Positions 1-62,970 of a DNA stretch of 62,970 nt are shown here, one piece after another (position 1 is the stretch's first letter; every line of letters starts with the position of its first letter). The notes under the pieces are model-generated. The model saw only the letters and a list, made by a program, of their open reading frames with translations, searched no databases and was not told where the DNA came from. The DNA is from Halonatronum saccharophilum DSM 13868. GTDB lineage: Bacteria; Bacillota; Halanaerobiia; Halobacteroidales; Halobacteroidaceae. The DNA is taken from assembly GCF_000517025.1 (NCBI RefSeq), contig NZ_KI912097.1, positions 609,943-672,912 of the forward strand, given 5' to 3'. Both the position numbers and the translations under genes were made by a program.

Positions 1-150
1 GCACAGATTAGATCTGATAAGAGCCGACAAGGTCCAGACAAGAGCATAAAAACCTTAGTGGCATCGAATCGCGCGAATCTAAAAGCAAATATTAAAAGCC
101 AATTAGCCACAGATAAACACTGATAAACACTGATAAAATTAAAACCTAAT
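1..150. repeat. Intergenic repeat fragment at window start
   Basis: Bases 10-60 carry the words GATAAGAGCCGACAAGG and AGACAAGAGCATAAAAACC, which recur near 1100-1150 and, as parts of longer palindromes, at 12290, 15115, 35115 and 42330. This looks like one arm of the dispersed palindromic family described at those places. Bases 110-140 contain a short tandem ACACTGATAA repeat. No gene is seen. Confidence 0.5.
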
Positions 151-167
151 GTCAAAAGAATTAAGGG

Positions 168-1042
168 GTGTTACAGCTAATATTTATGGTTTTTTTACAG
201 GCCAACGATATGATAAATTCGATAAGTGTTAAAATCAAGGTCAAGGGCTGTGTAACCATGCCCTGAAAGAAATGCCCTTGGGGTGCTGTATGTCCAGCGA
301 AGCTGGACATATCCAATGGGTGAAAGTCCCATCAAGGTAAAAGCCGAAGCCTTGTAGCACGAATGGCAATGTGGAGAGAAATCAAAATGTTGAAGTCCAT
401 TGACAAAGGTATCTAAAGGATACCGAGCAAATATGCAGACCGTAACACCAGTGAACGCATAGTAGCTTCGAAAGGGGTAAAATCTGATGGTCGAGCCTTT
501 AGCGTCTGGGCGAAGACAGAATGTATAGATGAAAATGGCTGAAACATCTATACACATCAGCGGAGTATTAGCGATGGTATGTATATAAGGATATGTTCGG
601 AACTGGAGAAGCCCTCCTTCTTCCTGTGAGAAATCACTTGAGAACTGAAGGTTCTATAATCGAGACCCGAGAAATGAACTGGAAAAGAAGAGGGTGGCGG
701 ATGGGTTTGTAGTAGCTAAAATTGTGAAGACAACAAAACTTCATATAGCGAAGAGACCCTACTATTAATAAATTCTCCGACACTAGAGGAGGTAAGGATG
801 AAATGATAAAAGCATCCATCAATTTACAAGACTTGAGAAGGAGAATATATCTTAAACTGAACGTGAAATACCTACTGGAAATGGATTAGCTAATTACATA
901 GTGAAAGTTGAAAGTAGTTTAACCTAATAAGGTTTAATGATGAAGTTAATAGGAAAGCCGTATGCGGGAGAACCGCACGTACGGTTTGAGGTGGCGGGGA
1001 CTGGGAATCTAACTTAGTTAATGCACCAGACTTCGACCCTAC
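168..1042 (+). ncRNA. ORF-less group II intron (full-length copy)
   Basis: A group II intron domain V hairpin lies at about 954-989 (AAGCCGTATGCGGG, GAGA-type loop, CCGCACGTACGGTTT), followed by a domain VI-like stretch ending CGACCCTAC at 1042. Upstream sequence is structured, RNA-like and has no reverse transcriptase frame; the long antisense frame is not a believable gene. The 3' end is fixed well because the flank starting AATGGACACG reappears at 1416 beside a truncated copy. The 5' end is uncertain. One reading starts at GTGTTAC (168), because 225-287 resembles domain I of the intron at 7446 (GTAAC..GCCCTGA..CTTGGGGTGC). The other starts at GTATG (288), since the second copy is missing exactly 288-1042. 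With no ORF it would need a maturase from elsewhere. Confidence 0.7.
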
Positions 1043-1306
1043 AATGGACACGAATAGGCACTAATAAAGTCAAGAGATAAAAATCAAAGGATATACTCTG
1101 ACAAAGGCTGGACAAGTGCCGACAAGGTCTAGACAAGAGCATAAAAACCTTTAGTGGCAGCTAATTAACGCGAATCAAGCGAATCTAAAACCAAAAATTA
1201 AGGGCCAACTGGACATAGATGAATGAAGGCAGGGCCAACGATATACAGTCACTTTGAGGTTATGGACCAACGGAAGCGAGAGTAGCCGACCAACATTCTA
1301 CTAAGG
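1043..1306. repeat. Intron flank and dispersed repeat words
   Basis: Bases 1043-1098 (AATGGACACGAATAGGCACT onward) reappear almost unchanged at 1416-1470, so this block is duplicated. It continues into GCCGACAAGGTCTAGACAAG (about 1113-1132), a word of the dispersed palindrome family. A short GGCCAACGATAT fragment at about 1225 is a third scrap of the intron-like segment. No gene is seen. Confidence 0.5.
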
Positions 1307-1415
1307 GTGTTGGTTGTTTTTTTGCAAGGCCAACGATATGACAAATACGATAAGTGTTAAAATCAAGGTCAAGGGCTGTGTAACCATGCCCTGAAAGAAA
1401 TGCCCTTGGGGTGCT
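1307..1415 (+). ncRNA. Intron-like segment lacking its interior
   Basis: Bases 1327-1415 match 199-287 nearly base for base (GGCCAACGATATGA ... CTTGGGGTGCT), then jump directly to the flank that follows the full intron at 1043. Here the segment begins GTGTTGG, and the GTTGG can pair with GCCAAC downstream, as a group II domain I stem would. It is either an intron copy that lost 755 nt internally or an unoccupied insertion site. Confidence 0.55.
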
Positions 1416-1489
1416 AATGGACACGAATAGGCACTAATAAGGTCAAGAGATAGAAATCAAAGGATATACTCTGACAAGTGCCGACAAGG

Positions 1490-1645
1490 TCAAGGACTCA
1501 ATTAACTAGATATGAAATTAAAGGTAGGTCGATAGAAGTTGCTGATATTACTTTTTTGTTGAATAAAGAAAATAAAATAAAATTATACAATTATTTTGTA
1601 ATGATTAACAGGATAAACAGTTTTTATGATGAATATTATTATTAG
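1490..1645 (+). pseudogene. Possible start-less coding remnant
   Basis: A frame without a start codon reads TRYEIKGRSIEVADITFLL and on to NKENKIKLYNYFVMINRIN before a TAG near 1643. The composition looks protein-like, but I recognise no family and there is no ribosome-binding site. It may be the tail of a gene cut by the upstream insertions. Low confidence. Confidence 0.2.
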
Positions 1646-1706
1646 GTTTATTTGTTCAAAGCCAGTAGATTTTTAAATAATATGATTTGAAAGGTGGTGA
1701 ATTCAA

Positions 1707-1919
1707 ATGAGTTCTGATATTTCTATTAAAGATCTTCAATCGAAGGACATTGATTTATTGGAGAGGGAAGAGGCAATTGCCCTTTTAAGACATTTAAAAG
1801 ATCAGTTTTCAAATAGATATGAATATTTAGTAGGAACTTGGAGTAATTCTCCAAAAGCTAAAAGTACAAAGACTGGTAAAATCGTGCCTAATAAAGAAGT
1901 AATTGATTATCTTAAATAA
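1707..1919 (+). CDS. Small hypothetical protein, 70 aa
   Basis: The start is supported by GGTGG upstream with normal spacing. The product is 70 residues: an acidic, helical N-terminal half (DLLEREEAIALLRHLKDQFS) and a basic, Ser/Thr/Lys-rich tail. There is no membrane segment and no motif I can name. It stands alone between two group II introns, ahead of the defence-like operon at 2735, with different neighbours on each side. It could be a small regulator or an element passenger; no function is proposed. Confidence 0.55.
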   Translation: MSSDISIKDLQSKDIDLLEREEAIALLRHLKDQFSNRYEYLVGTWSNSPKAKSTKTGKIVPNKEVIDYLK

Positions 1920-2081
1920 ATAAGGTGATTAATAACTTGGATTAGTCATAGATTTGAATATTTTAGTTTAAAACGTAGTAGCAAAGAGAGTTTAGCGAAA
2001 TTTAGATATCTGTCTGAATATGAGAATAGGTTAGTGGCGAGATTGTAGTTGTAATAAGTGAGCTAAGGGTTTATTGTGAAA

Positions 2082-2610
2082 GTGCGACCAACCCTTGAAA
2101 TAACAGGGTCAAATTATATCTTAGGATGTCTAAGTCTATTAAAAAATAGACGTTTATCTTAGGAGTAAAGGTAGAATTTGAGACAGTATGAATCGGTTAA
2201 GGTATAGAACTTGCTAAGCACAATGATTTTCTGAAATGGTTAGGCAGGTTAACAGCAATGTTGATACAGTAGCTAGTGGGTAGAGGAGATAGAAAGATGC
2301 GAAGGCTATCTTATAATGATATAGATAAGGGTTCAAAAATTACCTTACTCCCAAAGGAGGCTGACTTCCTAAGAGGTGGCTTGAGGTTGGAAGGGATAAG
2401 AACTTTGTGAATGTGGCAAGCCAAATTACTCTGATGAGTGGGCGACCACAGACTACTAAAGTTAACAGACTGGTATTCTGAAATGCTAGATAGCAGATTA
2501 TATCTGTTATCGCCAATCCGAAGGTTGGGTCAAGCTGCTTGAGCTGTATGACGGGAAACTGTCACGTACAGTTCTGATGGGGGAGAGGAGCCGAGAGGCT
2601 CCCGACCTAC
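2082..2610 (+). ncRNA. Short ORF-less group II intron
   Basis: It starts with the consensus GTGCGACC at 2082 and has a clear domain V at about 2538-2572 (GAGCTGTATGACGG, GAAA loop, CTGTCACGTACAGTTC). A domain VI-like hairpin GGGAGAGGAGCC/GGCTCCCGACC follows, ending CTAC at 2610. At about 529 nt with no reverse transcriptase frame it is a compact RNA-only intron. It lies about 125 nt upstream of the nuclease-like gene and 160 nt downstream of the small gene at 1707, so it interrupts no recognisable frame. Boundaries are judged from consensus ends only. Confidence 0.7.
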
Positions 2611-2734
2611 CAGATTTTAATCTAACTGTATTTTCTGTGTTAATTTTTAAATTAGGACAAGCATATAAATAATTTTTATCTTTAGAAGTTTTAGAAATAA
2701 TGACTATTAATATTGCACTAAGGGAGGGATTAAT

Positions 2735-4282
2735 TTGTCTACATCACTTATTAAAAAAGAGAAAAATTTTCATGATGCTACTCCCACTTGGAATGGATTC
2801 AATTATCAAGGGAAAGTAGCAATTTATATACTTTTAAGAGAATTAAACAATGATGATATAGACAGTTATAATAATTACTTTTTAGAGTTGGAGTGGCTTG
2901 AAGATTTTTCTATAAAGAAAAGAGATACATATATATCTATTCACCAAGTAAAAGCTTATAACAAAAGTAATTTTAGTAAATATAAAGATGCAATATTTAA
3001 TTTAATAAAGAAGGTAATAGATTATAATTTAGAAATTAAAGCATATATACATAGTTGGAAAAATATAGATGATTGGAATGAAGAGAATATAAAAGATAAA
3101 TTTAATAAAGGTATTGAGTCATTAATTGAAAAGCTTGAAACTTATATTAGTAATAAAAATAAACTAAAAAAATTTATTAATAAATTTATAAATAAAAAAC
3201 AGATGACTGATATAGAAAAAATATTAAAAGATGAAATTATTAATTATAGTAACAAGACTGAAATTATAAATATGAAAGAAGATAATAATTTTGAACAAAT
3301 CAAGGAAATAATAAAGAAAGCAATTAATATTATAGAACGAAAAAAGATATCATTATACAAAAAAATTACAAAAGGTGATAATTTTAAAGTAGTAATGAAT
3401 AATTTGAAATCAGAGTTTCATGAAATAGAGGATATAAATAATTCAATAAAAAAAGAGATAGAAATTTATTATAAAAAGCAAGGTGAAGATCATAAAATAA
3501 ATGCTTTTAATATAGAGAGAGTTTTTGAGAATTTTTTGGGTAAGATTGATGAACATATAATTCAAAGGCATAAAAATTTTCAACAAGATGAAAAATTAGT
3601 TATACCTTTTTTAGAAATAAAGAATATATTAGAAGAAGATTTAGAGCAACCTAGTAAAAAATATTTCTTATATCATTTAAAAAATGTATTTAATGATACA
3701 CGTAATAAGTATTGTAATTTTTATTGTCAAAGAGTTAAAGTACAAGGAGATTGCAATAATTGTATTTTAAAGCTTCTGATTAAAAAAATTAATAGTCTTG
3801 ATTATTATCAATTTGAGTTATTATGTAAAAATATTAGTCCTGATGTAAATGCAGAAGTAATTGATATGAAAGTTTATAAAATTTTAATGTCAGAAGATGG
3901 ACTTTTGCAATCATTTTTAACATGTTTTGAAAGAATTAGTTTAGAATATTTATGGGATAAGCATAAACCTATTTATCACTATGAAAGTAATACAGGAATA
4001 GATACATATTTACCTACAACATTACGTTCTAAGGGATCGGAAGAATTAGTAATTACTCAAATATTTACTAACCCACATTTTTTAGAAGAATTGTATGAAG
4101 TTGATAATATGATTTCTAATGATATAAACATTAATTCATTAATAGAAGAATATGCTAAAATAAAAAACACACAAATTTTTTTGAAAAAGGAGCAAGGTAT
4201 TGGTTCTAAAATAACAGAAATAGGTAATATGAGCATAATAGGTGTTGAAAAAGCAATAGAGGAGTTGAGTGATAATGAATAA
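2735..4282 (+). CDS. ABC-three-component-like protein with PD-(D/E)XK-like N-terminus
   Basis: 515 aa with a TTG start behind GGGAGGG. The N-terminus has PTWNGFNYQG (17-26), then E53/D57 and a QVK triplet (71-73) in the order E..D..QxK. That is the layout of PD-(D/E)XK nuclease-like domains in DUF4297/Cap4-type and ABC-three-component defence proteins. The middle is lysine-rich and helical, with CNFYCQ...CNNC around residue 330, a possible zinc site. The C-terminus (PTTLRSKGSEELVITQI) resembles the short C-terminal domains of such systems. It is the first gene of a tightly coupled three-gene operon with a small middle protein and a Rad50-like ATPase. I infer an anti-phage effector or target-recognition role; nuclease activity is not proven. 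Confidence 0.6.
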   Translation: MSTSLIKKEKNFHDATPTWNGFNYQGKVAIYILLRELNNDDIDSYNNYFLELEWLEDFSIKKRDTYISIHQVKAYNKSNFSKYKDAIFNLIKKVIDYNLEIKAYIHSWKNIDDWNEENIKDKFNKGIESLIEKLETYISNKNKLKKFINKFINKKQMTDIEKILKDEIINYSNKTEIINMKEDNNFEQIKEIIKKAINIIERKKISLYKKITKGDNFKVVMNNLKSEFHEIEDINNSIKKEIEIYYKKQGEDHKINAFNIERVFENFLGKIDEHIIQRHKNFQQDEKLVIPFLEIKNILEEDLEQPSKKYFLYHLKNVFNDTRNKYCNFYCQRVKVQGDCNNCILKLLIKKINSLDYYQFELLCKNISPDVNAEVIDMKVYKILMSEDGLLQSFLTCFERISLEYLWDKHKPIYHYESNTGIDTYLPTTLRSKGSEELVITQIFTNPHFLEELYEVDNMISNDININSLIEEYAKIKNTQIFLKKEQGIGSKITEIGNMSIIGVEKAIEELSDNE

Positions 4283-4997
4283 GTTGTTAGAAAAAATATT
4301 TATTGAGAGTGGATTTCGGATTTATTATCCTAAATTTTTAGAAGATGGTCAAAATAAAAATTTTTTTGCTGTCAATGAAAGCATTAATAAAAAAGAGTAT
4401 TTTTTAATAACTTTTTTTGATTATATTAGTAAGAAGAAATTGACAGATTTAATAAATCGACAAGCTTTTGAATACTATTCAAATTTAAAAAAGCTTAGTT
4501 TTTATGAGAAAGAGATGCAGAAAAATACATCTTTAATCATCTGTTTAAAAGAAAAAAAATTAACACTAGATAGAGATAAAAAGAAATCTATTTATGAAGT
4601 AGAAGAAGATTTATATAATTTTAAAAAATATGTTTTAGTTTATACAGAAAGGCAAATACAAGATTTTGAATCTAATTATATAACTTATAAGCCTAGAGAA
4701 ATTAAGTTAATAAAACATCTTCAAAATATTTTAAACAATTCTAAATCATTTAAACAATTTAAGTTTAATCTAGAGGAAGATACATTCTATAATTTAATCA
4801 CTAAACTATTTATAAAACTTCCTTTTTTAAATTTAAAAACATTAAAATCTGCAACATTGGAAAATTTGGAACAAAAAATAAAAGAAGAATTAAAGATTAT
4901 CGAGACATTTGATTTTATTGATACTATATTACAGAAAAATGAAATAGAAGATATGGATGAGGAAAATTTTCTGAGTGAAATTGGGGTGATAGAGTGA
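4275..4997 (+). CDS. Middle component of ABC-three-component-like operon
   Basis: 240 aa from ATG 4275, which overlaps the stop of the upstream gene and sits 10 nt after AGAGGAG; a GTG at 4269 is the alternative. The N-terminus (KIFIESGFRIYYPKFLEDG) is followed by alternating beta and alpha segments, with an acidic C-terminal tail. No catalytic motif is visible. Proteins of this size between a nuclease-like gene and an SMC/Rad50-like ATPase are the 'middle component' of ABC-three-component systems. I assign it from position and length, not from a recognised domain. Its stop overlaps the ATPase start (GTGA), indicating translational coupling. Confidence 0.5.
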   Translation: MNKLLEKIFIESGFRIYYPKFLEDGQNKNFFAVNESINKKEYFLITFFDYISKKKLTDLINRQAFEYYSNLKKLSFYEKEMQKNTSLIICLKEKKLTLDRDKKKSIYEVEEDLYNFKKYVLVYTERQIQDFESNYITYKPREIKLIKHLQNILNNSKSFKQFKFNLEEDTFYNLITKLFIKLPFLNLKTLKSATLENLEQKIKEELKIIETFDFIDTILQKNEIEDMDEENFLSEIGVIE

Positions 4998-7387
4998 GTA
5001 AATATAGGATAAATAAATTATATATAAATAATTTCAAGTTATTTGAAGAAGTAAAAATTGATTTTTCTAAAGGTGATATAATAATTTTAGATGGACCTAA
5101 TGGCTTTGGAAAAACTACCATCTTTGATGCGATAGAATTATTATTAACTGGAAAAATATCTAGGATGGTTGATGTTGCAGATAATAGACGTGGATGTCAT
5201 GATATTATAATTTGTAATGATGAGAATGAAGATGTATTGATTAAAGTTGAATTTGAATCATTAGAGGATAAATTTACTTTAATAAAAAAGATTGATAATA
5301 AAAACATTGAATATACCAATATGGATAGGAGGAGTTCTGAATTAAATAAATTATTTAAAACTTATAAGGTAAAAGAATTTGATTCTGAATTTAATGATAA
5401 TAAAGAAATTGAACAAAAAGATGTAGATAAATTATTTGATATAGATTTATCTAGATTTTATAGCTTATTTTATTATATTCAGCAGGAAGACAATACTTAT
5501 TTTTTAAAGAAAAATGAAAAAGAAAGAATGGATACTATAAAATATTTATTTGATACATATAAAGAAGAAAATGAATTAAAAAAATTGGAAAAAGCAAAAA
5601 ATAAATTATTAAGAATATATAAAAAAATTATGAAAAAAAAGAAGATATAAAAGAAAATATAAAGCTAAAAACAAAAATATTTCAAAAATACAAGAAGCAG
5701 ATGAAAATATTAGCTATAAATGTTTGTTTCCCGAACTAAAAATATCAAAAGAATGGGACAGAAAAAGAATAAATGTTGAGTCTAAGAAGAAAAAGGATAA
5801 ATATAAAAGGGAATTAGATGCCATTGAAAATTTTATAAAATATTTTTCAGAATTTAAGAAGGATCAATTTAATAAGAAATTAAAACTTCGATTAGAGGAT
5901 ACAAAATTACTAAAAGATACAATTATTATAGCAAACTTTATTGATGGATTTGATAAAATAAAGTAAAATATCAGATTCAAAAAAGATTAGAAAAATATAA
6001 CAAAATATTAAAAAGTAAAAAAATAGAAGATATTAATAAAAAAATTGATTTAAAAAAGTTACCTAAAAAGCTTAAACTAAATGTTGATATAAATAATATT
6101 AATCAGAAATTAAATAGTATCTTGAAATATAAAGAAAATTCTTCTGAGCTATCTAAGTTAGTTGATGAATTAAATATAACAAGGAGTTCATTAAAAGATC
6201 AATTTAATAAAATAACTAATGAAAATAATAATATAATTAATAATAGATGTCCATTATGTGGTTATGGTTGGGAGAATTATAATAAATTAATTAAACAAAT
6301 TGAAAAGAAAAAGAAGAAATTTATTGTTTTTTGTGATGAAACAATGAAAAAAGTTCAAAAAGAAATAGAAGAATTATATAGTAATCACCTAGAAGGATTA
6401 ATTTCAAGTATTGATAATTATTTAGATAAAGAAGAGAATAAAATTAACAATAATTTTTATAAGCAGTTAAGTAGTAGTTATAATAGAGTAGACAAAGTTA
6501 AAAGCTTAATTAAATTTTGTAAAAACCAAAGAATTAATTTAACAAAACACATTAATAAAAAAATTAATAGAACTATAGGAAATATCGATGAGGAAGTAGA
6601 AAAATTAAAAGAAGAGATTCGGAAAAGACATAAAATAGTTAATGAAGAATATTATTACAAAAGAAATGAAGATAATTTTGACTATTTATATAAAGAGTTA
6701 TTTAATGAAAAAGAGAAAAATGTATCAAATTTAAATATAAAACTTATAAAGCAGAAGAAATCTTATATTGATTATTTATATTACAATAATGTTATTCAAG
6801 AAATTAAAAATATGGAAGAAAATAAAGAAAAATTGGAATCTAAACTAGAAAAAATAGAAGATAAATTAAAGTCTTTAAAAAGTAGTATTAAAATTTATAA
6901 CACTTGTATAAAAGAACATTGGGGTAAAATAATTAAAAAAGTTGAGATTCCGTTCTACATATACAGTGGTAAAATTATACAAGACTATCAAAGAGGAATA
7001 GGTATATTTATAAAAGGAAGTGAAGATAAAGAAGAACTAGATAGTATAAAGTTTGTACCTAATCTAAAGACGGATCATGATGTAATAAATTATTTAAGTT
7101 CTGGTCAGTTATCTGGATTAGTAATAGCATTTACTTTGGCACTTAATAAAGTTTATGGTAATAGAAAATTAACAACTGTTTTAATAGATGATCCGGTGCA
7201 AACAATGGATGATATTAATATGGCTTGTTTTGTAGAAGTATTAAGAAATGAATTCTCAAACAAACAAATTATTATGTCGACTCATGAAGATAATGTTTCA
7301 ATGTATATGAGATATAAATTTGCTAAATATAACTTAAAGCAAGTTAGATTTAATGTAAAAGAAAGGCTTAATGATGTTTTAGGTTAA
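4994..7387 (+). pseudogene. Rad50/SMC-like ABC ATPase with two compensating frameshifts
   Basis: The reading frame starts at GTG 4994 and shifts +1 near an A8 tract (5633-5640). It then shifts back by -1 near AAAA at about 5948-5955, so the total length still equals 798 codons. The N-terminal part has Walker A GPNGFGKT (34-41). The middle is coiled-coil with a zinc-hook-like CPLCGYGW encoded near 6249. The C-terminal part has the ABC signature LSSGQLSG, Walker B TVLIDDP and an H-loop MSTHED. This is the ATPase of the operon, expected to work with the two preceding proteins in DNA sensing or processing. Either the ATPase is inactivated, or the frames come from homopolymer errors or from slippage. 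All catalytic motifs survive and only about 110 coiled-coil codons lie in the shifted frame. Confidence 0.75.
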
Positions 7388-7445
7388 TTAACTATAATTT
7401 AAAATAGTATAAACAGATTAAACTTCAGATAACATAAGGTTAGCG

Positions 7446-9319
7446 GTGCGATTTGTTGTAATTTGAAAAGAATTACCTAAAACTGATAAATGTTTTAGAA
7501 CTAAAAGACTTGACTAATCAAATGAAGAGGTAACGCCCTGAGAGAAGCGATTTTTGCTTCTTGAGGAAGTACTCTTGGGGTGCGCCTGGAAGGGTTAGAG
7601 TTGATACTCCGAACTGCAAAGTTATTATTAAGAATTACTTTGTGGTAGAGCTCGGTAAAGTCGGCTGAGAGCAACCCCTAATTATAGGAAATGTAGCTAG
7701 AGGTAGCCAAGGTTGTGATAGGTCGGACACCCATAAAATATCCAAGACTAGAATGTCTTTGTGAGAGACTGACGAAATTCCGAATGTACAGGTCTAAAGT
7801 TCAAATAACTAGAAATAGTTATATCCCTTATAGGCTTAACAACCTAACGTAATAAATTCACGGAGATTGAAGTATCTGAGGTTAAGTAAGATTCGCTAAT
7901 ATGAACAACCTTATATGATTACAGGTCATATCAAGGATACAGGCTTATAGGAGTGGTCTAAAGATATATGTACGGGAAAAGTCTTTTGGAACAAAGAAAG
8001 CTAATAACAAGGAGAGCTTAATCTCAATGAATTGGTGATAGAGTAAGGAATATATAATCTATCTTTATATTAGTGAGAGTAGTGGCACAGTACCTATGAA
8101 ACTATGATAATAAATAGTGGAGGGATAGCCATAAGTGAAATAAAATGATAATAAAAGTTATTAATATAGTAGTGCGACTTGTTGCTAAATGAAAAGTTTA
8201 GCCTAACAATGAAGTTAGAACTAAAAGACTTATTAGTCAAATGAAAGGGTAACACCTTGAAGGGCTAACAATGATACTCCGAATTGCATTATCTAAATTA
8301 AGATAGATAATGTAATAAGCTCGGTGAAGTCGGCTGAGAGCAACCCCTAATTATAGGAAAAGTGGCTAGAGGTAGTCAAGGTTGTGATAGGTCGGTTGCC
8401 TATAAAATATCTATGATTAGAATGTAGGATAATATCCTACTGACAAATCTCTGAATGTACAGGTCTAAAATTCAAATAATCAGAAATGATTATGCCAACA
8501 AAGTTTTGGCGTATATGGGGTGAGTAAGATTTGCTGTTATGAAAGTCCTTATATCCTTATAGGGGATATACTCTTAATAGAGATATACAGGCTTATAGGA
8601 GAAATCTAAGGATATATGTAAAGGTAAAGTCTTTTGGAACAAGGAAAGCTAATAACACGGAGGTCTTAATACCTATGAAGTGGTGGTATGGAAACTAATT
8701 ATAGATAACATACCTTAATATTAGTGAGAGTAGTGGTAAAGTACCGTTGAAACCTTGATAATAAGAGGTGGAGGAATAGCCACAAGTCAATGTATTAGAT
8801 TAATATAATTTTATTATTTAACACATAAGGTTCTGGTGAGACTAAGAGAGCAGGGTTAATTCCCGAAGACAGGCTTCTATAGGAACAACTAAAGGAAGTT
8901 CTAAGCGACTTATGACTACACTTAGAGAAACTTTGAGGAGCTACACACAAGCTATGAGCCAGAGTTTCGAGTTCTAAGTTAGGAAATAGTAAAATCCACA
9001 TAATTTAATACACTTGATGGAACGCCGTGTGAGGTGAAAGTCTCACGCACGGTGTGGAGCGGGGGAAAAGTTGGAGATAATATCAAATTCTTACCTATCG
9101 TTATCATTGGTTTCTGGTGAGACTAAAAGAAAGTTAGGGAAGAAAGTTTTATCTTCCAATCCTTGCCCAATGGGACTTCAATAGAAGTTTTCAGCTATAT
9201 ATGATAAATAGTAATAATTATCTTATTTTCATAGAACGCCTTGTGAAGTTGAAAACTTCATGCAGGGTGTGGAGCAGGGGAAAAAGCGGAGATAATATCA
9301 AAGTTTTACCTATTGCTAT
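7446..9319 (+). ncRNA. Outer group II intron of a twintron, interrupted at 8171/8172
   Basis: The 5' end is GTGCGATTTG at 7446. Domains I-III run to about 8135, and the sequence breaks off in domain IV at 8171. It resumes at 9105 with CATTGGTTTCTGGTGAGAC, domain V at about 9234-9272 (AACGCCTTGTGAAGTTGAAA...) and ends CTATTGCTAT at 9319. The break holds a complete second intron of the same class. Equivalent blocks in the inner intron (AGCCATAAGT versus AGCCACAAGT, and the shared TTCTGGTGAGACTAA word) let the two halves be matched. No reverse transcriptase frame exists in either intron. The site lies between the ATPase gene and the transferase-like gene at 9412. Confidence 0.75.
8172..9104 (+). 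ncRNA. Inner group II intron of a twintron
   Basis: It starts GTGCGACTTG (8172) and has domain V at about 9021-9057 (AACGCCGTGTGAGG, TGAAAG, TCTCACGCACGGTGTGG). It ends CTATCGTTAT at 9104, matching the CTATTGCTAT end of the outer intron. Its length is about 933 nt with no open frame of its own. It is closely related to the intron that contains it: both carry GGCTAGAGGTAG and TTGTGATAGGTCGG (near 7687-7734 and 8351-8395). It is inserted in the outer intron's domain IV, a position that often tolerates insertions. Confidence 0.75.
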
Positions 9320-9411
9320 ACATCACATACCAGTAGTTATAAGAAATAATAGGTTGTACAAGCATTATTTTTAGTGAATAAAAGAATAATTGAATTTGAG
9401 AGGAGTATGAA

Positions 9412-10308
9412 ATGAGTGATAATTGCGTATCTAAAAAATGTTTTATTATTACACCAATAGGTTCTGATAAGACAGAAATAAGAAGAAGCGCTGATGGAGT
9501 GATAAATTCAGTAATTAGGCCATTATTAGAAAAAAAATTTGATTTTGCGGATGTTAAAGCAGCACATGAAATTAATTCTACAGGTTCAATAAACAACCAA
9601 ATTATGAATCGAATTTTGGAAGATGATTTAGTTATTGCAAACCTTACTGGAGTCAATCCAAATGTTATGTATGAAATAGCAGTTAGACACGCCACTATGA
9701 AACCAATAATTCATATTTGTGAAGAAGGAACAAAACTTCCATTTGATATTATTGATCAACGGACTATTTTCTTCAAAAATGACATGTTAGGAGTAGATGA
9801 ATTAACTAAAAACTTAAAAGCTATGATTGAAGAAAGTATGAAAAATGAAGAACACAGGGATAATCCTATTTATAACTCTGCCAAAACAAAAATTTATCAA
9901 GATGTAATTATCAATGATCCTAAAAAAGGATTAGAAAAGTACTTGTTAGAAAGATTTGACAATTTAGAATCAAAGATTTTAGACTATATGCCTAAATTAA
10001 ACAAGAAAAATATTGATTTTAAATATAAGGAAAATTTCAATTTAAAAATAAAGGTGCCAGATGATTTTAACAAAGAAAGTTTTTATTTAGAATTTAAAAA
10101 TGGGGTAGAGAGTGAATTTTCACAATTAAAATCATTTGAAGTTGTGGAAGAAGAAATTATTGGTAAAAAGAAGATTATATCAATTAAGCTATCAATTAAT
10201 AGTGATGAGGGTATTCCTTGTACTTATGATATAAAAAAGATAATTACTAAACTTAAATATTTAAACGTGGAACTGTTGGAATTAGAGGGAAATGAAGTTC
10301 CGTTTTGA
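9412..10308 (+). CDS. Nucleoside 2-deoxyribosyltransferase-like protein, 298 aa
   Basis: Starts at ATG after GAGAGGAG. Residues 9-120 hold KKCFIITPIGSD, ADGVINSVIRPLLEK, DDLVIANLTGVNPNV and MYEIAVRHA. This is the pattern of nucleoside 2-deoxyribosyltransferase/TIR-like folds found in many predicted defence proteins; E88 in MYEIAVRHA is the likely catalytic or substrate-binding glutamate. Residues 165-298 form a separate lysine-rich beta-type domain that I do not recognise. The gene stands alone between the twintron and hsdM, inside a run of defence genes. A nucleotide-processing or NAD-related effector role is inferred from the fold pattern and context. Confidence 0.6.
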   Translation: MSDNCVSKKCFIITPIGSDKTEIRRSADGVINSVIRPLLEKKFDFADVKAAHEINSTGSINNQIMNRILEDDLVIANLTGVNPNVMYEIAVRHATMKPIIHICEEGTKLPFDIIDQRTIFFKNDMLGVDELTKNLKAMIEESMKNEEHRDNPIYNSAKTKIYQDVIINDPKKGLEKYLLERFDNLESKILDYMPKLNKKNIDFKYKENFNLKIKVPDDFNKESFYLEFKNGVESEFSQLKSFEVVEEEIIGKKKIISIKLSINSDEGIPCTYDIKKIITKLKYLNVELLELEGNEVPF

Positions 10309-10747
10309 TAATTAGTTGTTAGTTGTATGGAGTTAGTGGTGCATTCTAGCAGGGTATATACTCTAGTGAGTTTAGATTTCATTAGCTTTGTATTAAGTCT
10401 TGAAGGAACAATAGTAAGATAACACTTCAAACCTAGATAGAAAATGAGCAAGGGGAATTGATTGGATACGCTTTTGTGATTTGCTAGCTGTGAATTGTAT
10501 TGAGGAGTTAACATAGATAAATAGATATCACCTTCAAAAAGCTAACTTTTGATAACCAACTAAATACCAATAACCAAAGTCATAAGGCCAACAAGCCTAT
10601 GGCTTTTTCCATATTAAGGAGGAGTTAAGATGTTATCATAGAAATAATAAGGTTGAGGCAAAATAAAAAGAATACTAATCTTTTGAACTTAATTGTGCAC
10701 TGTGAATTGTGCATTGTGAATTGACAAAACGGGGGAGTGGAAGTTAA
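10309..10747. other. Intergenic region upstream of hsdM
   Basis: It contains a CATAAGGC/GCCTATG hairpin with a T-run (10581-10608). Next comes AAGGAGGAGTTAAGATG followed at once by TTA TCA TAG (about 10617-10641), a strong ribosome-binding site with only a three-codon frame, probably a gene-start remnant or duplicated leader. The words TTGTGCACTGTGAATTGTGC (about 10690-10710) are near-repeats that recur in other intergenic regions. I see no real gene. Confidence 0.5.
10581..10608 (+). terminator. Probable rho-independent terminator
   Basis: The hairpin CATAAGGCCAACAAGCCTATG is followed by GGCTTTTT. It lies between the transferase-like gene and hsdM. Confidence 0.5.
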
Positions 10748-12274
10748 ATGGAAAAGTTAAATTTACAGACTTTGGAGACGAAGCTATGGGATTGTGCCAA
10801 CGTTTTACGTGGCGAGTTATCCTCGGCTGAATATAAGGATTACATATTTGGGATGATGTTTTTAAAGAGGATGAATGATCAGTTTGATCTTGAGAGAGAA
10901 AGGTTAAGCGGTGAATATAAAGCAGAAGGGATGGATGAAGGGACTATCGAGGAGCTTTTAGAGGAGGCTAGTTTGTATGATACCTTTTTTGTACCCCAGC
11001 AGGCACGCTGGGCCAACCTACGGGATCTCAACTTTGATATTGGCCCGGAGTTGGACAAGGCTTTTAAGGCAATTGAGGATGAACCGAAGAATTCAGAGTT
11101 GGTAGGGGTCTTGACCACTGCTAACTATAATAATAAAGAGCGTGTACCTGATGCCAAGCTGGTACAGATTATACAGATATTTGATAGTATAGATCTATCT
11201 AACGAGGGCTTAGAGAAGCCTGATATCTTAGGTGATGCTTATATGTATCTAATCAAGAAGTTTGCTGATGATGGTGGTAAGAAGGGTGGAGAGTTCTATA
11301 CACCTGAAGAGGTTAAAGAGCTTGTGGTTAAGATTTTAAAGCCCCAAGAGAGTGATAGTATCTATGATCCGACAGTTGGGAGTGCAGGATTTTTGATCAA
11401 TGCTATTAACTATGTCAAAGACCAGGGTGGAAATTATAAGAACCTACAACTCTTTGGTCAAGAGATTAATCTTTCAACCTGGGCAATTGCCAAGTTGAAT
11501 ATGCTATTACATGAGGCAAAGGGGGCTACTATCTGGAAGGGTGATACCATTCGTGACCCTAAGAATAAGAGTGGAGCAACCTTGATGACCTACGATAAGG
11601 TAATGGCCAATCCACCTTTCTCCTTAAAGAACTGGGGTAAGGATGTGGCAAAGGCCGATGAGTATAACCGTTTCAACTATGGAGTGCCTCCTAAGAGCTA
11701 TGGAGATTATGCCTTCGTTGAGCATATGCTAGCCAGCTTAAATAGTAAAGGGAAGATGGCGACGGTAGTTCCTCATGGGGTATTGTTCAGAGGAAGTTCT
11801 ACCCGTTCTGAAGGTAAGATTAGAAAGCAGATGCTAGAGGATGATCTATTTGAAGCAGTAATCGGACTGCCAAGTAACCTCTTCTACGGAACAGGGATTC
11901 CAGCAGCGGTTATTATTTTGAACAAGGACAAGCCAGAAGAGAAGAAGGAGAAGGTCTTATTTATCGAAGCAAGTGAGTGTTACGAGAAGGATGGTAACAT
12001 GAACAAGCTAAGAGTGGAGGATGTTGATAAGATAATAGAAGCCTATGATAACTTTGACGATCTAGAGAGATTCGCTAGTGTGGCTGATTTGGAAGAGATA
12101 CGGGACAATGATTATAACTTGAATATTGCTAGGTATGTCGATACCACCGTGCCAGAGCCAGAGGTTGATATCGAGGCTGTTGTAAGCCGTATCGGTGAGC
12201 GAGAAGAGAAATTGAGTAAATCTAAGGAAGAGATTAATGGATTTTTGAGTGAGTTGGGGTTTGGGAGAATATAG
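10748..12274 (+). CDS. hsdM: Type I restriction-modification methyltransferase HsdM
   Basis: 508 aa, starting at ATG after GGGGGAGTGG. The N-terminal helical bundle (LRGELSSAEYKDYIFGMMFLKRM) is typical of HsdM. EFYTPEEVKELVVKIL, the SAM-binding motif DPTVGSAGFL (near residue 210) and the adenine-methyltransferase motif NPPF (near 287) follow in the usual order. It methylates adenine in the target sequence and, with HsdS, forms the modification enzyme; with HsdR it forms the restriction complex. hsdS and hsdR follow on the same strand, but a decayed IS and repeat DNA now separate hsdM from hsdS. Codon use is less A+T-rich than in the upstream defence operon. Confidence 0.93.
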   Translation: MEKLNLQTLETKLWDCANVLRGELSSAEYKDYIFGMMFLKRMNDQFDLERERLSGEYKAEGMDEGTIEELLEEASLYDTFFVPQQARWANLRDLNFDIGPELDKAFKAIEDEPKNSELVGVLTTANYNNKERVPDAKLVQIIQIFDSIDLSNEGLEKPDILGDAYMYLIKKFADDGGKKGGEFYTPEEVKELVVKILKPQESDSIYDPTVGSAGFLINAINYVKDQGGNYKNLQLFGQEINLSTWAIAKLNMLLHEAKGATIWKGDTIRDPKNKSGATLMTYDKVMANPPFSLKNWGKDVAKADEYNRFNYGVPPKSYGDYAFVEHMLASLNSKGKMATVVPHGVLFRGSSTRSEGKIRKQMLEDDLFEAVIGLPSNLFYGTGIPAAVIILNKDKPEEKKEKVLFIEASECYEKDGNMNKLRVEDVDKIIEAYDNFDDLERFASVADLEEIRDNDYNLNIARYVDTTVPEPEVDIEAVVSRIGEREEKLSKSKEEINGFLSELGFGRI

Positions 12275-12287
12275 TTGAAAATTGAGA

Positions 12288-12425
12288 GTTAAAAGATAAA
12301 GATCAAAGGCAGTTTATCTAGACAAAGGCCTGATAAGAGTTGACAAGTTCTAGACAAGAGCTATAAAATAAAAAGATTTAGTCAGAATTTAGTCAAAGGT
12401 TTAGTCGCGCCTTTGTCAGAGTTAA
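12288..12425. repeat. Dispersed palindromic repeat, copy A
   Basis: The left arm AAGATAAAGATCAAAGGCAG...CTAGACAAAGGCC and the right arm TTTAGTCGCGCCTTTGTCAG are imperfect inverted copies around an A/T-rich centre. The left 70-odd bases are nearly identical to those at 15114-15187, on the far side of hsdS. Confidence 0.65.
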
Positions 12426-12479
12426 GTTTTTTGAATTTAGTTTTTATTTTTTTAGCTCAAAGGAACATTGTATAATTAA

Positions 12480-13687
12480 ATGCACGGATAGTGCAAAAAA
12501 TAAATGACACATATGAATACCTCATATATAATGTTAAATAACCACAAATAACATAAAGTGAGGTATTGATATGTGCCAAGATAATTATAACACAAATGAG
12601 AACAAAGGTGAACACTTAAAATGGGAAGATAGAAAAGTAATAGAACACTTGTATAATCAACAAAACAAGTCTCCCAAAGAGATTGCACAAGAGTTAGGTA
12701 GACATAGAACTACAATAAGCAGAGAGGTTAAAAAAGGCAAAATAGAGCTATTAAATTGGGACTATACAATTAGAATAGAATATGATGCATTAAAGGTTCA
12801 AAAGGTATATGATCAAAATGCTACAGCTAAAGGAGCTAAAATAAAAATAGGTAAAGATCACAGGTTAGCTGAGTTTATAGAGGAAAAAATCAAAGATAAG
12901 TATTCTCCAGAAGTAATTGCAGATATGATAAAAAATAGTGAAGATTTTGAAATAGAATTACATTGGAAGACTATCTATAATTATATAGATAAAGGCATCC
13001 TATTTGTAAGTAGAGAAGAGTTGACCTATGGTAATTATAAAAAGTCTAAAAAGACAAAGAAGAAAGAAAAAGAATACAACTAAAAGACGTAAAGAAGGTA
13101 GAAGAATATCAGATAGGCCTAAAGCAGCTGATGAGAGGTTAGAAGTAGGTCATTGGGAAATGGATCTAGTAGAGGGTAGAAAGGGAAAGGAGAGCCTTTC
13201 TTATTAGTTCTAACGGAGAGGTATAGTAGAAAAGAAATAATAGAGATTATACCTAATAAGACGCAGGAAGCTGTAATAAGAGGTCTGGATCGAATAGAAA
13301 GAAGAATAGGAGTAAAGAAGTTTAGAGAATTGTTCAAGACTATTACAACTGATAATGGGAAAGAATTTTATAACTATACAGGAATAGAGACTTCTTTTAC
13401 AAGAAGTAAAATTCCAAGGACAAAGCAATATTATGCTGATGCTTACTCTTCTTGGCAAAGAGGGAGTAATGAGAACTTAAATAAAATGATTAGAAGGTTT
13501 TTGCCAAAAGGAAGTAGCTTTAAGAATCTTAGTAGAAATCAAATTAAAAGAATTGAAAAATGGATTAATAATTATCCTAGGAAGATGTTTGGTTTTAAAA
13601 GTTCTAATAATATATTTGAAATAGGTTTAAATGTAGCATAAATAAACACATCATATGAGGTGTTTTTTTCCATAAAGGCTGTGCATT
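12480..13687 (+). mobile_element. IS30-family-like insertion sequence
   Basis: Imperfect terminal inverted repeats begin AATGCACGGATAGTGCAAAA on the left and, reverse-complemented, AATGCACAGCCTTTATGG on the right. The element encodes one transposase on the + strand, broken by two frameshifts. It is about 1.2 kb, normal for IS30 elements, and sits between hsdM and hsdS without disrupting either. Exact ends and target duplication are uncertain. Confidence 0.7.
12571..13641 (+). pseudogene. IS30-type transposase, frameshifted
   Basis: The first part (from ATG 12571) carries a helix-turn-helix, KSPKEIAQELGRHRTTISRE. A +1 shift in an A-rich stretch just before 13080 leads into RRISDRPKAADERLEVGHWE, with the first catalytic Asp in HWEMDLVEG. 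A -1 shift near 13195 restores the original frame, giving LLVLTERYSRKEI, TTDNGKEF (second Asp) and RGSNENLNKM (catalytic Glu). Joined, it is about 356 codons, normal for IS30 transposases. The DDE residues are all present, but as read the gene cannot make one intact protein. Confidence 0.8.
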
Positions 13688-13776
13688 TTATATTGCAATT
13701 TTCATTTTTTAGTTCAAAGCACATAGCACAAGACTCACAGCTCAAACGTGTGTAGAAGAGGAAGGAGTTTTTTAGT

Positions 13777-15099
13777 ATGAAAGCTGGTTACAAGAAGACG
13801 AAGATGGGTGTTATACCTGAGGGTTGGGAAGTTAAGAAGATACAGGAACTTATAAATAATAATATTATTTCTGAAGTATTAGATGGAAATCATGGTTCTA
13901 GACATCCAAAATCAAGCGATTATCAAAAAAAAGGTATTCCATTTATAATGGCTAATAATTTAAAAAATGGTAGAGTAGATTTAAATAATTGTAAGTTTAT
14001 TACAAAAGAACGTAGTAAGGATTTGAAAAAGGGATTTGCTAAAGCGGGTGATGTTTTATTAACTCATAAAGGAACTATTGGTGAGACTGCAATTGTACCA
14101 GATATTGACAAATATATTGTGCTTACTCCTCAAGTAACCTATTATAGAATATCAGATAGTAGTAAGTTAAATAACAAATATTTAAAATATTGTCTTGATA
14201 GCGATAAATTTCAAAGAGTTTTAACTAACTTATCATCACAATCAACTAGAAGTTATATAGGTATTACTAAGCAGAAAAAATTATATATTATTATTCCACC
14301 ATTAGAAGAACAAGAGAAGATAGCTACAATTCTCTCTTCGGTTGATGAATATATTGAAGAGATAGATAGGATGATTGAGGATTTGCAAGAGCTGAAGAAG
14401 GGCTTAATGCAGAAACTGCTGACGGGGCAGTGGAGAATTGAGAATGGAAAGTTGAGAGTTAATAAAGACTTTAAAAAGACAAAGCTAGGAATGATACCAG
14501 AAGGTTGGGAAGTTAAGAAGTTGAATGATATATGTAGTGTAAAGGGTGGAAAACGAATACCTAAAGGTCATAGTTTAATAGATGAAAAAAATGAATTTCC
14601 TTATATTAGAGTTGCTGATATGTATATGGGTGGAGTTAGTTTAGATGAAATTAAGTATGTGCCTGTTGAAGTTGCTGATAAGATTAGTAGATATAGAATA
14701 ACTAAAGATGATATTTTTATTTCTGTTGCTGGAACTTTAGGAGTAGTTGGAGCGGTTCCTATAGAATTAGATAATGCTAACCTTACAGAAAATGCAGATA
14801 AATTAACTAATATAAAATGTAATAAAGATTTCTTATTATATATTTTACAGTCAGAATTAATACAAAGAGTTATAGAGAATGAAAAAACATTAAATGCTCA
14901 GCCTAAATTAGCAATTAAGAGAATACGAAAATTTAATATTCCAGTTCCACCACTAGAAGAACAGGAAAAGATAGCCTCTATCCTCTCTTCTGTAGATGGA
15001 CGAATCGAGACCTACCAAGAGGAGCGAGAAGACTTTAGAGAACTGAAGAAAGGCTTGATGCAGAAGCTCTTGACAGGGCAGGTAAGAGTTGAAAATTGA
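13777..15099 (+). CDS. hsdS: Type I restriction-modification specificity subunit HsdS
   Basis: 440 aa, starting at ATG 13777 after AGGAAGGAG. It has two target-recognition domains, each introduced by a near-repeat (GVIPEGWEVKKIQ at about 11-23 and GMIPEGWEVKKLN near 240). Each is closed by a conserved helix (PPLEEQEKIATILSSVDEYI and PPLEEQEKIASILSSVDGRI) followed by ELKKGLMQKLLTGQ. The two domains read the two halves of a bipartite DNA target and dock HsdM and HsdR. Internal repeats of this kind allow domain shuffling by recombination. The gene lies between an IS30 remnant and a palindromic repeat, and near-identical direct repeats flank the IS plus hsdS. Confidence 0.92.
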   Translation: MKAGYKKTKMGVIPEGWEVKKIQELINNNIISEVLDGNHGSRHPKSSDYQKKGIPFIMANNLKNGRVDLNNCKFITKERSKDLKKGFAKAGDVLLTHKGTIGETAIVPDIDKYIVLTPQVTYYRISDSSKLNNKYLKYCLDSDKFQRVLTNLSSQSTRSYIGITKQKKLYIIIPPLEEQEKIATILSSVDEYIEEIDRMIEDLQELKKGLMQKLLTGQWRIENGKLRVNKDFKKTKLGMIPEGWEVKKLNDICSVKGGKRIPKGHSLIDEKNEFPYIRVADMYMGGVSLDEIKYVPVEVADKISRYRITKDDIFISVAGTLGVVGAVPIELDNANLTENADKLTNIKCNKDFLLYILQSELIQRVIENEKTLNAQPKLAIKRIRKFNIPVPPLEEQEKIASILSSVDGRIETYQEEREDFRELKKGLMQKLLTGQVRVEN

Positions 15100-15109
15100 T
15101 AGTTGATAA

Positions 15110-15400
15110 TTGATAGTTAAAAGATAAAGATCAAAGGCAGTTTATCTAGACAAAGGCCTGATAAGAGCTGACAAGTTCTAGACAAGAGATTGAAATTAGT
15201 TTTAGGTAGTTAGAAGGCAGGGGTTAGGTGTTTAGGAAGTTCTAAACCTACCAACTTAAATTTCTAAATATCTAACTGCCTTTAGTCTCTAGTCAGCTCT
15301 TAGTCAAAGGTTTAGTCACGCCCTTGTCAGAGTAAAAGATTTTGCTTTAATCTTTTAGCTGATAGCTCATCTCAAGTTTTTAAATCAGATTTAATCGGCT
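15110..15400. repeat. Dispersed palindromic repeat, copy B, with nested palindrome
   Basis: The outer arms are GATCAAAGGCAGTTTATCTA...GATAAGAGCTGACAAG (left) and CTAGTCAGCTCTTAGTC...CGCCCTTGTCAGAG (right). Between them, near 15200-15290, lies a second inverted repeat (TAGTTAGAAGGCAG versus CTAACTGCC). The region fills the hsdS-hsdR gap and holds no gene. Confidence 0.6.
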
Positions 15401-15485
15401 TTGATCAGAACTTAATCTGTGTCAAGTCTTTGATTTTAAGGTTTTGAATTTAATTTTATCTTTCAAAAAAAGGTTGGTGATCAAA

Positions 15486-18400
15486 ATGCCATACATGGGA
15501 AATGAAGAGACTTTAGTAGAGTTACCAGCAATCAAGTACCTAACTGATAACCTAGGCTATGACTTTGTCCATGGGGATGAGTTGGCTCCCGAAAGCGGGG
15601 CAAGGGGGAGTTATCGTGAGGTGATACTCCAAGATAGATTGACCAAGGTTCTAAAAAGACTAAACCCCTGGATGAATAACTCCAACTTACATAAAGCAAT
15701 CAACTACCTCAGTCGGGCCAACAATCTAGGGGCCTCTTTGCTGGAGATTAATGAGAAGATCTATGATGCCATCGTCAAGTTGGAGCTATCCTTAGAGCAG
15801 ATTGATAGCCAAGGTCGTAAGGACTTTCATACAGTCAAATATATCGACTTTGACAACCCAGAGAATAACGAATTCTTAGTAGTTAGACAGTTGAAGATAC
15901 AAGGCATTAATCAGAAGTGCTATCCTGATCTAATAATCTATATCAATGGGATTCCTGTAGTTGTAATCGAGTGTAAATCTCCTTTTAAGGAGCAGGAGAG
16001 TAATATCAGAGCTGGCAAGAAGGATGGCTATGAACAGCTAAGAAGGTATATGAATGCTAGAGGCTCTCAGATAGGTGAAGGGGTGGAGCAGCTATTTTAT
16101 TCTAACTTTATCACAGGTATCTTAAATAAGTACCATGGCTATCTTGGTACAATTTCTTCGAAGTATAACCATTATCTAGAGTGGAAGAACCCTTATCCCT
16201 TTAAGAAATCACAGATTGAAGATGTGGAGAATAATGGTCAGAATATCTTCTTACAAGGGGTCTTAGAGAAGAAGAACTTATTAGATATGATGAAGAATTT
16301 TATCATCTTTGAGACTGAGGATAACCTCCGTCTAAAGAAGGTCTCCCGTTATCAGCAATTTAGAGCGGTCAACAAGGCTTTAAAGAGAATCTTAACTGGG
16401 AAGAGTCCTTTAGAAAAGGGAGGGGTAATCTGGCATACCCAAGGTTCAGGTAAGAGTTTATCAATGGTGATGCTGGCAAGAAAGATTAGAAGGGAAGTCA
16501 AGCTTAGAAACTCTACCATTGTAGTAATTACCGACAGAGTCGATCTGGATAAGCAGATTTACAATACCTTTGTCAGGGTCTTTCCCGAGTTGACTGAAGC
16601 AGAGAAGAATGAGGATAAGGTACTCTTAAGAGCCGATACGGTAGAAGAGATGAAGAGGCTTCTAGCCAAGGCCCAACCTAAGATTATTATGACTACCATT
16701 CATAAGTTCCAGTCGGAGCGGGATGAGGATAAGGTCTTAGAGGATAATCTACAGAGGACCAAGTTATTCTTTGAAAAGGAGATTGAGGTTCTAACTGAGA
16801 AGGAGAATCTGATTGTAATGACCGATGAAGCCCATCGTAGTCAGTACAGTTCGTTGGCTCAGAATATGAGAAGGGCTTTACCCAATGCCACCTTTATCGG
16901 ATTTACAGGAACACCAATCGAAAAGGATGATAAGAATACCTATAGGACCTTTGGGCAGATTATCGATGAGTACACCATCAATGAGGCTGTAGAGGACGGG
17001 GCAACCTTGGCTATTATCTATGAAGGAAGAAAGCCTAATCTACATCTAAAAGCAGATACCATTGAGGAGGCCTTTAACCAAGTCTTTGCCGATAGGAGTA
17101 AAGAAGAGAAGGAAGCTATCAAGGATAAGTATGCCAATAAGAGGGCTATCGCTGAAGGTGATGAGCGTATCGAAGAGATAGCTAGAGATATGCTGATTCA
17201 CTATCGGGATAATATCTATCCCAATGGCTTTAAGGCTCAGATCGTCTGTGTCAGTCGTATAGCCTGTGTTAAATATTATAATGCTCTAACTAGGTTGATG
17301 AAAGAGGTAATCGGTGAAGAGCTAGAAGCAAAGGTTATCTTCAGCTGTGATAATAATGATAAGCCTTTTCTAAGAGATCATCAGACTACCAAAAAAGAGC
17401 AGAGTGAACTGATTAAGCGTTTTAAACAACCAATTGAAGATGATAAACTCTGCTTTTTAATCGTTAAGGATATGCTCTTAACAGGATTTGATGCTCCAAT
17501 TGAACAGGTGATGTATCTAGATAGACCCTTAAGGGAGCATACTCTACTCCAGGCTATAGCTAGGGTCAATAGAACCTATGGTGAAAGGAAGAAGTATGGC
17601 TTTGTAATTGATTACTATGGTATCTCTACCTATTTAGAAGAGGCCTTGGAAATCTTTGATGGTAGTGATATTGGTGAGCCTATGGAGGATATCGATCTCC
17701 TTTATAATAAGATGCTCGATTATAAAGAGGGGGTAATGAATCTCTTTAGAGGAATAGATAAGAATGATATTGATGCAGTGATGAGACTTTTAGAGCCTGA
17801 TGATAAGAGGGCAGAGTTTGAGATGGGCTATAAACGCTTCAGCCAAGCTTTAGAAGCCTTGATGCCAAACCATGTTAGCAAAGATGATATCAATGACTTA
17901 AAATGGTTAAGCTATGTTCGAGCAGGGGCCAAAGCTAGATTTGCCCCAGAAGAGGAACTGGATATCAGTGACTGTGGTGAGAAGGCAAGGGCAATTATAT
18001 CCAAGCACCTTCAATCTAAAGGGGTAGAAGAGTGGATTACTCCAATTACTTTATTTGAGAATGACTTCAAGGATAAGATAGATTCATTAGGCAGTGATGA
18101 AGCCCTCGCTTCAGGAATGGAGCATGCTATTAAGCATACAATCAATGTTAAGATGGAGGATAATCCAGTCCACTATACCTCGCTATTAGAAAAACTTCGC
18201 AAGATTTTAGAGGAGACCGAACATGATTGGCAAGAAAGAAAGCAGAAGCTACAAGAGTTCATCCATCGTGATCTAGATACAGGTGAAGAGAATGAAGCCA
18301 AGAAACTAGGCTTTAACACCAAAAGAGAGTATGCTTTATATGAAGTGGTGAAGGACACACTAATTGCTAAAGAACAATCAACTAAGAAGAAGGATAGAGT

Positions 18401-18662
18401 CAAAGATGAGAGAGTAGACTATATCTCCCAAGAGACTATAGACCTGTCCAAGGAGATTGCCCTAGATATTGCCCAAGTAATCAAAGAAAATTACCTAATT
18501 GGTTGGACCAAAAACCAAGCAAAAATGGACCAGATGGAAAAGGCTATCTACCAAGGCTTGATTAAAGGTTATATTAAGAAAGCAGGATTAGATAAGATTA
18601 AACAGATGAAAAACCCATTATTACAACTGGCTAAAAGACACTATTATAAAATGGATAACTAA
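15486..18662 (+). CDS. hsdR: Type I restriction enzyme HsdR (nuclease/translocase)
   Basis: About 1058 aa from ATG 15486, which has AGGTTGGTGAT upstream; an in-frame TTG at 15444 lacks a site and is less likely. The N-terminal PD-(D/E)XK nuclease has CYPDLIIYINGIPVVVIECK. The superfamily 2 motor shows HTQGSGKSLS (Walker A), TDEAHRSQY (DEAH-like) and GFTGTPIE, with a later helicase motif DMLLTGFDAP and QAIARVNRTY. It cleaves unmethylated DNA after ATP-driven translocation, working with HsdM and HsdS encoded upstream. Length and motif order are normal and the frame is intact. Confidence 0.93.
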   Translation: MPYMGNEETLVELPAIKYLTDNLGYDFVHGDELAPESGARGSYREVILQDRLTKVLKRLNPWMNNSNLHKAINYLSRANNLGASLLEINEKIYDAIVKLELSLEQIDSQGRKDFHTVKYIDFDNPENNEFLVVRQLKIQGINQKCYPDLIIYINGIPVVVIECKSPFKEQESNIRAGKKDGYEQLRRYMNARGSQIGEGVEQLFYSNFITGILNKYHGYLGTISSKYNHYLEWKNPYPFKKSQIEDVENNGQNIFLQGVLEKKNLLDMMKNFIIFETEDNLRLKKVSRYQQFRAVNKALKRILTGKSPLEKGGVIWHTQGSGKSLSMVMLARKIRREVKLRNSTIVVITDRVDLDKQIYNTFVRVFPELTEAEKNEDKVLLRADTVEEMKRLLAKAQPKIIMTTIHKFQSERDEDKVLEDNLQRTKLFFEKEIEVLTEKENLIVMTDEAHRSQYSSLAQNMRRALPNATFIGFTGTPIEKDDKNTYRTFGQIIDEYTINEAVEDGATLAIIYEGRKPNLHLKADTIEEAFNQVFADRSKEEKEAIKDKYANKRAIAEGDERIEEIARDMLIHYRDNIYPNGFKAQIVCVSRIACVKYYNALTRLMKEVIGEELEAKVIFSCDNNDKPFLRDHQTTKKEQSELIKRFKQPIEDDKLCFLIVKDMLLTGFDAPIEQVMYLDRPLREHTLLQAIARVNRTYGERKKYGFVIDYYGISTYLEEALEIFDGSDIGEPMEDIDLLYNKMLDYKEGVMNLFRGIDKNDIDAVMRLLEPDDKRAEFEMGYKRFSQALEALMPNHVSKDDINDLKWLSYVRAGAKARFAPEEELDISDCGEKARAIISKHLQSKGVEEWITPITLFENDFKDKIDSLGSDEALASGMEHAIKHTINVKMEDNPVHYTSLLEKLRKILEETEHDWQERKQKLQEFIHRDLDTGEENEAKKLGFNTKREYALYEVVKDTLIAKEQSTKKKDRVKDERVDYISQETIDLSKEIALDIAQVIKENYLIGWTKNQAKMDQMEKAIYQGLIKGYIKKAGLDKIKQMKNPLLQLAKRHYYKMDN

Positions 18663-18928
18663 TTTGCAGTTCAAGATTTTAGGCATTGTGTTAATATTAA
18701 AGTGAGGATTAATAGTAATATAGTGTCACTTTCGTGTCACTAGTAATGGGTAATTAGTAATGAGTAATGGGTAAAACCTTAAAAACCCCTTTGTTGCCTA
18801 AATTTGAATAAGAGGTCTTTAGGTTTTGATCTTACTCATTACTCGTCACTCATCACTGATTACTAGTTGCACAAAAGTGCCGCTTTATTACTTATATAAT
18901 TGTGAACTGAACAGTGGGGGTATAGATA
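18663..18928. repeat. Intergenic palindrome of TAATGAGTAATGGG words
   Basis: TAATGGGTAATTAGTAATGA near 18743 is mirrored by TTACTCATTACTCGTCACTC near 18830, giving a long imperfect inverted repeat between hsdR and the metallohydrolase gene. A GTGTCACT pair occurs near 18722 and 18734. No gene is seen. Confidence 0.5.
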
Positions 18929-19639
18929 ATGCTAAATTTCCAATACGGCACTAAGACAATAGAATTCGATGTAGAATATCGCAATAGAAAAACATTAGAG
19001 ATAGGAATAGAACCTCCTGATAACATCAAAGTAATCTCTCCTCAAGGTACTAGCGAGGAAGAGATAATAAAGCTCGTTAAATCTAAGGCTAAATGGATTA
19101 TTCAAAAGTTGTATGAGTTTAGGGATGTGGAGTATAGAACAAGACAGAAAGAGTATATAAATGGTGAGAATTTTATCTACTTAGGTAGAAATTACTCCTT
19201 AGAGATTATTGATGATCAAGATATAAATAAAGCTGAGGCTAAATTATATCAAGGAAAGTTTTATATTAGGACTAATACTAAAAATAGAGAAGAGTTAAAA
19301 GAGGCAATGGAAAAGTGGTATAGAGCCAAAACCCTAGAGCAAGTATCAAAGAGGATAGATTATTTTCAACCTTATTTTTCAGTTAAACCAAATTCGATAA
19401 AGGTAAAAGAGCAGAAGAAAAGATGGGCTAGCTGTAATGCTAATAAGGATCTGATGTTCAACTGGCGTTGTTCAATGGCTCCGGCAAATGTTTTAGATTA
19501 TATAGTAGTTCATGAGATGTGCCATATGGTTCATTTAAACCATTCTAAGGAGTTTTGGGATTTGCTAGAGAGAGTAATGCCTGAATATCGGCAAAGAAAA
19601 GAGTGGTTGAAGAACTATGGAATTAGAATGAATTTGTAA
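18929..19639 (+). CDS. YgjP/DUF45-type zinc metallohydrolase, 236 aa
   Basis: Starts at ATG after GTGGGGG. The C-terminal half has KKRWASCNANKDLMFNWR and the zinc-binding HEMCHMVHLNHSKEFW, an HExxH motif with a third His, typical of the YgjP-like (DUF45, SprT/WLM-related) family. The N-terminal half is a beta-rich domain common to this family. Members are often found next to type I restriction genes, as here; the exact substrate is unknown. The frame is intact and of normal length. Confidence 0.85.
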   Translation: MLNFQYGTKTIEFDVEYRNRKTLEIGIEPPDNIKVISPQGTSEEEIIKLVKSKAKWIIQKLYEFRDVEYRTRQKEYINGENFIYLGRNYSLEIIDDQDINKAEAKLYQGKFYIRTNTKNREELKEAMEKWYRAKTLEQVSKRIDYFQPYFSVKPNSIKVKEQKKRWASCNANKDLMFNWRCSMAPANVLDYIVVHEMCHMVHLNHSKEFWDLLERVMPEYRQRKEWLKNYGIRMNL

Positions 19640-19930
19640 TTTATAATATAGCAGTCTTAAAATTAAAGTTAAACTAATATTTTTAATTGACCCAACATTA
19701 GAGATCCTAAAGATTATTTAATCTAATAGTTATAACCTACCGATTAATAAAAGAGTATAAGGTTGTATATATTAACTTAAAACGCAGTATAGGTTCTTTT
19801 TTATATTAAGTTGGCTTGTTTATCCATTATTATTTATAAAAATTAGGAATTATTAGCTTATTAAAGAGTAGAGTTAAAGCTTAAATTAGAGTGAAAAGAC
19901 AACTAAGTTTAAAGAATGTAGAAAAGAAAA

Positions 19931-19960
19931 AGTAAGGTTCTTTAAAGAACCTTACTTTTT
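19931..19960. terminator. Bidirectional terminator
   Basis: AGTAAGGTTC and GAACCTTACT form a near-perfect hairpin around TTTAAA with a T-run on the + strand. It overlaps the stop of the minus-strand gene at 19952. Confidence 0.7.
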
Positions 19961-20233
19961 CTTTTCTAAGTTAGTCATAACTTCACTTCCTAGCTCCAAC
20001 CAATCTTTAACATTATCTTTTTTCAAGATTTGATTGTTTTGATTGACTTGGATCGCTATAGTTTCGTTTTGTCCTTTTAATGTCTTGATATCACCTTTGA
20101 CTTCTTTCATATCTTTTTCTAAAGTGTCTAATCTAGAATCCATACTATCTAATTTAGAATCAACATTGTCTAATCTAGAATTTATTTGCCCCACTTGTTT
20201 AACTAGTAACTCTAAAAGTTGTTTTTCCTCCAT
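19952..20233 (-). CDS. Small coiled-coil protein, 93 aa
   Basis: On the minus strand, ATG is preceded by TGGAGGCACTATAA. The product is dominated by heptad-like repeats (SRLDNVDSKLDSMDSRLDTL), then KDMKEVKGDIKTLKGQ, so it should form a long coiled coil. No membrane segment or enzyme motif is seen. Similar short proteins occur as structural or adaptor proteins in phages and hosts; no function is assigned. It is convergent with the metallohydrolase and ends in a shared terminator. Confidence 0.7.
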   Translation of the reverse strand: MEEKQLLELLVKQVGQINSRLDNVDSKLDSMDSRLDTLEKDMKEVKGDIKTLKGQNETIAIQVNQNNQILKKDNVKDWLELGSEVMTNLEKKK

Positions 20234-20489
20234 TTATAGTGCCTCCAGTTTTATTGTGTTATTATTAATTGTTATCATAATAATAGTTTATCATTTTTAC
20301 TGGTGATAAGCAACTGAATAATCAGTCTTAAATTTAAATTGATCTATTCATTTAGTAAGTAGTTTAAGCTTAAATATAAAAGTGTTTTTTGTTAACTTTT
20401 ATATCTATATGGATATTTTTGCAGGAGAATAAGGATCAATAATGAATTGTTTTAAGGTGTAATATTATGAGTATCGGGGAGGGATTTTC

Positions 20490-23393
20490 TTGTCTAAGAA
20501 GTTAGTTTATAGTGATCAAAGCCCACTAATGGATATTGGATTGGACTATTATTTGGGCCAACAAGAGGGGCTTTTACATATCTTGGCTTACTATCAGATG
20601 AAAGATACTATGAAAAGAAAGATCTTGGATAGAAGTAAGACTAATATAGTAGAGTTAAATAATATAATCACCATAGATAGCTTATTTAAAGATCTCTATT
20701 ATAAGCTTATAGGAGAAGGAACAATTATAGGAAACGGTGAATTAAAGCATATCTTAAGATCACTGTTAGAGGAGAGAAATTATAAATTTTTCAATCATAA
20801 TTCAGTAGATTATATTATAGAATTTATCGAAAATGTCGATAGTCAGTTGATAGATTTAGGCGACTATAAGGAACAGCCCATTATAGAAGAGTTGGTTGCT
20901 ATCTATAATCATAGTAAGGAGGAGCTAAAAAAGAGGGGTTTTATTGCTAAGTGGACAGCGTATAGGTTGTTATTGTCTAGAATAACTAAAGATGATTTCA
21001 AGAGGGTATACCCTAAAGTAAAGAAGCTATTCTTTGACCGGTTGTATATAATTAGGGATGTAGAGTTAGAATTAATTTTAAAGTTAAGTAATTGGGTAGA
21101 AGAGACTGTTATCTTATTAGACTATAACCCAAGAAAAAAGAAGGTATTTGCTAACCTTGATCCAATAGTTGAGAGCTTAGAGAAGAGAGGAGGCTTTGAG
21201 CTCATCCCTAAACTAAATCAGGATAAAAGAATTATAGCAGATGTATTTAGCTCTAGTGATAAGTTTATGCAGGAGAAGTATAGTTGGGAGAAGGAGATGG
21301 GTAGAGCCTTAGAGCTTGGAAGTGCTAAGACTAAAGTTGATGAGCTTAGCTTGATAGCTCAAAAGATTAGAGAGATTGCTAAGACAGACCAACCCCTTTC
21401 TAGAATAGGAGTTTCTTTCTCCACGCCAACCCCTTATCTTCCTCACCTAGATAGAGTTTTTACTCAGTATGGGATACCCTATAATCAGACTATCGAGGTT
21501 CCCTTATTATCTTCACCTTTAATCCAAGAATTTTTAATTTTATTAAGTATTTTAGGGGGAGATTTTTTAGATAAAGATCTTTTGGCCTTGCTAAGTTCGA
21601 AGCTAATTAAATTTGAGTGGGAAGATGCTTTAGTTTGGAGCGCCGAAAAGTTACTAAAGAGGATTAGATTTAAAGCAAAAGGTTGGGAATTGGTAGATTT
21701 GCTCCAGAAGGGGCTAGAAGAAGAATCGTCTTTGAAGCAAGGTTTAGAGATTATCAGAGAAAGACTAGAGATTGATCTAGACCAGAAGGTAGGGCTAAAA
21801 AGTTTTATAGATCAGTTAGAATTATTGCTCAATAAATCATCTCTTCCCCAAATAATTGCCGACTCTCCTAATGATAAGGAGATAAGTGCTGCTTGGAAAG
21901 GGCTAAGATCGGCGCTAGAAACCTTAGCTAATATTAGTTCAGAAGAGCTTAGCAAAGGCGAGTGGCTTAAGGTTATAAGGTCTGCAATAGAAGAGGGAAG
22001 ATATTGCCCTGCTAAGGATGAAGGGGTAAAGGTAGTTGGAAAGATAGAGCTTAGAAGTGGGGAATTTGATCATATATTCTTAGTTGGGATGAGCCATGAT
22101 CTATATCCCCAAGTAAAGAAAGAGCCATTACATAGGTACTATAATAGTTTAGGAATTAGGGTGAGAAACTCCCAGATAGATGATAGATATCTCTTCTTTA
22201 CCAATCTTTTAGGAGGGATTAAAGGAGTTTATATTACTTATTCTCAAGCCCAAGGTGAAGATAAGGCCTTCTCTTCCTTATTTATAAATGAACTAAAGAG
22301 GGTAGTCGACTTTAAGGAGATGGAGGTTGAAAGAGATTTAATCACCTCCAAACAAGAGTTGCAAAAGGAGTTTGGGAGTGGACTCAATGAAGGAAAGATT
22401 TATAAATTAGAAGATAGAGGTTCTTGGGCAGAGGATATGGATCTTAAGTTTAAGCTGCTAGAAGATTCTACTGCTAAGGAATTAGATAATTATAATGGAG
22501 TATTAAAGGATGAAGAAAACGTTGAGTGGTTAAAGAAGAAGTTTTATCCCAAATTTAATTATTCCCCTAGCCTTTTAGAAGATTATCTAAGCTGTCCTTT
22601 TCAATTTATCTTTAAGCGGATCTTTGCTATAGAAGATTTAGATCTTGATGAGGATATGGATGCTATGACCCGGGGGATCTTCCTCCATCAGATTATGGAG
22701 GAGTTTTATAGCCGCTTAGAAGAAAAGAAGGTGACAGAAGAGAATTACAAAAAGGCCAAGAAGGTATTGCTGAAGGTAGTCCAAGAGGAAGTAGAGAAGT
22801 ATCCTTTATTTAAAAGTAACTTCTACTGGCAAAGGGAGAAGGAGCTTTATCTAAAGGATGGAGGATTAGGAGTTGTCTTAGAAGAGTTCTTAAAGGAAGA
22901 GCTTCAAGGGAAGAATCTAGGTTATAATAAGAGGTCTGAATTTAAGGTTAAAGAGACTGAATGGAGCTTTTCAGATTTTCAGTTGGTCGATGGGCATTAC
23001 TTTACTGGAACTGTAGATCGAATCGATTATCATCTTAAGGAGGAGGCTTTGGCAGTTGTTGATTATAAGAGTGGTAGTTTAGATAATCAAAGCTTAGCTA
23101 AGCATCCTTTACAATTGCCCCTTTATGCTTTAGCCGTAGAGAAGTTTTTTGGACAGGATATAGCTTATGGGACCTATAGTGGATTAAAGAAAGGTGATGT
23201 TAGACATAAAACAGTGATGAACTCTAAAAGTAGTGATAAACAAAGAGAAAAATTCATAGAAGCCTTAGAAGAGGCTAAGGAGTTAGCAGCAGAGGCTATA
23301 AGAAGGATAAGAGAAGGTGTTTTCAGCCCTGTTAATAGTGATAGCTGTCAATACTGTTCTTGTAGTCTTATCTGTAGAAGGGAGGAGAGCTAA
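20490..23393 (+). CDS. addB: AddB-like helicase/nuclease subunit B
   Basis: 967 aa from a TTG start behind GGGGAGGG. The C-terminal PD-(D/E)XK nuclease shows FTGTVDRID, VVDYKSGS and QLPLYALAVEKFF. A four-cysteine iron-sulfur site is formed by YLSCPFQF and the C-terminal DSCQYCSCSLIC, as in AddB and related proteins. The N-terminal helicase-like part lacks a clear Walker A motif, unlike Bacillus AddB. With AddA it processes double-strand DNA ends for recombination and degrades foreign DNA. Its stop overlaps the start of addA (TAATG), so the two are coupled. Confidence 0.85.
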   Translation: MSKKLVYSDQSPLMDIGLDYYLGQQEGLLHILAYYQMKDTMKRKILDRSKTNIVELNNIITIDSLFKDLYYKLIGEGTIIGNGELKHILRSLLEERNYKFFNHNSVDYIIEFIENVDSQLIDLGDYKEQPIIEELVAIYNHSKEELKKRGFIAKWTAYRLLLSRITKDDFKRVYPKVKKLFFDRLYIIRDVELELILKLSNWVEETVILLDYNPRKKKVFANLDPIVESLEKRGGFELIPKLNQDKRIIADVFSSSDKFMQEKYSWEKEMGRALELGSAKTKVDELSLIAQKIREIAKTDQPLSRIGVSFSTPTPYLPHLDRVFTQYGIPYNQTIEVPLLSSPLIQEFLILLSILGGDFLDKDLLALLSSKLIKFEWEDALVWSAEKLLKRIRFKAKGWELVDLLQKGLEEESSLKQGLEIIRERLEIDLDQKVGLKSFIDQLELLLNKSSLPQIIADSPNDKEISAAWKGLRSALETLANISSEELSKGEWLKVIRSAIEEGRYCPAKDEGVKVVGKIELRSGEFDHIFLVGMSHDLYPQVKKEPLHRYYNSLGIRVRNSQIDDRYLFFTNLLGGIKGVYITYSQAQGEDKAFSSLFINELKRVVDFKEMEVERDLITSKQELQKEFGSGLNEGKIYKLEDRGSWAEDMDLKFKLLEDSTAKELDNYNGVLKDEENVEWLKKKFYPKFNYSPSLLEDYLSCPFQFIFKRIFAIEDLDLDEDMDAMTRGIFLHQIMEEFYSRLEEKKVTEENYKKAKKVLLKVVQEEVEKYPLFKSNFYWQREKELYLKDGGLGVVLEEFLKEELQGKNLGYNKRSEFKVKETEWSFSDFQLVDGHYFTGTVDRIDYHLKEEALAVVDYKSGSLDNQSLAKHPLQLPLYALAVEKFFGQDIAYGTYSGLKKGDVRHKTVMNSKSSDKQREKFIEALEEAKELAAEAIRRIREGVFSPVNSDSCQYCSCSLICRREES

Positions 23394-26300
23394 TGGGAGA
23401 AGGATCAGTATCGATAAGGGGTATGAAGTTTACTAAAGATCAGGCTTTAGCTGTTTCAAATATCGAAGGAAACTTGGCTATAAGGGCTGGGGCTGGTAGT
23501 GGCAAGACTAGAGTCTTAACTGAGAGGTATGTAGAGATATTGTTGGCCCCTCCAAGTAAAGGTGGGTTAATGGGTGATCCTAGTGCCTTAGAGAAAATAG
23601 TGGCAATTACCTTTACCAAGAAGGCAGCAGCGGAGATGAAGGATAGAATCAGGGAGCGTTTAGAGGAGCTTCTTGAAGATGAGAGTTTGGAAGAAGGTAG
23701 GAGGAAGTGGATCATAAGCCTGCTAGATAATTTAACCTATGCCCGGATTTCGACTATGCATTCTTTTTGTAGCGATATCCTAAGAAGTAATCTATTTGAA
23801 CTAGGGTTGAAGGGTAATTTTAGGATAGTTGAAGGCTTAGAGTTAGAAAGGATAAAGGAGGAGGCAATAACTTCGACCCTCGAGAGGGTGTTGGCCCAAG
23901 AAGATCATCATCTGCTTAAAGAATTAAAGCTTATTAGTTATTTATATGGGAAGTCAGGCTTTTTTAGGATCTTAAATGAACTCTTAGATGATAGAGGAGA
24001 ACTAAAGGGTTTTATTAACAAGGTTGACCTAGAAGGGGTAGATGGGATCAAGGCCAAATTTGATAATTTGGTGGATAAGTTACATATCAAATCTATAGGT
24101 GATTACCTTCAGGGTGATAAGGTTATAGCTTATATAAAGGAGCTCAAAGAATTTGAGGCTGTGCAAGAGAGTGAAGGGGTGACCATAGTAAAAGAGGCTT
24201 TAAGGATCTTTGAGGAGATGAGTGATTTAGATGAAGGAGATTATAATAGGGAGCTAATAGATAATCATTACCAGCTTATTGAATGCTTTTATGACTTTGA
24301 TAATGAAAAGGAGATTGGTATCTATAGAAAGATGAAGGCAGGCAATTGGGGAAATGGTAATAGTGATAAGTCTAAAGTCAATAAGATATATAAAGCTTTA
24401 AGGGACTCCATAATTGCTGTACTACCTACAGTGAAGATAGGATATAAGAAGAAGGTTCTCTTAAAGGGCTTTGATGATAGCTGGGCCATCGAACTTCTCT
24501 TAGCATTAATTAAAGTATATCAGCAGGTTCTAAGAAACTTTAAAGAGATTAAAAGGAAAGGTCTTTACTTTGATTACTTTGATTTGGAGGAGAGGGTTAT
24601 TGAGGCTTTTAATAATAACTATGAGCTGCTCCAAAGTTTAAGGGAGGAGATCTCTTTTGTTATGGTTGATGAGTTTCAAGATACCAATCAGACCCAGTGG
24701 GATATTATCAGACCTTTGATTACAGATGATGATAAGTTTAGTAATCTTGTAGAAGGGAAGTTGTTTATCGTTGGTGACCCTAAGCAATCTATCTATGGTT
24801 TTAGAAGGGCTGATGTTAGAATCTTTAATAAGGTGATAGATAAGATTGTAGATGACTCTAAGGAAGATTCTCTGATTAATCTCAGGCAGAATTTTAGGTC
24901 TAATAAAGAGATTATCGATTTTATTAATTATATCTTCCCTAGAATCTTTGGAGCTGACCATAACCTATATGATGTTGATTATCAAAGCTTAACCTTTGGT
25001 AGAGATATAACTTATAAGGATAGAATTGATGGAGACCCAGATTCTCACATCGAAGTTCTTCTTACTGAAGATGACAAGCAGTTAGAGGGAGAGGATAATA
25101 AGAGAAGAGAAGGGCAGATAATAGCTCAAAAGATAGAGTGGTTGGTCAAGCAATCAGAGAAGATGATAGTTGGAGAAGAGAGGCTTAGGAAGGTAGAGTA
25201 TGGTGATATAGCTCTTTTAATGAGGGCTAGAACCAACCTTAAACTTTACGAAGAGGCCTTAGAAGAGAAGGGTATTCCTTATACTACAGTCAAGGGTAAA
25301 GGTTTCTATCAAAGACAAGAGGTATATGATATCTATTTAGCTTTAAGGTCTTTGGCCAATAAAGGTGATAAGTTAAGTGCCTTTGGACTGCTTCGTTCCC
25401 CTTTATTTGCCTTGAGTGATGATCAACTCTTTGCTTATATGCGCAGAGTGGAGGAGTCTGGGAGGAATCTTTTGGATTTAGTTTCTGCAGATTACCCTAA
25501 GATTAAGCAGTTATTTGCCCATTGGGAGGAGCTTAGAAGGTGTAGTAGTTTAGATAAGTTGATCGATAGGATTATAAGTGACTGTGGAGGTTATGCCTCT
25601 TATTTAGGCGGGGCCAAAGGTAGTCAACGGATATCCAATTTTGATAAGCTAATAGATTTTGCTGCAGAATTTAGCTATCGTAATGGGAATAATCTTTATA
25701 AGTTCCTCAAAGAGTTGGAGCTATTGATGGAGGAAGAGACTGACGAAGGTGAAGGCGAGGATTTAAGTGCTGATGCAGGAAGGGTTAAATTAATGACTAT
25801 TCACGCTTCTAAAGGGAAGGAGTTTCCTGTAGTCTTCTTGGTAGATCTTAATAACCGGGGTGTTTCTCCAGGTGGTAGTCTTTTAGCAGGAGAGGTTGAA
25901 GGAGAAGAGCAGCTAGGTCTTTCTTATTTTGGCCCTGATTTTGAGAAGAATAAGACCAGCTCCTATGGGATAATCAAGGATAACCTGACCTTAGAAGAGG
26001 AGATGGAAGGAAAGAGGGTCTTTTATGTAGGAGTAACCAGGACAGAGGATATGTTGTTTTTATCTTCAAGGATTAGCCCAAGTAAAAAGGATAAGGTTAA
26101 ATTCTATGTAGTTTTAAATGGTTGATGCTAGGTCTTGGTTATGATGAAGAAAAGTTGCTTCAATTCTTAAGGGGTGAAGAAGGTTCTAAGATAGAAAATT
26201 TAAAGGTTGGAGATAGAGAGCTTGAGGTTCAGATTACTAGAAATACCATTACTATTGGTGAAAGTGGTGAAAAGAAGATTCGCCAGGTGGTAGATAAGAC

Positions 26301-26508
26301 TTTAAAGTTAGAAAAGTTGGCCCTGTCTGTTACTGAAAAAGAGGTTGTTGCCCCATCGAGCCTTGCTGATGCTAAAGGGGCTATCGGTAGTAGTAGTGGT
26401 CTTAAAGGGAAGGTCTCTCTTCTCTCAGATAGTAGGGCTACTTTAAAGGGGGATATAGTTCATAAGGGGATAGAGTTAGGGGAGAAGATAAATGATTCAT
26501 TTTATTAA
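23393..26508 (+). pseudogene. addA: AddA-like helicase, frameshifted and lacking the nuclease domain
   Basis: The first 910 codons hold an intact UvrD-type helicase: IRAGAGSGKTRVLTERY, AITFTKKAAAEM, VDEFQDTNQTQWD, LRQNFRSNKEI, KLMTIHASKGKEFPVVFL and VFYVGVTRTEDML. Near 26118 the frame breaks (likely one A lost in TTTTAAATGG). The next frame continues as LGLGYDEEKLLQFLRGEEG and on to KGDIVHKGIELGEK, where the family's C-terminal nuclease domain should begin. Then the gene stops; the nuclease core (DYKT-type motifs) is absent. The translation start may be 23393 or an internal ATG near 23423. The AddA nuclease is therefore lost, though AddB retains one. Confidence 0.85.
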
Positions 26509-26704
26509 GTTTATTGGGCCTATTTTAGTATTTTTGATATTGATAGAACTTTATTGTGAGTTGCCTGATTTTATAGGTCGAAAATTAAGTGTCTAAAAAA
26601 ATGAAGAGCTAGAATATTATATAGAAGATCTTGAAGATTGCATTGAAGAATTAGAAATTAGGATTGAAGAACTAGAAGGTAAAATTATGTATATAAAAAA
26701 ATAA
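26492..26704 (+). pseudogene. Small membrane/coiled-coil protein with in-frame stop
   Basis: ATG 26492 follows GGGGAGAAGATAA. The frame gives a hydrophobic segment (FIKFIGPILVFLILIEL), then GRKLSV and a TAA at 26594-26596. It continues in the same frame as EELEYYIEDLEDCIEELEIR...KIMYIKK to TAA 26704. The layout, one membrane helix followed by an acidic coiled coil, is like small phage or toxin-type membrane proteins. The gene may be a 34-aa peptide or a 70-aa gene with a nonsense mutation. It overlaps the tail of the addA remnant. No family is recognised. Confidence 0.35.
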
Positions 26705-26767
26705 GGTTCCCTTGAATTCTTATTTATTATATATTACAATTGTTAGATACAAATTTTCTTAAAACAA

Positions 26768-26801
26768 GAAAATGAAAAGATATTAATATCTTTTCGTTTT
26801 C
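26768..26801. terminator. Long A/T-rich hairpin, bidirectional terminator
   Basis: GAAAATGAAAAGATATT pairs along its full length with AATATCTTTTCGTTTTC. It separates the addA remnant from the chemoreceptor gene. Confidence 0.6.
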
Positions 26802-26926
26802 AATAATATAATTTAATAATCAGTGATTTTTATTATAAACAGTTAGTGTGAATAACTATCTTTCTTAACAGAAAATTTTGATTTTTACTAAAATCTAGTA
26901 TAAAATGTGTAGGTCTACTGTTTAGT

Positions 26927-26953
26927 AAATCAGGATATTATGTCCTGATTTTT
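26927..26953 (+). terminator. Terminator-like hairpin before chemoreceptor gene
   Basis: AAATCAGGA and TCCTGATTTTT form a hairpin with a T-run only about 43 nt before the chemoreceptor start. It could terminate upstream transcription or act as an attenuator; nothing in the sequence decides between them. Confidence 0.5.
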
Positions 26954-26996
26954 ATCTGTTTAAATAAATAAAAAATCATAATAGGAGGGTACAAAT

Positions 26997-28862
26997 TTGA
27001 AAATTCAATCTAAATTACTAACTTTTTTATTAATAACTTTATTAGCTATTTTTTCTGTAACTATAGGAATTATTATATCTACAACAAAGGATATGGCTGT
27101 AGATAAGGCTACAAATTTAGCTATGGCTGAATCAAGAGAGTATGCAAAGATTATTGAAAAGGAATTAGAAGAAGGGTTTAATGTACTTAGGTTTTTAACA
27201 AATAATAGTAGTAGTGTAGAGGAATTAATTGGTGATGAGGTATTAATTAAGAATATATTAGACAATGATCATTTCAATAATATCTGGATAAGTATTGTAG
27301 ATAGCAACATACATAAGAGATATCATTTAGAGGATGATATAATTATAGAAAATGAGATTACTAATGATTATATTGTTAACAATACCTTTGATTCTGAAAG
27401 AATACTAGAACCATATGAAAACCTTCAAGGGATAAATGTGAGCTCTTTAGTAGTACCGATAAGAGAAGGTAATAGGGTTGTGGGTAATCTAGGAATTGCT
27501 ATAAATTTTGAAGAACTTCAGAGTATAATTGATGGCTTTGATATCTTTAAAAGTGGCTTTGGTAGACTGCTTTCAAATGAGGGGATTGTAATAGCTCACC
27601 CTAATCAAGGTAGGAGATGGGATACTTCGGGAGATTTTGAGGGGGAGAAAGAGGATATATACAGGGGTGTTGTCAAAGAAGGAGAGCTCTTTTATGATGA
27701 TGCTTTTTCAGTAGCTTTAGATGATTATGTATTTAAAAGCTTTGCTCCTGTTAGGGTAGGGGAAACCCAAACTCCTTGGAGTTTTGGCGTTGTTGCTCCC
27801 CATGAAGAGATGTTTGCAGAAGTAACTTCTTTAAGCCGAAGAATAACTTTTATAAGTATAATTTCTTTTATAATAATTAGCATTATTATTTGGCTTATAA
27901 CTAAGCCTATTGTCGATAGGGTTAAAAGATTAAAAGGGTATGCTTTAATCATAGCTAAAGGGGACTTTACTGCAAATATTTCAGATAGCTTGATAGAAAG
28001 TAAAGATGAATTGGGTGATTTAGCTAGAGCTTTTAAAAAGATTCAGTTAAATATGAGGAGTGTTATAGATAATATAAATAAAACAGTAGTTAATTTATCT
28101 TCTTATAGTCAGGAGCTATCTGCATCATCACAAGAGGGTAATGCAACTATAGAAGCTACTGGTGGCCTGATTGAGAATATGGTATCAAGTATTGAAGAAA
28201 TCTCTTCTAATACAGAAGAAGTAAGAAGATTATCTGAGGAAGCTAATTATCAAACTGATATTGGAAATGCCGAAATTGAAGAAACTGTAGAAAGTATAAA
28301 AGAGATTAATAGAGTAGTTAACCAAAGTGTAAAATTAATTGAAGGCCTAGGAGATAAAACAACTGAGATTGGAGATATAATAGTATTGATTACTAAGATT
28401 GCTGAGCATACCAATATCCTAGCTTTAAATGCTTCAATTGAAGCTTCCCGTGCTGGAGAATATGGGGAGGGCTTTGCTGTAGTAGCAGAAGAGATAAGGA
28501 ATTTAGCTACTGAAACATCCGATGCTACAGATAAAATATCTAATTTAATCAGACAAACCCAAGAGGAGTCCAATAGGGGGATAAATAAGATTAGAGAGGT
28601 AAGAATCAAGGCTCAAGATGGTGAAAAAACTGTACAAAGAACTGGAGAGGTATTTGATAATATTAGAAACTCTATTCAAGAGACTACTAGTAAAATTGTA
28701 AGTACATCTAAAGCAACAAGTACTTTAGTTCAAAGTAGTAGTGAAGTTAATAGTGCCAGCGAAGATATAAAAGGGATGTCTACAGAAATCTCTTATTCTG
28801 CCCAAGAGTTGGCCCAGATGGCTCAAGAATTACAAGATTTAGTAGAACAGTTTAGCGTATAA
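26997..28862 (+). CDS. Methyl-accepting chemotaxis protein, 621 aa
   Basis: TTG start after ATAGGAGGG. The first transmembrane helix is at about 7-29 ([20 protein letters not shown]). The extracellular sensor of about 240 residues has the [16 protein letters not shown] pattern of Cache domains. A second helix (about 277-300) and a HAMP linker follow. The cytoplasmic signalling coil has its tip at about 470-500 ([20 protein letters not shown]). It senses a periplasmic-side ligand and controls the CheA/CheW complex, for which genes lie at 45234-49213. The ligand cannot be read from sequence. It is a single gene and the frame is intact. Confidence 0.93.
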
Positions 28863-29040
28863 AGTTTAAAAAATCTCTATTAGCTTCTATAATAAGGTTA
28901 ATGTTATTGATAAAGTAGAACTCTTAAGACTTCTACTTTATGTGATTTCATACCGAAATTCGTCAAAATCACTGGCAAGGTAAAACTTTATTTGATAAGA
29001 TTATATAATAGATATAGTAATTTTTTAGGGAGGGTTTTAG

Positions 29041-29499
29041 ATGAATAATAATATTGAAGAAAAGGCTTGGCAAATATTAAATAGAATCGAAAATGCAAAG
29101 GAAGATAATTTAGATGAAGCAATTAGAGAGGCAGTGGAGAGAGAAGAGGATTTAGATGAGGTTAATAAAGAAGAACAGATCAGACAGCTTAAGGCCAAGG
29201 TAGAAGAAATAAGAAAAGAAAAGAAGGAAAAAGAATGTCAATTAAGGGAGATAAAGAAGATAAAAGAATTAGATGATCTAAAGGATATATCAGAGATAAA
29301 TATTGATAAATATAAAGTAGCCAGTCAAGAAGATAGAGAAAAAATTTCTAAAAAGATTAGCTATTTGGCCCAAGCTATTAAAGAAAATAAATATTTAGCA
29401 GAAGATACTCTTAAGACCTTTGACCTATATAGAGAGAGAATGATAGAAAGATGTATAAAGGAGAAGGATTTGGGAGATCAAATTAATAGTTTAACTTAA
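29041..29499 (+). CDS. Coiled-coil hypothetical protein, 152 aa
   Basis: ATG after GGGAGGG. The protein is very rich in Glu and Lys and almost entirely helical (EEQIRQLKAKVEEIRKEKKE), with no cysteine-rich or membrane segments. It lies between two chemoreceptor genes, with a hairpin before it and a terminator after it, so it is probably its own transcript. No family is recognised; a scaffold or sporulation-type protein is possible but unsupported. Confidence 0.7.
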   Translation: MNNNIEEKAWQILNRIENAKEDNLDEAIREAVEREEDLDEVNKEEQIRQLKAKVEEIRKEKKEKECQLREIKKIKELDDLKDISEINIDKYKVASQEDREKISKKISYLAQAIKENKYLAEDTLKTFDLYRERMIERCIKEKDLGDQINSLT

Positions 29500-29533
29500 T
29501 TTTAGAATTTATATAAAATATGATAATTCACGA

Positions 29534-29567
29534 ATTATAACCTCTGTTTTAAAACAGAGGTTATAAT
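29534..29567. terminator. Bidirectional terminator
   Basis: ATTATAACCTCTGTTTT pairs with AAAACAGAGGTTATAAT, followed by TTTATTTT. It ends the 29041 gene. Confidence 0.75.
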
Positions 29568-29675
29568 TTTATTTTAAATATGGTAAAAAATAGAGGAGTT
29601 CAAGTAATTGTATCGAATTTTTTATTAGTTTAGTTATTATTAAATAAAATATAAGTTATAGGGAGTGGGATAAGA

Positions 29676-31526
29676 ATGTTTAATAATTTACAACTAAAGC
29701 AGAAGTTGATTATGATTATGATCTTATTAAGTGTTATACCAGTTTTTATTTTCGGGGTATTTGATTACATAAGTAGTAGGTCTGCTATTCAAGAAAGGGT
29801 AATTGAAAGAAATAATATAGTGGTAGATGGAGTCGTAGAGCAAGTTAGAGTACTTATGGAGGATAATATTAGAGGATTAGAATTTTTAAGTAACTTAGAA
29901 GGTATAAAATCTATGAATTTAGAAGAGCATCAAGAGATATTTAATGAATATATGGATGGATATGAGCTGTTTGAACATCTCTTTGCAACTGATATAGATG
30001 GAACTATGGTAAGTTTGGATGTTGATAGTGAATATATAGGGGCTGATCTTTCAGGCAGGCAATGGTATAAAGAAGCTATAAAAGGAAAAGCTTTTGTTAG
30101 CTCATCTTACATATCTAAAGGTACTAATAAGCCAACAGTTACAATATCGCTTCCAATTTGGGATGAAGGAGAAGTAATAGGTGTCCTTGGTGGAGATATT
30201 AGTTTAGCTGAATTACAAGAGATAATATCAGGAATTACCTTAGGAGAAACAGGATATGTCTTTATAACTGATGACCAAGGGACTGCAATTGCTCATCCCC
30301 AATTTGAAGGTGCTGTCTTAACTCAAACCAGTGGGAGGGGAACAGAAGCAGTAGATAGAGCTTTGGCTGGAGAGAGTGGCTATATTATTTATCATAATGC
30401 CTTTGAAGAGGAGATGTTAGGTTCTTATAGTTCTGTCGAAGGTTTAAACTGGGTAGTAACAGCTCAACAGCTTACTGATGAAGCTTTTAGCGAGTTGAAG
30501 GCTCAATTATTTTATAATTTGATAACAGTTTTAGTAATCGGCTTAATTTCATCTTTAGTTGCGGCTTGGTTGGCTAAGCAATTTGTGGATCCTATTTTGA
30601 AGGTTGTTGATAGTATAGATCGTTTTGGGGAAGGTGATTTAACTGTTCAATTAAAAGATGATAGAAAAGATGAACTTGGGGATTTGGCTAGATCTTTTAA
30701 TAAGACTTCTCAAAATATTCAACTTGTTTTTAAGAGGTTATTGAGTACTGTTGAAGATTTATCAGCTTACAGCGAGGAGTTATCGGCTTCAGCTCAGGAG
30801 GGTAATGCTAGTATAGAAGTAAGCAATCAAAGGATTGAAAGTATGATAGCAAATATTCAACAGATATCTGCTATTAGTGAAGAGGTTAATGGGGTTACTC
30901 AAGAGTCTACTGCCAAAGTTAATTTAGGAACTAAGAACATTAAAGATATTATAGAGAAGAATAATAATGTTAACCATTCTTTTGTAGATGCTGTAGAGGT
31001 TATTAATGAGTTAGATACTCAGGCTCAAGAGATAGGAAAAATTGTAAGTTTGATCACTGATATATCAGAGCAGACCAATTTGTTAGCTTTAAATGCTGCA
31101 ATTGAAGCAGCTAGGGCTGGTGAACATGGTCGTGGCTTTGCAGTAGTTGCCGATGAAATTAGAACTTTAGCGGAAGAGACTTCAAATGCAACTGGAGATA
31201 TTACTGAATTGATTAATAATATCCAAAATAAAGCTGGATCTGGACTTGCATCTATTAAAGCTGTTAAGAGTAAAGCAAAAGATATGGATATGATTATTCA
31301 AAGGACTGGAGATATCTTTGGAGAGATTGAGCAGGCAATAGAGGTGACCGCAGTTTCTATAGAAGAGACATCTATTGGAGCTAAAGAGTTGGCAGGACAG
31401 AGTAGTAAAGTAATGAGTAGCTCTGAAGATATAGTTAATATGTCTGATGAGATAGCAAATTCTTCTCAGGAATTAGCGGTCATGGCTCAAAAGTTACAAG
31501 GTTTAATTGAAGAATTTAGGATATAA
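29676..31526 (+). CDS. Methyl-accepting chemotaxis protein, 616 aa
   Basis: ATG after GGGAGTGGGA. The N-terminal helix is at about 8-30 ([19 protein letters not shown]). The double-Cache sensor shows the classic [14 protein letters not shown] and [20 protein letters not shown] segments. A second helix (about 282-302), HAMP, and a signalling coil with the tip [20 protein letters not shown] (about 467-486) follow. Its signalling tip is closer to the family consensus than that of the receptor at 26997, so the two are paralogues, not recent copies. Ligand unknown; small organic molecules are usual for dCache domains. Confidence 0.95.
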
Positions 31527-31536
31527 TAAGATCGGA

Positions 31537-31575
31537 GAATAAGCCTATCATCTTAAGATGATAGGCTTATTCTTT
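31537..31575 (+). terminator. Rho-independent terminator
   Basis: GAATAAGCCTATCATCTT pairs with AAGATGATAGGCTTATTC, then TTTG. It separates the chemoreceptor from the folate cluster. Confidence 0.8.
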
Positions 31576-31695
31576 GTTACTATATTAAAAATAATGCTAA
31601 GGCTTGAATTTTCTTTATAAAGGTTATATTATTTTATAGAGGTGTAATATTATTGTCTTAGTCTTATAGTTAAAATAATTGCAGGAGTGGTTAAA

Positions 31696-32283
31696 TTGAT
31701 ATTGATGATAGATAATTATGATTCTTTCACTTATAATTTAGTCCAATTTCTTGAAGAATTAGGGGAGGAATTGGTGGTAAAGCGTAATGACCAGATTGAA
31801 ATAGAAGAAGTTGAAAAATTAGATCCTGAGATTATAACTATATCTCCAGGACCATCTAATCCTACTAAGGCTGGGTTATCTTTAGAGATAGTAAAAGAGT
31901 TTAAGGGTAAGAAACCTGTTTTAGGTATTTGCCTTGGTCACCAGGTAATTGCTCATCACTTTGGTGCTAAAATAGTTAAGGCTAAAGAGCCTGTTCATGG
32001 TAAGGTCCATCCAATAGAACATAATAATACAGGGGTATTTAAAGGTTTAAATAATCCTTTGCAGGTTACTAGATATCATTCTCTGGTTATAGATAAAGCT
32101 ACATTGCCCCAAGAGTTAGAGGTGACTGCTGTAACATATGAAGGAGAGATTATGGGTATTAAACATAGGGAGTATTCCATTGAAGGGGTACAGTTTCATC
32201 CAGAGGCAATCCTTACAGAGCAGGGCCAACAGATATTGGAAAACTTTATCAAGAAAGTAAGAGGGGATAGAGAAAATGATTAA
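31696..32283 (+). CDS. pabA: Aminodeoxychorismate synthase glutamine amidotransferase PabA
   Basis: About 195 aa from TTG 31696, 8 nt after GCAGGAG; a GTG at 31687 overlaps the ribosome-binding site and is unlikely. It is a class I glutamine amidotransferase: MIDNYDSFTYN, the catalytic Cys in GICLGHQVIAHHFG, and His/Glu in VQFHPEAILT. It supplies ammonia from glutamine to PabB for 4-amino-4-deoxychorismate. The partner could in principle be TrpE, but the neighbours are pabB, pabC and fol genes. It overlaps pabB by 8 nt. Confidence 0.92.
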   Translation: MILMIDNYDSFTYNLVQFLEELGEELVVKRNDQIEIEEVEKLDPEIITISPGPSNPTKAGLSLEIVKEFKGKKPVLGICLGHQVIAHHFGAKIVKAKEPVHGKVHPIEHNNTGVFKGLNNPLQVTRYHSLVIDKATLPQELEVTAVTYEGEIMGIKHREYSIEGVQFHPEAILTEQGQQILENFIKKVRGDREND

Positions 32284-33619
32284 GGAGATAAAAACAGAAC
32301 TGAATGCTTTTGAATTATATACAATTTTTAAGGATGATAGTGATAGTTTCATCCTTGATAGTTCTTTACATAATGATTTGGGAAGATATTCTTTTATCGG
32401 GGCCAACCCCTTTAAGGTCTTAAAATTTAAAGATGAAGAGACAAACCCTTTAGAAGAGTTAAGATCAGAACTTAACAAGTATAAAGTAGATAACCATACA
32501 GAACTTCCTTTCATTGGAGGTGCAGTTGGTTATCTCTCATATGATCTTTGCCATTACATAGAAGATCTACCTAAGAGTGTAGTAGATGATGTGGCGATTC
32601 CTGATCTTTATGTAGGGTTATATGATTGGGTTTTGGTAGTAGATCACTTAAAAGATAAGGTCTATCTAGCTTCTCCTGACTTAGATTCTCAAATAGAAGA
32701 GGAGAAGTTAAGCAGTATCTTAGATAGAATTACTAAAGCAGAGGAGGAAGGGTTAAATCTTAGTCGTAGAAAAGAGGGATCTGAGCGGATAAAGATCAAA
32801 TCTAATTTTATTAAAGAGGATTATCTCCAAGCTATCGAGAAGATAAAGGATTATATTAGAGAGGGAGAGATCTACCAAGCCAATATGACCCAAAGGTTTA
32901 GTGGGAAGACTTCTCTTTCAAGCTATGATTTATATAGTGATCTAAGGAGAATAAGCCCAGCACCCTTTGGAGCCTTTCTTAACTTTTCTGAGGTAGATAT
33001 TCTCTCTAATTCACCAGAGCGCTTTATTAGTGTTAGAGATAGGGTTATAGAGACTAGACCTATTAAAGGGACTAGACCTAGAGGAAGTACACCAGAAGAG
33101 GATTTAAGGCTAAAAGAAGAATTATATAATAGTGAGAAGGATAGGGCAGAACTTTTAATGATAGTTGATTTGGAAAGAAATGACCTTGGGAAGGTATCGA
33201 AGACTGGAAGTGTGAGGGTTCCAGAACTCTTTAAGCTAGAGGAATATGCCAATGTACACCACTTAGTAGCTACAGTTAGAGGTGAGATTAAGGAAGAAAA
33301 GGACTTGGTTGATTTGATTGAGGCTACCTTTCCTGGCGGTTCGATTACCGGTGCTCCTAAGATCAGATCTATGGAGATAATAGATGAACTGGAGCCTACA
33401 GTTAGGAATGTTTATACAGGGGCGATAGGTTATTTTGGTTTTGATGGGAACTTAGATTTAAATATTGCCATTAGAACAATGGTCAAGAAGGGCCAACAGG
33501 TTTACTTCCAAGTTGGTGGTGGGATCACTTGGGACTCTGATGCCCAATCAGAATATCAAGAGACTTTGGACAAGGCAGGATCTATTATGAAAGCATTGAG
33601 GGGTTACTATGAAGAATAA
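32276..33619 (+). CDS. pabB: Aminodeoxychorismate synthase component PabB
   Basis: 447 aa, a chorismate-binding enzyme. The motif PIKGTRPRG, with Lys in place of the Ala typical of anthranilate synthase, marks it as PabB and not TrpE. ELLMIVDLERNDLG, FPGGSITGAPK and VGGGITWDSD follow in the usual order. It converts chorismate plus ammonia to 4-amino-4-deoxychorismate, the first step to p-aminobenzoate. It is coupled to pabA (8-nt overlap) and pabC (11-nt overlap). Full length, no defects. Confidence 0.93.
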   Translation: MIKEIKTELNAFELYTIFKDDSDSFILDSSLHNDLGRYSFIGANPFKVLKFKDEETNPLEELRSELNKYKVDNHTELPFIGGAVGYLSYDLCHYIEDLPKSVVDDVAIPDLYVGLYDWVLVVDHLKDKVYLASPDLDSQIEEEKLSSILDRITKAEEEGLNLSRRKEGSERIKIKSNFIKEDYLQAIEKIKDYIREGEIYQANMTQRFSGKTSLSSYDLYSDLRRISPAPFGAFLNFSEVDILSNSPERFISVRDRVIETRPIKGTRPRGSTPEEDLRLKEELYNSEKDRAELLMIVDLERNDLGKVSKTGSVRVPELFKLEEYANVHHLVATVRGEIKEEKDLVDLIEATFPGGSITGAPKIRSMEIIDELEPTVRNVYTGAIGYFGFDGNLDLNIAIRTMVKKGQQVYFQVGGGITWDSDAQSEYQETLDKAGSIMKALRGYYEE

Positions 33620-34379
33620 AATTTCATTTGCGAGTGGTTTAACTAAGTTTGGTATCGGACTTTTTGAAACTATTAAAGTTTATCAAGGTAATCCTTTGCT
33701 CTTAGAGGAACATTTAGATAGACTTTATTCTTCTCTTTCTAAGTTAGAAATTCCTTTTAAATTCGAAAAGGAGCAGTTGGAGAAGGAGATACTAGATTAT
33801 TGCCAGCCTTTAGATAATAAGGCTTTAAGGGTTACAGTCTGTGATGAGGGTTATAACTTTTCCCTTCGCGATATCCCTTATGGGAGAGATGATTACAAGA
33901 GGGGATATCGGGTGGCGTTGGCCCCATTTAAGCGGGGAGAAAGCCCACTTTATAATCATAAGACTGCTAATTATTATGAAAATATTCTAGTTAGAAGGGA
34001 TGCTTTGGATAATGGTTATGATGAGGTTTTATTTGTAAGGTATGATAATAAGGTCTTAGAAGGAACCACGACAAATATATTTTTTGTAAAGGGAGATTGT
34101 CTTTATACTCCAAAGGAAGACTTAGGATTACTTCCAGGTATATTGCGGGCCAAAGTTATAGAGTTGGCTAAGGGTTTGGGGATAGAAGTTAGGTTAATGG
34201 AGATAGATATCAGTGAAATCTCTAACTATGATTTTGCCTTTGCAACCAACAGTTTAGTTGATATGATAAGGATAAGATCGATAGAAGAGCTTAGATATGA
34301 TTCTAGAAATAAGATCTTTGATAAAATAAGAGAGTCATTTAATAAAAAAGCATATCCGTTGAAGTTAATTGATGATTGA
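33609..34379 (+). CDS. pabC: Aminodeoxychorismate lyase PabC
   Basis: 256 aa, class IV PLP enzyme (branched-chain aminotransferase fold). GLFETIKVYQGNPLLLEEHL opens the protein. The lysine in YNHKTANYYENIL is the likely cofactor-binding residue, and EGTTTNIFFVKGDCLYTP and GLLPGILRAKVIELA follow. It releases pyruvate from 4-amino-4-deoxychorismate to give p-aminobenzoate. D-amino acid transaminase is the family alternative, but the position directly after pabB supports PabC. It starts inside pabB. Confidence 0.88.
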   Translation: MKNKISFASGLTKFGIGLFETIKVYQGNPLLLEEHLDRLYSSLSKLEIPFKFEKEQLEKEILDYCQPLDNKALRVTVCDEGYNFSLRDIPYGRDDYKRGYRVALAPFKRGESPLYNHKTANYYENILVRRDALDNGYDEVLFVRYDNKVLEGTTTNIFFVKGDCLYTPKEDLGLLPGILRAKVIELAKGLGIEVRLMEIDISEISNYDFAFATNSLVDMIRIRSIEELRYDSRNKIFDKIRESFNKKAYPLKLIDD

Positions 34380-34520
34380 ACAGGAAAAAATAATTAATTT
34401 AAATATTTTCAAAGATATTTTAAGAATTTAATTAAATTTTCATTGAATAGTGGTTAAATGGTTTTTAAGGTTTTGATCTTAAGCTGAAAGCTGATGGCTA
34501 ATTACAAGGAGATGATTCTG

Positions 34521-35084
34521 TTGGATTTAGAGAAGATAGAAAGAGCAGTTAAAGATATATTGGAAGCTATTGGAGAAGATCCAAATCGTGAAGGTCTTAA
34601 AGATACTCCTCAAAGGGTGGCTAAGATGTATAGTGAGATCTTTGCTGGAGTAGGAGAGGATCCCAAAAAGGAGTTAGAACTCTGTTTTGAAGATGAAAAG
34701 TATGAGGAGTTAGTTTTGTTAAAGGATATTACTTTTTATTCTATGTGTGAGCACCATCTGATCCCTTTCTTTGGCAAGGCTTATGTGGCTTATATACCAA
34801 AGGGAGGAAAGGTAACAGGACTCTCTAGATTGGCTAAGTTGATTGAGGGGCTAGCTAAGCGTCTACAGCTACAAGAGAGGTTAACCAAAAGGGCTACTGA
34901 TGCCATTATGGAGGTCTTAGAGCCTTATGGTGTAATAGTAGTAATAGAGGCTGAACACATGTGTATGACGATGCGAGGTATGAAGCAAACTGGTACTAAG
35001 ACCATAACCTCAGCTGTAAGAGGAGTCTTTAAAGAAGATATTGGAGCGAGAAATGAAGTAATGGCACTGATTAATAGAGATTAG
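34521..35084 (+). CDS. folE: GTP cyclohydrolase I FolE
   Basis: 187 aa from TTG 34521, preceded by AAGGAG at proper spacing. An in-frame ATG at 34494 lies inside an intergenic word (GCTGATGGCTAATTACAAGG) seen upstream of other genes, so it is probably not used. Zinc and active-site residues appear in [20 protein letters not shown] and [37 protein letters not shown] is also typical. It makes 7,8-dihydroneopterin triphosphate from GTP, the first pterin step of folate synthesis. Confidence 0.93.
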
Positions 35085-35109
35085 CTACTAGCTAAACTGG
35101 GGCTTTAAA

Positions 35110-35285
35110 AAGATAAAAAGTAAAGGGATTGACGCTGACTAAAGTCTGACAAGAGCCGACAAGATCAGGACAAGAGATTAAATAATTAAAATTAAAAAAG
35201 GTTTAGTCAGATTTTAGTCATCTCTTCTCTAAGACCTTATCAGCGCAGATGATTTTGTACTTAAGCTTTTAATCTTTTAGCTAAT
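35110..35285. repeat. Dispersed palindromic repeat, copy C
   Basis: The left arm GACGCTGACTAAAGTCTGAC...AGGACAAGAGATTAAATAA and the right arm TTTAGTCAGATTTTAGTC...GACCTTATCAGCG are imperfect inverted copies. It is close in sequence to copy D at 42330-42490. It fills the folE-folP gap. Confidence 0.65.
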
Positions 35286-35323
35286 AGCACAAAGCACACA
35301 GCTAATAACAAAGGAGGGGTATC

Positions 35324-36124
35324 ATGTTCGATTTTGGTAAAAAGACATACATAATGGGAATTTTGAATGTAACACCAGATAGTTTCTCTGATGGTGGGGA
35401 ATATTATGATATTGAGAGTGCGCTAAAGCAGGCAAAGGAGATGGTTGTTGAAGGTGCCGATATTATAGATGTAGGTGGAGAATCGACTCGACCTGGTGCC
35501 AAGAAGGTAAGTGTAGAAGATGAGCTTAGCAGAATTAAACCTGTGATTAAGAGGCTGGTAGAGGAGCTTGAGGTTCCAATTTCAGTCGATACCTATAAGC
35601 CTCAAGTTGCCCGTGCGGCTCTAGAGATAGGTGCTCATATAATAAATGATGTCTGGGGTCTGCAATGGGATGGGAAGATGGCAGAGGTAGTTGCTCAGTA
35701 TGGGGTTCCAGTTGTAATAATGCATAATCAAGATGGAACAGAGTATAATGATGATATTATTGTAGAGATGAAGAAATTCTTAGCTAAGAGTATTAAGATG
35801 GCTAAAGAGGCTGGAGTAGAAGATAAGGACATAATTTTAGATCCTGGTATCGGATTTGGCAAGACCTCTGAGCAGAATGTGGAGGTTATGGGTCGTTTGA
35901 GTGAACTAAAAGATCTTGGTTATCCTATTCTTTTGGGTACATCAAGGAAGTCAATGATTGGTAATATCTTAGACCTTCCTCCTAAGAAAAGGGTTGAAGG
36001 AACCTTAGCAACTACAGTTATGGGGATTATGCACGGTGTTGATATAGTCCGAGTCCATGATGTGAAAGAAAATTTAAGGGCAGCATTGGTTAGTGATGCC
36101 ATAGTTAGAGGATGGGATAGTTGA
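35324..36124 (+). CDS. folP: Dihydropteroate synthase FolP
   Basis: 266 aa, ATG after AAAGGAGGGG. A TIM barrel with all family signatures: GILNVTPDSFSDGG, DVGGESTRPGA, PISVDTYKPQVARAAL, NDVWGLQW, ILDPGIGFGKT and GTSRKSMIG. It joins 6-hydroxymethyl-dihydropterin pyrophosphate to p-aminobenzoate, so the pab and fol branches of the cluster meet here. Its stop overlaps the folB start (TGATG). Confidence 0.96.
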   Translation: MFDFGKKTYIMGILNVTPDSFSDGGEYYDIESALKQAKEMVVEGADIIDVGGESTRPGAKKVSVEDELSRIKPVIKRLVEELEVPISVDTYKPQVARAALEIGAHIINDVWGLQWDGKMAEVVAQYGVPVVIMHNQDGTEYNDDIIVEMKKFLAKSIKMAKEAGVEDKDIILDPGIGFGKTSEQNVEVMGRLSELKDLGYPILLGTSRKSMIGNILDLPPKKRVEGTLATTVMGIMHGVDIVRVHDVKENLRAALVSDAIVRGWDS

Positions 36125-36489
36125 TGGATAAAATTATACTAAATAATCTAGCTTTTTATGGATATCATGGTGCTTTGGCAGCAGAAAAGGAGATTGGACA
36201 GAAGTTCTTTATAGATATAGTTCTTTATACTGATATATCTAAAGCAGGAGATAGTGATAGATTGGAGGATGCTATAAATTATGCATCTGTTTATGATCTT
36301 GTTAAGAAGATTTGTACAAAGGAAAGGTATAATCTTTTAGAGGCTTTGGCTACTCAAATTGCTAATGGGATTTTATTTGAATTTCCTAGAGTAAAAGAGG
36401 TCTTAGTTAAAATTAAGAAACCAGAAGCTCCTGTTGATGGGATATTTGACTATTTCGGGGTAGAGATAAGGAGAGGAAGAGATGAATGA
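36124..36489 (+). CDS. folB: Dihydroneopterin aldolase FolB
   Basis: 121 aa from ATG 36124 (TTG 36121 is possible). Signatures are IILNNLAFYGYHGALAAEKE, GQKFFIDIVLYTD and the catalytic region ERYNLLEALATQIA. It converts dihydroneopterin to 6-hydroxymethyl-dihydropterin and glycolaldehyde. It overlaps folP and folK at its two ends, so translation is probably coupled through the three genes. Confidence 0.93.
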   Translation: MDKIILNNLAFYGYHGALAAEKEIGQKFFIDIVLYTDISKAGDSDRLEDAINYASVYDLVKKICTKERYNLLEALATQIANGILFEFPRVKEVLVKIKKPEAPVDGIFDYFGVEIRRGRDE

Positions 36490-36973
36490 GGTTTATCTTG
36501 GCTTAGGGAGTAATCTAGGTGATAAGGTCAAAAACTTAAAGAAAGCTATCAAGTTGATTGGAGATTTTTCTAAGACTGAAGTTATTCAGGTTTCAAAGCT
36601 TTATGAAACTGAACCTTGGGGTTATAAGGAGCAAGATAATTTCTTTAATCTTTGTTTAAAGGTAAAGACTGATTTAGCTCCTTATGTATTCTTAAAGGAG
36701 TGTCAAAGGGTAGAGGAGGTTTTAAAGCGAGATAGGAAGGTAAGGTGGGGGCCAAGGACTTTAGATATCGATATTTTGATCTATGAAGGTATAAGTTTAG
36801 ATGATGAAAATTTAACTCTGCCTCACCCACGGATTGAAGAGAGAGATTTTGTTCTTTGGCCCTTGTTAGATTTAAATGAAAAGTTATTGATTAAAGGAAA
36901 TACTGTAAAGCAGTGGGCGAAGGAAGTTGGAAGTGAAGGGATAGTTTCTAGCTTTGAGTTAAGGGAAATTTAA
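36482..36973 (+). CDS. folK: Hydroxymethyl-dihydropterin pyrophosphokinase FolK
   Basis: 163 aa. Signatures are YLGLGSNLGDKVKNL, YETEPWGYKEQDNFFNLCL, RWGPRTLDIDILIY and LPHPRIEERDFVLWPL. It uses ATP to activate 6-hydroxymethyl-dihydropterin for FolP. It is the last gene of the folate cluster and is followed by a strong terminator at 36992. A dihydrofolate synthase (folC) is not in this window. Confidence 0.95.
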   Translation: MNEVYLGLGSNLGDKVKNLKKAIKLIGDFSKTEVIQVSKLYETEPWGYKEQDNFFNLCLKVKTDLAPYVFLKECQRVEEVLKRDRKVRWGPRTLDIDILIYEGISLDDENLTLPHPRIEERDFVLWPLLDLNEKLLIKGNTVKQWAKEVGSEGIVSSFELREI

Positions 36974-36991
36974 AATTTAAAGTAAAGCTAA

Positions 36992-37026
36992 AAAGTTATA
37001 GGCAAATTTGTCTATAACTTTTTTTG
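36992..37026 (+). terminator. Rho-independent terminator after folK
   Basis: AAAGTTATAG and CTATAACTTT form a 10-bp stem around GCAAATTTGT, followed by a run of T. Confidence 0.85.
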
Positions 37027-37086
37027 CCACAAGAAGGTAATCTTTAAATTATAAAGAAATAATTATAAAATGATTAGAAGGTAAGA

Positions 37087-37185
37087 ATGACAATGAATAA
37101 GCTTGATGGAAGAGATTTGTTTAAGGAGAGTAAAGAAGTTAAGGAGTTTTCAACAGAGTGTAGATTGTGGGTCGTACAGAATTAA
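37087..37185 (+). CDS. Possible 32-aa peptide upstream of his operon
   Basis: A short frame starts at ATG 37087 after GAAGGTAAG. It encodes a basic peptide with MNKLDGRDLFKESKEVKEF and a single Cys and two Trp/Arg-rich residues near the end. It lies upstream of the his promoter (37205), so it is not a his leader peptide; it contains no His run. It may be chance. Confidence 0.2.
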   Translation: MTMNKLDGRDLFKESKEVKEFSTECRLWVVQN

Positions 37186-37204
37186 TAGTTTGGCTTTATT
37201 TCTC

Positions 37205-37233
37205 TTGACATCTTTAGTTGCCTATGGTATATT
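37205..37233 (+). promoter_or_regulatory. Sigma-A type promoter for the his operon
   Basis: TTGACA (37205-37210), 17-nt spacer, TATATT (37228-37233), about 50 nt before hisZ. No T-box or His-rich leader is visible between it and hisZ. Confidence 0.75.
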
Positions 37234-37282
37234 TTAATAAATCATCACTTTAACAGAGTAAAGTATTAAAGGAGGGGTTAAG

Positions 37283-38548
37283 TTGAATTTGAATAAATTA
37301 CAACGACCTGAAGGGACTAAGGATTATCTACCCCAGGTTGCAATTAAGAAAAGATACATAGAGGATTCATTATACCAAACTTTTAAAGGTTGGGGGTATA
37401 GAGAGATTATAACTCCCACATTTGAACATTATGATATATTATCGGCAGGTACTGAAGGTTTGCAGACCAAGATATATAAGTTTTTTGATAGGAAGGGTCA
37501 AATATTGGCCTTGAGGCCAGAGATGACTGCTTCTATTGCTAGGGCAGTAGCTACTAAACTAAAGGATGAGCCTTTGCCTCTAAGGTTATCATATCAGAGT
37601 AATGTCTTTAGATATGAGAAACCAAGAGCAGGTAGGTATCGTGAATTTTCTCAAGGAGGTATAGAACTCTTTGGAGTAGGCAGTCCAATGGGCGATGCGG
37701 AGGTTATTGCCATTGCAGCTAAGGCTTTAGAGGGTTCAGGTTTGAAGAATTTTAAGATAGATATTGGAGATGTAGATTATTTTACAGGAATTATGAGAGA
37801 AGGAAAATTAGATAAAGAGATACAGCTTAAGATTAGAAGGGCTTTATCCCAAAAGAATTTAGTAGAGTTAAAGGAGCTTTTAGACCAAACAGATCTTAAT
37901 TCTAAAGGAAAGGAAGCAATTCTAGAGGGTCAGAATTTAAGAGGTGGGTTAGAGGTTATAGAGAAGGCCAAGCAGTTGGTAGGAAATCAAGAGTCCTTAG
38001 AATCTCTAATTAACTTAGAAGAGGTTTATAAATACTTAAACCTTTTAGGTGTTAGCCAATATATCTGTATAGACTTAAGTGTAGTAAGGAGCTTTGATTA
38101 TTATACAGGAATTGTCTTTGAAGGCTATAGTGAAGACTTAGGTTATACTATCTGTGGTGGAGGCCGTTATGACAGATTGGTAGATAAGTTTGGCTATTCT
38201 ATTCCAGCTACAGGCTTTGCTATAGGAATTGATCGGTTACTATTATCTTTAGAGGAACAGAATTATCAATTTCCTATTCCTCAAAACGGGACTTTAGTTC
38301 TCTTTGATAGAGATAATAATGCTCAGGCTTTCTCGCTGGTAGATAAGCTAAGAGAAGAAGGAGAAGATGTGGAATTTGAGCTTTATAATAGAAGTCTAGA
38401 TCAGGTGATTGATTATAGTTTAGTCAAAGGGCTCAATAGAATATTAATCCTTGGAGATGTTGAAGGAAAGGATGCTTATCAGACTAAGGTAATTGAAGGC
38501 CAAGAGGTTATAGAAGTTTTGCTGGAAGGGGGATTAAAGGGTGAGTAG
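37283..38548 (+). CDS. hisZ: ATP phosphoribosyltransferase regulatory subunit HisZ
   Basis: 421 aa, TTG start after GGAGGGG. It has a class II histidyl-tRNA synthetase-like fold (RPEGTKDYLP, LRPEMTASIARAVA, YQSNVFRYEKPRAGRYREF, GGGRYDRLVDKFG, PATGFAIGIDRLL). It lacks the anticodon-binding domain of a true HisRS, its length fits HisZ, and it is directly followed by a short-form hisG. HisZ forms a complex with HisG and gives histidine feedback control. First gene of the operon. Confidence 0.9.
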   Translation: MNLNKLQRPEGTKDYLPQVAIKKRYIEDSLYQTFKGWGYREIITPTFEHYDILSAGTEGLQTKIYKFFDRKGQILALRPEMTASIARAVATKLKDEPLPLRLSYQSNVFRYEKPRAGRYREFSQGGIELFGVGSPMGDAEVIAIAAKALEGSGLKNFKIDIGDVDYFTGIMREGKLDKEIQLKIRRALSQKNLVELKELLDQTDLNSKGKEAILEGQNLRGGLEVIEKAKQLVGNQESLESLINLEEVYKYLNLLGVSQYICIDLSVVRSFDYYTGIVFEGYSEDLGYTICGGGRYDRLVDKFGYSIPATGFAIGIDRLLLSLEEQNYQFPIPQNGTLVLFDRDNNAQAFSLVDKLREEGEDVEFELYNRSLDQVIDYSLVKGLNRILILGDVEGKDAYQTKVIEGQEVIEVLLEGGLKGE

Positions 38549-39188
38549 ATTAACTATAGCTTTACCTAAAGGGAGAATGTTTGATCCAGTTGTGCAGATA
38601 CTACAGAAGGCTGGAATTGTTGGGAGAGATTTAGATGATAGTTCAAGGAAGCTGGTTTTAAAGGATGAAAAAAAAGATATTGATATTATCCTTTCTAAGC
38701 CAGCTGATGTACATACCTATGTAGAGCATGGAGTTGCTGATTTGGGTGTAGGAGGTAAGGATGTTCTTTTAGAGGCTAGGGCCAATGTAGCTGAAATCTT
38801 AGATTTGGGCTTAGGAGCTTGTAGGTTAGTAGTAGCTTTGCCTAAAGACAAAGGGATCACAAGTTTAGACCAACTTCCTCCAACGGGGATTGTTGCTACC
38901 AAATATATAAATGTAGCTCAAAGCTTTTTTGATAAGCAAGGGATACAGGTAGAGACGGTTAAGTTGAATGGTTCTATAGAGTTGGCCCCTATTATTGATT
39001 TGTCTGATATGATTGTTGATATTACTTCAACAGGAACGACCCTAAGGGAGAATAACCTAATTGAGATTGCTGAGATTGCCAAATCAACGGCTCGCTTAAT
39101 AGTCAATAGAGTCAGTTATAAGACCCATCATAATAGGATAAAGTATATTGCTGATAAAGTCGATGAAGTTATAAAGAACAATTCATAG
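38541..39188 (+). CDS. hisG: ATP phosphoribosyltransferase HisG (short form)
   Basis: 215 aa, GTG start overlapping hisZ by 8 nt. Signatures are TIALPKGRMFDPVVQIL, DLGVGGKDVLLE and the phosphoribosyl-binding DMIVDITSTGTTLREN. The short length, without the C-terminal regulatory domain, means it needs HisZ. It makes phosphoribosyl-ATP from ATP and PRPP, the first step of histidine synthesis. Confidence 0.95.
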   Translation: MSRLTIALPKGRMFDPVVQILQKAGIVGRDLDDSSRKLVLKDEKKDIDIILSKPADVHTYVEHGVADLGVGGKDVLLEARANVAEILDLGLGACRLVVALPKDKGITSLDQLPPTGIVATKYINVAQSFFDKQGIQVETVKLNGSIELAPIIDLSDMIVDITSTGTTLRENNLIEIAEIAKSTARLIVNRVSYKTHHNRIKYIADKVDEVIKNNS

Positions 39189-39268
39189 TTAAAAATTTTA
39201 GCTACTAGCCAGTAGCTAAATTGGCTGACGGCTGAAAGTTGATAGCTAATAAAGAGGAGGTTACAATT

Positions 39269-40561
39269 ATGTTGAAGGTTATTAGAGTTGGTGAGAGTGG
39301 AGTAGAGCAGGAGTTAAATAAGATTTTAAATCGTTCATCTTTTGATAATCCTAATCAGGTTGAGAGTGTGCAAATAATTTGGGATGATGTGAAGGCTAAG
39401 GGTGATGGAGCGATTTTTGAATATACATTTCGTTTTGATGGGGCCAAATTAGATTCATCTACTTTAGAGGTAAGTGATGAGGAGATTAAGGAGGCTTATC
39501 AGAAGGTAGATGAGAACTTTATTAGAGCAATAAGAAAGTCTATTGAGAAGGTTGGCGAATTTCACAGAAAGCAGTTAAGAGAGAGTTGGATGGATGTCAA
39601 AGAGGATGGAGTAATTCTTGGACAGAAGTTTGAGGCATTAGAGAGAGTAGGCTTATATGTGCCTGGTGGAAGAGCTGCTTATCCATCATCTGTAGTGATG
39701 AACGGTGTCCCTGCTAAGGTGGCAGGGGTTAAGGAGATAGTTATGGTTTCTCCTCCAGCAAAGGATGGGAGTATGAATCCATATACATTAGTAGCAGCAG
39801 CTGAAGTAGGGGTGGATAGGATTTATAAGGTTGGTGGAGCCCAAGCAGTAGCAGGTTTGAGTTTTGGTACGGAGACTATGGTTAAGGTCGACAAGATTGT
39901 TGGCCCGGGTAATATCTATGTTACTTTGGCTAAGAAACTGGCTTTTGGTTATGTGGATATTGATATGTTGGCTGGACCAAGTGAGGTGCTAGTTATTGCT
40001 GATGAGAGTGCAAATCCTCGATTTGTGGCTGCTGATCTATTATCACAAGCTGAGCATGACCCAATGGCTTCTTCTATTTTAGTAACTACCTGTGAAGATT
40101 TAGCTTGGAAGGTAAATGAAGAATTAGAGTTTCAATTAGCTAAGCTATCTAGGAAAGATATTGCTCAAGAGTCTTTAGAGAATTATGGAGCTATCTTAAT
40201 TGCTAAGAATATGGATGAAGCGATAGATTTAAGTAATGCCTTTGCGCCAGAGCATTTAGAACTTGAAGTTGAAGATCCTTTTGCTATTTTGGGTAAGATA
40301 AAGAATGCAGGGGCAATCTTTATGGGCCAATACTCTGCAGAGCCAGTAGGGGATTACATAGCAGGACCAAATCATGTTTTGCCAACAGGAGGATCAGCTA
40401 GATTTTATTCTCCTTTGAATGTAGATGACTTTGTCAAAAAATCAAGCATAATATTCTATTCCAAGGCTGGTTTAGAGAAGGTCAAAGACGATGCTATCAA
40501 GATCGCTGAGGTAGAGGGATTGGACGCCCATGCTAATAGTATAAAGGTGAGATTTGAGTAA
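39269..40561 (+). CDS. hisD: Histidinol dehydrogenase HisD
   Basis: 430 aa from ATG 39269, which follows AGAGGAGG; an in-frame upstream start at 39239 lies in intergenic words. Signatures are RVGLYVPGGRAAYPSSVVMN, GPGNIYVTLAKKL, GPSEVLVIAD, SQAEHDPMA and PEHLELEVEDP (zinc and catalytic residues), and HVLPTGGSARF. It oxidises histidinol to histidine, the last two steps. hisC, expected before it in the pathway, is absent from the window. Confidence 0.95.
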   Translation: MLKVIRVGESGVEQELNKILNRSSFDNPNQVESVQIIWDDVKAKGDGAIFEYTFRFDGAKLDSSTLEVSDEEIKEAYQKVDENFIRAIRKSIEKVGEFHRKQLRESWMDVKEDGVILGQKFEALERVGLYVPGGRAAYPSSVVMNGVPAKVAGVKEIVMVSPPAKDGSMNPYTLVAAAEVGVDRIYKVGGAQAVAGLSFGTETMVKVDKIVGPGNIYVTLAKKLAFGYVDIDMLAGPSEVLVIADESANPRFVAADLLSQAEHDPMASSILVTTCEDLAWKVNEELEFQLAKLSRKDIAQESLENYGAILIAKNMDEAIDLSNAFAPEHLELEVEDPFAILGKIKNAGAIFMGQYSAEPVGDYIAGPNHVLPTGGSARFYSPLNVDDFVKKSSIIFYSKAGLEKVKDDAIKIAEVEGLDAHANSIKVRFE

Positions 40562-40865
40562 GAGAAGCTATGAGCCAAGAGCTATGAGTCATGAGCTAAG
40601 AACAAGGTCTTTAAAATCAAGAGCGTATTAGAGATATACTAAAAAATCAAGAGCTTTTTTGGAACCACTAATGAACACGAATATAATTAAAATTATTATT
40701 GAATTGAAATATATTTTAGATATTTTTAATTATAAAGTATGATTTTTGTCTTTAAATCTTTTATTCGTGACTATTAGTGTTTATTAGTGGTAAAATTTTT
40801 TAGCCTGTGATCTTTGTTGATTCATAGCACAATGCACATAGCTACAATCCAAAGGAGGAGTTAAG
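40562..40865. repeat. Intergenic palindrome between hisD and hisB
   Basis: CCACTAATGAACACGAATA (about 40671) is mirrored by TTATTCGTGAC...TTATTAGTGG (about 40760-40790) around an A/T centre of about 80 nt. The end of its left arm resembles AATGGACACGAATAGGCACT beside the intron copies at 1043 and 1416. Flanking words such as GAGCTATGAGTCATGAGC also recur elsewhere. No gene is seen. Confidence 0.55.
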
Positions 40866-41453
40866 ATGTCTAGAAAGGTTAAGAAGTATAGGAAGACAGG
40901 GGAGACGGAGATTGATTTGGAATTGAATTTGGACGGGAGTGGCACAACTTATATAGATACGCCAGTTCCTTTTTTAAATCATATGTTAAATCTCTTTGCT
41001 AAACACGGACTCTTTGATTTGAAATTAGAGGCTAAAGGTGATGTGGAGATTGATGACCATCATACTGTTGAGGATATTGGAATAGTTTTAGGGCAAGCAA
41101 TAAAGGAAGCTATAGGTGATAAAATTGGGATTAAGCGTTATGGATCTAAGTTTATCCCTATGGATGAGGCATTGCTTCATACAGTATTAGATCTTGGCGG
41201 TAGGTATTATTTAAACTTTTCAGTAGATGGGTTAAAGGATCGAGTCGGTGAATTTGATACAGAGTTGGTAAAAGAATTCTTTATTGCAGTTGCTTTTAAT
41301 GGAGAGATGAATCTACATATTCGCAAGGTTGAAGGGGAGAATACACATCATATTATTGAGGGAATTTTTAAGGCCTTCGGTAGAGCATTAGACGAAGCGG
41401 TGACTATAGATAATAGGATTAGCGGTGTTATGTCGACGAAGGGTAAACTTTAA
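40866..41453 (+). CDS. hisB: Imidazoleglycerol-phosphate dehydratase HisB
   Basis: 195 aa, monofunctional. ATG after AAAGGAGGAG. Signatures are [44 protein letters not shown] and the second metal motif [18 protein letters not shown]. There is no N-terminal phosphatase domain, so histidinol-phosphatase must be another gene, not present here. It dehydrates imidazole glycerol phosphate to imidazole acetol phosphate. Confidence 0.96.
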
Positions 41454-41616
41454 GAACAGTTTGCAATTTACAATCAAGGTCAAGGGATAAGGGATAAAGA
41501 ATAAAAAAGCTATGAGTCTTGAGCTATGAGCACAGGGCACAAAGCATATATGACTTTATTTATTAAATATTCTCTATTATTTCTTAACTGTTTTTCAAAG
41601 AATGGAGGGTTAAATT

Positions 41617-42237
41617 ATGATTAAGATTATAGATTATGGGATGGGTAATCTACGTAGTGTTCAGAAGGCCTTTGAGAAGGTTGGCTGTGAAGCGGAGATT
41701 ACTAGTGATAAAGAAGAGATCTTAAAAGGAGATGGAGTTGTACTTCCAGGTGTAGGTGCTTTTAAGGATGCTATGGATAATTTAAAGGACCTTGATTTGA
41801 TTGATACTATTTATGAAGTAGTTGATGGTGGAACTCCATTTCTTGGAATCTGTTTAGGATTACAACTTCTTTTTAGTCAAAGTGATGAATTTGGTACTAC
41901 TAAGGGGCTGGATATAATAGCTGGTAGGGTTGAAAGATTTCCTGAGGGCTTAGATATTAAGGTGCCTCACATTGGCTGGAATTCTCTAGACCTTCAAGGT
42001 GGAGAGAAGCTTTATAAAGGTTTAGAAGGAGAGTTATTCCAATATTTTGTTCATTCTTATCATATTATTCCAGAGGATGAGAAGGTTATAGCTACAAAGA
42101 CCGATTATGGAATCGAATTTGTCTCCAGTATCGCTAAGGACAATATCTGGGCTGTACAGTTTCATCCAGAGAAGAGTAGTAAACAAGGGCTGAAGATATT
42201 AGAGAACTTTGGGAGGATCGTAGAGAGTAAGGGGTAA
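41617..42237 (+). CDS. hisH: Imidazole glycerol phosphate synthase glutaminase HisH
   Basis: 206 aa, ATG after GGAGGG. Class I glutamine amidotransferase: IIDYGMGNLRSVQKAFEKVG, PGVGAFKDAM, the catalytic Cys in GICLGLQLLF and His/Glu in VQFHPEKSSKQG. It delivers ammonia to HisF, encoded two genes downstream. A repeat-bearing gap separates it from hisA. Confidence 0.95.
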   Translation: MIKIIDYGMGNLRSVQKAFEKVGCEAEITSDKEEILKGDGVVLPGVGAFKDAMDNLKDLDLIDTIYEVVDGGTPFLGICLGLQLLFSQSDEFGTTKGLDIIAGRVERFPEGLDIKVPHIGWNSLDLQGGEKLYKGLEGELFQYFVHSYHIIPEDEKVIATKTDYGIEFVSSIAKDNIWAVQFHPEKSSKQGLKILENFGRIVESKG

Positions 42238-42319
42238 GGGCAGTTAAGAGCAATGTACAATTTACAATTAACAATGTACAATTAAGAACAAAGTCAAGAG
42301 TAAAGATCAAGTGATAAGG

Positions 42320-42500
42320 GATAAAGAATAAGAATAAAGGCATAGACGCTGACTAAGTTCGGATAAGAGCCGACAAGGTCAGGACAAAAGATTAAATAAT
42401 TAAAATTAATAAAGGTCTAGTCAGATTTTAGTCATCTCTTGTCTGGGGTCTTGTCAGCGTATATGATTTTGCACTTAAGGTTTTAAAAAGGTTTAAAATC
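42320..42500. repeat. Dispersed palindromic repeat, copy D
   Basis: The arms are GACGCTGACTAAGTTCGGAT...AGGACAAAAGATTAAATAA and GTCTAGTCAGATTTTAGTC...GGGGTCTTGTCAGCG. It closely matches copy C at 35110-35285, including the centre TAAATAATTAAAATTAA. It fills the hisH-hisA gap. Confidence 0.65.
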
Positions 42501-42611
42501 AGATTTAATCTGGGTTTAATTTGTGCTAAGTCTTTGATTTTAAGGTTTTGAATTTTTAGCTCAAGGCTCATAGCACACAGCACATAGCTAAATACAAGGA
42601 GGTTTTAATTA

Positions 42612-43337
42612 ATGGAAGTAATACCAGCAATAGATATTAGAGATGGAAATTGTGTTCGTTTATATAAAGGAGATTTTGATAAGGAGACGGTCTATGGTGA
42701 TCCTTTAGAGATGGCCAAGTTATGGGAGTCTAAAGGAGCAGGTAGGCTGCATATAGTAGATTTAGATGGAGCATTAGACGGGAAACCTACCAATTTGGAG
42801 TTAATATCTAAGGTTGTTGATAGTGTAGAGATGCCAGTACAAGTTGGAGGGGGAATTAGAAGCTTAGAGGTGATTAGAAATTATCTAAATATAGGTGTGC
42901 AGAGAGTAATTATTGGAACTGCTGCTATAGAAAATCCTGATCTTGTGTTAAAGGCTATTGAGGAATTTGGGGCAGATAGAATTGTAGTAGGTATCGATGC
43001 CAAGAAGGGCTATGTAGCTACTGAAGGTTGGGTTGAAACTTCAGACACTACTATAATTGGTTTAGGTAAGGCGATGAAGAAGCGAGGGGTAGAGTGGATA
43101 GTTTATACCGATATTAGCAAGGATGGAACCCTAAGCGGGCCAAATATTGAAAGCACCAAGGAGTTGGCCCAGGCAACAGGTTTGAAGGTTATTGCTTCTG
43201 GTGGGGTATCTAAGTTAAAGGATATAGAAGATCTATTAGAAGTAGAAGATTACGGTGTTGCAGGTGTTATTACTGGGAAAGCTTTGTATAGTGGCAGTTT
43301 AGATTTAGAAGAAGCGATAAAAGCAGTTGATAGTTAA
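42612..43337 (+). CDS. hisA: Phosphoribosylformimino-AICAR-P isomerase HisA
   Basis: 241 aa, ATG after ACAAGGAGG. A half-barrel-duplicated TIM barrel: PAIDIRDGNCVRLYKGDF (first catalytic Asp), VQVGGGIRS, IVVGIDAKKGYVATEGW, YTDISKDGTLSGPN (second catalytic Asp) and IASGGVSKLKDI. It isomerises ProFAR to PRFAR, the HisF substrate. Confidence 0.96.
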   Translation: MEVIPAIDIRDGNCVRLYKGDFDKETVYGDPLEMAKLWESKGAGRLHIVDLDGALDGKPTNLELISKVVDSVEMPVQVGGGIRSLEVIRNYLNIGVQRVIIGTAAIENPDLVLKAIEEFGADRIVVGIDAKKGYVATEGWVETSDTTIIGLGKAMKKRGVEWIVYTDISKDGTLSGPNIESTKELAQATGLKVIASGGVSKLKDIEDLLEVEDYGVAGVITGKALYSGSLDLEEAIKAVDS

Positions 43338-43567
43338 AAATTGATAATTGATAGTTAAAACCTTTTATATAGTATTTTACTAATCTTAAAGTTGAACCAT
43401 TATGAATTAATATCTATAGTTGATAACTTTAAGTAAATTTATTATTTAATAACTTTTTCAAATAATATGATAAATGGAAAGTATTTGGATATATTAGAGT
43501 TAAGTTATTGATTTTAACTATCAATTATTCACTATCAATTATCAATTAAAAAAGGGGGGGTTAGAAG

Positions 43568-44326
43568 ATGATTACTAAAAGGATTATTCCTTGTCTTGAT
43601 GTTGATAAGGGGCGGGTTGTTAAAGGAGTAAACTTTGTTGATATTAGAGATGCAGGCGATCCAGTAGAGCTGGCTGCCTATTATGATAAAGAAGGGGCTG
43701 ATGAACTTGTCTTTTTAGATATTACAGCCTCAAGTGATAAGAGAAAGACTATGGTGGAGGTAGTAAAGAGAACTTCTGAGGAGGTTTTTATTCCTTTTAC
43801 TATTGGTGGGGGGATTAGAACTACTGATGATATGAGAGAGTTATTAAAGGCTGGAGCTGATAAAATATCTATTAACTCAGCAGCAGTTAAAAATCCCAAT
43901 CTTATTAAGGAAGGAGCAGAAAAGTTTGGCACCCAATGTATAGTGGTAGCAATAGATGCTAAGAGAAAGGGTGAATCTTGGGAGGTTTATGTTCATGGAG
44001 GAAGGAAGTCTACAGGAATTGATGTAATAGAGTGGGCCAAAAAAATAGAAGCTTTAGGTGGAGGAGAGATACTTTTAACCAGTATGGATGGAGATGGTAC
44101 CAAAGATGGCTATGATAATGATCTAAATAGGGCCGTTTCTGAAGCAGTAGACATACCAGTAATTGCCTCTGGTGGAGCAGGAAACTTAGAACATATTAAA
44201 GAGGCTTTTATTAAAGGAAAAGCAGATGCTGCTTTAGCAGCTTCAATCTTCCACTTTAAAGAGTATAGGATAAAGGATGTTAAAGATTATTTAAGAGAGA
44301 AAGGGGTTGGTGTAAGATGCCTTTAA
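43568..44326 (+). CDS. hisF: Imidazole glycerol phosphate synthase cyclase HisF
   Basis: 252 aa, ATG after a GGGGGGG tract. Signatures are [58 protein letters not shown] and [12 protein letters not shown]. With HisH it forms imidazole glycerol phosphate and AICAR. Its end overlaps the start of hisIE by 10 nt. The upstream gap is filled by TATCAATTATC-type words forming an inverted repeat. Confidence 0.96.
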
Positions 44327-44967
44327 GTAATCTGAAATTTGATAAAAATGGATTAATACCGGCTATAATTCAAGATGCCCAGACTAAAGAAGTTTTAATG
44401 ATGGCTTATATGAACGAAGATTCTTTAAAGCATACTATTAGAACTGGAAGAACCTGTTTTTGGAGTAGAAGTCGTCAAGAACTTTGGTGTAAGGGAGAAA
44501 CCTCAGGTCATATCCAAGAGGTCGAGGAGATTAATTATGATTGTGATGGCGATACACTATTAATAAAGGTTAATCAGACAGGAGGAGCTTGTCACACAGG
44601 TCATAGGTCTTGTTTCTATCGTGGTATCAAGAAGAAGGAAGAAGCTCAGAAGGTTTTTAATCCTGATGAGGTTTATAAGAAGGCTTTAGATGGAGAAATC
44701 TTAGATGAATTATATACAGTGATTAAAGATAGAAAGTTAAATCCTAAGGAAGGGTCATATACCTCATCTTTATATGAAAAAGGTGAGAATTCCTTTTTGA
44801 AGAAGATAGGAGAAGAAGCTACTGAAGTAGTGATGGCAGCCAAGGAGAATGATAAAGGTGAAATAATTTATGAGAGTGCAGATCTTTTATATCACCTTTT
44901 AGTTGCTTTAGTCTACTATGGTGTTGAGTTGAATGATATCTATAAAGAGCTTGATGATAGAAGATAA
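44317..44967 (+). CDS. hisIE: Bifunctional HisIE (AMP cyclohydrolase / ATP pyrophosphohydrolase)
   Basis: 216 aa. The N-terminal HisI domain (1-115) has [45 protein letters not shown] and [10 protein letters not shown], with metal-binding Asp and Cys residues. The C-terminal HisE domain (about 130-216) has [20 protein letters not shown] and [12 protein letters not shown]. It does steps two and three of the pathway. Last his gene, followed by a terminator at 44966. Confidence 0.95.
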
Positions 44968-44998
44968 AGACTACATTTTATGTGGTCTTTTTATTTTT
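44966..44998 (+). terminator. Terminator after the his operon
   Basis: AAAGACTACATT and ATGTGGTCTTT form a hairpin with one G-T pair, followed by TTATTTTT. Confidence 0.75.
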
Positions 44999-45233
44999 AA
45001 GGGTATTATTATCTTTATTCTTCTGCCTGTTTTAACTCATTGAGAAATCTTTAAAAATTAATTATTTAAAGATTTGTGAGAAACCAGAGTACTTATTTAA
45101 ATTAACTTTTTTCTCTAATTAAGAAGGAATTATAATATGAAATCTAGAACTAATAAATAATATAGATTATGTTAAAATTTGTGTAAAGGATTAGAATGTC
45201 AATTTTTTTATAAATATGAAGGGAGGGCTTATA

Positions 45234-45695
45234 GTGGCTGCTAAAACTAGGCAAACTATTGTCTTTGATATTGGTGATGAAAAGTTTGGAGTTAGGATTA
45301 CTGAGGTTTATGAGATTATTCGAATGAAGAAGATAACAGAGTTACCTATCTCTTCAAAGTATATAGCAGGTATTATTAATTTAAGGGGAGATATAATTTC
45401 TGTCATTGATTTAAGGAGAAGATTTGGAATTGAAGATTTAGAAGAGACTGAGGATACTAGAATTATTGTGGTAGATTTTGAGGGCCAAAATGTAGGTTTA
45501 ATTGTTGATGCTGTTTCAGAAGTTTTACATATTAATGAGGATGATATTGATCTACCACCTAAGAGTATGGTAGGGATTAAGGGGGATTATATTACTGGAA
45601 TTATTAAGATAGAAGAGGATATTGTTATATTACTAGAGTTATCTAATTTATTAAGGTCAAAGGAAAAGATAAAGTTACAAACTGAAGAAGCTTAA
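45234..45695 (+). CDS. cheW: Chemotaxis coupling protein CheW
   Basis: 153 aa from GTG 45234, well placed after GGGAGGG; an in-frame ATG at 45216 overlaps that site. A single CheW-like domain: IVFDIGDEKFGVRITEVYEI, ITELPISSKYIAGIINLRGD, VISVIDLRRRFG, IIVVDFEGQNVGLIVDAVSE. It bridges chemoreceptors and CheA at the membrane array. First gene of a che operon; 28 nt separate it from cheA. Confidence 0.93.
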   Translation: MAAKTRQTIVFDIGDEKFGVRITEVYEIIRMKKITELPISSKYIAGIINLRGDIISVIDLRRRFGIEDLEETEDTRIIVVDFEGQNVGLIVDAVSEVLHINEDDIDLPPKSMVGIKGDYITGIIKIEEDIVILLELSNLLRSKEKIKLQTEEA

Positions 45696-45723
45696 GGGCA
45701 CTTTAAGGAAGGGGGAAATAGTT

Positions 45724-47721
45724 ATGGATATGAGTGATTTTCAAGAGTTGTATGCTAGTGAATCTAGAGAGCATTTAGATATTTTAAATGACTCATTACT
45801 AACATTGGAGAATGACCCAAGCAATATGGAGATGATTAATGAATCTTTTCGTGCAGCACATACACTTAAAGGTATGGCTGGGACGATGGGGTTTGATAAT
45901 GTAAGTGAGTTAGCCCATGTAATGGAGAATATATTGGATCTTCTTAGAGATGAGAAGTTGGTAGTTGATACAGAGGTAATTAATTTATTATTTAAAGCAA
46001 TAGATACTTTAGAGTTATTAAGTAATAGTCCTGAAGAGGTAGAGAATTTGGATGAATTAATTGATGAGTTAAAATCTTATTCTCAAGATGGGGATCTTAA
46101 AGATGTAGAAAAGAGATCTTTTTCGGATGGTGATAAGAATACTTTTAAAATTAGTGATGAAGAATTACAGGTTATCGAAAGTAATGATGGTAAGGTTATA
46201 ACTATAGATATTCAGTTAGAGGATGACTGTGTATTTAAATCTTTAAGAGCAGATATGGTCTTTGAAATCTTGGAGGACTATGGTGATATTATTAGAGTCT
46301 TGCCAGGAGTTGAAGAGATTAGAAAGGAAGAGATGGATAATAACTTCTCTATTTTGTTCTTAGGAAAAACTGATCTAGATAAGGATAATATTGTTGAATC
46401 TTTGATTCATATCTCGGAGGTCGATAGGGTAAAGGTTGATCTAGTAGAAGATATAGATCAATTAAGGGCCAAAGAAATTATTAATAAAGAAGTTAAAAGT
46501 AATAAAGATAAAAAAGAAGATAGGGTTAATGAAAAGGATAAGGCCACTAGGCTTTCTAAGAGGTTAAAGTCTAAAAGTACTATTAGAGTTGATGTAGAGC
46601 GTTTAGACTCATTAATGAATCTAGTAGCAGAGCTTGTAATTAAGAGAACTCAAGTTGAATCGGTAGGTGAAAGCTATAATTTAGATGAATTAAATAAGAA
46701 ACTAAAACCCTTAAGTAAGGTTACTACTGAATTGCAGAATGCTGTTATGGAGATGAGGATGGTTCCAATCAGCTTGGTATTTAATCGCTTTCCAAGGTTG
46801 GTTCGTGATTTGGCCCAAGGTTTAGAGAAAGAGATCAATCTAGTAATTGAAGGAGAAGATACAGAGTTAGATAGGACAATTATTGATGAGATTGGTGATC
46901 CTTTAGTTCATATGCTAAGAAATGCTATTGACCATGGAGTTGAATCTCCAGAAGAGAGAGAGAAGGTAGGAAAGGATAGAAAAGGGCTAGTCAAGTTATC
47001 AGCCTTTCATGAAGGAAATAATGTTGTTATTCAGATTCAAGATGATGGAAAAGGTATAAATCCGGATATAATTAGGCAGAAAGCCTTAGAAAAGGGAGTA
47101 GTTACTCAAACTGAGCTTGAAGGTATGGAAGATTCTGATGTTATTAAATTAATCTTTGCCCCTGGGTTTAGTACCAATACTGAGATAAGTGATGTCTCAG
47201 GTCGTGGAGTAGGAATGGATGTAGTTAAAACTAAGATAGAATCATTAAGTGGCTCAGTAGATATTACTTCTGAGGTAGGAAGAGGATCTACTTTTATTAT
47301 GAAATTACCTTTAACGTTATCTATAATTCAAGGTTTCTTAACCAAGGTAGCAAATCAAGAATATGTAATACCACTAGAGTCTATTCAAGAGATTGTAGAT
47401 GTTAATCCAAAAGAGATACAAACTGTTAGAAGCCAAAAGGTTATTCATCGTAGAGGTTCTGTAATTCCTCTTATCTCTTTAAGGAAGAACTTGAATAAAG
47501 AAGCTTTAACTGAAAAAAGAAATGAAATCCCTACAGTTATTGTTGAAGTAGGCGATGATAATTATGGTTTAATGGTCGATTCTATAATTGGACAGCAAGA
47601 AGTTGTAATTAAAAGAATTAATGATTTATCAGAAAGCTTACAGAAAATAGCAGGTGGAGCCATCTTAGGGGATGGTAGTATCGCCTTAATTATTAATGTA
47701 GAAGAAATTACAACAAATTAG
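45724..47721 (+). CDS. cheA: Chemotaxis histidine kinase CheA
   Basis: 665 aa. The HPt domain has phosphorylatable His46 in AAHTLKGMAGTMGF. A central response-regulator-docking region follows, then a dimerisation helix pair (RVDVERLDSLMNLVAELVI). The ATPase domain has HMLRNAIDHGVESPEERE, IQDDGKGI, FAPGFSTN and SGRGVGMDVVK. A C-terminal CheW-like domain (EYVIPLESIQEIVDV) completes it. It phosphorylates CheY and CheB, both encoded immediately downstream. Full length. Confidence 0.96.
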   Translation: MDMSDFQELYASESREHLDILNDSLLTLENDPSNMEMINESFRAAHTLKGMAGTMGFDNVSELAHVMENILDLLRDEKLVVDTEVINLLFKAIDTLELLSNSPEEVENLDELIDELKSYSQDGDLKDVEKRSFSDGDKNTFKISDEELQVIESNDGKVITIDIQLEDDCVFKSLRADMVFEILEDYGDIIRVLPGVEEIRKEEMDNNFSILFLGKTDLDKDNIVESLIHISEVDRVKVDLVEDIDQLRAKEIINKEVKSNKDKKEDRVNEKDKATRLSKRLKSKSTIRVDVERLDSLMNLVAELVIKRTQVESVGESYNLDELNKKLKPLSKVTTELQNAVMEMRMVPISLVFNRFPRLVRDLAQGLEKEINLVIEGEDTELDRTIIDEIGDPLVHMLRNAIDHGVESPEEREKVGKDRKGLVKLSAFHEGNNVVIQIQDDGKGINPDIIRQKALEKGVVTQTELEGMEDSDVIKLIFAPGFSTNTEISDVSGRGVGMDVVKTKIESLSGSVDITSEVGRGSTFIMKLPLTLSIIQGFLTKVANQEYVIPLESIQEIVDVNPKEIQTVRSQKVIHRRGSVIPLISLRKNLNKEALTEKRNEIPTVIVEVGDDNYGLMVDSIIGQQEVVIKRINDLSESLQKIAGGAILGDGSIALIINVEEITTN

Positions 47722-47733
47722 GAGGGAATTCTC

Positions 47734-48096
47734 TTGCCGAAGAAGATTTTAATTGTTGATGATGCGCAGTTTATGAGAACAATGTTGAGTAAGTTAATTG
47801 AGGAAAATGGTTATGAGGTTGTTGGAGAAGCAGTTAATGGTGAGGAAGCAGTTAGTATGTATAAAGATTTATCGCCGGATTTGGTAACTATGGATATTAC
47901 AATGCCAAAGATGGATGGGATTGAAGCTACTAAAGCAATAATGGGCCATGATCCAAGTGCCAAAGTTATTGTATGTAGTGCTATGGGTCAAAAACCTATG
48001 GTAGTTGAATCACTTAAAGCTGGAGCTAAAGATTTTATTGTAAAACCCATTAAGCCTAATAAGGTAGCTGATGCTTTGGTAAATATTCTAGGCTAA
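47734..48096 (+). CDS. cheY: Response regulator CheY
   Basis: 120 aa, TTG start after AGGAGGG. A single receiver domain: acidic pocket ILIVDD, phospho-acceptor Asp in DLVTMDITMPKMDG, conserved Thr/Ser in IVCSAMGQ and Lys in FIVKPIKP. There is no output domain. It carries the signal from CheA to the flagellar switch. It lies 12 nt after cheA and 16 nt before cheB. Confidence 0.92.
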   Translation: MPKKILIVDDAQFMRTMLSKLIEENGYEVVGEAVNGEEAVSMYKDLSPDLVTMDITMPKMDGIEATKAIMGHDPSAKVIVCSAMGQKPMVVESLKAGAKDFIVKPIKPNKVADALVNILG

Positions 48097-48112
48097 TCCT
48101 GGAGGTGGGGAA

Positions 48113-49213
48113 TTGAATTATAAAGGCAAGAACAATACAGAAATAAAGGTATTAGTAGTAGATGACTCTGCATTTATGAGAAAAGTAGTAGGAGAGATGT
48201 TAGAAGAAGAATCTGGGATAAAAGTTATTGAAAAAGCTAGAAATGGTAGAGATGCTCTACTTAAGGTAGAAAAGTATGATCCTGATGTAATAACTTTAGA
48301 TGTTGAAATGCCAAAGATGGATGGTTTGGAGTTTTTACAAAGGCTTATGGAGAAGAAATCTACTCCAGTTATTATGTTAAGTAGTTTAACTGGTAAGCAA
48401 AGTGAAACTACAATTAAAGCTTTAGAGTTAGGGGCTTTTGACTTTGTTTTAAAACCTTCTGGATCTATATCTTTAGATATTGAAAAAGTACAAGAAGAAC
48501 TTATAACTAAGGTCAAGTTAGCAGCTAAGGTGAAAAATAAGGAGTCTAATAATAAGACTAGAAAGCTATTCAAAACTATTGATGATAAGAGGGTTAAAAG
48601 CAAAAGAAAAGAGATTAAAAGTATATCAAAATCTGCTAATAGTACTCCTTTAAACAAGAAACTTCTTGTGATTGGAGCTTCTACAGGAGGGCCAAGGGCT
48701 ATCAAAGATGTAGTTACTTTATTGCCTAAGGATATAAATGCAGATATAATTATTGTTCAGCATATGCCAGCAGGTTTTACTACATCCTTGGCTGAGCGAT
48801 TGGATGGTCTTTCTCATATAAAGGTAAAAGAAGCTCAAGAAGGAGATCGTTTGGAGAAAGGAAAGGCGTTGTTGGCCCCAGGCGGCTATCATATGCTGGT
48901 TAAAAGGGGCAAGGTAACTCTATCCAAAGAGGATAAAGTTCATAATGTTAGACCAGCTATTGATGTTACCATAAAATCTATTATAGAAGAGTATGGAAGT
49001 AATACTGTGGGAGTATTACTGACTGGTATGGGTAAAGATGGGGCAGAAGGGCTGAAGATGATTAAAGGAGCTGGAGGGCAGACCATTGCTCAGGATGAAG
49101 ATACATCAGTAGTCTATGGTATGCCTAAGGTAGCTTATAATATAGGTGCAGTAGATGTTGTTAAGCCTATAGGTAGTATCGCTAAAGAGATAATTAGAAT
49201 GTTAAAGAGTTAA
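48113..49213 (+). CDS. cheB: Protein-glutamate methylesterase CheB
   Basis: 366 aa, TTG start after GGAGGTGGGG. A receiver domain (VLVVDDSAFMRKVVGEML, ITLDVEMPKMDGLEFL) is joined by a lysine/serine-rich linker to the methylesterase domain. That domain shows the catalytic Ser in IGASTGGPRAI, His in VQHMPAGFTTSLAERL and Asp in TGMGKDGAEG. It removes methyl groups from chemoreceptors for adaptation. The matching methyltransferase cheR is not in the window. Confidence 0.95.
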   Translation: MNYKGKNNTEIKVLVVDDSAFMRKVVGEMLEEESGIKVIEKARNGRDALLKVEKYDPDVITLDVEMPKMDGLEFLQRLMEKKSTPVIMLSSLTGKQSETTIKALELGAFDFVLKPSGSISLDIEKVQEELITKVKLAAKVKNKESNNKTRKLFKTIDDKRVKSKRKEIKSISKSANSTPLNKKLLVIGASTGGPRAIKDVVTLLPKDINADIIIVQHMPAGFTTSLAERLDGLSHIKVKEAQEGDRLEKGKALLAPGGYHMLVKRGKVTLSKEDKVHNVRPAIDVTIKSIIEEYGSNTVGVLLTGMGKDGAEGLKMIKGAGGQTIAQDEDTSVVYGMPKVAYNIGAVDVVKPIGSIAKEIIRMLKS

Positions 49214-49260
49214 AAAGATAAAAGGTCCATCTCATAATTGAGATGGACCTTTTATCTTTA
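49213..49260. terminator. Bidirectional terminator between cheB and topoisomerase gene
   Basis: AAAGATAAAAGGTCCATCTC pairs with GAGATGGACCTTTTATCTTT around ATAATT, giving a roughly 20-bp stem with A and T runs on both sides, suited to the two convergent genes. Confidence 0.85.
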
Positions 49261-51654
49261 TTTTTTATCATTGTCTGTATTAAGATTTGGCAATTTAAAC
49301 ACCTTAATAAATTCATCATTATCTAGTTTTAGTTGAGAATACATACTACCTAAGCGTTTGGTTGAAGTTATATTATCTATTTTCATTTCTTTAAGTTCTC
49401 CATTGCCGCTTACTAGCATAATTTTTTCGTTTTCTTCAGCGCTAAAGAGAGATAATAGGGTATATTTATCATTTGATAATGTTTTTAGTCCTTTTCCATA
49501 ACGGTTTTGTAATGTATATTCATCTAAAGGTGTTGCCTTTCCTCTGCCATTTTTGGTTAGAGCTATAACTAGGTCTGATTTATCAGTAATATTAAAGGAG
49601 ATGACCTCATCATCCTCTTTTAAGTTTATTCCTTTACTACCTTTAGTATTTCTTCCCGTAGGGGATACCTGTTCTTCTTCAAAGTGGATTGTATAACCTG
49701 CTTTAGTTCCTAAGAGAATCTTATTATCACCATCGGTAAATGATGCCCCAATTACCTCATCACCATCATTGAGATTTAGTGCGATTATAGAAGAAATAGT
49801 ACTTTCATATTCCTTAGCTTCAGTCTTTTTAACTAATCCATCCTTAGTAGCTATAGTAATATATTTTTCTTTGTTAGATTTATTTAACATAAGGATAGTT
49901 ACAATTTTTTCGTTCATAGGCAGTTTTAAAAATTGGTTTAAAGGATCTCCAGTCGAAAGACCATGGTGTTCGGGTACCTGATGGGCTGTTATGAAGTGCG
50001 CTTGACCCTTATCAGTTATAAAGACTAATTTATCATGGGTTCTTCCTTCTACTATATGGGTAATAAAATCATTTTTCCCTGCTCTGATATTATCTCTAGT
50101 ATCGCTTCGCTTAATATAATTACGGAAGGATAGAGAGATCACAACTTTCTTGTCTTTAATAAGATCTTTTTTATCAAGTTCAGCCTTTGAGTCATCAGCA
50201 ATTATTTCTGTTTTGCGAGGATCACCATAACGATCTTTAACCTCTAATAACTCATCTTTAATTATTCCCTCTAAAACATCTTTCTTATCTAAGATAGATT
50301 TTAGGAATTTAATTTCTGCCCTTACTTTCTTTAAGTCTTCGTTTAACTTTTCAATCTCTAAGCCAACTAGACGTTGCAATTTTAAATTCAATATAGCTTC
50401 TGCTTGGACTTTTGTTACTTCAAGCTCCCTTTGTAGGTTCTTCTTAGCAATTTTTGTAGATTTGGACTTACGAACAACTTCAATAACTTTATCCAGGTTA
50501 TCGGTAGCCTTCTTTAACCCGATTAATATATGTTCTCGCTCTTCCTTTTGGGCCAACTGATAAGAAGTTCTATTTAAGATTACTTCTTTTCTAAAGTCTA
50601 AGAAGTGATTAAGTATTTTTTTTAAATTCATAACTTTAGGCTCTTGATCTACTAAAGCCAATAGATTAATTCTTAAAGAAGATTGTAAAGATGTATACTT
50701 ATATAATCTATTAAGAATTATCTCTGGATTTGCCTTTCTCTTTAGATCGATAACGACTCTAATTCCGTGGCGATCAGATTCATCTCTTAAATCTTTTATG
50801 TTATCAACTTTAGCTTTTTTAACAGCATCGGCAATCTCTTCAATAAGCTTAGTTTTTGTTAATTGATAAGGTATCTCGGTAATAACAATTCTCTTTCGAC
50901 CACTGCCAGCACCTTCAACTACACTCTTGCCTCTTAAGGTTATACTTCCTTTACCAGTTTTATAAGCTTTCTTTATCCCTGTATTACCTATAATTGTACC
51001 ACCAGTTGGAAAGTCAGGTCCAGGAATTATATCCATAATATCTTCAATTGATTTATTAGGATCTTCTAATAATTTAATTAGGGAATCTATAACCTCATTT
51101 AGGTTATGAGGTGGTATATTTGTACTCATCCCTACTGCAATTCCACTAGACCCATTAACTAAAAGGTTAGGTACCCTAGATGGTAAGACTCGTGGTTCTT
51201 GTAAACTTCCATCGAAGTTGTCGGTGAATTGGACAGTATTTTCATCAATATTCTTTAGCAGTTCTTCTGAAAGTGGGGTTAATTTAGCCTCTGTATAACG
51301 CATAGCAGCTGCACTATCACCATCAATAGACCCAAAGTTACCATGACCATCAATTAATTGGTAGCGTTGACTGAAATTTTGAGCCATTCTAACCATAGCA
51401 TTATAAACTGCTGCATCACCATGGGGGTGATATTTACCCAAAACTTCACCAACAATACGGGCTGACTTTTTATGGGGCTTGTCCGGTGTAAGTCCTAACT
51501 TTTTAGTTGCATATAATATCCTCCTATGTACAGGCTTTAAACCATCCCTAACATCTGGTAGGGCACGATCTATAATAACACTTAGTGAATAATTTAAGTA
51601 TGAACTCTTCATCTTCTCTTCAATAGAGACAGGTGTAACCTTCTTATCCTTCAT
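49258..51654 (-). CDS. Type IIA DNA topoisomerase subunit A (GyrA/ParC-like)
   Basis: 798 aa from ATG 51654, which has GAAGGGAG upstream; a further upstream ATG (51696) lacks a site. The breakage domain has [38 protein letters not shown] and the active Tyr in [14 protein letters not shown]-terminal beta-pinwheel follows, with repeats such as [14 protein letters not shown]. The GyrA-box (normally QxRGGKG) is degenerate here, so DNA wrapping may be weak and the protein may be topoisomerase IV-like. The likely partner is the divergent subunit B gene. I leave the symbol open. Confidence 0.88.
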
Positions 51655-54026
<2,372 letters not shown>

Positions 54027-54034
54027 AGTTAAGC

Positions 54035-54062
54035 AGCAGTCCAATATTGGGCTGCTTTTTAT
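54035..54062 (+). terminator. Rho-independent terminator
   Basis: AGCAGTCCAAT and ATTGGGCTGCT form a hairpin followed by TTTT, just after the subunit B gene. Confidence 0.8.
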
Positions 54063-54151
54063 AGATAATAAATTGTATAGGGCAATAGTTTTTAGAATTT
54101 ATGAATTTGAAATTAGGAAAAAATAGTTAATAACAAGAAAGGATGATATAA

Positions 54152-55108
54152 ATGAAGATAGTAGTATTAGATGGCAAGGTTTTAAATCCAGGTGATTTAA
54201 GTTGGGAAGGTTTAGAGAAGTTAGGTGATCTTAAGGTCTATGATCGTACGCCCGAGGATAAAATAATCGAAAGGGTAGGGGATGCAGAGATTATCTTTAC
54301 AAATAAGACTTTTTTAAAGAGAGAGGTACTGTCTAAGTTAATTAATCTTAAATACATAGGTGTTCTGGCAACAGGCTATAATGTGGTAGATGTGGAGGCT
54401 GCTAAGGATTTAGGGATAGTAGTAACTAATATTCCTGCTTATAGTACCGATTCTGTAGCACAATTTGTCTTTGCTCTCCTTTTAGAGATTTGTCATAATG
54501 TTGGTGAACATAGTAAGAGTGTAAAAAAAGGAGAATGGGCCAACGCTAGAGATTTCTCATATTGGAATCATCCTCTAATGGAGTTGGCAGGCAAGAAATT
54601 TGGAATAATCGGTTATGGGAGCATAGGTAAAGCTACTGGAGAGTTAGCCAAAGCATTTGGTATGGAAGTCTTAGCTTATAATAAGGGTAAGAATAAAGGG
54701 AAAGTGATTGATGGTGTAAAACATATAGATTTTGATGAATTGTTAGAAAAATCAGATGTAATCTCTTTGCATTGCCCTTTATTTGATAGTACAAGAGGGA
54801 TGATAAATAAGGAGACTATCGCCAGGATGAAGGATGGTGTTATACTAATCAATACCGCAAGAGGCCCATTAATCGTTGAAGAGGATTTGGCCCGAGCTTT
54901 AAATGATGAAAAGGTAAGGGCAGCTGGCCTGGATGTCTTATCCAAAGAGCCAGCAACTAAAGATAATCCATTGCTTAAAGCTAAAAACACTATAATTACT
55001 CCTCATATAGCTTGGGCACCAAAGGAAGCAAGAGAGAGGTTAATGAATATTGCTGTTAAAAATCTAGAATCTTTCTTGGATGGAGAGATAGTTAATAGTG
55101 TTATATAG
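54152..55108 (+). CDS. D-2-hydroxyacid dehydrogenase (NAD-dependent)
   Basis: 318 aa, ATG after GAAAGGATG. It has the Rossmann NAD motif FGIIGYGSIGKATGELAKAF, the substrate-binding Arg in INTARGPLIVEEDLARAL, Glu in GLDVLSKEPA and the catalytic His in TPHIAWAPKEARERL. The SYWNHPLMELAGK insert and overall pattern resemble hydroxypyruvate/glycerate dehydrogenases, but lactate-type or phosphoglycerate-type substrates cannot be excluded. It is a single gene between two terminators. Confidence 0.9.
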   Translation: MKIVVLDGKVLNPGDLSWEGLEKLGDLKVYDRTPEDKIIERVGDAEIIFTNKTFLKREVLSKLINLKYIGVLATGYNVVDVEAAKDLGIVVTNIPAYSTDSVAQFVFALLLEICHNVGEHSKSVKKGEWANARDFSYWNHPLMELAGKKFGIIGYGSIGKATGELAKAFGMEVLAYNKGKNKGKVIDGVKHIDFDELLEKSDVISLHCPLFDSTRGMINKETIARMKDGVILINTARGPLIVEEDLARALNDEKVRAAGLDVLSKEPATKDNPLLKAKNTIITPHIAWAPKEARERLMNIAVKNLESFLDGEIVNSVI

Positions 55109-55120
55109 TATGATTAAAAA

Positions 55121-55165
55121 TTAGAAATCTGGAATCACTTTTATCGATTCCAGATTTCTAGCTTT
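55121..55165. terminator. Bidirectional terminator
   Basis: TTAGAAATCTGGAATC pairs with GATTCCAGATTTCTAG, followed by CTTTT. It serves the dehydrogenase and the convergent small gene. Confidence 0.85.
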
Positions 55166-55425
55166 TATCTTTTCTTTGGTTCTATCTCTTTACCCATTTC
55201 TACTAAATCTTTTGCAATCTCTCTTTGATACTCTTGGGTTATCCAGCCAAATAAAGCAGGCATACTGTGATCTTGGGGATATCCTTTGTTGACTTTGCTA
55301 GCAGATTCAGTATCACCCCATTCCTGCTCAACAAATTCTTTAGTATCGGCTATCTCATTACTTACACTTTTAGGGTTATCACTTTCTTTATGATTTGCTT
55401 TAATTTCTTTTGGACCTTGAGCCAT
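55165..55425 (-). CDS. Small hydrophilic hypothetical protein, 86 aa
   Basis: The start MAQGPKEIK at 55425 has GGGAGGTAAAGAA upstream; a longer frame to 55458 has no better site. The protein is polar and charged, with EQEWGDTESASKVNKGYPQD and a C-terminal FGWITQEYQREIAKDL helix. There is no signal peptide or known motif. It is convergent with the dehydrogenase and divergent from the PadR-type regulator at 55605, but no link is evident. Confidence 0.6.
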   Translation of the reverse strand: MAQGPKEIKANHKESDNPKSVSNEIADTKEFVEQEWGDTESASKVNKGYPQDHSMPALFGWITQEYQREIAKDLVEMGKEIEPKKR

Positions 55426-55604
55426 TTCTTTACCTCCCTTCTTTTTATAGTCTTCCATAAAAGTTTTTAATTATAAGAGGTAAAAAGTGCAGATGAATAA
55501 AATAAACTTCTTGCAGGAGTTTATGAATTTTTGTTTAAATTCTATTTTAAAGAAGTGTTTACTTATATATTGGTTATTTATCACCAAAGAAAGGAATGGT
55601 TTTA

Positions 55605-55991
55605 ATGTCAAAATATAAAGGAAAGTTAAACAGACAATTTCCTGCTAAAATAAGTACTACTGCTTTTACATCAATTTATATACTTCACCTATTACAAAAT
55701 TATGATAAAATGTATGGTCAAAAAATCTTAGATACCATTAACCAGCAGATGGGAACTAGGTGGAAACCGTCAAGGGGAATGGTTTATCCACTATTAAGAG
55801 AGATGGAGGAAGAAGGTTATTTGAAGGCTTGGTGGGATGAGCCAGATAAGAGATCAATTCGTTACTATAGAATAACTGATAAAGGAGCAAAACACTTAGA
55901 GAATATGAAGATAAAGTACAAGAGTTCCTTTAAAGATGCACTAAAGATAGTTAAAACCGCTATAGATGAAATCTATGGTGGGAAGGTATAA
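55605..55991 (+). CDS. PadR-family transcriptional regulator
   Basis: 128 aa from ATG 55605, 9 nt after AAGGA; the ATG at 55596 is too close to that site. Winged-helix PadR pattern: YILHLLQNYDKMYGQKILDT, RWKPSRGMVYPLLREMEEEG, YLKAWWDEPDKRSIRYYRIT and DKGAKHL. PadR proteins usually repress neighbouring genes in response to phenolics or other small molecules; the target here is not evident. The next gene encodes rubredoxin, in a separate unit. Confidence 0.88.
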   Translation: MSKYKGKLNRQFPAKISTTAFTSIYILHLLQNYDKMYGQKILDTINQQMGTRWKPSRGMVYPLLREMEEEGYLKAWWDEPDKRSIRYYRITDKGAKHLENMKIKYKSSFKDALKIVKTAIDEIYGGKV

Positions 55992-56207
55992 TTATTTTTT
56001 TACCTCAAATATCCATGGGATATGTTGACAAACAAACAGCAATCAATTATAATTAATAGTAGTAATTATTGTTGATTCATTTTCTTTTATCTTCTTTCAT
56101 TGCAATAGATTCCATAAATTCAAAATAATAATTTGGATTTAATTTATAAAAGGTAAGGAAGATGATTACAATAATTAATAGCATTAAACTTAAAAGGAGG
56201 AGTTAGC

Positions 56208-56369
56208 ATGGCTAAGTATGAATGTACTGTATGTGGTTATGTATATGATCCAGAGGTAGGAGATCCAGATAGTGGAGTTGAAGCTGGAACTGCTTTTGAA
56301 GATATTCCAGATGATTGGGAATGTCCTTTATGTGGTGTAGGGAAGGATATGTTCGAAAAAGTTGAATAA
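56208..56369 (+). CDS. Rubredoxin, 53 aa
   Basis: A short gene with ATG after AAAAGGAGGAG. Two CxxCG metal-binding pairs ([14 protein letters not shown] with C6/C9, and [13 protein letters not shown] with C39/C42) bind one iron. Length and the aromatic residues Tyr4, Tyr11, Tyr13, Trp37 are typical. It is a cytoplasmic one-electron carrier common in anaerobes, often serving oxygen or peroxide detoxification. It is monocistronic with its own terminator. Confidence 0.96.
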
Positions 56370-56393
56370 AAAGTTAAACATATTTAATAAAAA

Positions 56394-56420
56394 TGGGGCC
56401 TTAATATGGCCTCGTTTTTA
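56394..56420 (+). terminator. Rho-independent terminator after rubredoxin gene
   Basis: GGGGCCTTAATATGGCCTC forms a hairpin with one G-T pair, then GTTTTT. Confidence 0.7.
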
Positions 56421-56558
56421 GATTTTATAAAATTAATTTATGGTGAAGTTGGTTATTTTAATTATTGTGAGATATAATAACATTGTAGTAATTAATTTTA
56501 TCTTCTCCTTTGACTAAAAGTATTTAGATTACAAATACTAAACTTGAGGGGGGATATA

Positions 56559-56882
56559 ATGAGAATTGATAAGGATAAAAGGGCTGCAGGTATAATTGAT
56601 GGTGATTATTGTCTACAAGTTGCTAGTGATATGTTAGAGAGATTTCAAGAAGAAGAGTTAGAAAATGATGGCTTTAATAGTTTAGAGATGTTAGCAATTA
56701 AGGCTGTATTTGATGATTTATTTGAAAATAATATTAAATCTAAGTATAAAGAGGGAAGAAATGAAGTCTTGAATTTACTCAATGGCTTACAATCATATGA
56801 GGATAGGGAGTTTATGGACGAGAGAGATTCTTTTGATAGTAATATAGTTAATATTTTTGATTATGCAAACAAGGAAGATTAA
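56559..56882 (+). CDS. Hypothetical protein, 107 aa
   Basis: The start at ATG 56559 follows TTGAGGGGGGATATA. The protein is acidic and helical (YCLQVASDMLERFQEEELEN; MLAIKAVFDDLFENNI), with a C-terminal segment FDSNIVNIFDYANKED. No membrane helix or motif is recognised. It stands alone. A weak hairpin (GAGGGGTTTACCTCTC) just after the stop may end transcription. Confidence 0.65.
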   Translation: MRIDKDKRAAGIIDGDYCLQVASDMLERFQEEELENDGFNSLEMLAIKAVFDDLFENNIKSKYKEGRNEVLNLLNGLQSYEDREFMDERDSFDSNIVNIFDYANKED

Positions 56883-57043
56883 TAGGGTCGAGGGGTTTAC
56901 CTCTCTATCCTCCCTCAGTTGCAATAAACAGCTTTTGTTAGTCATATAAAATCAGATCTATACATATATACTAGAGCAATCTTATAAAATTGCTTTGCTT
57001 TAAATAATAGATTTATAGATGAAATTAAAGGAAAAAAGATATA

Positions 57044-57077
57044 TTTGTCTAATTGTTATATTAAAGTATTAGACAAA
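57044..57077. promoter_or_regulatory. Inverted repeat upstream of lipoprotein gene
   Basis: TTTGTCTAA (57044-57052) and TTAGACAAA (57069-57077) are perfect 9-bp inverted copies about 35 nt before the lipoprotein start. It could be an operator or an mRNA hairpin. Confidence 0.4.
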
Positions 57078-57111
57078 AAATATAATTAAATAAATTAAGG
57101 GGGCAAGAAAA

Positions 57112-58887
57112 ATGAAAAGTTTATTTAGAAAGAAGATTGGAATATTAGCAATATTATTAGTAGGAATTTTGGCCTTAGTTGGATGTAGAGGTGAAAGCCT
57201 TTCTGATTTAACTGTGGAGCTTAATACTGAAGCTGAAGTTACAATCTCTAGAGAGGGAGAAAGTAAGACTGAATCAGGTAAAATAGTACAATTTGAGGGC
57301 TTACCAGAAGGAGAATATGATTTAGTAACTAAAGCAGATGGTTATGATGATCTTAAAACTATAATTGTATTAGGAGAAGATGACCTTATTGTTCCTTTAG
57401 AATTGGATAAAATTGAAATTAAGCCTGTTGAAGAAGAGAAGGTAGTTAAAGAAATAGTTAAGGTTGATTTAGTTATTGATATTTCTGATATTAATGAGAA
57501 TGAATTAGATGCTAAGGTTATTTTGAAAAAAGATGGACAGACTATAGCTACAAAAGAAGGATCTAAGATGACATTTGAAGAATTAGAGCCTGGCGAATAT
57601 ACTCTTGAAGTAATTAAAGATGGTTATGATAAGATAATTAAAGACGTTACTTTAGGAGAAGGGGATGCAGATATATCTTTACATGTTCTTGGAGGAAATG
57701 TATCACAATATTATGTGGATAGTAGTGAAGAGTATATTTTAATTGAAGATGTAGCTGAGGGTGAAGAGTTGTTAGTAGGGATTTCTTATTTAGATTTAGA
57801 GAATTTTGAAGCTAGACTTAATCTTGATAATTTTCATGATAGGATGGCAAAGGTTGAATATGATGCAAGAAAAAAAGGTTTTGAATTGATTGAAAGGTAT
57901 GGGGATGATTTAAGTATATTTAAAAATGAGTATACTTTAGGTGATAGTAAATTATTTACTTTACCTAATGGTGTTAGAGAAGAAGATGTAAGAGCTACTT
58001 TAGAAGGAGTAGGAAAGAACATCCATGTATTTGTAGATAATGATTATGATATTGATTTTAATACGGTGGATAAGTTGATAAATGATTTCGATAATGTTAT
58101 TTATCCAGGTCTAACAGATGGTCAGAATAGAGATGAAGTAATTGTACTTTTAACTGATTTTGATCACTTAGATATAACAGGTTACTTTAATCCAGCTGAC
58201 TTATATGAGGGATATGGAAATGAAGAAGCGGTATTTTATTTGAATGCAGACAGAGGTGTGAATACACTGTTAGGAGCAGCAGCACACCAATATCAGCACT
58301 TAGTATTCTTTTTAAATAAAGCAAGGGCCAACCGTGTGGCAAACGATGCTTGGATTGATGAAGGGTTAGCACAAAATGCTTCTATTCTAGCAGGTTATAT
58401 CGATGCAGAGAAGTCTGGATGGTCTCAAGATGGAGGAAATGGTTGGGTTTATGATAAGGACTTTGGTTATTTAAATAATACCCAAGAGGTTAATTTATTA
58501 GCTTATGATGGTAGGTTGGCATCTGGTGGAGCTACTTCTTTATTTGCTACTTATATTCTTGAGCAGTATGGTCCAGAGTTGATTAATCAGATTATGATAA
58601 GCTCTAATGATCCTAAAGATGTTATTGAAGAATTTACAGGTGAGAAATTTAATAAAATCTACTTAAATTGGATGACTGCAAATATTGCAGATAGAATTCC
58701 TGAGATAGATAGTAGAGTTTATAACTACTCTAGCTTTGAGATTCAAGAGTTCCCAGCTTTTAATGATCAAGTAAGTAGAGATGGTATAACTTACTTGAGA
58801 TTTGAAGGAGAGGGTGGAGATATATCTATTCCATTACCTGAGTATGAAGGGGAATTAGGAGTTGTAGTTATTAGAAAGAATAAATAG
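57112..58887 (+). CDS. Lipoprotein with M30-like peptidase domain lacking the catalytic Glu
   Basis: 591 aa. A lipoprotein signal peptide ends at Cys25 (ILALVGC). Two PEGA/carboxypeptidase-regulatory-like repeats follow (FEGLPEGEYDLVTKADGYDD; FEELEPGEYTLEVIKDGYDK). The C-terminal half resembles hyicolysin-type (M30) zinc peptidases: AAAHQYQHLVFFLNK and AWIDEGLAQNASI. The usual HExxH is HQYQH here (H392, Q393, H396), because codon 58288-58290 is CAA, not GAA. The third ligand region with E417 is kept. The protein is probably on the outer face of the membrane. It may be an inactive, binding-only relative. It is monocistronic with a strong terminator. Confidence 0.75.
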   Translation: MKSLFRKKIGILAILLVGILALVGCRGESLSDLTVELNTEAEVTISREGESKTESGKIVQFEGLPEGEYDLVTKADGYDDLKTIIVLGEDDLIVPLELDKIEIKPVEEEKVVKEIVKVDLVIDISDINENELDAKVILKKDGQTIATKEGSKMTFEELEPGEYTLEVIKDGYDKIIKDVTLGEGDADISLHVLGGNVSQYYVDSSEEYILIEDVAEGEELLVGISYLDLENFEARLNLDNFHDRMAKVEYDARKKGFELIERYGDDLSIFKNEYTLGDSKLFTLPNGVREEDVRATLEGVGKNIHVFVDNDYDIDFNTVDKLINDFDNVIYPGLTDGQNRDEVIVLLTDFDHLDITGYFNPADLYEGYGNEEAVFYLNADRGVNTLLGAAAHQYQHLVFFLNKARANRVANDAWIDEGLAQNASILAGYIDAEKSGWSQDGGNGWVYDKDFGYLNNTQEVNLLAYDGRLASGGATSLFATYILEQYGPELINQIMISSNDPKDVIEEFTGEKFNKIYLNWMTANIADRIPEIDSRVYNYSSFEIQEFPAFNDQVSRDGITYLRFEGEGGDISIPLPEYEGELGVVVIRKNK

Positions 58888-58892
58888 TATCA

Positions 58893-58930
58893 AAAAAAGC
58901 TGCTAGCGAAAGTCGCTAGCGGCTTTTTTA
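58893..58930 (+). terminator. Strong rho-independent terminator
   Basis: AAAAAAGCTGCTAGCGA and TCGCTAGCGGCTTTTTT form a long stem after the lipoprotein gene. Confidence 0.85.
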
Positions 58931-59129
58931 TTTTTATGGGTAATAATAAAGCAGAACTTTATTAGTTGCTAGCCTTTAGTTACTGGCTCTTAGCTAATGA
59001 CTATTAACTAGTAGCAAGTAGCTGTGGCACGACAGTGATACTTTCCAAAAGCCCTATGAATATTTTTAAAATTAACTAGGGATAATATAAGTGATTATAT
59101 TAATATAAAGGGTGGGGAAGTGATTTAAA

Positions 59130-59378
59130 ATGAGTTTTAAAGAAGATTTGATTAAAAAGATCAAAGAGTCACCTGATATTTATAATGAGATAAGAGTAGA
59201 AAGTTTAATTAATAGTATGGATCCTTTTGGAGATAGAGAGGTCTTTGAATATATTTATGATACTCAAGAGGATAGAACTTTAGAGACGTTAGGTGATGAA
59301 GAGTTGATTGATTCTTTACTAAGGAATTTAAAGTATTATATTGAGTATGAACGGGAAATGGGCGAGAGCGACATTTAA
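59130..59378 (+). CDS. Hypothetical protein, 82 aa
   Basis: ATG, with GGTGGGGAAG some distance upstream (about 12 nt spacing). An acidic helical protein (DLIKKIKESPDIYNEIRVES; SLLRNLKYYIEYEREMGESD). No family is recognised. It lies 16 nt before another small gene on the same strand, so the two probably form one transcript; terminator-bounded, with no clear toxin or antitoxin features. Confidence 0.6.
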   Translation: MSFKEDLIKKIKESPDIYNEIRVESLINSMDPFGDREVFEYIYDTQEDRTLETLGDEELIDSLLRNLKYYIEYEREMGESDI

Positions 59379-59394
59379 AGGAGGGGATGAACAA

Positions 59395-59628
59395 ATGGCA
59401 GAAGATATTGAACAATTTTTAAAGTATGGAGGCGTTAAGTTTGAATATAAGGCTCCTGAAAGGGAAGTTTATAAATTTGTGAATAGTCTTCCAGAAGAAA
59501 AGAGAAGTAGCATAGCAGAAGTTAGCAAAATATTAGAAGAAGAAGGCTATATAGATCTAAAACCTGAGTTTAGTACAATAGATCAGGAATTGTTAGATGC
59601 TCAAGTAGAAGAAAATAGAAGGATATAA
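59395..59628 (+). CDS. Hypothetical protein, 77 aa
   Basis: ATG 59395 after AAAGGAGGGG. An acidic helical protein with AEDIEQFLKYGGVKFEYKAP, KFVNSLPEEKRSSIAEVSKI and LEEEGYIDLKPEF. No membrane or metal motif is seen. It is second in a two-gene unit with the 82-aa protein; the pair is followed directly by a very long terminator stem. Function unknown. Confidence 0.6.
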   Translation: MAEDIEQFLKYGGVKFEYKAPEREVYKFVNSLPEEKRSSIAEVSKILEEEGYIDLKPEFSTIDQELLDAQVEENRRI

Positions 59629-59678
59629 ATAAAGTAACTGCCTACTTAGTTAACTAAGTAGGCAGTTACTTTATTTAT
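59627..59678. terminator. Long bidirectional terminator
   Basis: AAATAAAGTAACTGCCTACT and AGTAGGCAGTTACTTTATTT form a near-perfect stem of about 23 bp around TAGTTAACTA, starting at the stop codon of the 77-aa gene. Confidence 0.85.
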
Positions 59679-59744
59679 ATGTGGTATTTTTAATTTTGAA
59701 ACTTTAGTTAATTAAGATTAGAATTATTTAAGTTCATTAAAGTT

Positions 59745-59855
59745 TTAATCATAGTTCTTTAGCTGATTAAATAATGCTTCAATGTATTCTTGCATTGTTA
59801 TTTCTTGGTTAATAAATTTGTTGATTAAATTACTCTTAATCATATTTTTTTTCAT
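59745..59855 (-). CDS. Possible 36-aa minus-strand peptide
   Basis: A minus-strand frame starts at 59855 and encodes NLINKFINQEITMQEYIEAL and a short polar tail. AAGGAG lies about 13 nt before the start, slightly far. It lies in the 59629-60038 gap, where nothing else is seen. No family is recognised. Confidence 0.3.
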   Translation of the reverse strand: MKKNMIKSNLINKFINQEITMQEYIEALFNQLKNYD

Positions 59856-60038
59856 TATTTCAAATCAGCTCCTTAATTTTATTTTCTTATTACTTAGTAT
59901 TCTTTAAAAGTAATTATATAATACTAGTAATGCTTACCTATAAAAGAGAGAATACTTTAGAATTTAAGTAGAATTGAATAAAATAAGAAAAAAATGAAAT
60001 AATAATAGTAAAATATAATTATAAAATGAGGCAAAAAT

Positions 60039-60953
60039 ATGTTGAGAAAGAATTTTGCTTGGGTGTTTTTTGTTATTGTAACATTATCGCTTCTTGGAAG
60101 GGCAGAAGCTAGTCTTGGGTTCGGGAAGGAGAATCTTTATATAACCCAACCCTATTTGAAGGGAGAAAAAGTATTTTTCTTACAAGAAATTTTAAAGATA
60201 TTAGACTATTATGAAGGGGATGTTGATGGTATATACGGGCCAACAACTGCCCAAGCAGTAGGCGAGTATCAAAAATCTAGGGGGATGGATAAGGACTTTA
60301 AAGTTGATAAGAAATTATGGGATGATTTATTGACTGAGATGAAGGTAAGTGGAGAGAAGTTAGATAAGCCTGAGGGAAAGGTTTTGATAATTATAGATAT
60401 TCCAAGCCGATTACTAAAGGTTTACTCAGACAAGAAGTTATATAAGGAGTTTAGGGTCGCTGTTGGTAAGAAGTCGACTCCAAGTCCAGTAGGCGACTGG
60501 AAGATCAATCAAAAAGCTAAATGGGGTGGGGGGTTTGGAACAAGATGGATGAAATTAAATGTTCCTTGGGGAAAGTATGGTATTCATGGAACCAATAAGC
60601 CTAACTCTATAGGTTGGGCAGCTTCTCATGGTTGTATAAGGATGTTAAATCGTGATGTGGAAGCTTTATATGATTGGGTTAATGTTGGCACTAGAGTTCA
60701 TATTCGCTCAGGTGAATTTCACCCTTTGAGACTACCATTGAAAGAATTGAATTTAGGTAGTAGAGGGAGTAATGTAATGGTAGTACAGAAAAGATTAAAG
60801 CAATTAGGTTATTTTAATTATAACCCTGATGGTATCTATAGAATTGGCACTAAAGCTGCAGTTAAAAAGTTTCAACAGGATAATGGTTTACAGGATATTG
60901 GGATAGTAGACGATAAGACTTATCGTAGGTTAAATTTAATATTATTTGAATAA
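60039..60953 (+). CDS. L,D-transpeptidase with two peptidoglycan-binding domains
   Basis: 304 aa with a secretion signal (about 1-25, FVIVTLSLLGRAEA). A peptidoglycan-binding domain (VFFLQEILKILDYYEGDVDG) is followed by the YkuD catalytic domain: GKKSTPSPVGDW, YGIHGTNKPNSIG and the active Cys199 in SHGCIRM. A second binding domain (VMVVQKRLKQLGYFNYNPDG) closes the protein. It forms L,D cross-links in cell-wall or spore peptidoglycan outside the membrane. It precedes the sporulation regulator gene, but in a separate unit. Confidence 0.93.
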   Translation: MLRKNFAWVFFVIVTLSLLGRAEASLGFGKENLYITQPYLKGEKVFFLQEILKILDYYEGDVDGIYGPTTAQAVGEYQKSRGMDKDFKVDKKLWDDLLTEMKVSGEKLDKPEGKVLIIIDIPSRLLKVYSDKKLYKEFRVAVGKKSTPSPVGDWKINQKAKWGGGFGTRWMKLNVPWGKYGIHGTNKPNSIGWAASHGCIRMLNRDVEALYDWVNVGTRVHIRSGEFHPLRLPLKELNLGSRGSNVMVVQKRLKQLGYFNYNPDGIYRIGTKAAVKKFQQDNGLQDIGIVDDKTYRRLNLILFE

Positions 60954-61044
60954 GATCAAATAGTTTCAATAAATATAGGAGTTTTAGCATAAAAATGAAA
61001 TCAAAGTAATATACTATTAAAAAATACTAGGAGGTGTAATAATA

Positions 61045-61584
61045 GTGAGAGCAACAGGAATAGTTCGAAAAATTGATAATTTAGGAAGAGTTGTAATACC
61101 AAAAGAGATCCGTACAGAGATGAAGATAGATAATGGTAATACCCTAGAGATTTATGTTGATCAAAATGATACAGTAATTTTGAAAAAATATAGTCCCGTA
61201 AGGGAATTTACAAATTTAAAGGGGTATATTGATACTTTAGAAGAAACAACTGGGTGTAATGTTATGATTTCAGATACAGATAGAATACTTGAAACGTCTT
61301 CTATGATGGAGGAGTATGGTACTAGAGCTATAGGAGGTAAAGTCAAGGAAGCTATGAAGTCTAGAAAGACTATGATCTTAGATAGTGCTAGGGATGAAGA
61401 TATATGTACTAATTATAGGAGTAAAGAGGGAGAGTTAGGGTCTATATTGATTTGTCCAATAATTAAGCAAGGAGATATATTAGGATCAGTGATTTTATCT
61501 TCTAATCAAAAGGAGTTAAGTGATTTTGAAGCAAAGGTAAGTGAAATAACTGCTAAGGTAATAAGTAAGAAGTTAGGGTTATAG
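61045..61584 (+). CDS. spoVT: Stage V sporulation regulator SpoVT
   Basis: 179 aa, GTG start after GGAGGTG. The N-terminal AbrB-type swapped-hairpin DNA-binding domain (1-50) has MRATGIVRKIDNLGRVVIPK and EIRTEMKIDNGNTLEIYVD. The C-terminal GAF-like domain (about 55-178) has CNVMISDTDRILETSS and LGSILICPIIKQGDILGSVI. SpoVT tunes sigma-G regulon genes in the forespore. The two-domain length distinguishes it from AbrB itself (about 95 aa). It suggests the organism or its ancestors sporulate. Confidence 0.92.
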   Translation: MRATGIVRKIDNLGRVVIPKEIRTEMKIDNGNTLEIYVDQNDTVILKKYSPVREFTNLKGYIDTLEETTGCNVMISDTDRILETSSMMEEYGTRAIGGKVKEAMKSRKTMILDSARDEDICTNYRSKEGELGSILICPIIKQGDILGSVILSSNQKELSDFEAKVSEITAKVISKKLGL

Positions 61585-61638
61585 AATATTTTGAAAATAT
61601 TTATTTTAGTTATTTTTAAAGAATATTTTCTATTTTTT

Positions 61639-61676
61639 CCTGCAGATAAGGAATTTATCTGTAGGTTTTCTTTTTA
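61639..61676 (+). terminator. Terminator after spoVT
   Basis: CCTGCAGATAA pairs with TTATCTGTAGG, followed by TTTTCTTTTT. Confidence 0.75.
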
Positions 61677-61853
61677 ATAATTAAGAAAGTATAGGGATAT
61701 AGTTTAAAAATGGTCTGTTAAAGTAAAGTATAGTCTTTTCTACTTGAATTCTATAGTATAAGGTTATAAGCTATAAACATAGAAGATTAATTATTAAGTA
61801 ATTTAAAATTGCCATATTTAAGTTGTTTATACTTAACTAATAAGGAGGGAAGA

Positions 61854-62013
61854 ATGATGGTTGATATAAACTGGCTTATAAATAAACAGCGTGATTTTTT
61901 TGAAAGTTGAAGAAGAAATTTTAGAGGAAGTTAAAAAATACTTAGGTAAGCTATCTCTAGAAGCTTCAAATCTATGCTTATTAAAAGTATTGAAATTTAA
62001 TTTTAAAAAATAA
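61854..62013 (+). pseudogene. Small gene broken by a frameshift in a T7 tract
   Basis: ATG after TAAGGAGGG gives MMVDINWLINKQRDFFES and a stop at 61908. Shifting frame in the T7 tract (61895-61901) continues as KVEEEILEEVKKYLGKLSLE to TAA 62011. The joined product would be about 52 residues, basic and helical. The strong ribosome-binding site suggests a real but damaged or misread gene. No family is recognised. Confidence 0.4.
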
Positions 62014-62189
62014 AGCCTAATAATTCTTGTTGTTTTATGTAAGTATCTTTGTTATAATAATTTTAGTTTGATTTTAATTAAAGCTATTACTTAGAAGATG
62101 TTTTAAGAGATAGTTCGGAGCGAGTACTTATTATAGATAAGAGTACTCTTTTTGTTTTGAAGTAAATTCTTTGGGAAAGGGACGGGCTT

Positions 62190-62882
62190 ATGAGAAAGAA
62201 GAGAGAGGAAGGGGAAAGAGAAAAAGTGATTGTACTAGGAGGGATGATTGGTGTTGGTAAGACTACTTATGCAGAGTCTATAGCAGATCATTTAAGTAGT
62301 CAAGTGTTTTATGAATCAGTTGATAACAATCCTTTATTAGACAAGTTTTATGCAGATAAAAAGAGGTGGGCTTTTGCATTACAGATATTTTTCTTAAATA
62401 AGAGGTTTAAATCCATAAAAAAAGCTTTACACAATAAGAATAATGTCTTAGATCGTTCTATTTATGAGGATGCTTTATTTGCAAGGATAAATTATGAAAG
62501 TGGTAATATGTCTCAAGCAGAATTTGATTGTTACATAGAATTGCTTGAGAATATGATGGAAGAGTTAGAAGGTATGCCAAAGAAGGCTCCAGATCTATTT
62601 ATTTACTTGCAGGCTTCTTTTGATACTATTGAGGAGAGGATCCAAAAGAGGGGAAGGGACTTTGAACAGTTTGATAATAATCCAGACCTTGAAGCTTATA
62701 TGAAGAACTTACATTCTCGATATGATGATTGGGTCTTTAATCATTATAATGCTTCTGAAATATTGGTTATTAATGCTGATAAGTATGATATAACCCAAAA
62801 GGAAGATGCGCAAGAGGTGTTGGCCCAAATTGACCAGCGTTTAGTAGAGTTGGAGAAAGAAAATAAAAGAAGAATATCTTAA
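62190..62882 (+). CDS. Deoxynucleoside kinase
   Basis: 230 aa, ATG after GGGAAAGGGACGGG. P-loop VLGGMIGVGKTTYAE, FYESVDNNPLLDKFY, the DRS motif in VLDRSIYEDALFARINYESG, and a lid-like IEERIQKRGRDFEQF are typical of the deoxyadenosine/deoxyguanosine/deoxycytidine kinase family. It salvages deoxynucleosides to monophosphates in the cytoplasm. The exact base preference cannot be read. It is followed by a hairpin at the window end. Confidence 0.92.
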   Translation: MRKKREEGEREKVIVLGGMIGVGKTTYAESIADHLSSQVFYESVDNNPLLDKFYADKKRWAFALQIFFLNKRFKSIKKALHNKNNVLDRSIYEDALFARINYESGNMSQAEFDCYIELLENMMEELEGMPKKAPDLFIYLQASFDTIEERIQKRGRDFEQFDNNPDLEAYMKNLHSRYDDWVFNHYNASEILVINADKYDITQKEDAQEVLAQIDQRLVELEKENKRRIS

Positions 62883-62942
62883 ATTTAAAAGGTCTAATAT
62901 ATTAATAAAGAGAGAGTTGAATAAAACTAATAAAAATATAAA

Positions 62943-62970
62943 GGGTTGGTGATCATATGATCACCAACCC
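62943..62970 (+). terminator. Hairpin at window end, probable terminator
   Basis: GGGTTGGTGATCAT and ATGATCACCAACCC are perfect inverted copies. The T-run, if any, is beyond the window. Confidence 0.6.

Follow-up and report, generated by a model that had tools for sequence, protein, structure and literature searches.

A complete group II intron (positions 8172-9104) lies inside a related group II intron (7446-8171 plus 9105-9319) in the 62,970-nucleotide stretch of Halonatronum saccharophilum DSM 13868 DNA analysed here, called the window below. The locus is a rare bacterial "intron within an intron", with the insertion placed where the gene of the helper protein normally sits. We put a probability of roughly 0.85 on the reading that this twintron formed by retrohoming between sister introns, both descended by ORF loss from RT/HNH-encoding introns. 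Its parts are given here, with L046 denoting a related intron from another genus of the same family.

7446-8171, plus strand: 5′ part of the outer ORF-less group II intron (domains I-III and the first part of domain IV), by its GTGCG start, the RF02004 match at 7496-7737 and the family alignment
8172-9104, plus strand: complete inner ORF-less group II intron, by the RF02004 match at 8216-8406, the RF00029 match at 9020-9104 and the empty site in L046
9105-9319, plus strand: 3′ part of the outer intron (remaining domain IV, domains V and VI), by the RF00029 match at 9234-9319 and homology to the 3′ part of L046

The window was searched with cmscan against the Rfam models, and all four matches exceeded the curated cut-offs. 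The group-II-D1D4-5 model (RF02004) matched at 7496-7737 (E 2e-24) and at 8216-8406 (E 5e-34), and the Intron_gpII model of domain V/VI (RF00029) matched at 9020-9104 (E 6e-10) and at 9234-9319 (E 4e-6); two blocks of 5′ domains are followed by two domain V/VI blocks, which is a nested order. GTGCG starts occurred at 7446 (outer) and 8172 (inner), and both introns ended in TAT, with CTATCGTTAT at 9104 (inner) and CTATTGCTAT at 9319 (outer). Each intron therefore had the GUGYG start, 5′ domains, domain V/VI and AY end of a group II member. Once rejoined, the outer intron measured 941 nt and aligned over its full length with the inner intron of 933 nt, the whole nested unit spanning 1874 nt, and no ORF of at least 80 aa was found in either intron. 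Isolated folding of domains V/VI was partly informative, as the minimum free energy structure of the inner domain V missed the canonical upper stem. The outer domain V is one base longer than the inner one; the idea that it is degenerate was dropped, because this length is common to most relatives. The initial annotation had described two ORF-less introns of one class, nested, with GTGCG starts and a domain V each, and both the Rfam matches and the alignment bore this out, with coordinates exact to the base; the covariance-model search that it had proposed recovered two 5′ and two 3′ halves in nested order.

Direct and decisive evidence that 8172-9104 is an insertion came from L046 (G002, positions 794-1642), an ORF-less relative of 849 bases with an empty site at exactly these boundaries. 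L046 is continuous across the insertion point, TTATTAATATAGTA running straight into CATTGGTTTC with no base added or lost, and its outer domain IV without the insert reads GAAATAAAATGATAATAAAAGTTATTAATATAGTA joined to CATTGGTTTCT. The window and L046 agreed at 44 of the 45 bases immediately preceding the junction. As judged from this empty site and the continuous alignment, removal of the inner intron leaves an intact outer intron. A tandem arrangement of two introns, which the initial annotation had named as the outcome that would speak against nesting, was ruled out by the domain order together with the empty site, and its placing of the insertion in the outer domain IV agreed with the uninterrupted counterpart in L046, which has the same boundaries. 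A search for the 20-base target TAAAAGTTATTAATATAGTA in 84,980 named genomes, among which the genome analysed here and its neighbours may be missing, returned four chance matches, none of them surrounded by an intron. Viral contigs held no match to the outer 3′ side of the empty site, and plasmid and phage records held partial relatives only, no record covering 80% of the pair.

The junctions were then assessed through guide pairing in ten family introns at different insertion sites. EBS1 was read as six bases at an offset of nine from where the AGTAAGAT motif starts and was compared with the last six bases of the 5′ exon. At this offset 55 of 60 EBS1-IBS1 positions paired, versus 20-34 at the other offsets tried; when exons were swapped among introns the mean was 29.3, and none of 20,000 permutations reached 55. 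Pairing across all ten introns thus fixed the junctions. For EBS2-IBS2, whose register was the best of an offset scan, 39 of 50 family positions paired, versus 23.4 by permutation (0 of 5,000 as good); the inner intron contributed 4/5 pairs and the outer only 3/5. Elsewhere in the window, only 31 of the 121,718 sites equalled the inner intron's target in quality, as did two of about 930 within the outer intron. The guide elements are as follows.

7440-7445, plus strand: IBS1 of the outer intron, TTAGCG, 6/6 pairs with the outer EBS1 CGCTAA
7893-7898, plus strand: EBS1 of the outer intron, CGCTAA, at the nine-base offset from the start of the AGTAAGAT anchor
8161-8165, plus strand: IBS2 of the inner intron, TTAAT, 4/5 pairs with EBS2 ATTCA
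8166-8171, plus strand: IBS1 of the inner intron, ATAGTA, inside the outer domain IV, 6/6 pairs (two of them G-U) with the inner EBS1
8470-8474, plus strand: EBS2 of the inner intron, ATTCA, at an eight-base offset from the start of GGTCTA
8532-8537, plus strand: EBS1 of the inner intron, TGCTGT, pairing with ATAGTA
8596, plus strand: putative EBS3 of the inner intron, T, facing C at 9105, a mismatch

EBS3 was sought by scanning 873 alignment columns of nine introns for a match to the first base of the 3′ exon, which varies within the family (A, T, C and G all occur). A single column (outer position 503, inner position 425, within GGCTTATAGG) matched in seven of the nine introns, or in eight when G-U was allowed, and it changed on both sides in L048 (A-T) and L051 (G-C). 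We infer this column to be EBS3. In the outer intron it pairs, T facing A, and the inner intron, with a U-C mismatch, was the only exception among the nine at this putative position. The mismatch would be a weakness for splicing and not a loss of group II identity.

Intact relatives of the same class carry about 1.8 kb between their 5′ domains and domain V, and their domain IV encodes a protein of about 620 aa with a match to TIGR04416, the group II RT/maturase family; its C terminus, HNH-like by eye, also matches IscB weakly. Local alignment with L045, L048 and L051 located what is left of this gene in the inner intron:

8912-9010, plus strand: vestige of the lost IEP gene, made up of the start region ATGACTACACTTAG and a C-terminal codon remnant

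The start region, GCGACTTATGACTACACTTAG, runs for 22 codons before a stop, and vestiges of both ends of the IEP gene are still in place before domain V. Because remnants of both gene ends persist, the inner intron is an ORF-deletion derivative. For the outer intron, the short domain IV shared with L046 suggests that ORF loss probably happened before these genera diverged or was acquired horizontally.

The guide pairing, together with the clean junction, leads us to infer reverse splicing into domain IV. The RNA of the ORF-less inner intron would have entered the domain IV loop of its ORF-less sister, guided by pairing of EBS1 and EBS2 with the target TTAATATAGTA, and a cognate IEP would have acted in trans at that time and since been lost from the genome or hidden in an assembly gap. 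The genome, 99% complete, encodes three RTs of group II introns, and contig C3 has a further, weak RT match. Identity between the three RTs and the family IEP is 34-38% locally and 27-33% overall, compared with 68% between two IEPs of the family; all three belong to other lineages, and none lies within an intron of the twintron's family. No cognate IEP gene that could serve in trans, nor any fragment of one, was found in this genome, with the caveat that several introns are at or close to scaffold gaps and that such a gap may hide one. The maturase that the initial annotation had expected in trans thus found no counterpart here, and, since the genome offers no cognate IEP, present-day splicing and mobility are uncertain.

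Other copies in the same genome bear on how the pair arose. A second junction between inner intron and outer 3′ part lies on contig C8 at 94988-95763 (L014, 10989-11764). Compared with the window, it showed no difference in 561 inner bases and nine in 215 outer bases (p 9e-6). Identical inner introns within diverged outers are expected if the inner intron inserted separately into outers that had already diverged, and the same pattern in Thermosynechococcus elongatus was read as separate recent insertions (PMC2882425). Gene conversion or assembly collapse of repeats could give the same pattern, and repeat collapse could inflate the 100% identity of the second copy, whose 5′ side is a 100-N scaffold gap at 94888-94987 that starts just after a sequence resembling the outer 5′ exon (GGATAACATAGGCTTGA). 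A third outer copy (C8, 454210) has no inner intron and breaks off inside domain IV. The assembly shows it two times around a further gap; the two versions differ at one of 478 bases, share an unchanged upstream flank for at least 300 bases and probably represent one locus. Truncated relatives are scattered through the same genome. On contig C8, several copies of group II introns lie at 100-N scaffold gaps or close to them (L014, L015, L016 and L017); because of such gaps, intron counts in this assembly are lower bounds.

Three further intron observations were made alongside. In the window, about 260-1043 holds an ORF-less group II intron or remnant of another lineage (RF02003 at 314-450, domain V/VI at 953-1042), as does 2082-2615 (domain V/VI at 2539-2615). 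At L014 7779-7860 and L015 8476-8560, one intron's 3′ end (CTACCAGAT) runs into an internal point (AGCGAAGCTGGACATATCC) of an intron of the other lineage; this chimeric junction uses the same internal point at both loci, and in the window copy that point lies in a hairpin loop. At L052 (G001, contig C20, reverse strand), a full IEP-bearing family intron directly follows the first 21 bases of another, GTGCGACTTGTTGCGATATGA adjoining GTGCGACTTGTTG, with 6/6 EBS1 and 5/5 EBS2 pairs at the junction; the remainder of the first intron is missing, and the host gene is an IS607-type transposase by eye.

No gene depends on removal of the twintron, as it lies between genes, with 58 bases separating it from the stop codon of a split SMC/ATPase gene. 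That gene belongs to an ABC-3C/Lamassu-like defence system upstream and is broken into several ORFs (pieces at 4994-5650, 5724-5966 and 6122-7387, together window 4994-7387), through frameshifts or as a pseudogene. Just downstream are a weak TIR-like match and then a type I RM system, in keeping with the defence island noted at the outset of this work; its hsdM and hsdS are separated by transposase-like ORFs in two pieces (window 12571-13641, by eye IS30-like).

The catalytic core of group II introns does not include domain IV. Because this domain is non-core and carries the ORF of about 1.8 kb in relatives, an inner intron at this place should not block folding of the outer one, which could splice with the inner still in place. 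The ribozymes may still splice, the inner first and then the outer; or the outer may leave alone as one 1874-nt intron carrying the inner; or the two 3′ ends may be used in mixed ways. Sequential splicing would be obligatory with an insert in an essential part, and the insertion here is in domain IV. The ordered splicing that the initial annotation had considered necessary is therefore possible in its inner-first form and not required.

Three rival explanations of the locus were weighed. An assembly artefact fusing two intron copies draws on the 100-N gaps at or near several introns, but the window contains no N, the inner-outer junction recurs at the second locus with nine differences in its outer part, and the boundary coincides with both the empty site of another genus and an EBS-matched target; we give this explanation almost no credence. 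The locus might instead be an alternative splicing unit, with several copies of domain V/VI available to a single 5′ half. Mixed use would be possible with two sites of each kind, 5′ and 3′, in a row, and Clostridium tetani C.te.I1 uses several V/VI repeats (PMC3919590, PMC4424553). Here, however, there are two complete 5′ halves whose EBS1 each match their own 5′ exon, taking out 8172-9104 restores the exact L046 sequence, and the sites lack flanking coding exons. Furthermore, the outer 5′ part scored 969.5 against L046 when joined to the outer 3′ part and 891 when joined to the inner 3′ part. Such a unit is thus very improbable.

More weight goes to a dead relic, a real nested insertion in which splicing of at least one intron has ceased. 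It is a serious rival, at somewhat below even odds, given the mismatch at the inner EBS3 and the lack of a cognate IEP, and the intergenic position, with no gene to keep intact, and the truncated relatives that litter the genome point the same way. Against it, the 5′ domains and domain V/VI lie above the Rfam cut-offs in both introns, EBS1 pairs 6/6 in both, and the second inner copy is identical over 561 bases. That both ORF-less sisters would still splice as an orphan twintron with no cognate maturase, by self-splicing or with host factors, stepwise or as one composite, appears rather unlikely from these sequences. The origin by retrohoming between sister introns remains our preferred account of how the nesting arose.

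Dai and Zimmerly reportedly described in 2003, going by the title of their paper, homing into related intron ORFs in Methanosarcina acetivorans. The nested introns of that archaeon are, like the pair described here, related group II introns that home into each other with no coding exons around, but they form arrays of up to five (PMC4424553, PMC2882425). The twintron mechanism is not new, being known in T. elongatus, Trichodesmium, Wolbachia (named in PMC8919778, whose list of intron-bearing genomes also includes Halobacteroides halobius) and Methanosarcina. The initial annotation had called the locus unusual; bacterial and archaeal twintrons with ORF-less partners were already published (PMC2882425, PMC4424553), and what stands is that both halves are ORF-less and apparently orphaned, which makes the locus notable. 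We found no description of a bacterial pair with both parts ORF-less and no cognate IEP in the genome, and make no claim to a first report.

A close likeness is TeI4::TeI3 of T. elongatus, in which a related outer intron harbours an ORF-less inner intron at a single position of its domain IV, inner copies are identical and outers diverged, and the ORF-less form arose by ORF deletion (PMC2882425). The outer intron there, however, carries an IEP, one that is potentially active in most copies, and the TeI4c IEP can serve both partners (PMC2882425), whereas here both introns are ORF-less and no cognate IEP was found in the genome. Tr.e.I7/I8 of Trichodesmium erythraeum is likewise a bacterial group II twintron, but it joins distantly related introns, each with an IEP ORF, the inner one in domain I, within a protein gene (PMC4649490). 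Sequential splicing was shown for that pair (PMC4649490); the present one is inserted in domain IV, intergenic and ORF-less. ORF-less bacterial introns are rare and nearly always occur alongside related IEP-bearing introns, the only exception named being C. tetani C.te.I1 (PMC4424553). C.te.I1 resembles the present case as an ORF-less intron in a genome with no matching IEP, but it is a single intron with repeated V/VI used alternatively, and its genome has no IEP-related gene at all (PMC3919590), whereas IEPs of other lineages are present here. To ORF-less introns in genomes that lack a related IEP, the Halonatronum locus would add a nested, traceable pair. Its empty site, its guide pairing and what is left of the lost gene can all be seen; a domain IV emptied of its ORF has become a landing site for sister introns, and the question of whether orphan introns keep splicing becomes testable.

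Follow-up and report, generated by a model that had tools for sequence, protein, structure and literature searches.

The gene at 57112 to 58887 of the 62,970-nucleotide stretch of Halonatronum saccharophilum DSM 13868 DNA analysed here (contig NZ_KI912097.1, assembly GCF_000517025.1; hereafter the window) encodes a lipoprotein in which the zinc motif of an M30-type peptidase reads HQYQH where HEYQH is expected, and it raises the question of whether this is a peptidase gene with one unusual base or a peptidase domain given up for some other use. Comparison with relatives showed that the gene belongs to a fixed pseudopeptidase clade and is not one gene with one odd base; the preliminary description of the DNA, which placed the protein a single base from an active enzyme, was right in its first observation and understated it. 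As far as sequence comparison can tell, the gene probably encodes a conserved non-catalytic binding lipoprotein with an M30-like fold. Homologs with Gln at the catalytic position are called Gln copies below, and those with Glu are called HE copies. The features discussed are as follows:

55602 to 55991, + strand: gene for a PadR-type regulator, a conserved neighbour
56559 to 56882, + strand: gene for a 107-residue protein, directly upstream, found in 7 of the 59 class genomes
57112 to 58887, + strand: the whole gene, encoding a 591-residue lipoprotein pseudopeptidase with an M30-like fold; single intact open reading frame with ATG start
57112 to 57186, + strand: signal peptide and lipobox, ending at Cys25 (LVG-C), by pattern
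57193 to 57408, + strand: PEGA/CnaB-like beta domain 1 (residues 28-99), from Pfam, repeat comparison, AF2 and fold match
57457 to 57693, + strand: PEGA/CnaB-like beta domain 2 (residues 116-194), from the same four sources
57826 to 58884, + strand: M30-like domain (residues 239-591; AF2 pLDDT 87, pTM 0.89; lugdulysin Z 26-27)
58285 to 58299, + strand: HQYQH (residues 392-396), with Q393 (CAA, 58288-58290) replacing the catalytic Glu
58360 to 58362, + strand: E417 (GAA), the third zinc-ligand position, within WIDEGLA
58411 to 58434, + strand: 8-residue insert (residues 434-441) with G436-W437-S438, invariant in 10/10 Gln copies and missing from 13/13 HE copies
58504 to 58506, + strand: Y465, Trp in the HE copies
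58525 to 58527, + strand: G472, Tyr in the HE copies and aligned with lugdulysin Y315
58893 to 58929, + strand: terminator-like hairpin of 17 pairs, directly 3' of the gene
59130 to 59628, + strand: two small conserved neighbour genes (59130-59378 and about 59395-59628), beyond the terminator

The 591-residue protein matched only itself in its own genome at E ≤ 0.01. A lipobox and two PEGA-like repeats had been proposed for its N-terminal part, and both were recovered. By pattern, the signal peptide and lipobox Cys of a bacterial lipoprotein are present, acylation being putative, and the lipobox recurs in all ten Gln copies. Pfam matches to PEGA (25.5 bits, cut-off 20.8, one stretch only) and to SpaA prealbumin-like (25.9 bits, cut-off 23.1) place the N-terminal part among these families, and the two beta domains are mutual repeats (34% over 70 columns, a score reached by 0 of 1000 shuffles). 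AF2 modelled residues 26-239 as two beta-sandwiches, for the most part at a pLDDT of about 90, joined by a disordered linker at about 45, with an overall pTM of 0.46, so that the relative placement of the two sandwiches is not given by the model. Searched singly, the beta domains had CnaB-type folds among their matches, for example 8bdw (TM by target 0.63-0.66), indicating a CnaB2-like fold. Beyond the N-terminal part, Pfam gave no match over cut-off, and an NCBIfam search with the 591-residue protein returned nothing.

The larger C-terminal domain was assigned from its model. The AF2 structure of residues 239-591, computed from an alignment of 22 rows of which 12 were HE copies, had as its best solved match lugdulysin (PDB 7bb8), according to the PDB an M30 zinc metallopeptidase of Staphylococcus lugdunensis. 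Foldseek gave E values of 2.0e-11 and 5.9e-11 (TM 0.56-0.66; its own rmsd 10.2 and 4.8 Å) and VIA-align gave Z scores of 26.2 and 27.2 (2.7-3.0 Å, 291-312 residues aligned), the runners-up in the latter being M1 enzymes and collagenases with Z of about 12. The 22-row family profile searched against the PDB likewise found lugdulysin (E 6e-39), while phmmer with the window protein alone found no match there. An M30 fold and a sequence alignable with a solved peptidase of the M30 (hyicolysin/lugdulysin) family are thus both present, as the preliminary description had supposed in calling the domain M30-like. The Pfam M30 model PF10460 did not match the window protein and exceeded its cut-off of 25.8 bits in 0 of the 22 domains tested, with none of the 10 Gln copies matching and one of the 12 HE copies reaching 14.1 bits; its search of the whole genome was also empty, an absence which means little, as 0 of 14 control genomes matched. 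M78, M1 and DUF2268, other MA-type zinc-peptidase models, matched some members weakly.

HQYQH is the sole H-x3-H of the protein, which has no HE dipeptide at all, and a profile built from the 12 HE relatives only aligned their HEFQH with HQYQH and their WINEG with WIDEG (E 1.6e-66 in a one-protein search). The possibility, raised at the outset, that the true HExxH lies elsewhere in the protein is thereby excluded, and the reading of the catalytic Glu as Gln (CAA) proved correct. The statement that one base separates the protein from an active enzyme was not supported, since the Tyr aligned with lugdulysin Y315, which we take to be catalytic from the choice of a laboratory mutant and from related zincins, is Gly472, and the Trp invariant in HE copies is Tyr465. 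At position 393 all 10 copies of the clade, from all eight genomes of the family, have Gln, with an identical CAA codon, and the other 13 have Glu; Trp465 and Tyr472 are each found in 13/13 HE copies and 0/10 Gln copies, the latter position holding Gly, Ser, Met, Thr or Leu in the Gln copies. HE copies of the same family and class share the domain with the window protein and differ from it by Glu393, Tyr472 and Trp465, with all zinc ligands kept.

The claim that both His residues and E417 are kept holds for the window copy, which has all three ligand positions (H392, H396, E417) and may still bind zinc, and fails for the clade: the first His is Arg in 2/10 Gln copies, and the third-ligand Glu is Gln in 5/10 (L003, L004, L005, L009 and L027, with a CAA codon in all five). 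All three ligands are kept in three of the ten Gln copies, the window copy included, and are incomplete in seven of the other nine. Eight columns are invariant in Gln copies and absent from HE copies (I304, V345, Q393, G436, W437, S438, N443 and I587), and none of these is acidic, so no substitute base is visible. That the protein might still be an enzyme, using another general base or other chemistry, is improbable for these reasons: Tyr472 has gone as well as Glu393, and other Gln copies carry R392 or Q417. In its favour are the His and Glu ligands of the window copy and the report that a protein taken for a pseudoenzyme can be active through residues that have migrated (PMC10211241). As far as sequence goes, the window copy in particular might keep some unusual residual activity despite the loss of catalytic residues.

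The fold is thus retained while HExxH with its catalytic Glu and the Tyr equivalent to Y315 are both replaced, and with PF10460 below cut-off we call the protein a non-peptidase homologue with an M30 fold and not an M30 peptidase. A retained fold, replaced essential catalytic residues and a conserved protein together are what would be expected of a metallo-pseudopeptidase, and annotating the Gln clade as a whole as 'zinc metallopeptidase' would mislead.

Whether relatives share the Gln, a check suggested with the first observation, was examined in 59 class genomes; a broader set of 61 genomes, also searched, included two from outside the class. A wider contig scan with the single protein as query gave one locus; the 22-row profile gave 24 matches in 17 of the 59 class genomes, of which a motif-less fragment was dropped and 23 were aligned, matches covering the N-terminal repeats alone being left out of the counts. 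Ten are Gln copies, from all eight genomes of the window's family (G000-G007, which we infer to be Halobacteroidaceae), with two each in G004 and G006, and the answer is therefore that all family copies of the clade share it. The 13 HE copies comprise four from the same family (two in G003, one each in G005 and G007) and nine from other families, and the sister family of the same order has copies in 0 of 5 genomes. Examples of HE copies (L023-L025, L064 and L010) are 24-35% identical to the window protein within the domain and have lipoprotein-like starts; HE copies are presumed to be active. Since all eight family genomes carry Gln copies (10/10), the change is not one stray mutation, and with HE paralogues in only three of the eight the dead form is the constant one.

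In a tree made without columns 392, 393, 417 and 472, the ten Gln copies form one side of a branch with support of 100/99, and the Glu/Gln difference requires one change of state, H392 one and E417 at least two. Branch order around the window copy inside the clade has no settled placement, four HE rows are long and unsure in position, and two rows (the HE copy L029 and the Gln copy L027) are of odd composition. Judged from these sequences, the loss of the catalytic Glu is old and family-wide and not recent.

NG86 dN/dS values for the domain were 0.175, 0.170, 0.066, 0.245 and 0.228 in five Gln pairs and 0.239, 0.276, 0.245 and 0.157 in four HE pairs of similar divergence, a fifth HE pair (0.326) being too similar in sequence to judge. 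Some members recur, in three pairs on the Gln side and in three on the HE side, and the values are therefore not independent. The ranges are alike, indicating purifying selection on the dead domain of about the same strength as on its HE counterpart. That the gene is a pseudogene in decay or the Gln a sequencing error, for which the single G-to-C step from GAA to CAA might speak, was accordingly rejected as scarcely credible: CAA is shared by 10/10 copies from eight genomes, dN/dS is well under 1, no inner stop occurs in any of the ten Gln copies and the neighbourhood is conserved in 7/8 genomes.

The same measurements bear on the idea that the peptidase domain is only a spacer in a lipoprotein whose role is structural or is to bind cell wall or sugar. 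PEGA/CnaB-like domains do resemble surface and pilin spacer modules, and an L,D-transpeptidase gene lies downstream (60039-60953). Set against this, dN/dS of the peptidase domain is below the whole-protein value in 5/5 Gln pairs, and the L,D-transpeptidase gene is not at the matching place in the relatives compared; we consider a spacer role very doubtful.

The reading that we prefer instead, a binding lipoprotein, can be set out as follows. An M30-type zinc-peptidase domain of an envelope lipoprotein would have been switched off for good and retained for binding. The protein would be exported and then acylated at Cys25, and the flexible linker and two beta-sandwich domains would hold the dead peptidase domain off the membrane, where its retained cleft might bind an extended peptide or an unfolded protein and not cut it. 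Its role at the envelope would then be that of a scaffold, a holder or an assembly factor, with the periplasmic side of a membrane favoured over the outside of the cell. That the protein may act by binding, as first suggested, is thus supported as a possibility. Of the 24 columns invariant in HE copies, 10 keep their residue in every Gln copy (N370, Y376, Q395, H396, W414 and G418 among them) and 14 are altered in at least one, so that binding in the cleft is conjectural and the conserved surface could lie elsewhere.

Another use of an inactive domain would be that of a sister or decoy regulating an active protease, binding its substrates or its body and altering its output. HE paralogues are present alongside Gln copies in three family genomes (G003, G005 and G007), the second Gln paralogue of G004 lies near the gene of an S8 subtilase lipoprotein (the equivalent place in G006 is cut off by a contig end), and CspC of Clostridioides difficile is reported to be a pseudoprotease regulator (PMC6636752). 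At E ≤ 1e-5 no HE paralogue turned up in five of the eight genomes with a Gln copy, which weakens the case for a strict regulator of an active M30 paralogue, and no protease gene is directly beside the syntenic Gln copy in the genomes compared, leaving regulation an unlikely explanation. A candidate link in G001 between the Gln gene and an S8 protease 3.4 kb away was rejected because that S8 has an F5/8C domain, which the lpt-linked S8s tested lack.

The location 'on the cell surface' given in the preliminary description is not established. Halanaerobiales are reported to have LPS outer membranes and LolA homologues, with no clear LptD/LptE (PMC5007114); in the window's own genome LolA (PF03548, Pfam) was not found. 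The second Gln paralogue of G004, like that of G006, stops 17 bases short of an LptF/LptG open reading frame, which is followed by another LptF/LptG gene and one for LptC (identified by Pfam in G004, and by likeness and an LptF/LptG search in G006). On the other side of the paralogue in G004 is an LpxD gene, and a 725-residue protein encoded between these genes has an LptA/LptD-N match below cut-off only. LptF/LptG are present in 8/8 family genomes, and the lpt-adjacent place has no Gln copy in the other six. Because the order is described as diderm and two genomes have a paralogue next to lptG/lptF, a periplasmic place is at least as likely as the surface; anchorage in either membrane could leave the lipoprotein facing the periplasm, and exposure on the cell surface is one option among these.

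The M48 periplasmic metallopeptidase BepA of E. coli is not known to be a lipoprotein, belongs to an unrelated family, is active as wild type and has a TPR domain instead of beta domains, so it serves as a working analogy only. As an LptD assembly factor it is a zincin reported to act on outer-membrane assembly partly without cleavage (PMC8423444), and its E137Q form is described as binding LptD more stably, converting LptD weakly, failing to complement and being dominant negative (PMC8423444, PMC7950410). As reported, this behaviour means that exchanging Glu for Gln is not enough by itself to yield a good chaperone; by analogy, the exchange can turn a zincin into a trap, and a trap can harm unless the protein is adapted, as the Gln clade appears to be. 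A bolder proposal gives the Gln-type M30 lipoproteins a part in building the outer membrane of diderm Firmicutes, as an assembly factor specific to this lineage and a naturally fixed 'trap' that holds immature LPS-transport or barrel proteins uncut. The one hint for a BepA-like role is the paralogue beside lptG/lptF in 2/8 genomes, and we consider the proposal improbable; if it is true, these proteins would account for one step of a pathway in which LptD/LptE were not clearly reported for these bacteria.

PDB titles and alignments allow a comparison with the closest solved protein: lugdulysin and the window protein share fold and motif positions, lugdulysin having HEYQH and the Tyr where the window protein has HQYQH and Gly472. 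The window protein further differs in being a lipoprotein and in carrying the extra beta domains, and relative to HE relatives it has the 8-residue insert. PDB 7bb9 is a laboratory mutant of lugdulysin, E242Q/Y315F; the window protein has the matching Glu-to-Gln change and has also lost the Tyr, so that nature and the laboratory have changed the same two positions. In the Gln clade a metallopeptidase inactivated in the laboratory has a natural counterpart that spans a whole family, three of whose genomes also carry HE relatives; it would offer a clean test case for the passage from peptidase to binding protein, in bacteria whose envelope assembly is poorly understood. ADAM7 (HQLGH) and inactive M16 and M41 homologues have likewise lost the general base, kept the fold and taken non-catalytic roles, in families different from M30. 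The main text of a review (PMC11266112) has no occurrence of 'M30', and HQXXH was met in open-access work on the metal selectivity of MMP8. A search of open-access literature, most of it at the level of listings and with subscription papers mostly outside it, turned up no description of an M30 protein that is inactive or of Gln type.

The order PadR-type regulator, 107-residue gene, Gln copy is found in 7/8 family genomes, the G001 copy being elsewhere, and exactly these seven genomes have the 107-residue gene, whose product belongs to no known family (its NCBIfam search was empty). No terminator-like site lies between the 107-residue and Gln genes and a strong one directly follows the Gln gene, so these two are probably co-transcribed, and the two small genes beyond probably belong to a separate transcript. 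The latter, followed by SpoVT, come after the Gln copy in six of the seven genomes (the G006 contig ends after the Gln copy). A functional link of the Gln gene to them and to SpoVT was not upheld and they are probably neighbours only, since the 77-residue gene occurs in 21/59 class genomes, including all five sister-family genomes, which have no Gln copy. No RNA near the gene reached Rfam gathering scores, three sub-gathering matches around 55900-57200 looking like chance, and promoter-like sites were no commoner than chance (29 against 30.9 in shuffles).

Several further observations were made in the course of the analysis. In G000, G002, G003, G005 and G007 the lptG/lptF pair has a gene for a subtilase-type lipoprotein immediately upstream; in G004 this gene lies beyond the Gln paralogue, and G001 has none there (genes L098:7774-9351, L099, L100, L102, L103 and L062:11334-12926, four of the six identified by Pfam and two by likeness). 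The PadR-type regulator at 55602-55991 (+) also exceeds the Pfam cut-off for the replication terminator protein RTP (34.7 against 26.7), with PadR scoring higher (61.6). A rubredoxin gene of 53 residues at 56208-56369 (+), below the usual open reading frame cut-offs, matches NCBIfam NF045768 (103.5 bits over 90), is preceded by a full TTGACA-17-TATAAT match at 56025-56053, and its DNA is conserved in place in five relatives. The intergenic stretch 59736-60015, with no clear open reading frame, has counterparts at the same place in five relatives, 69-78% similar along the whole stretch or a part of it. Finally, 314-9319 (+) contains seven Rfam matches to group II introns: those at 314, 7496 and 8216 are of D1-D4 type and the other four are to Intron_gpII, which suggests several intron copies or fragments.
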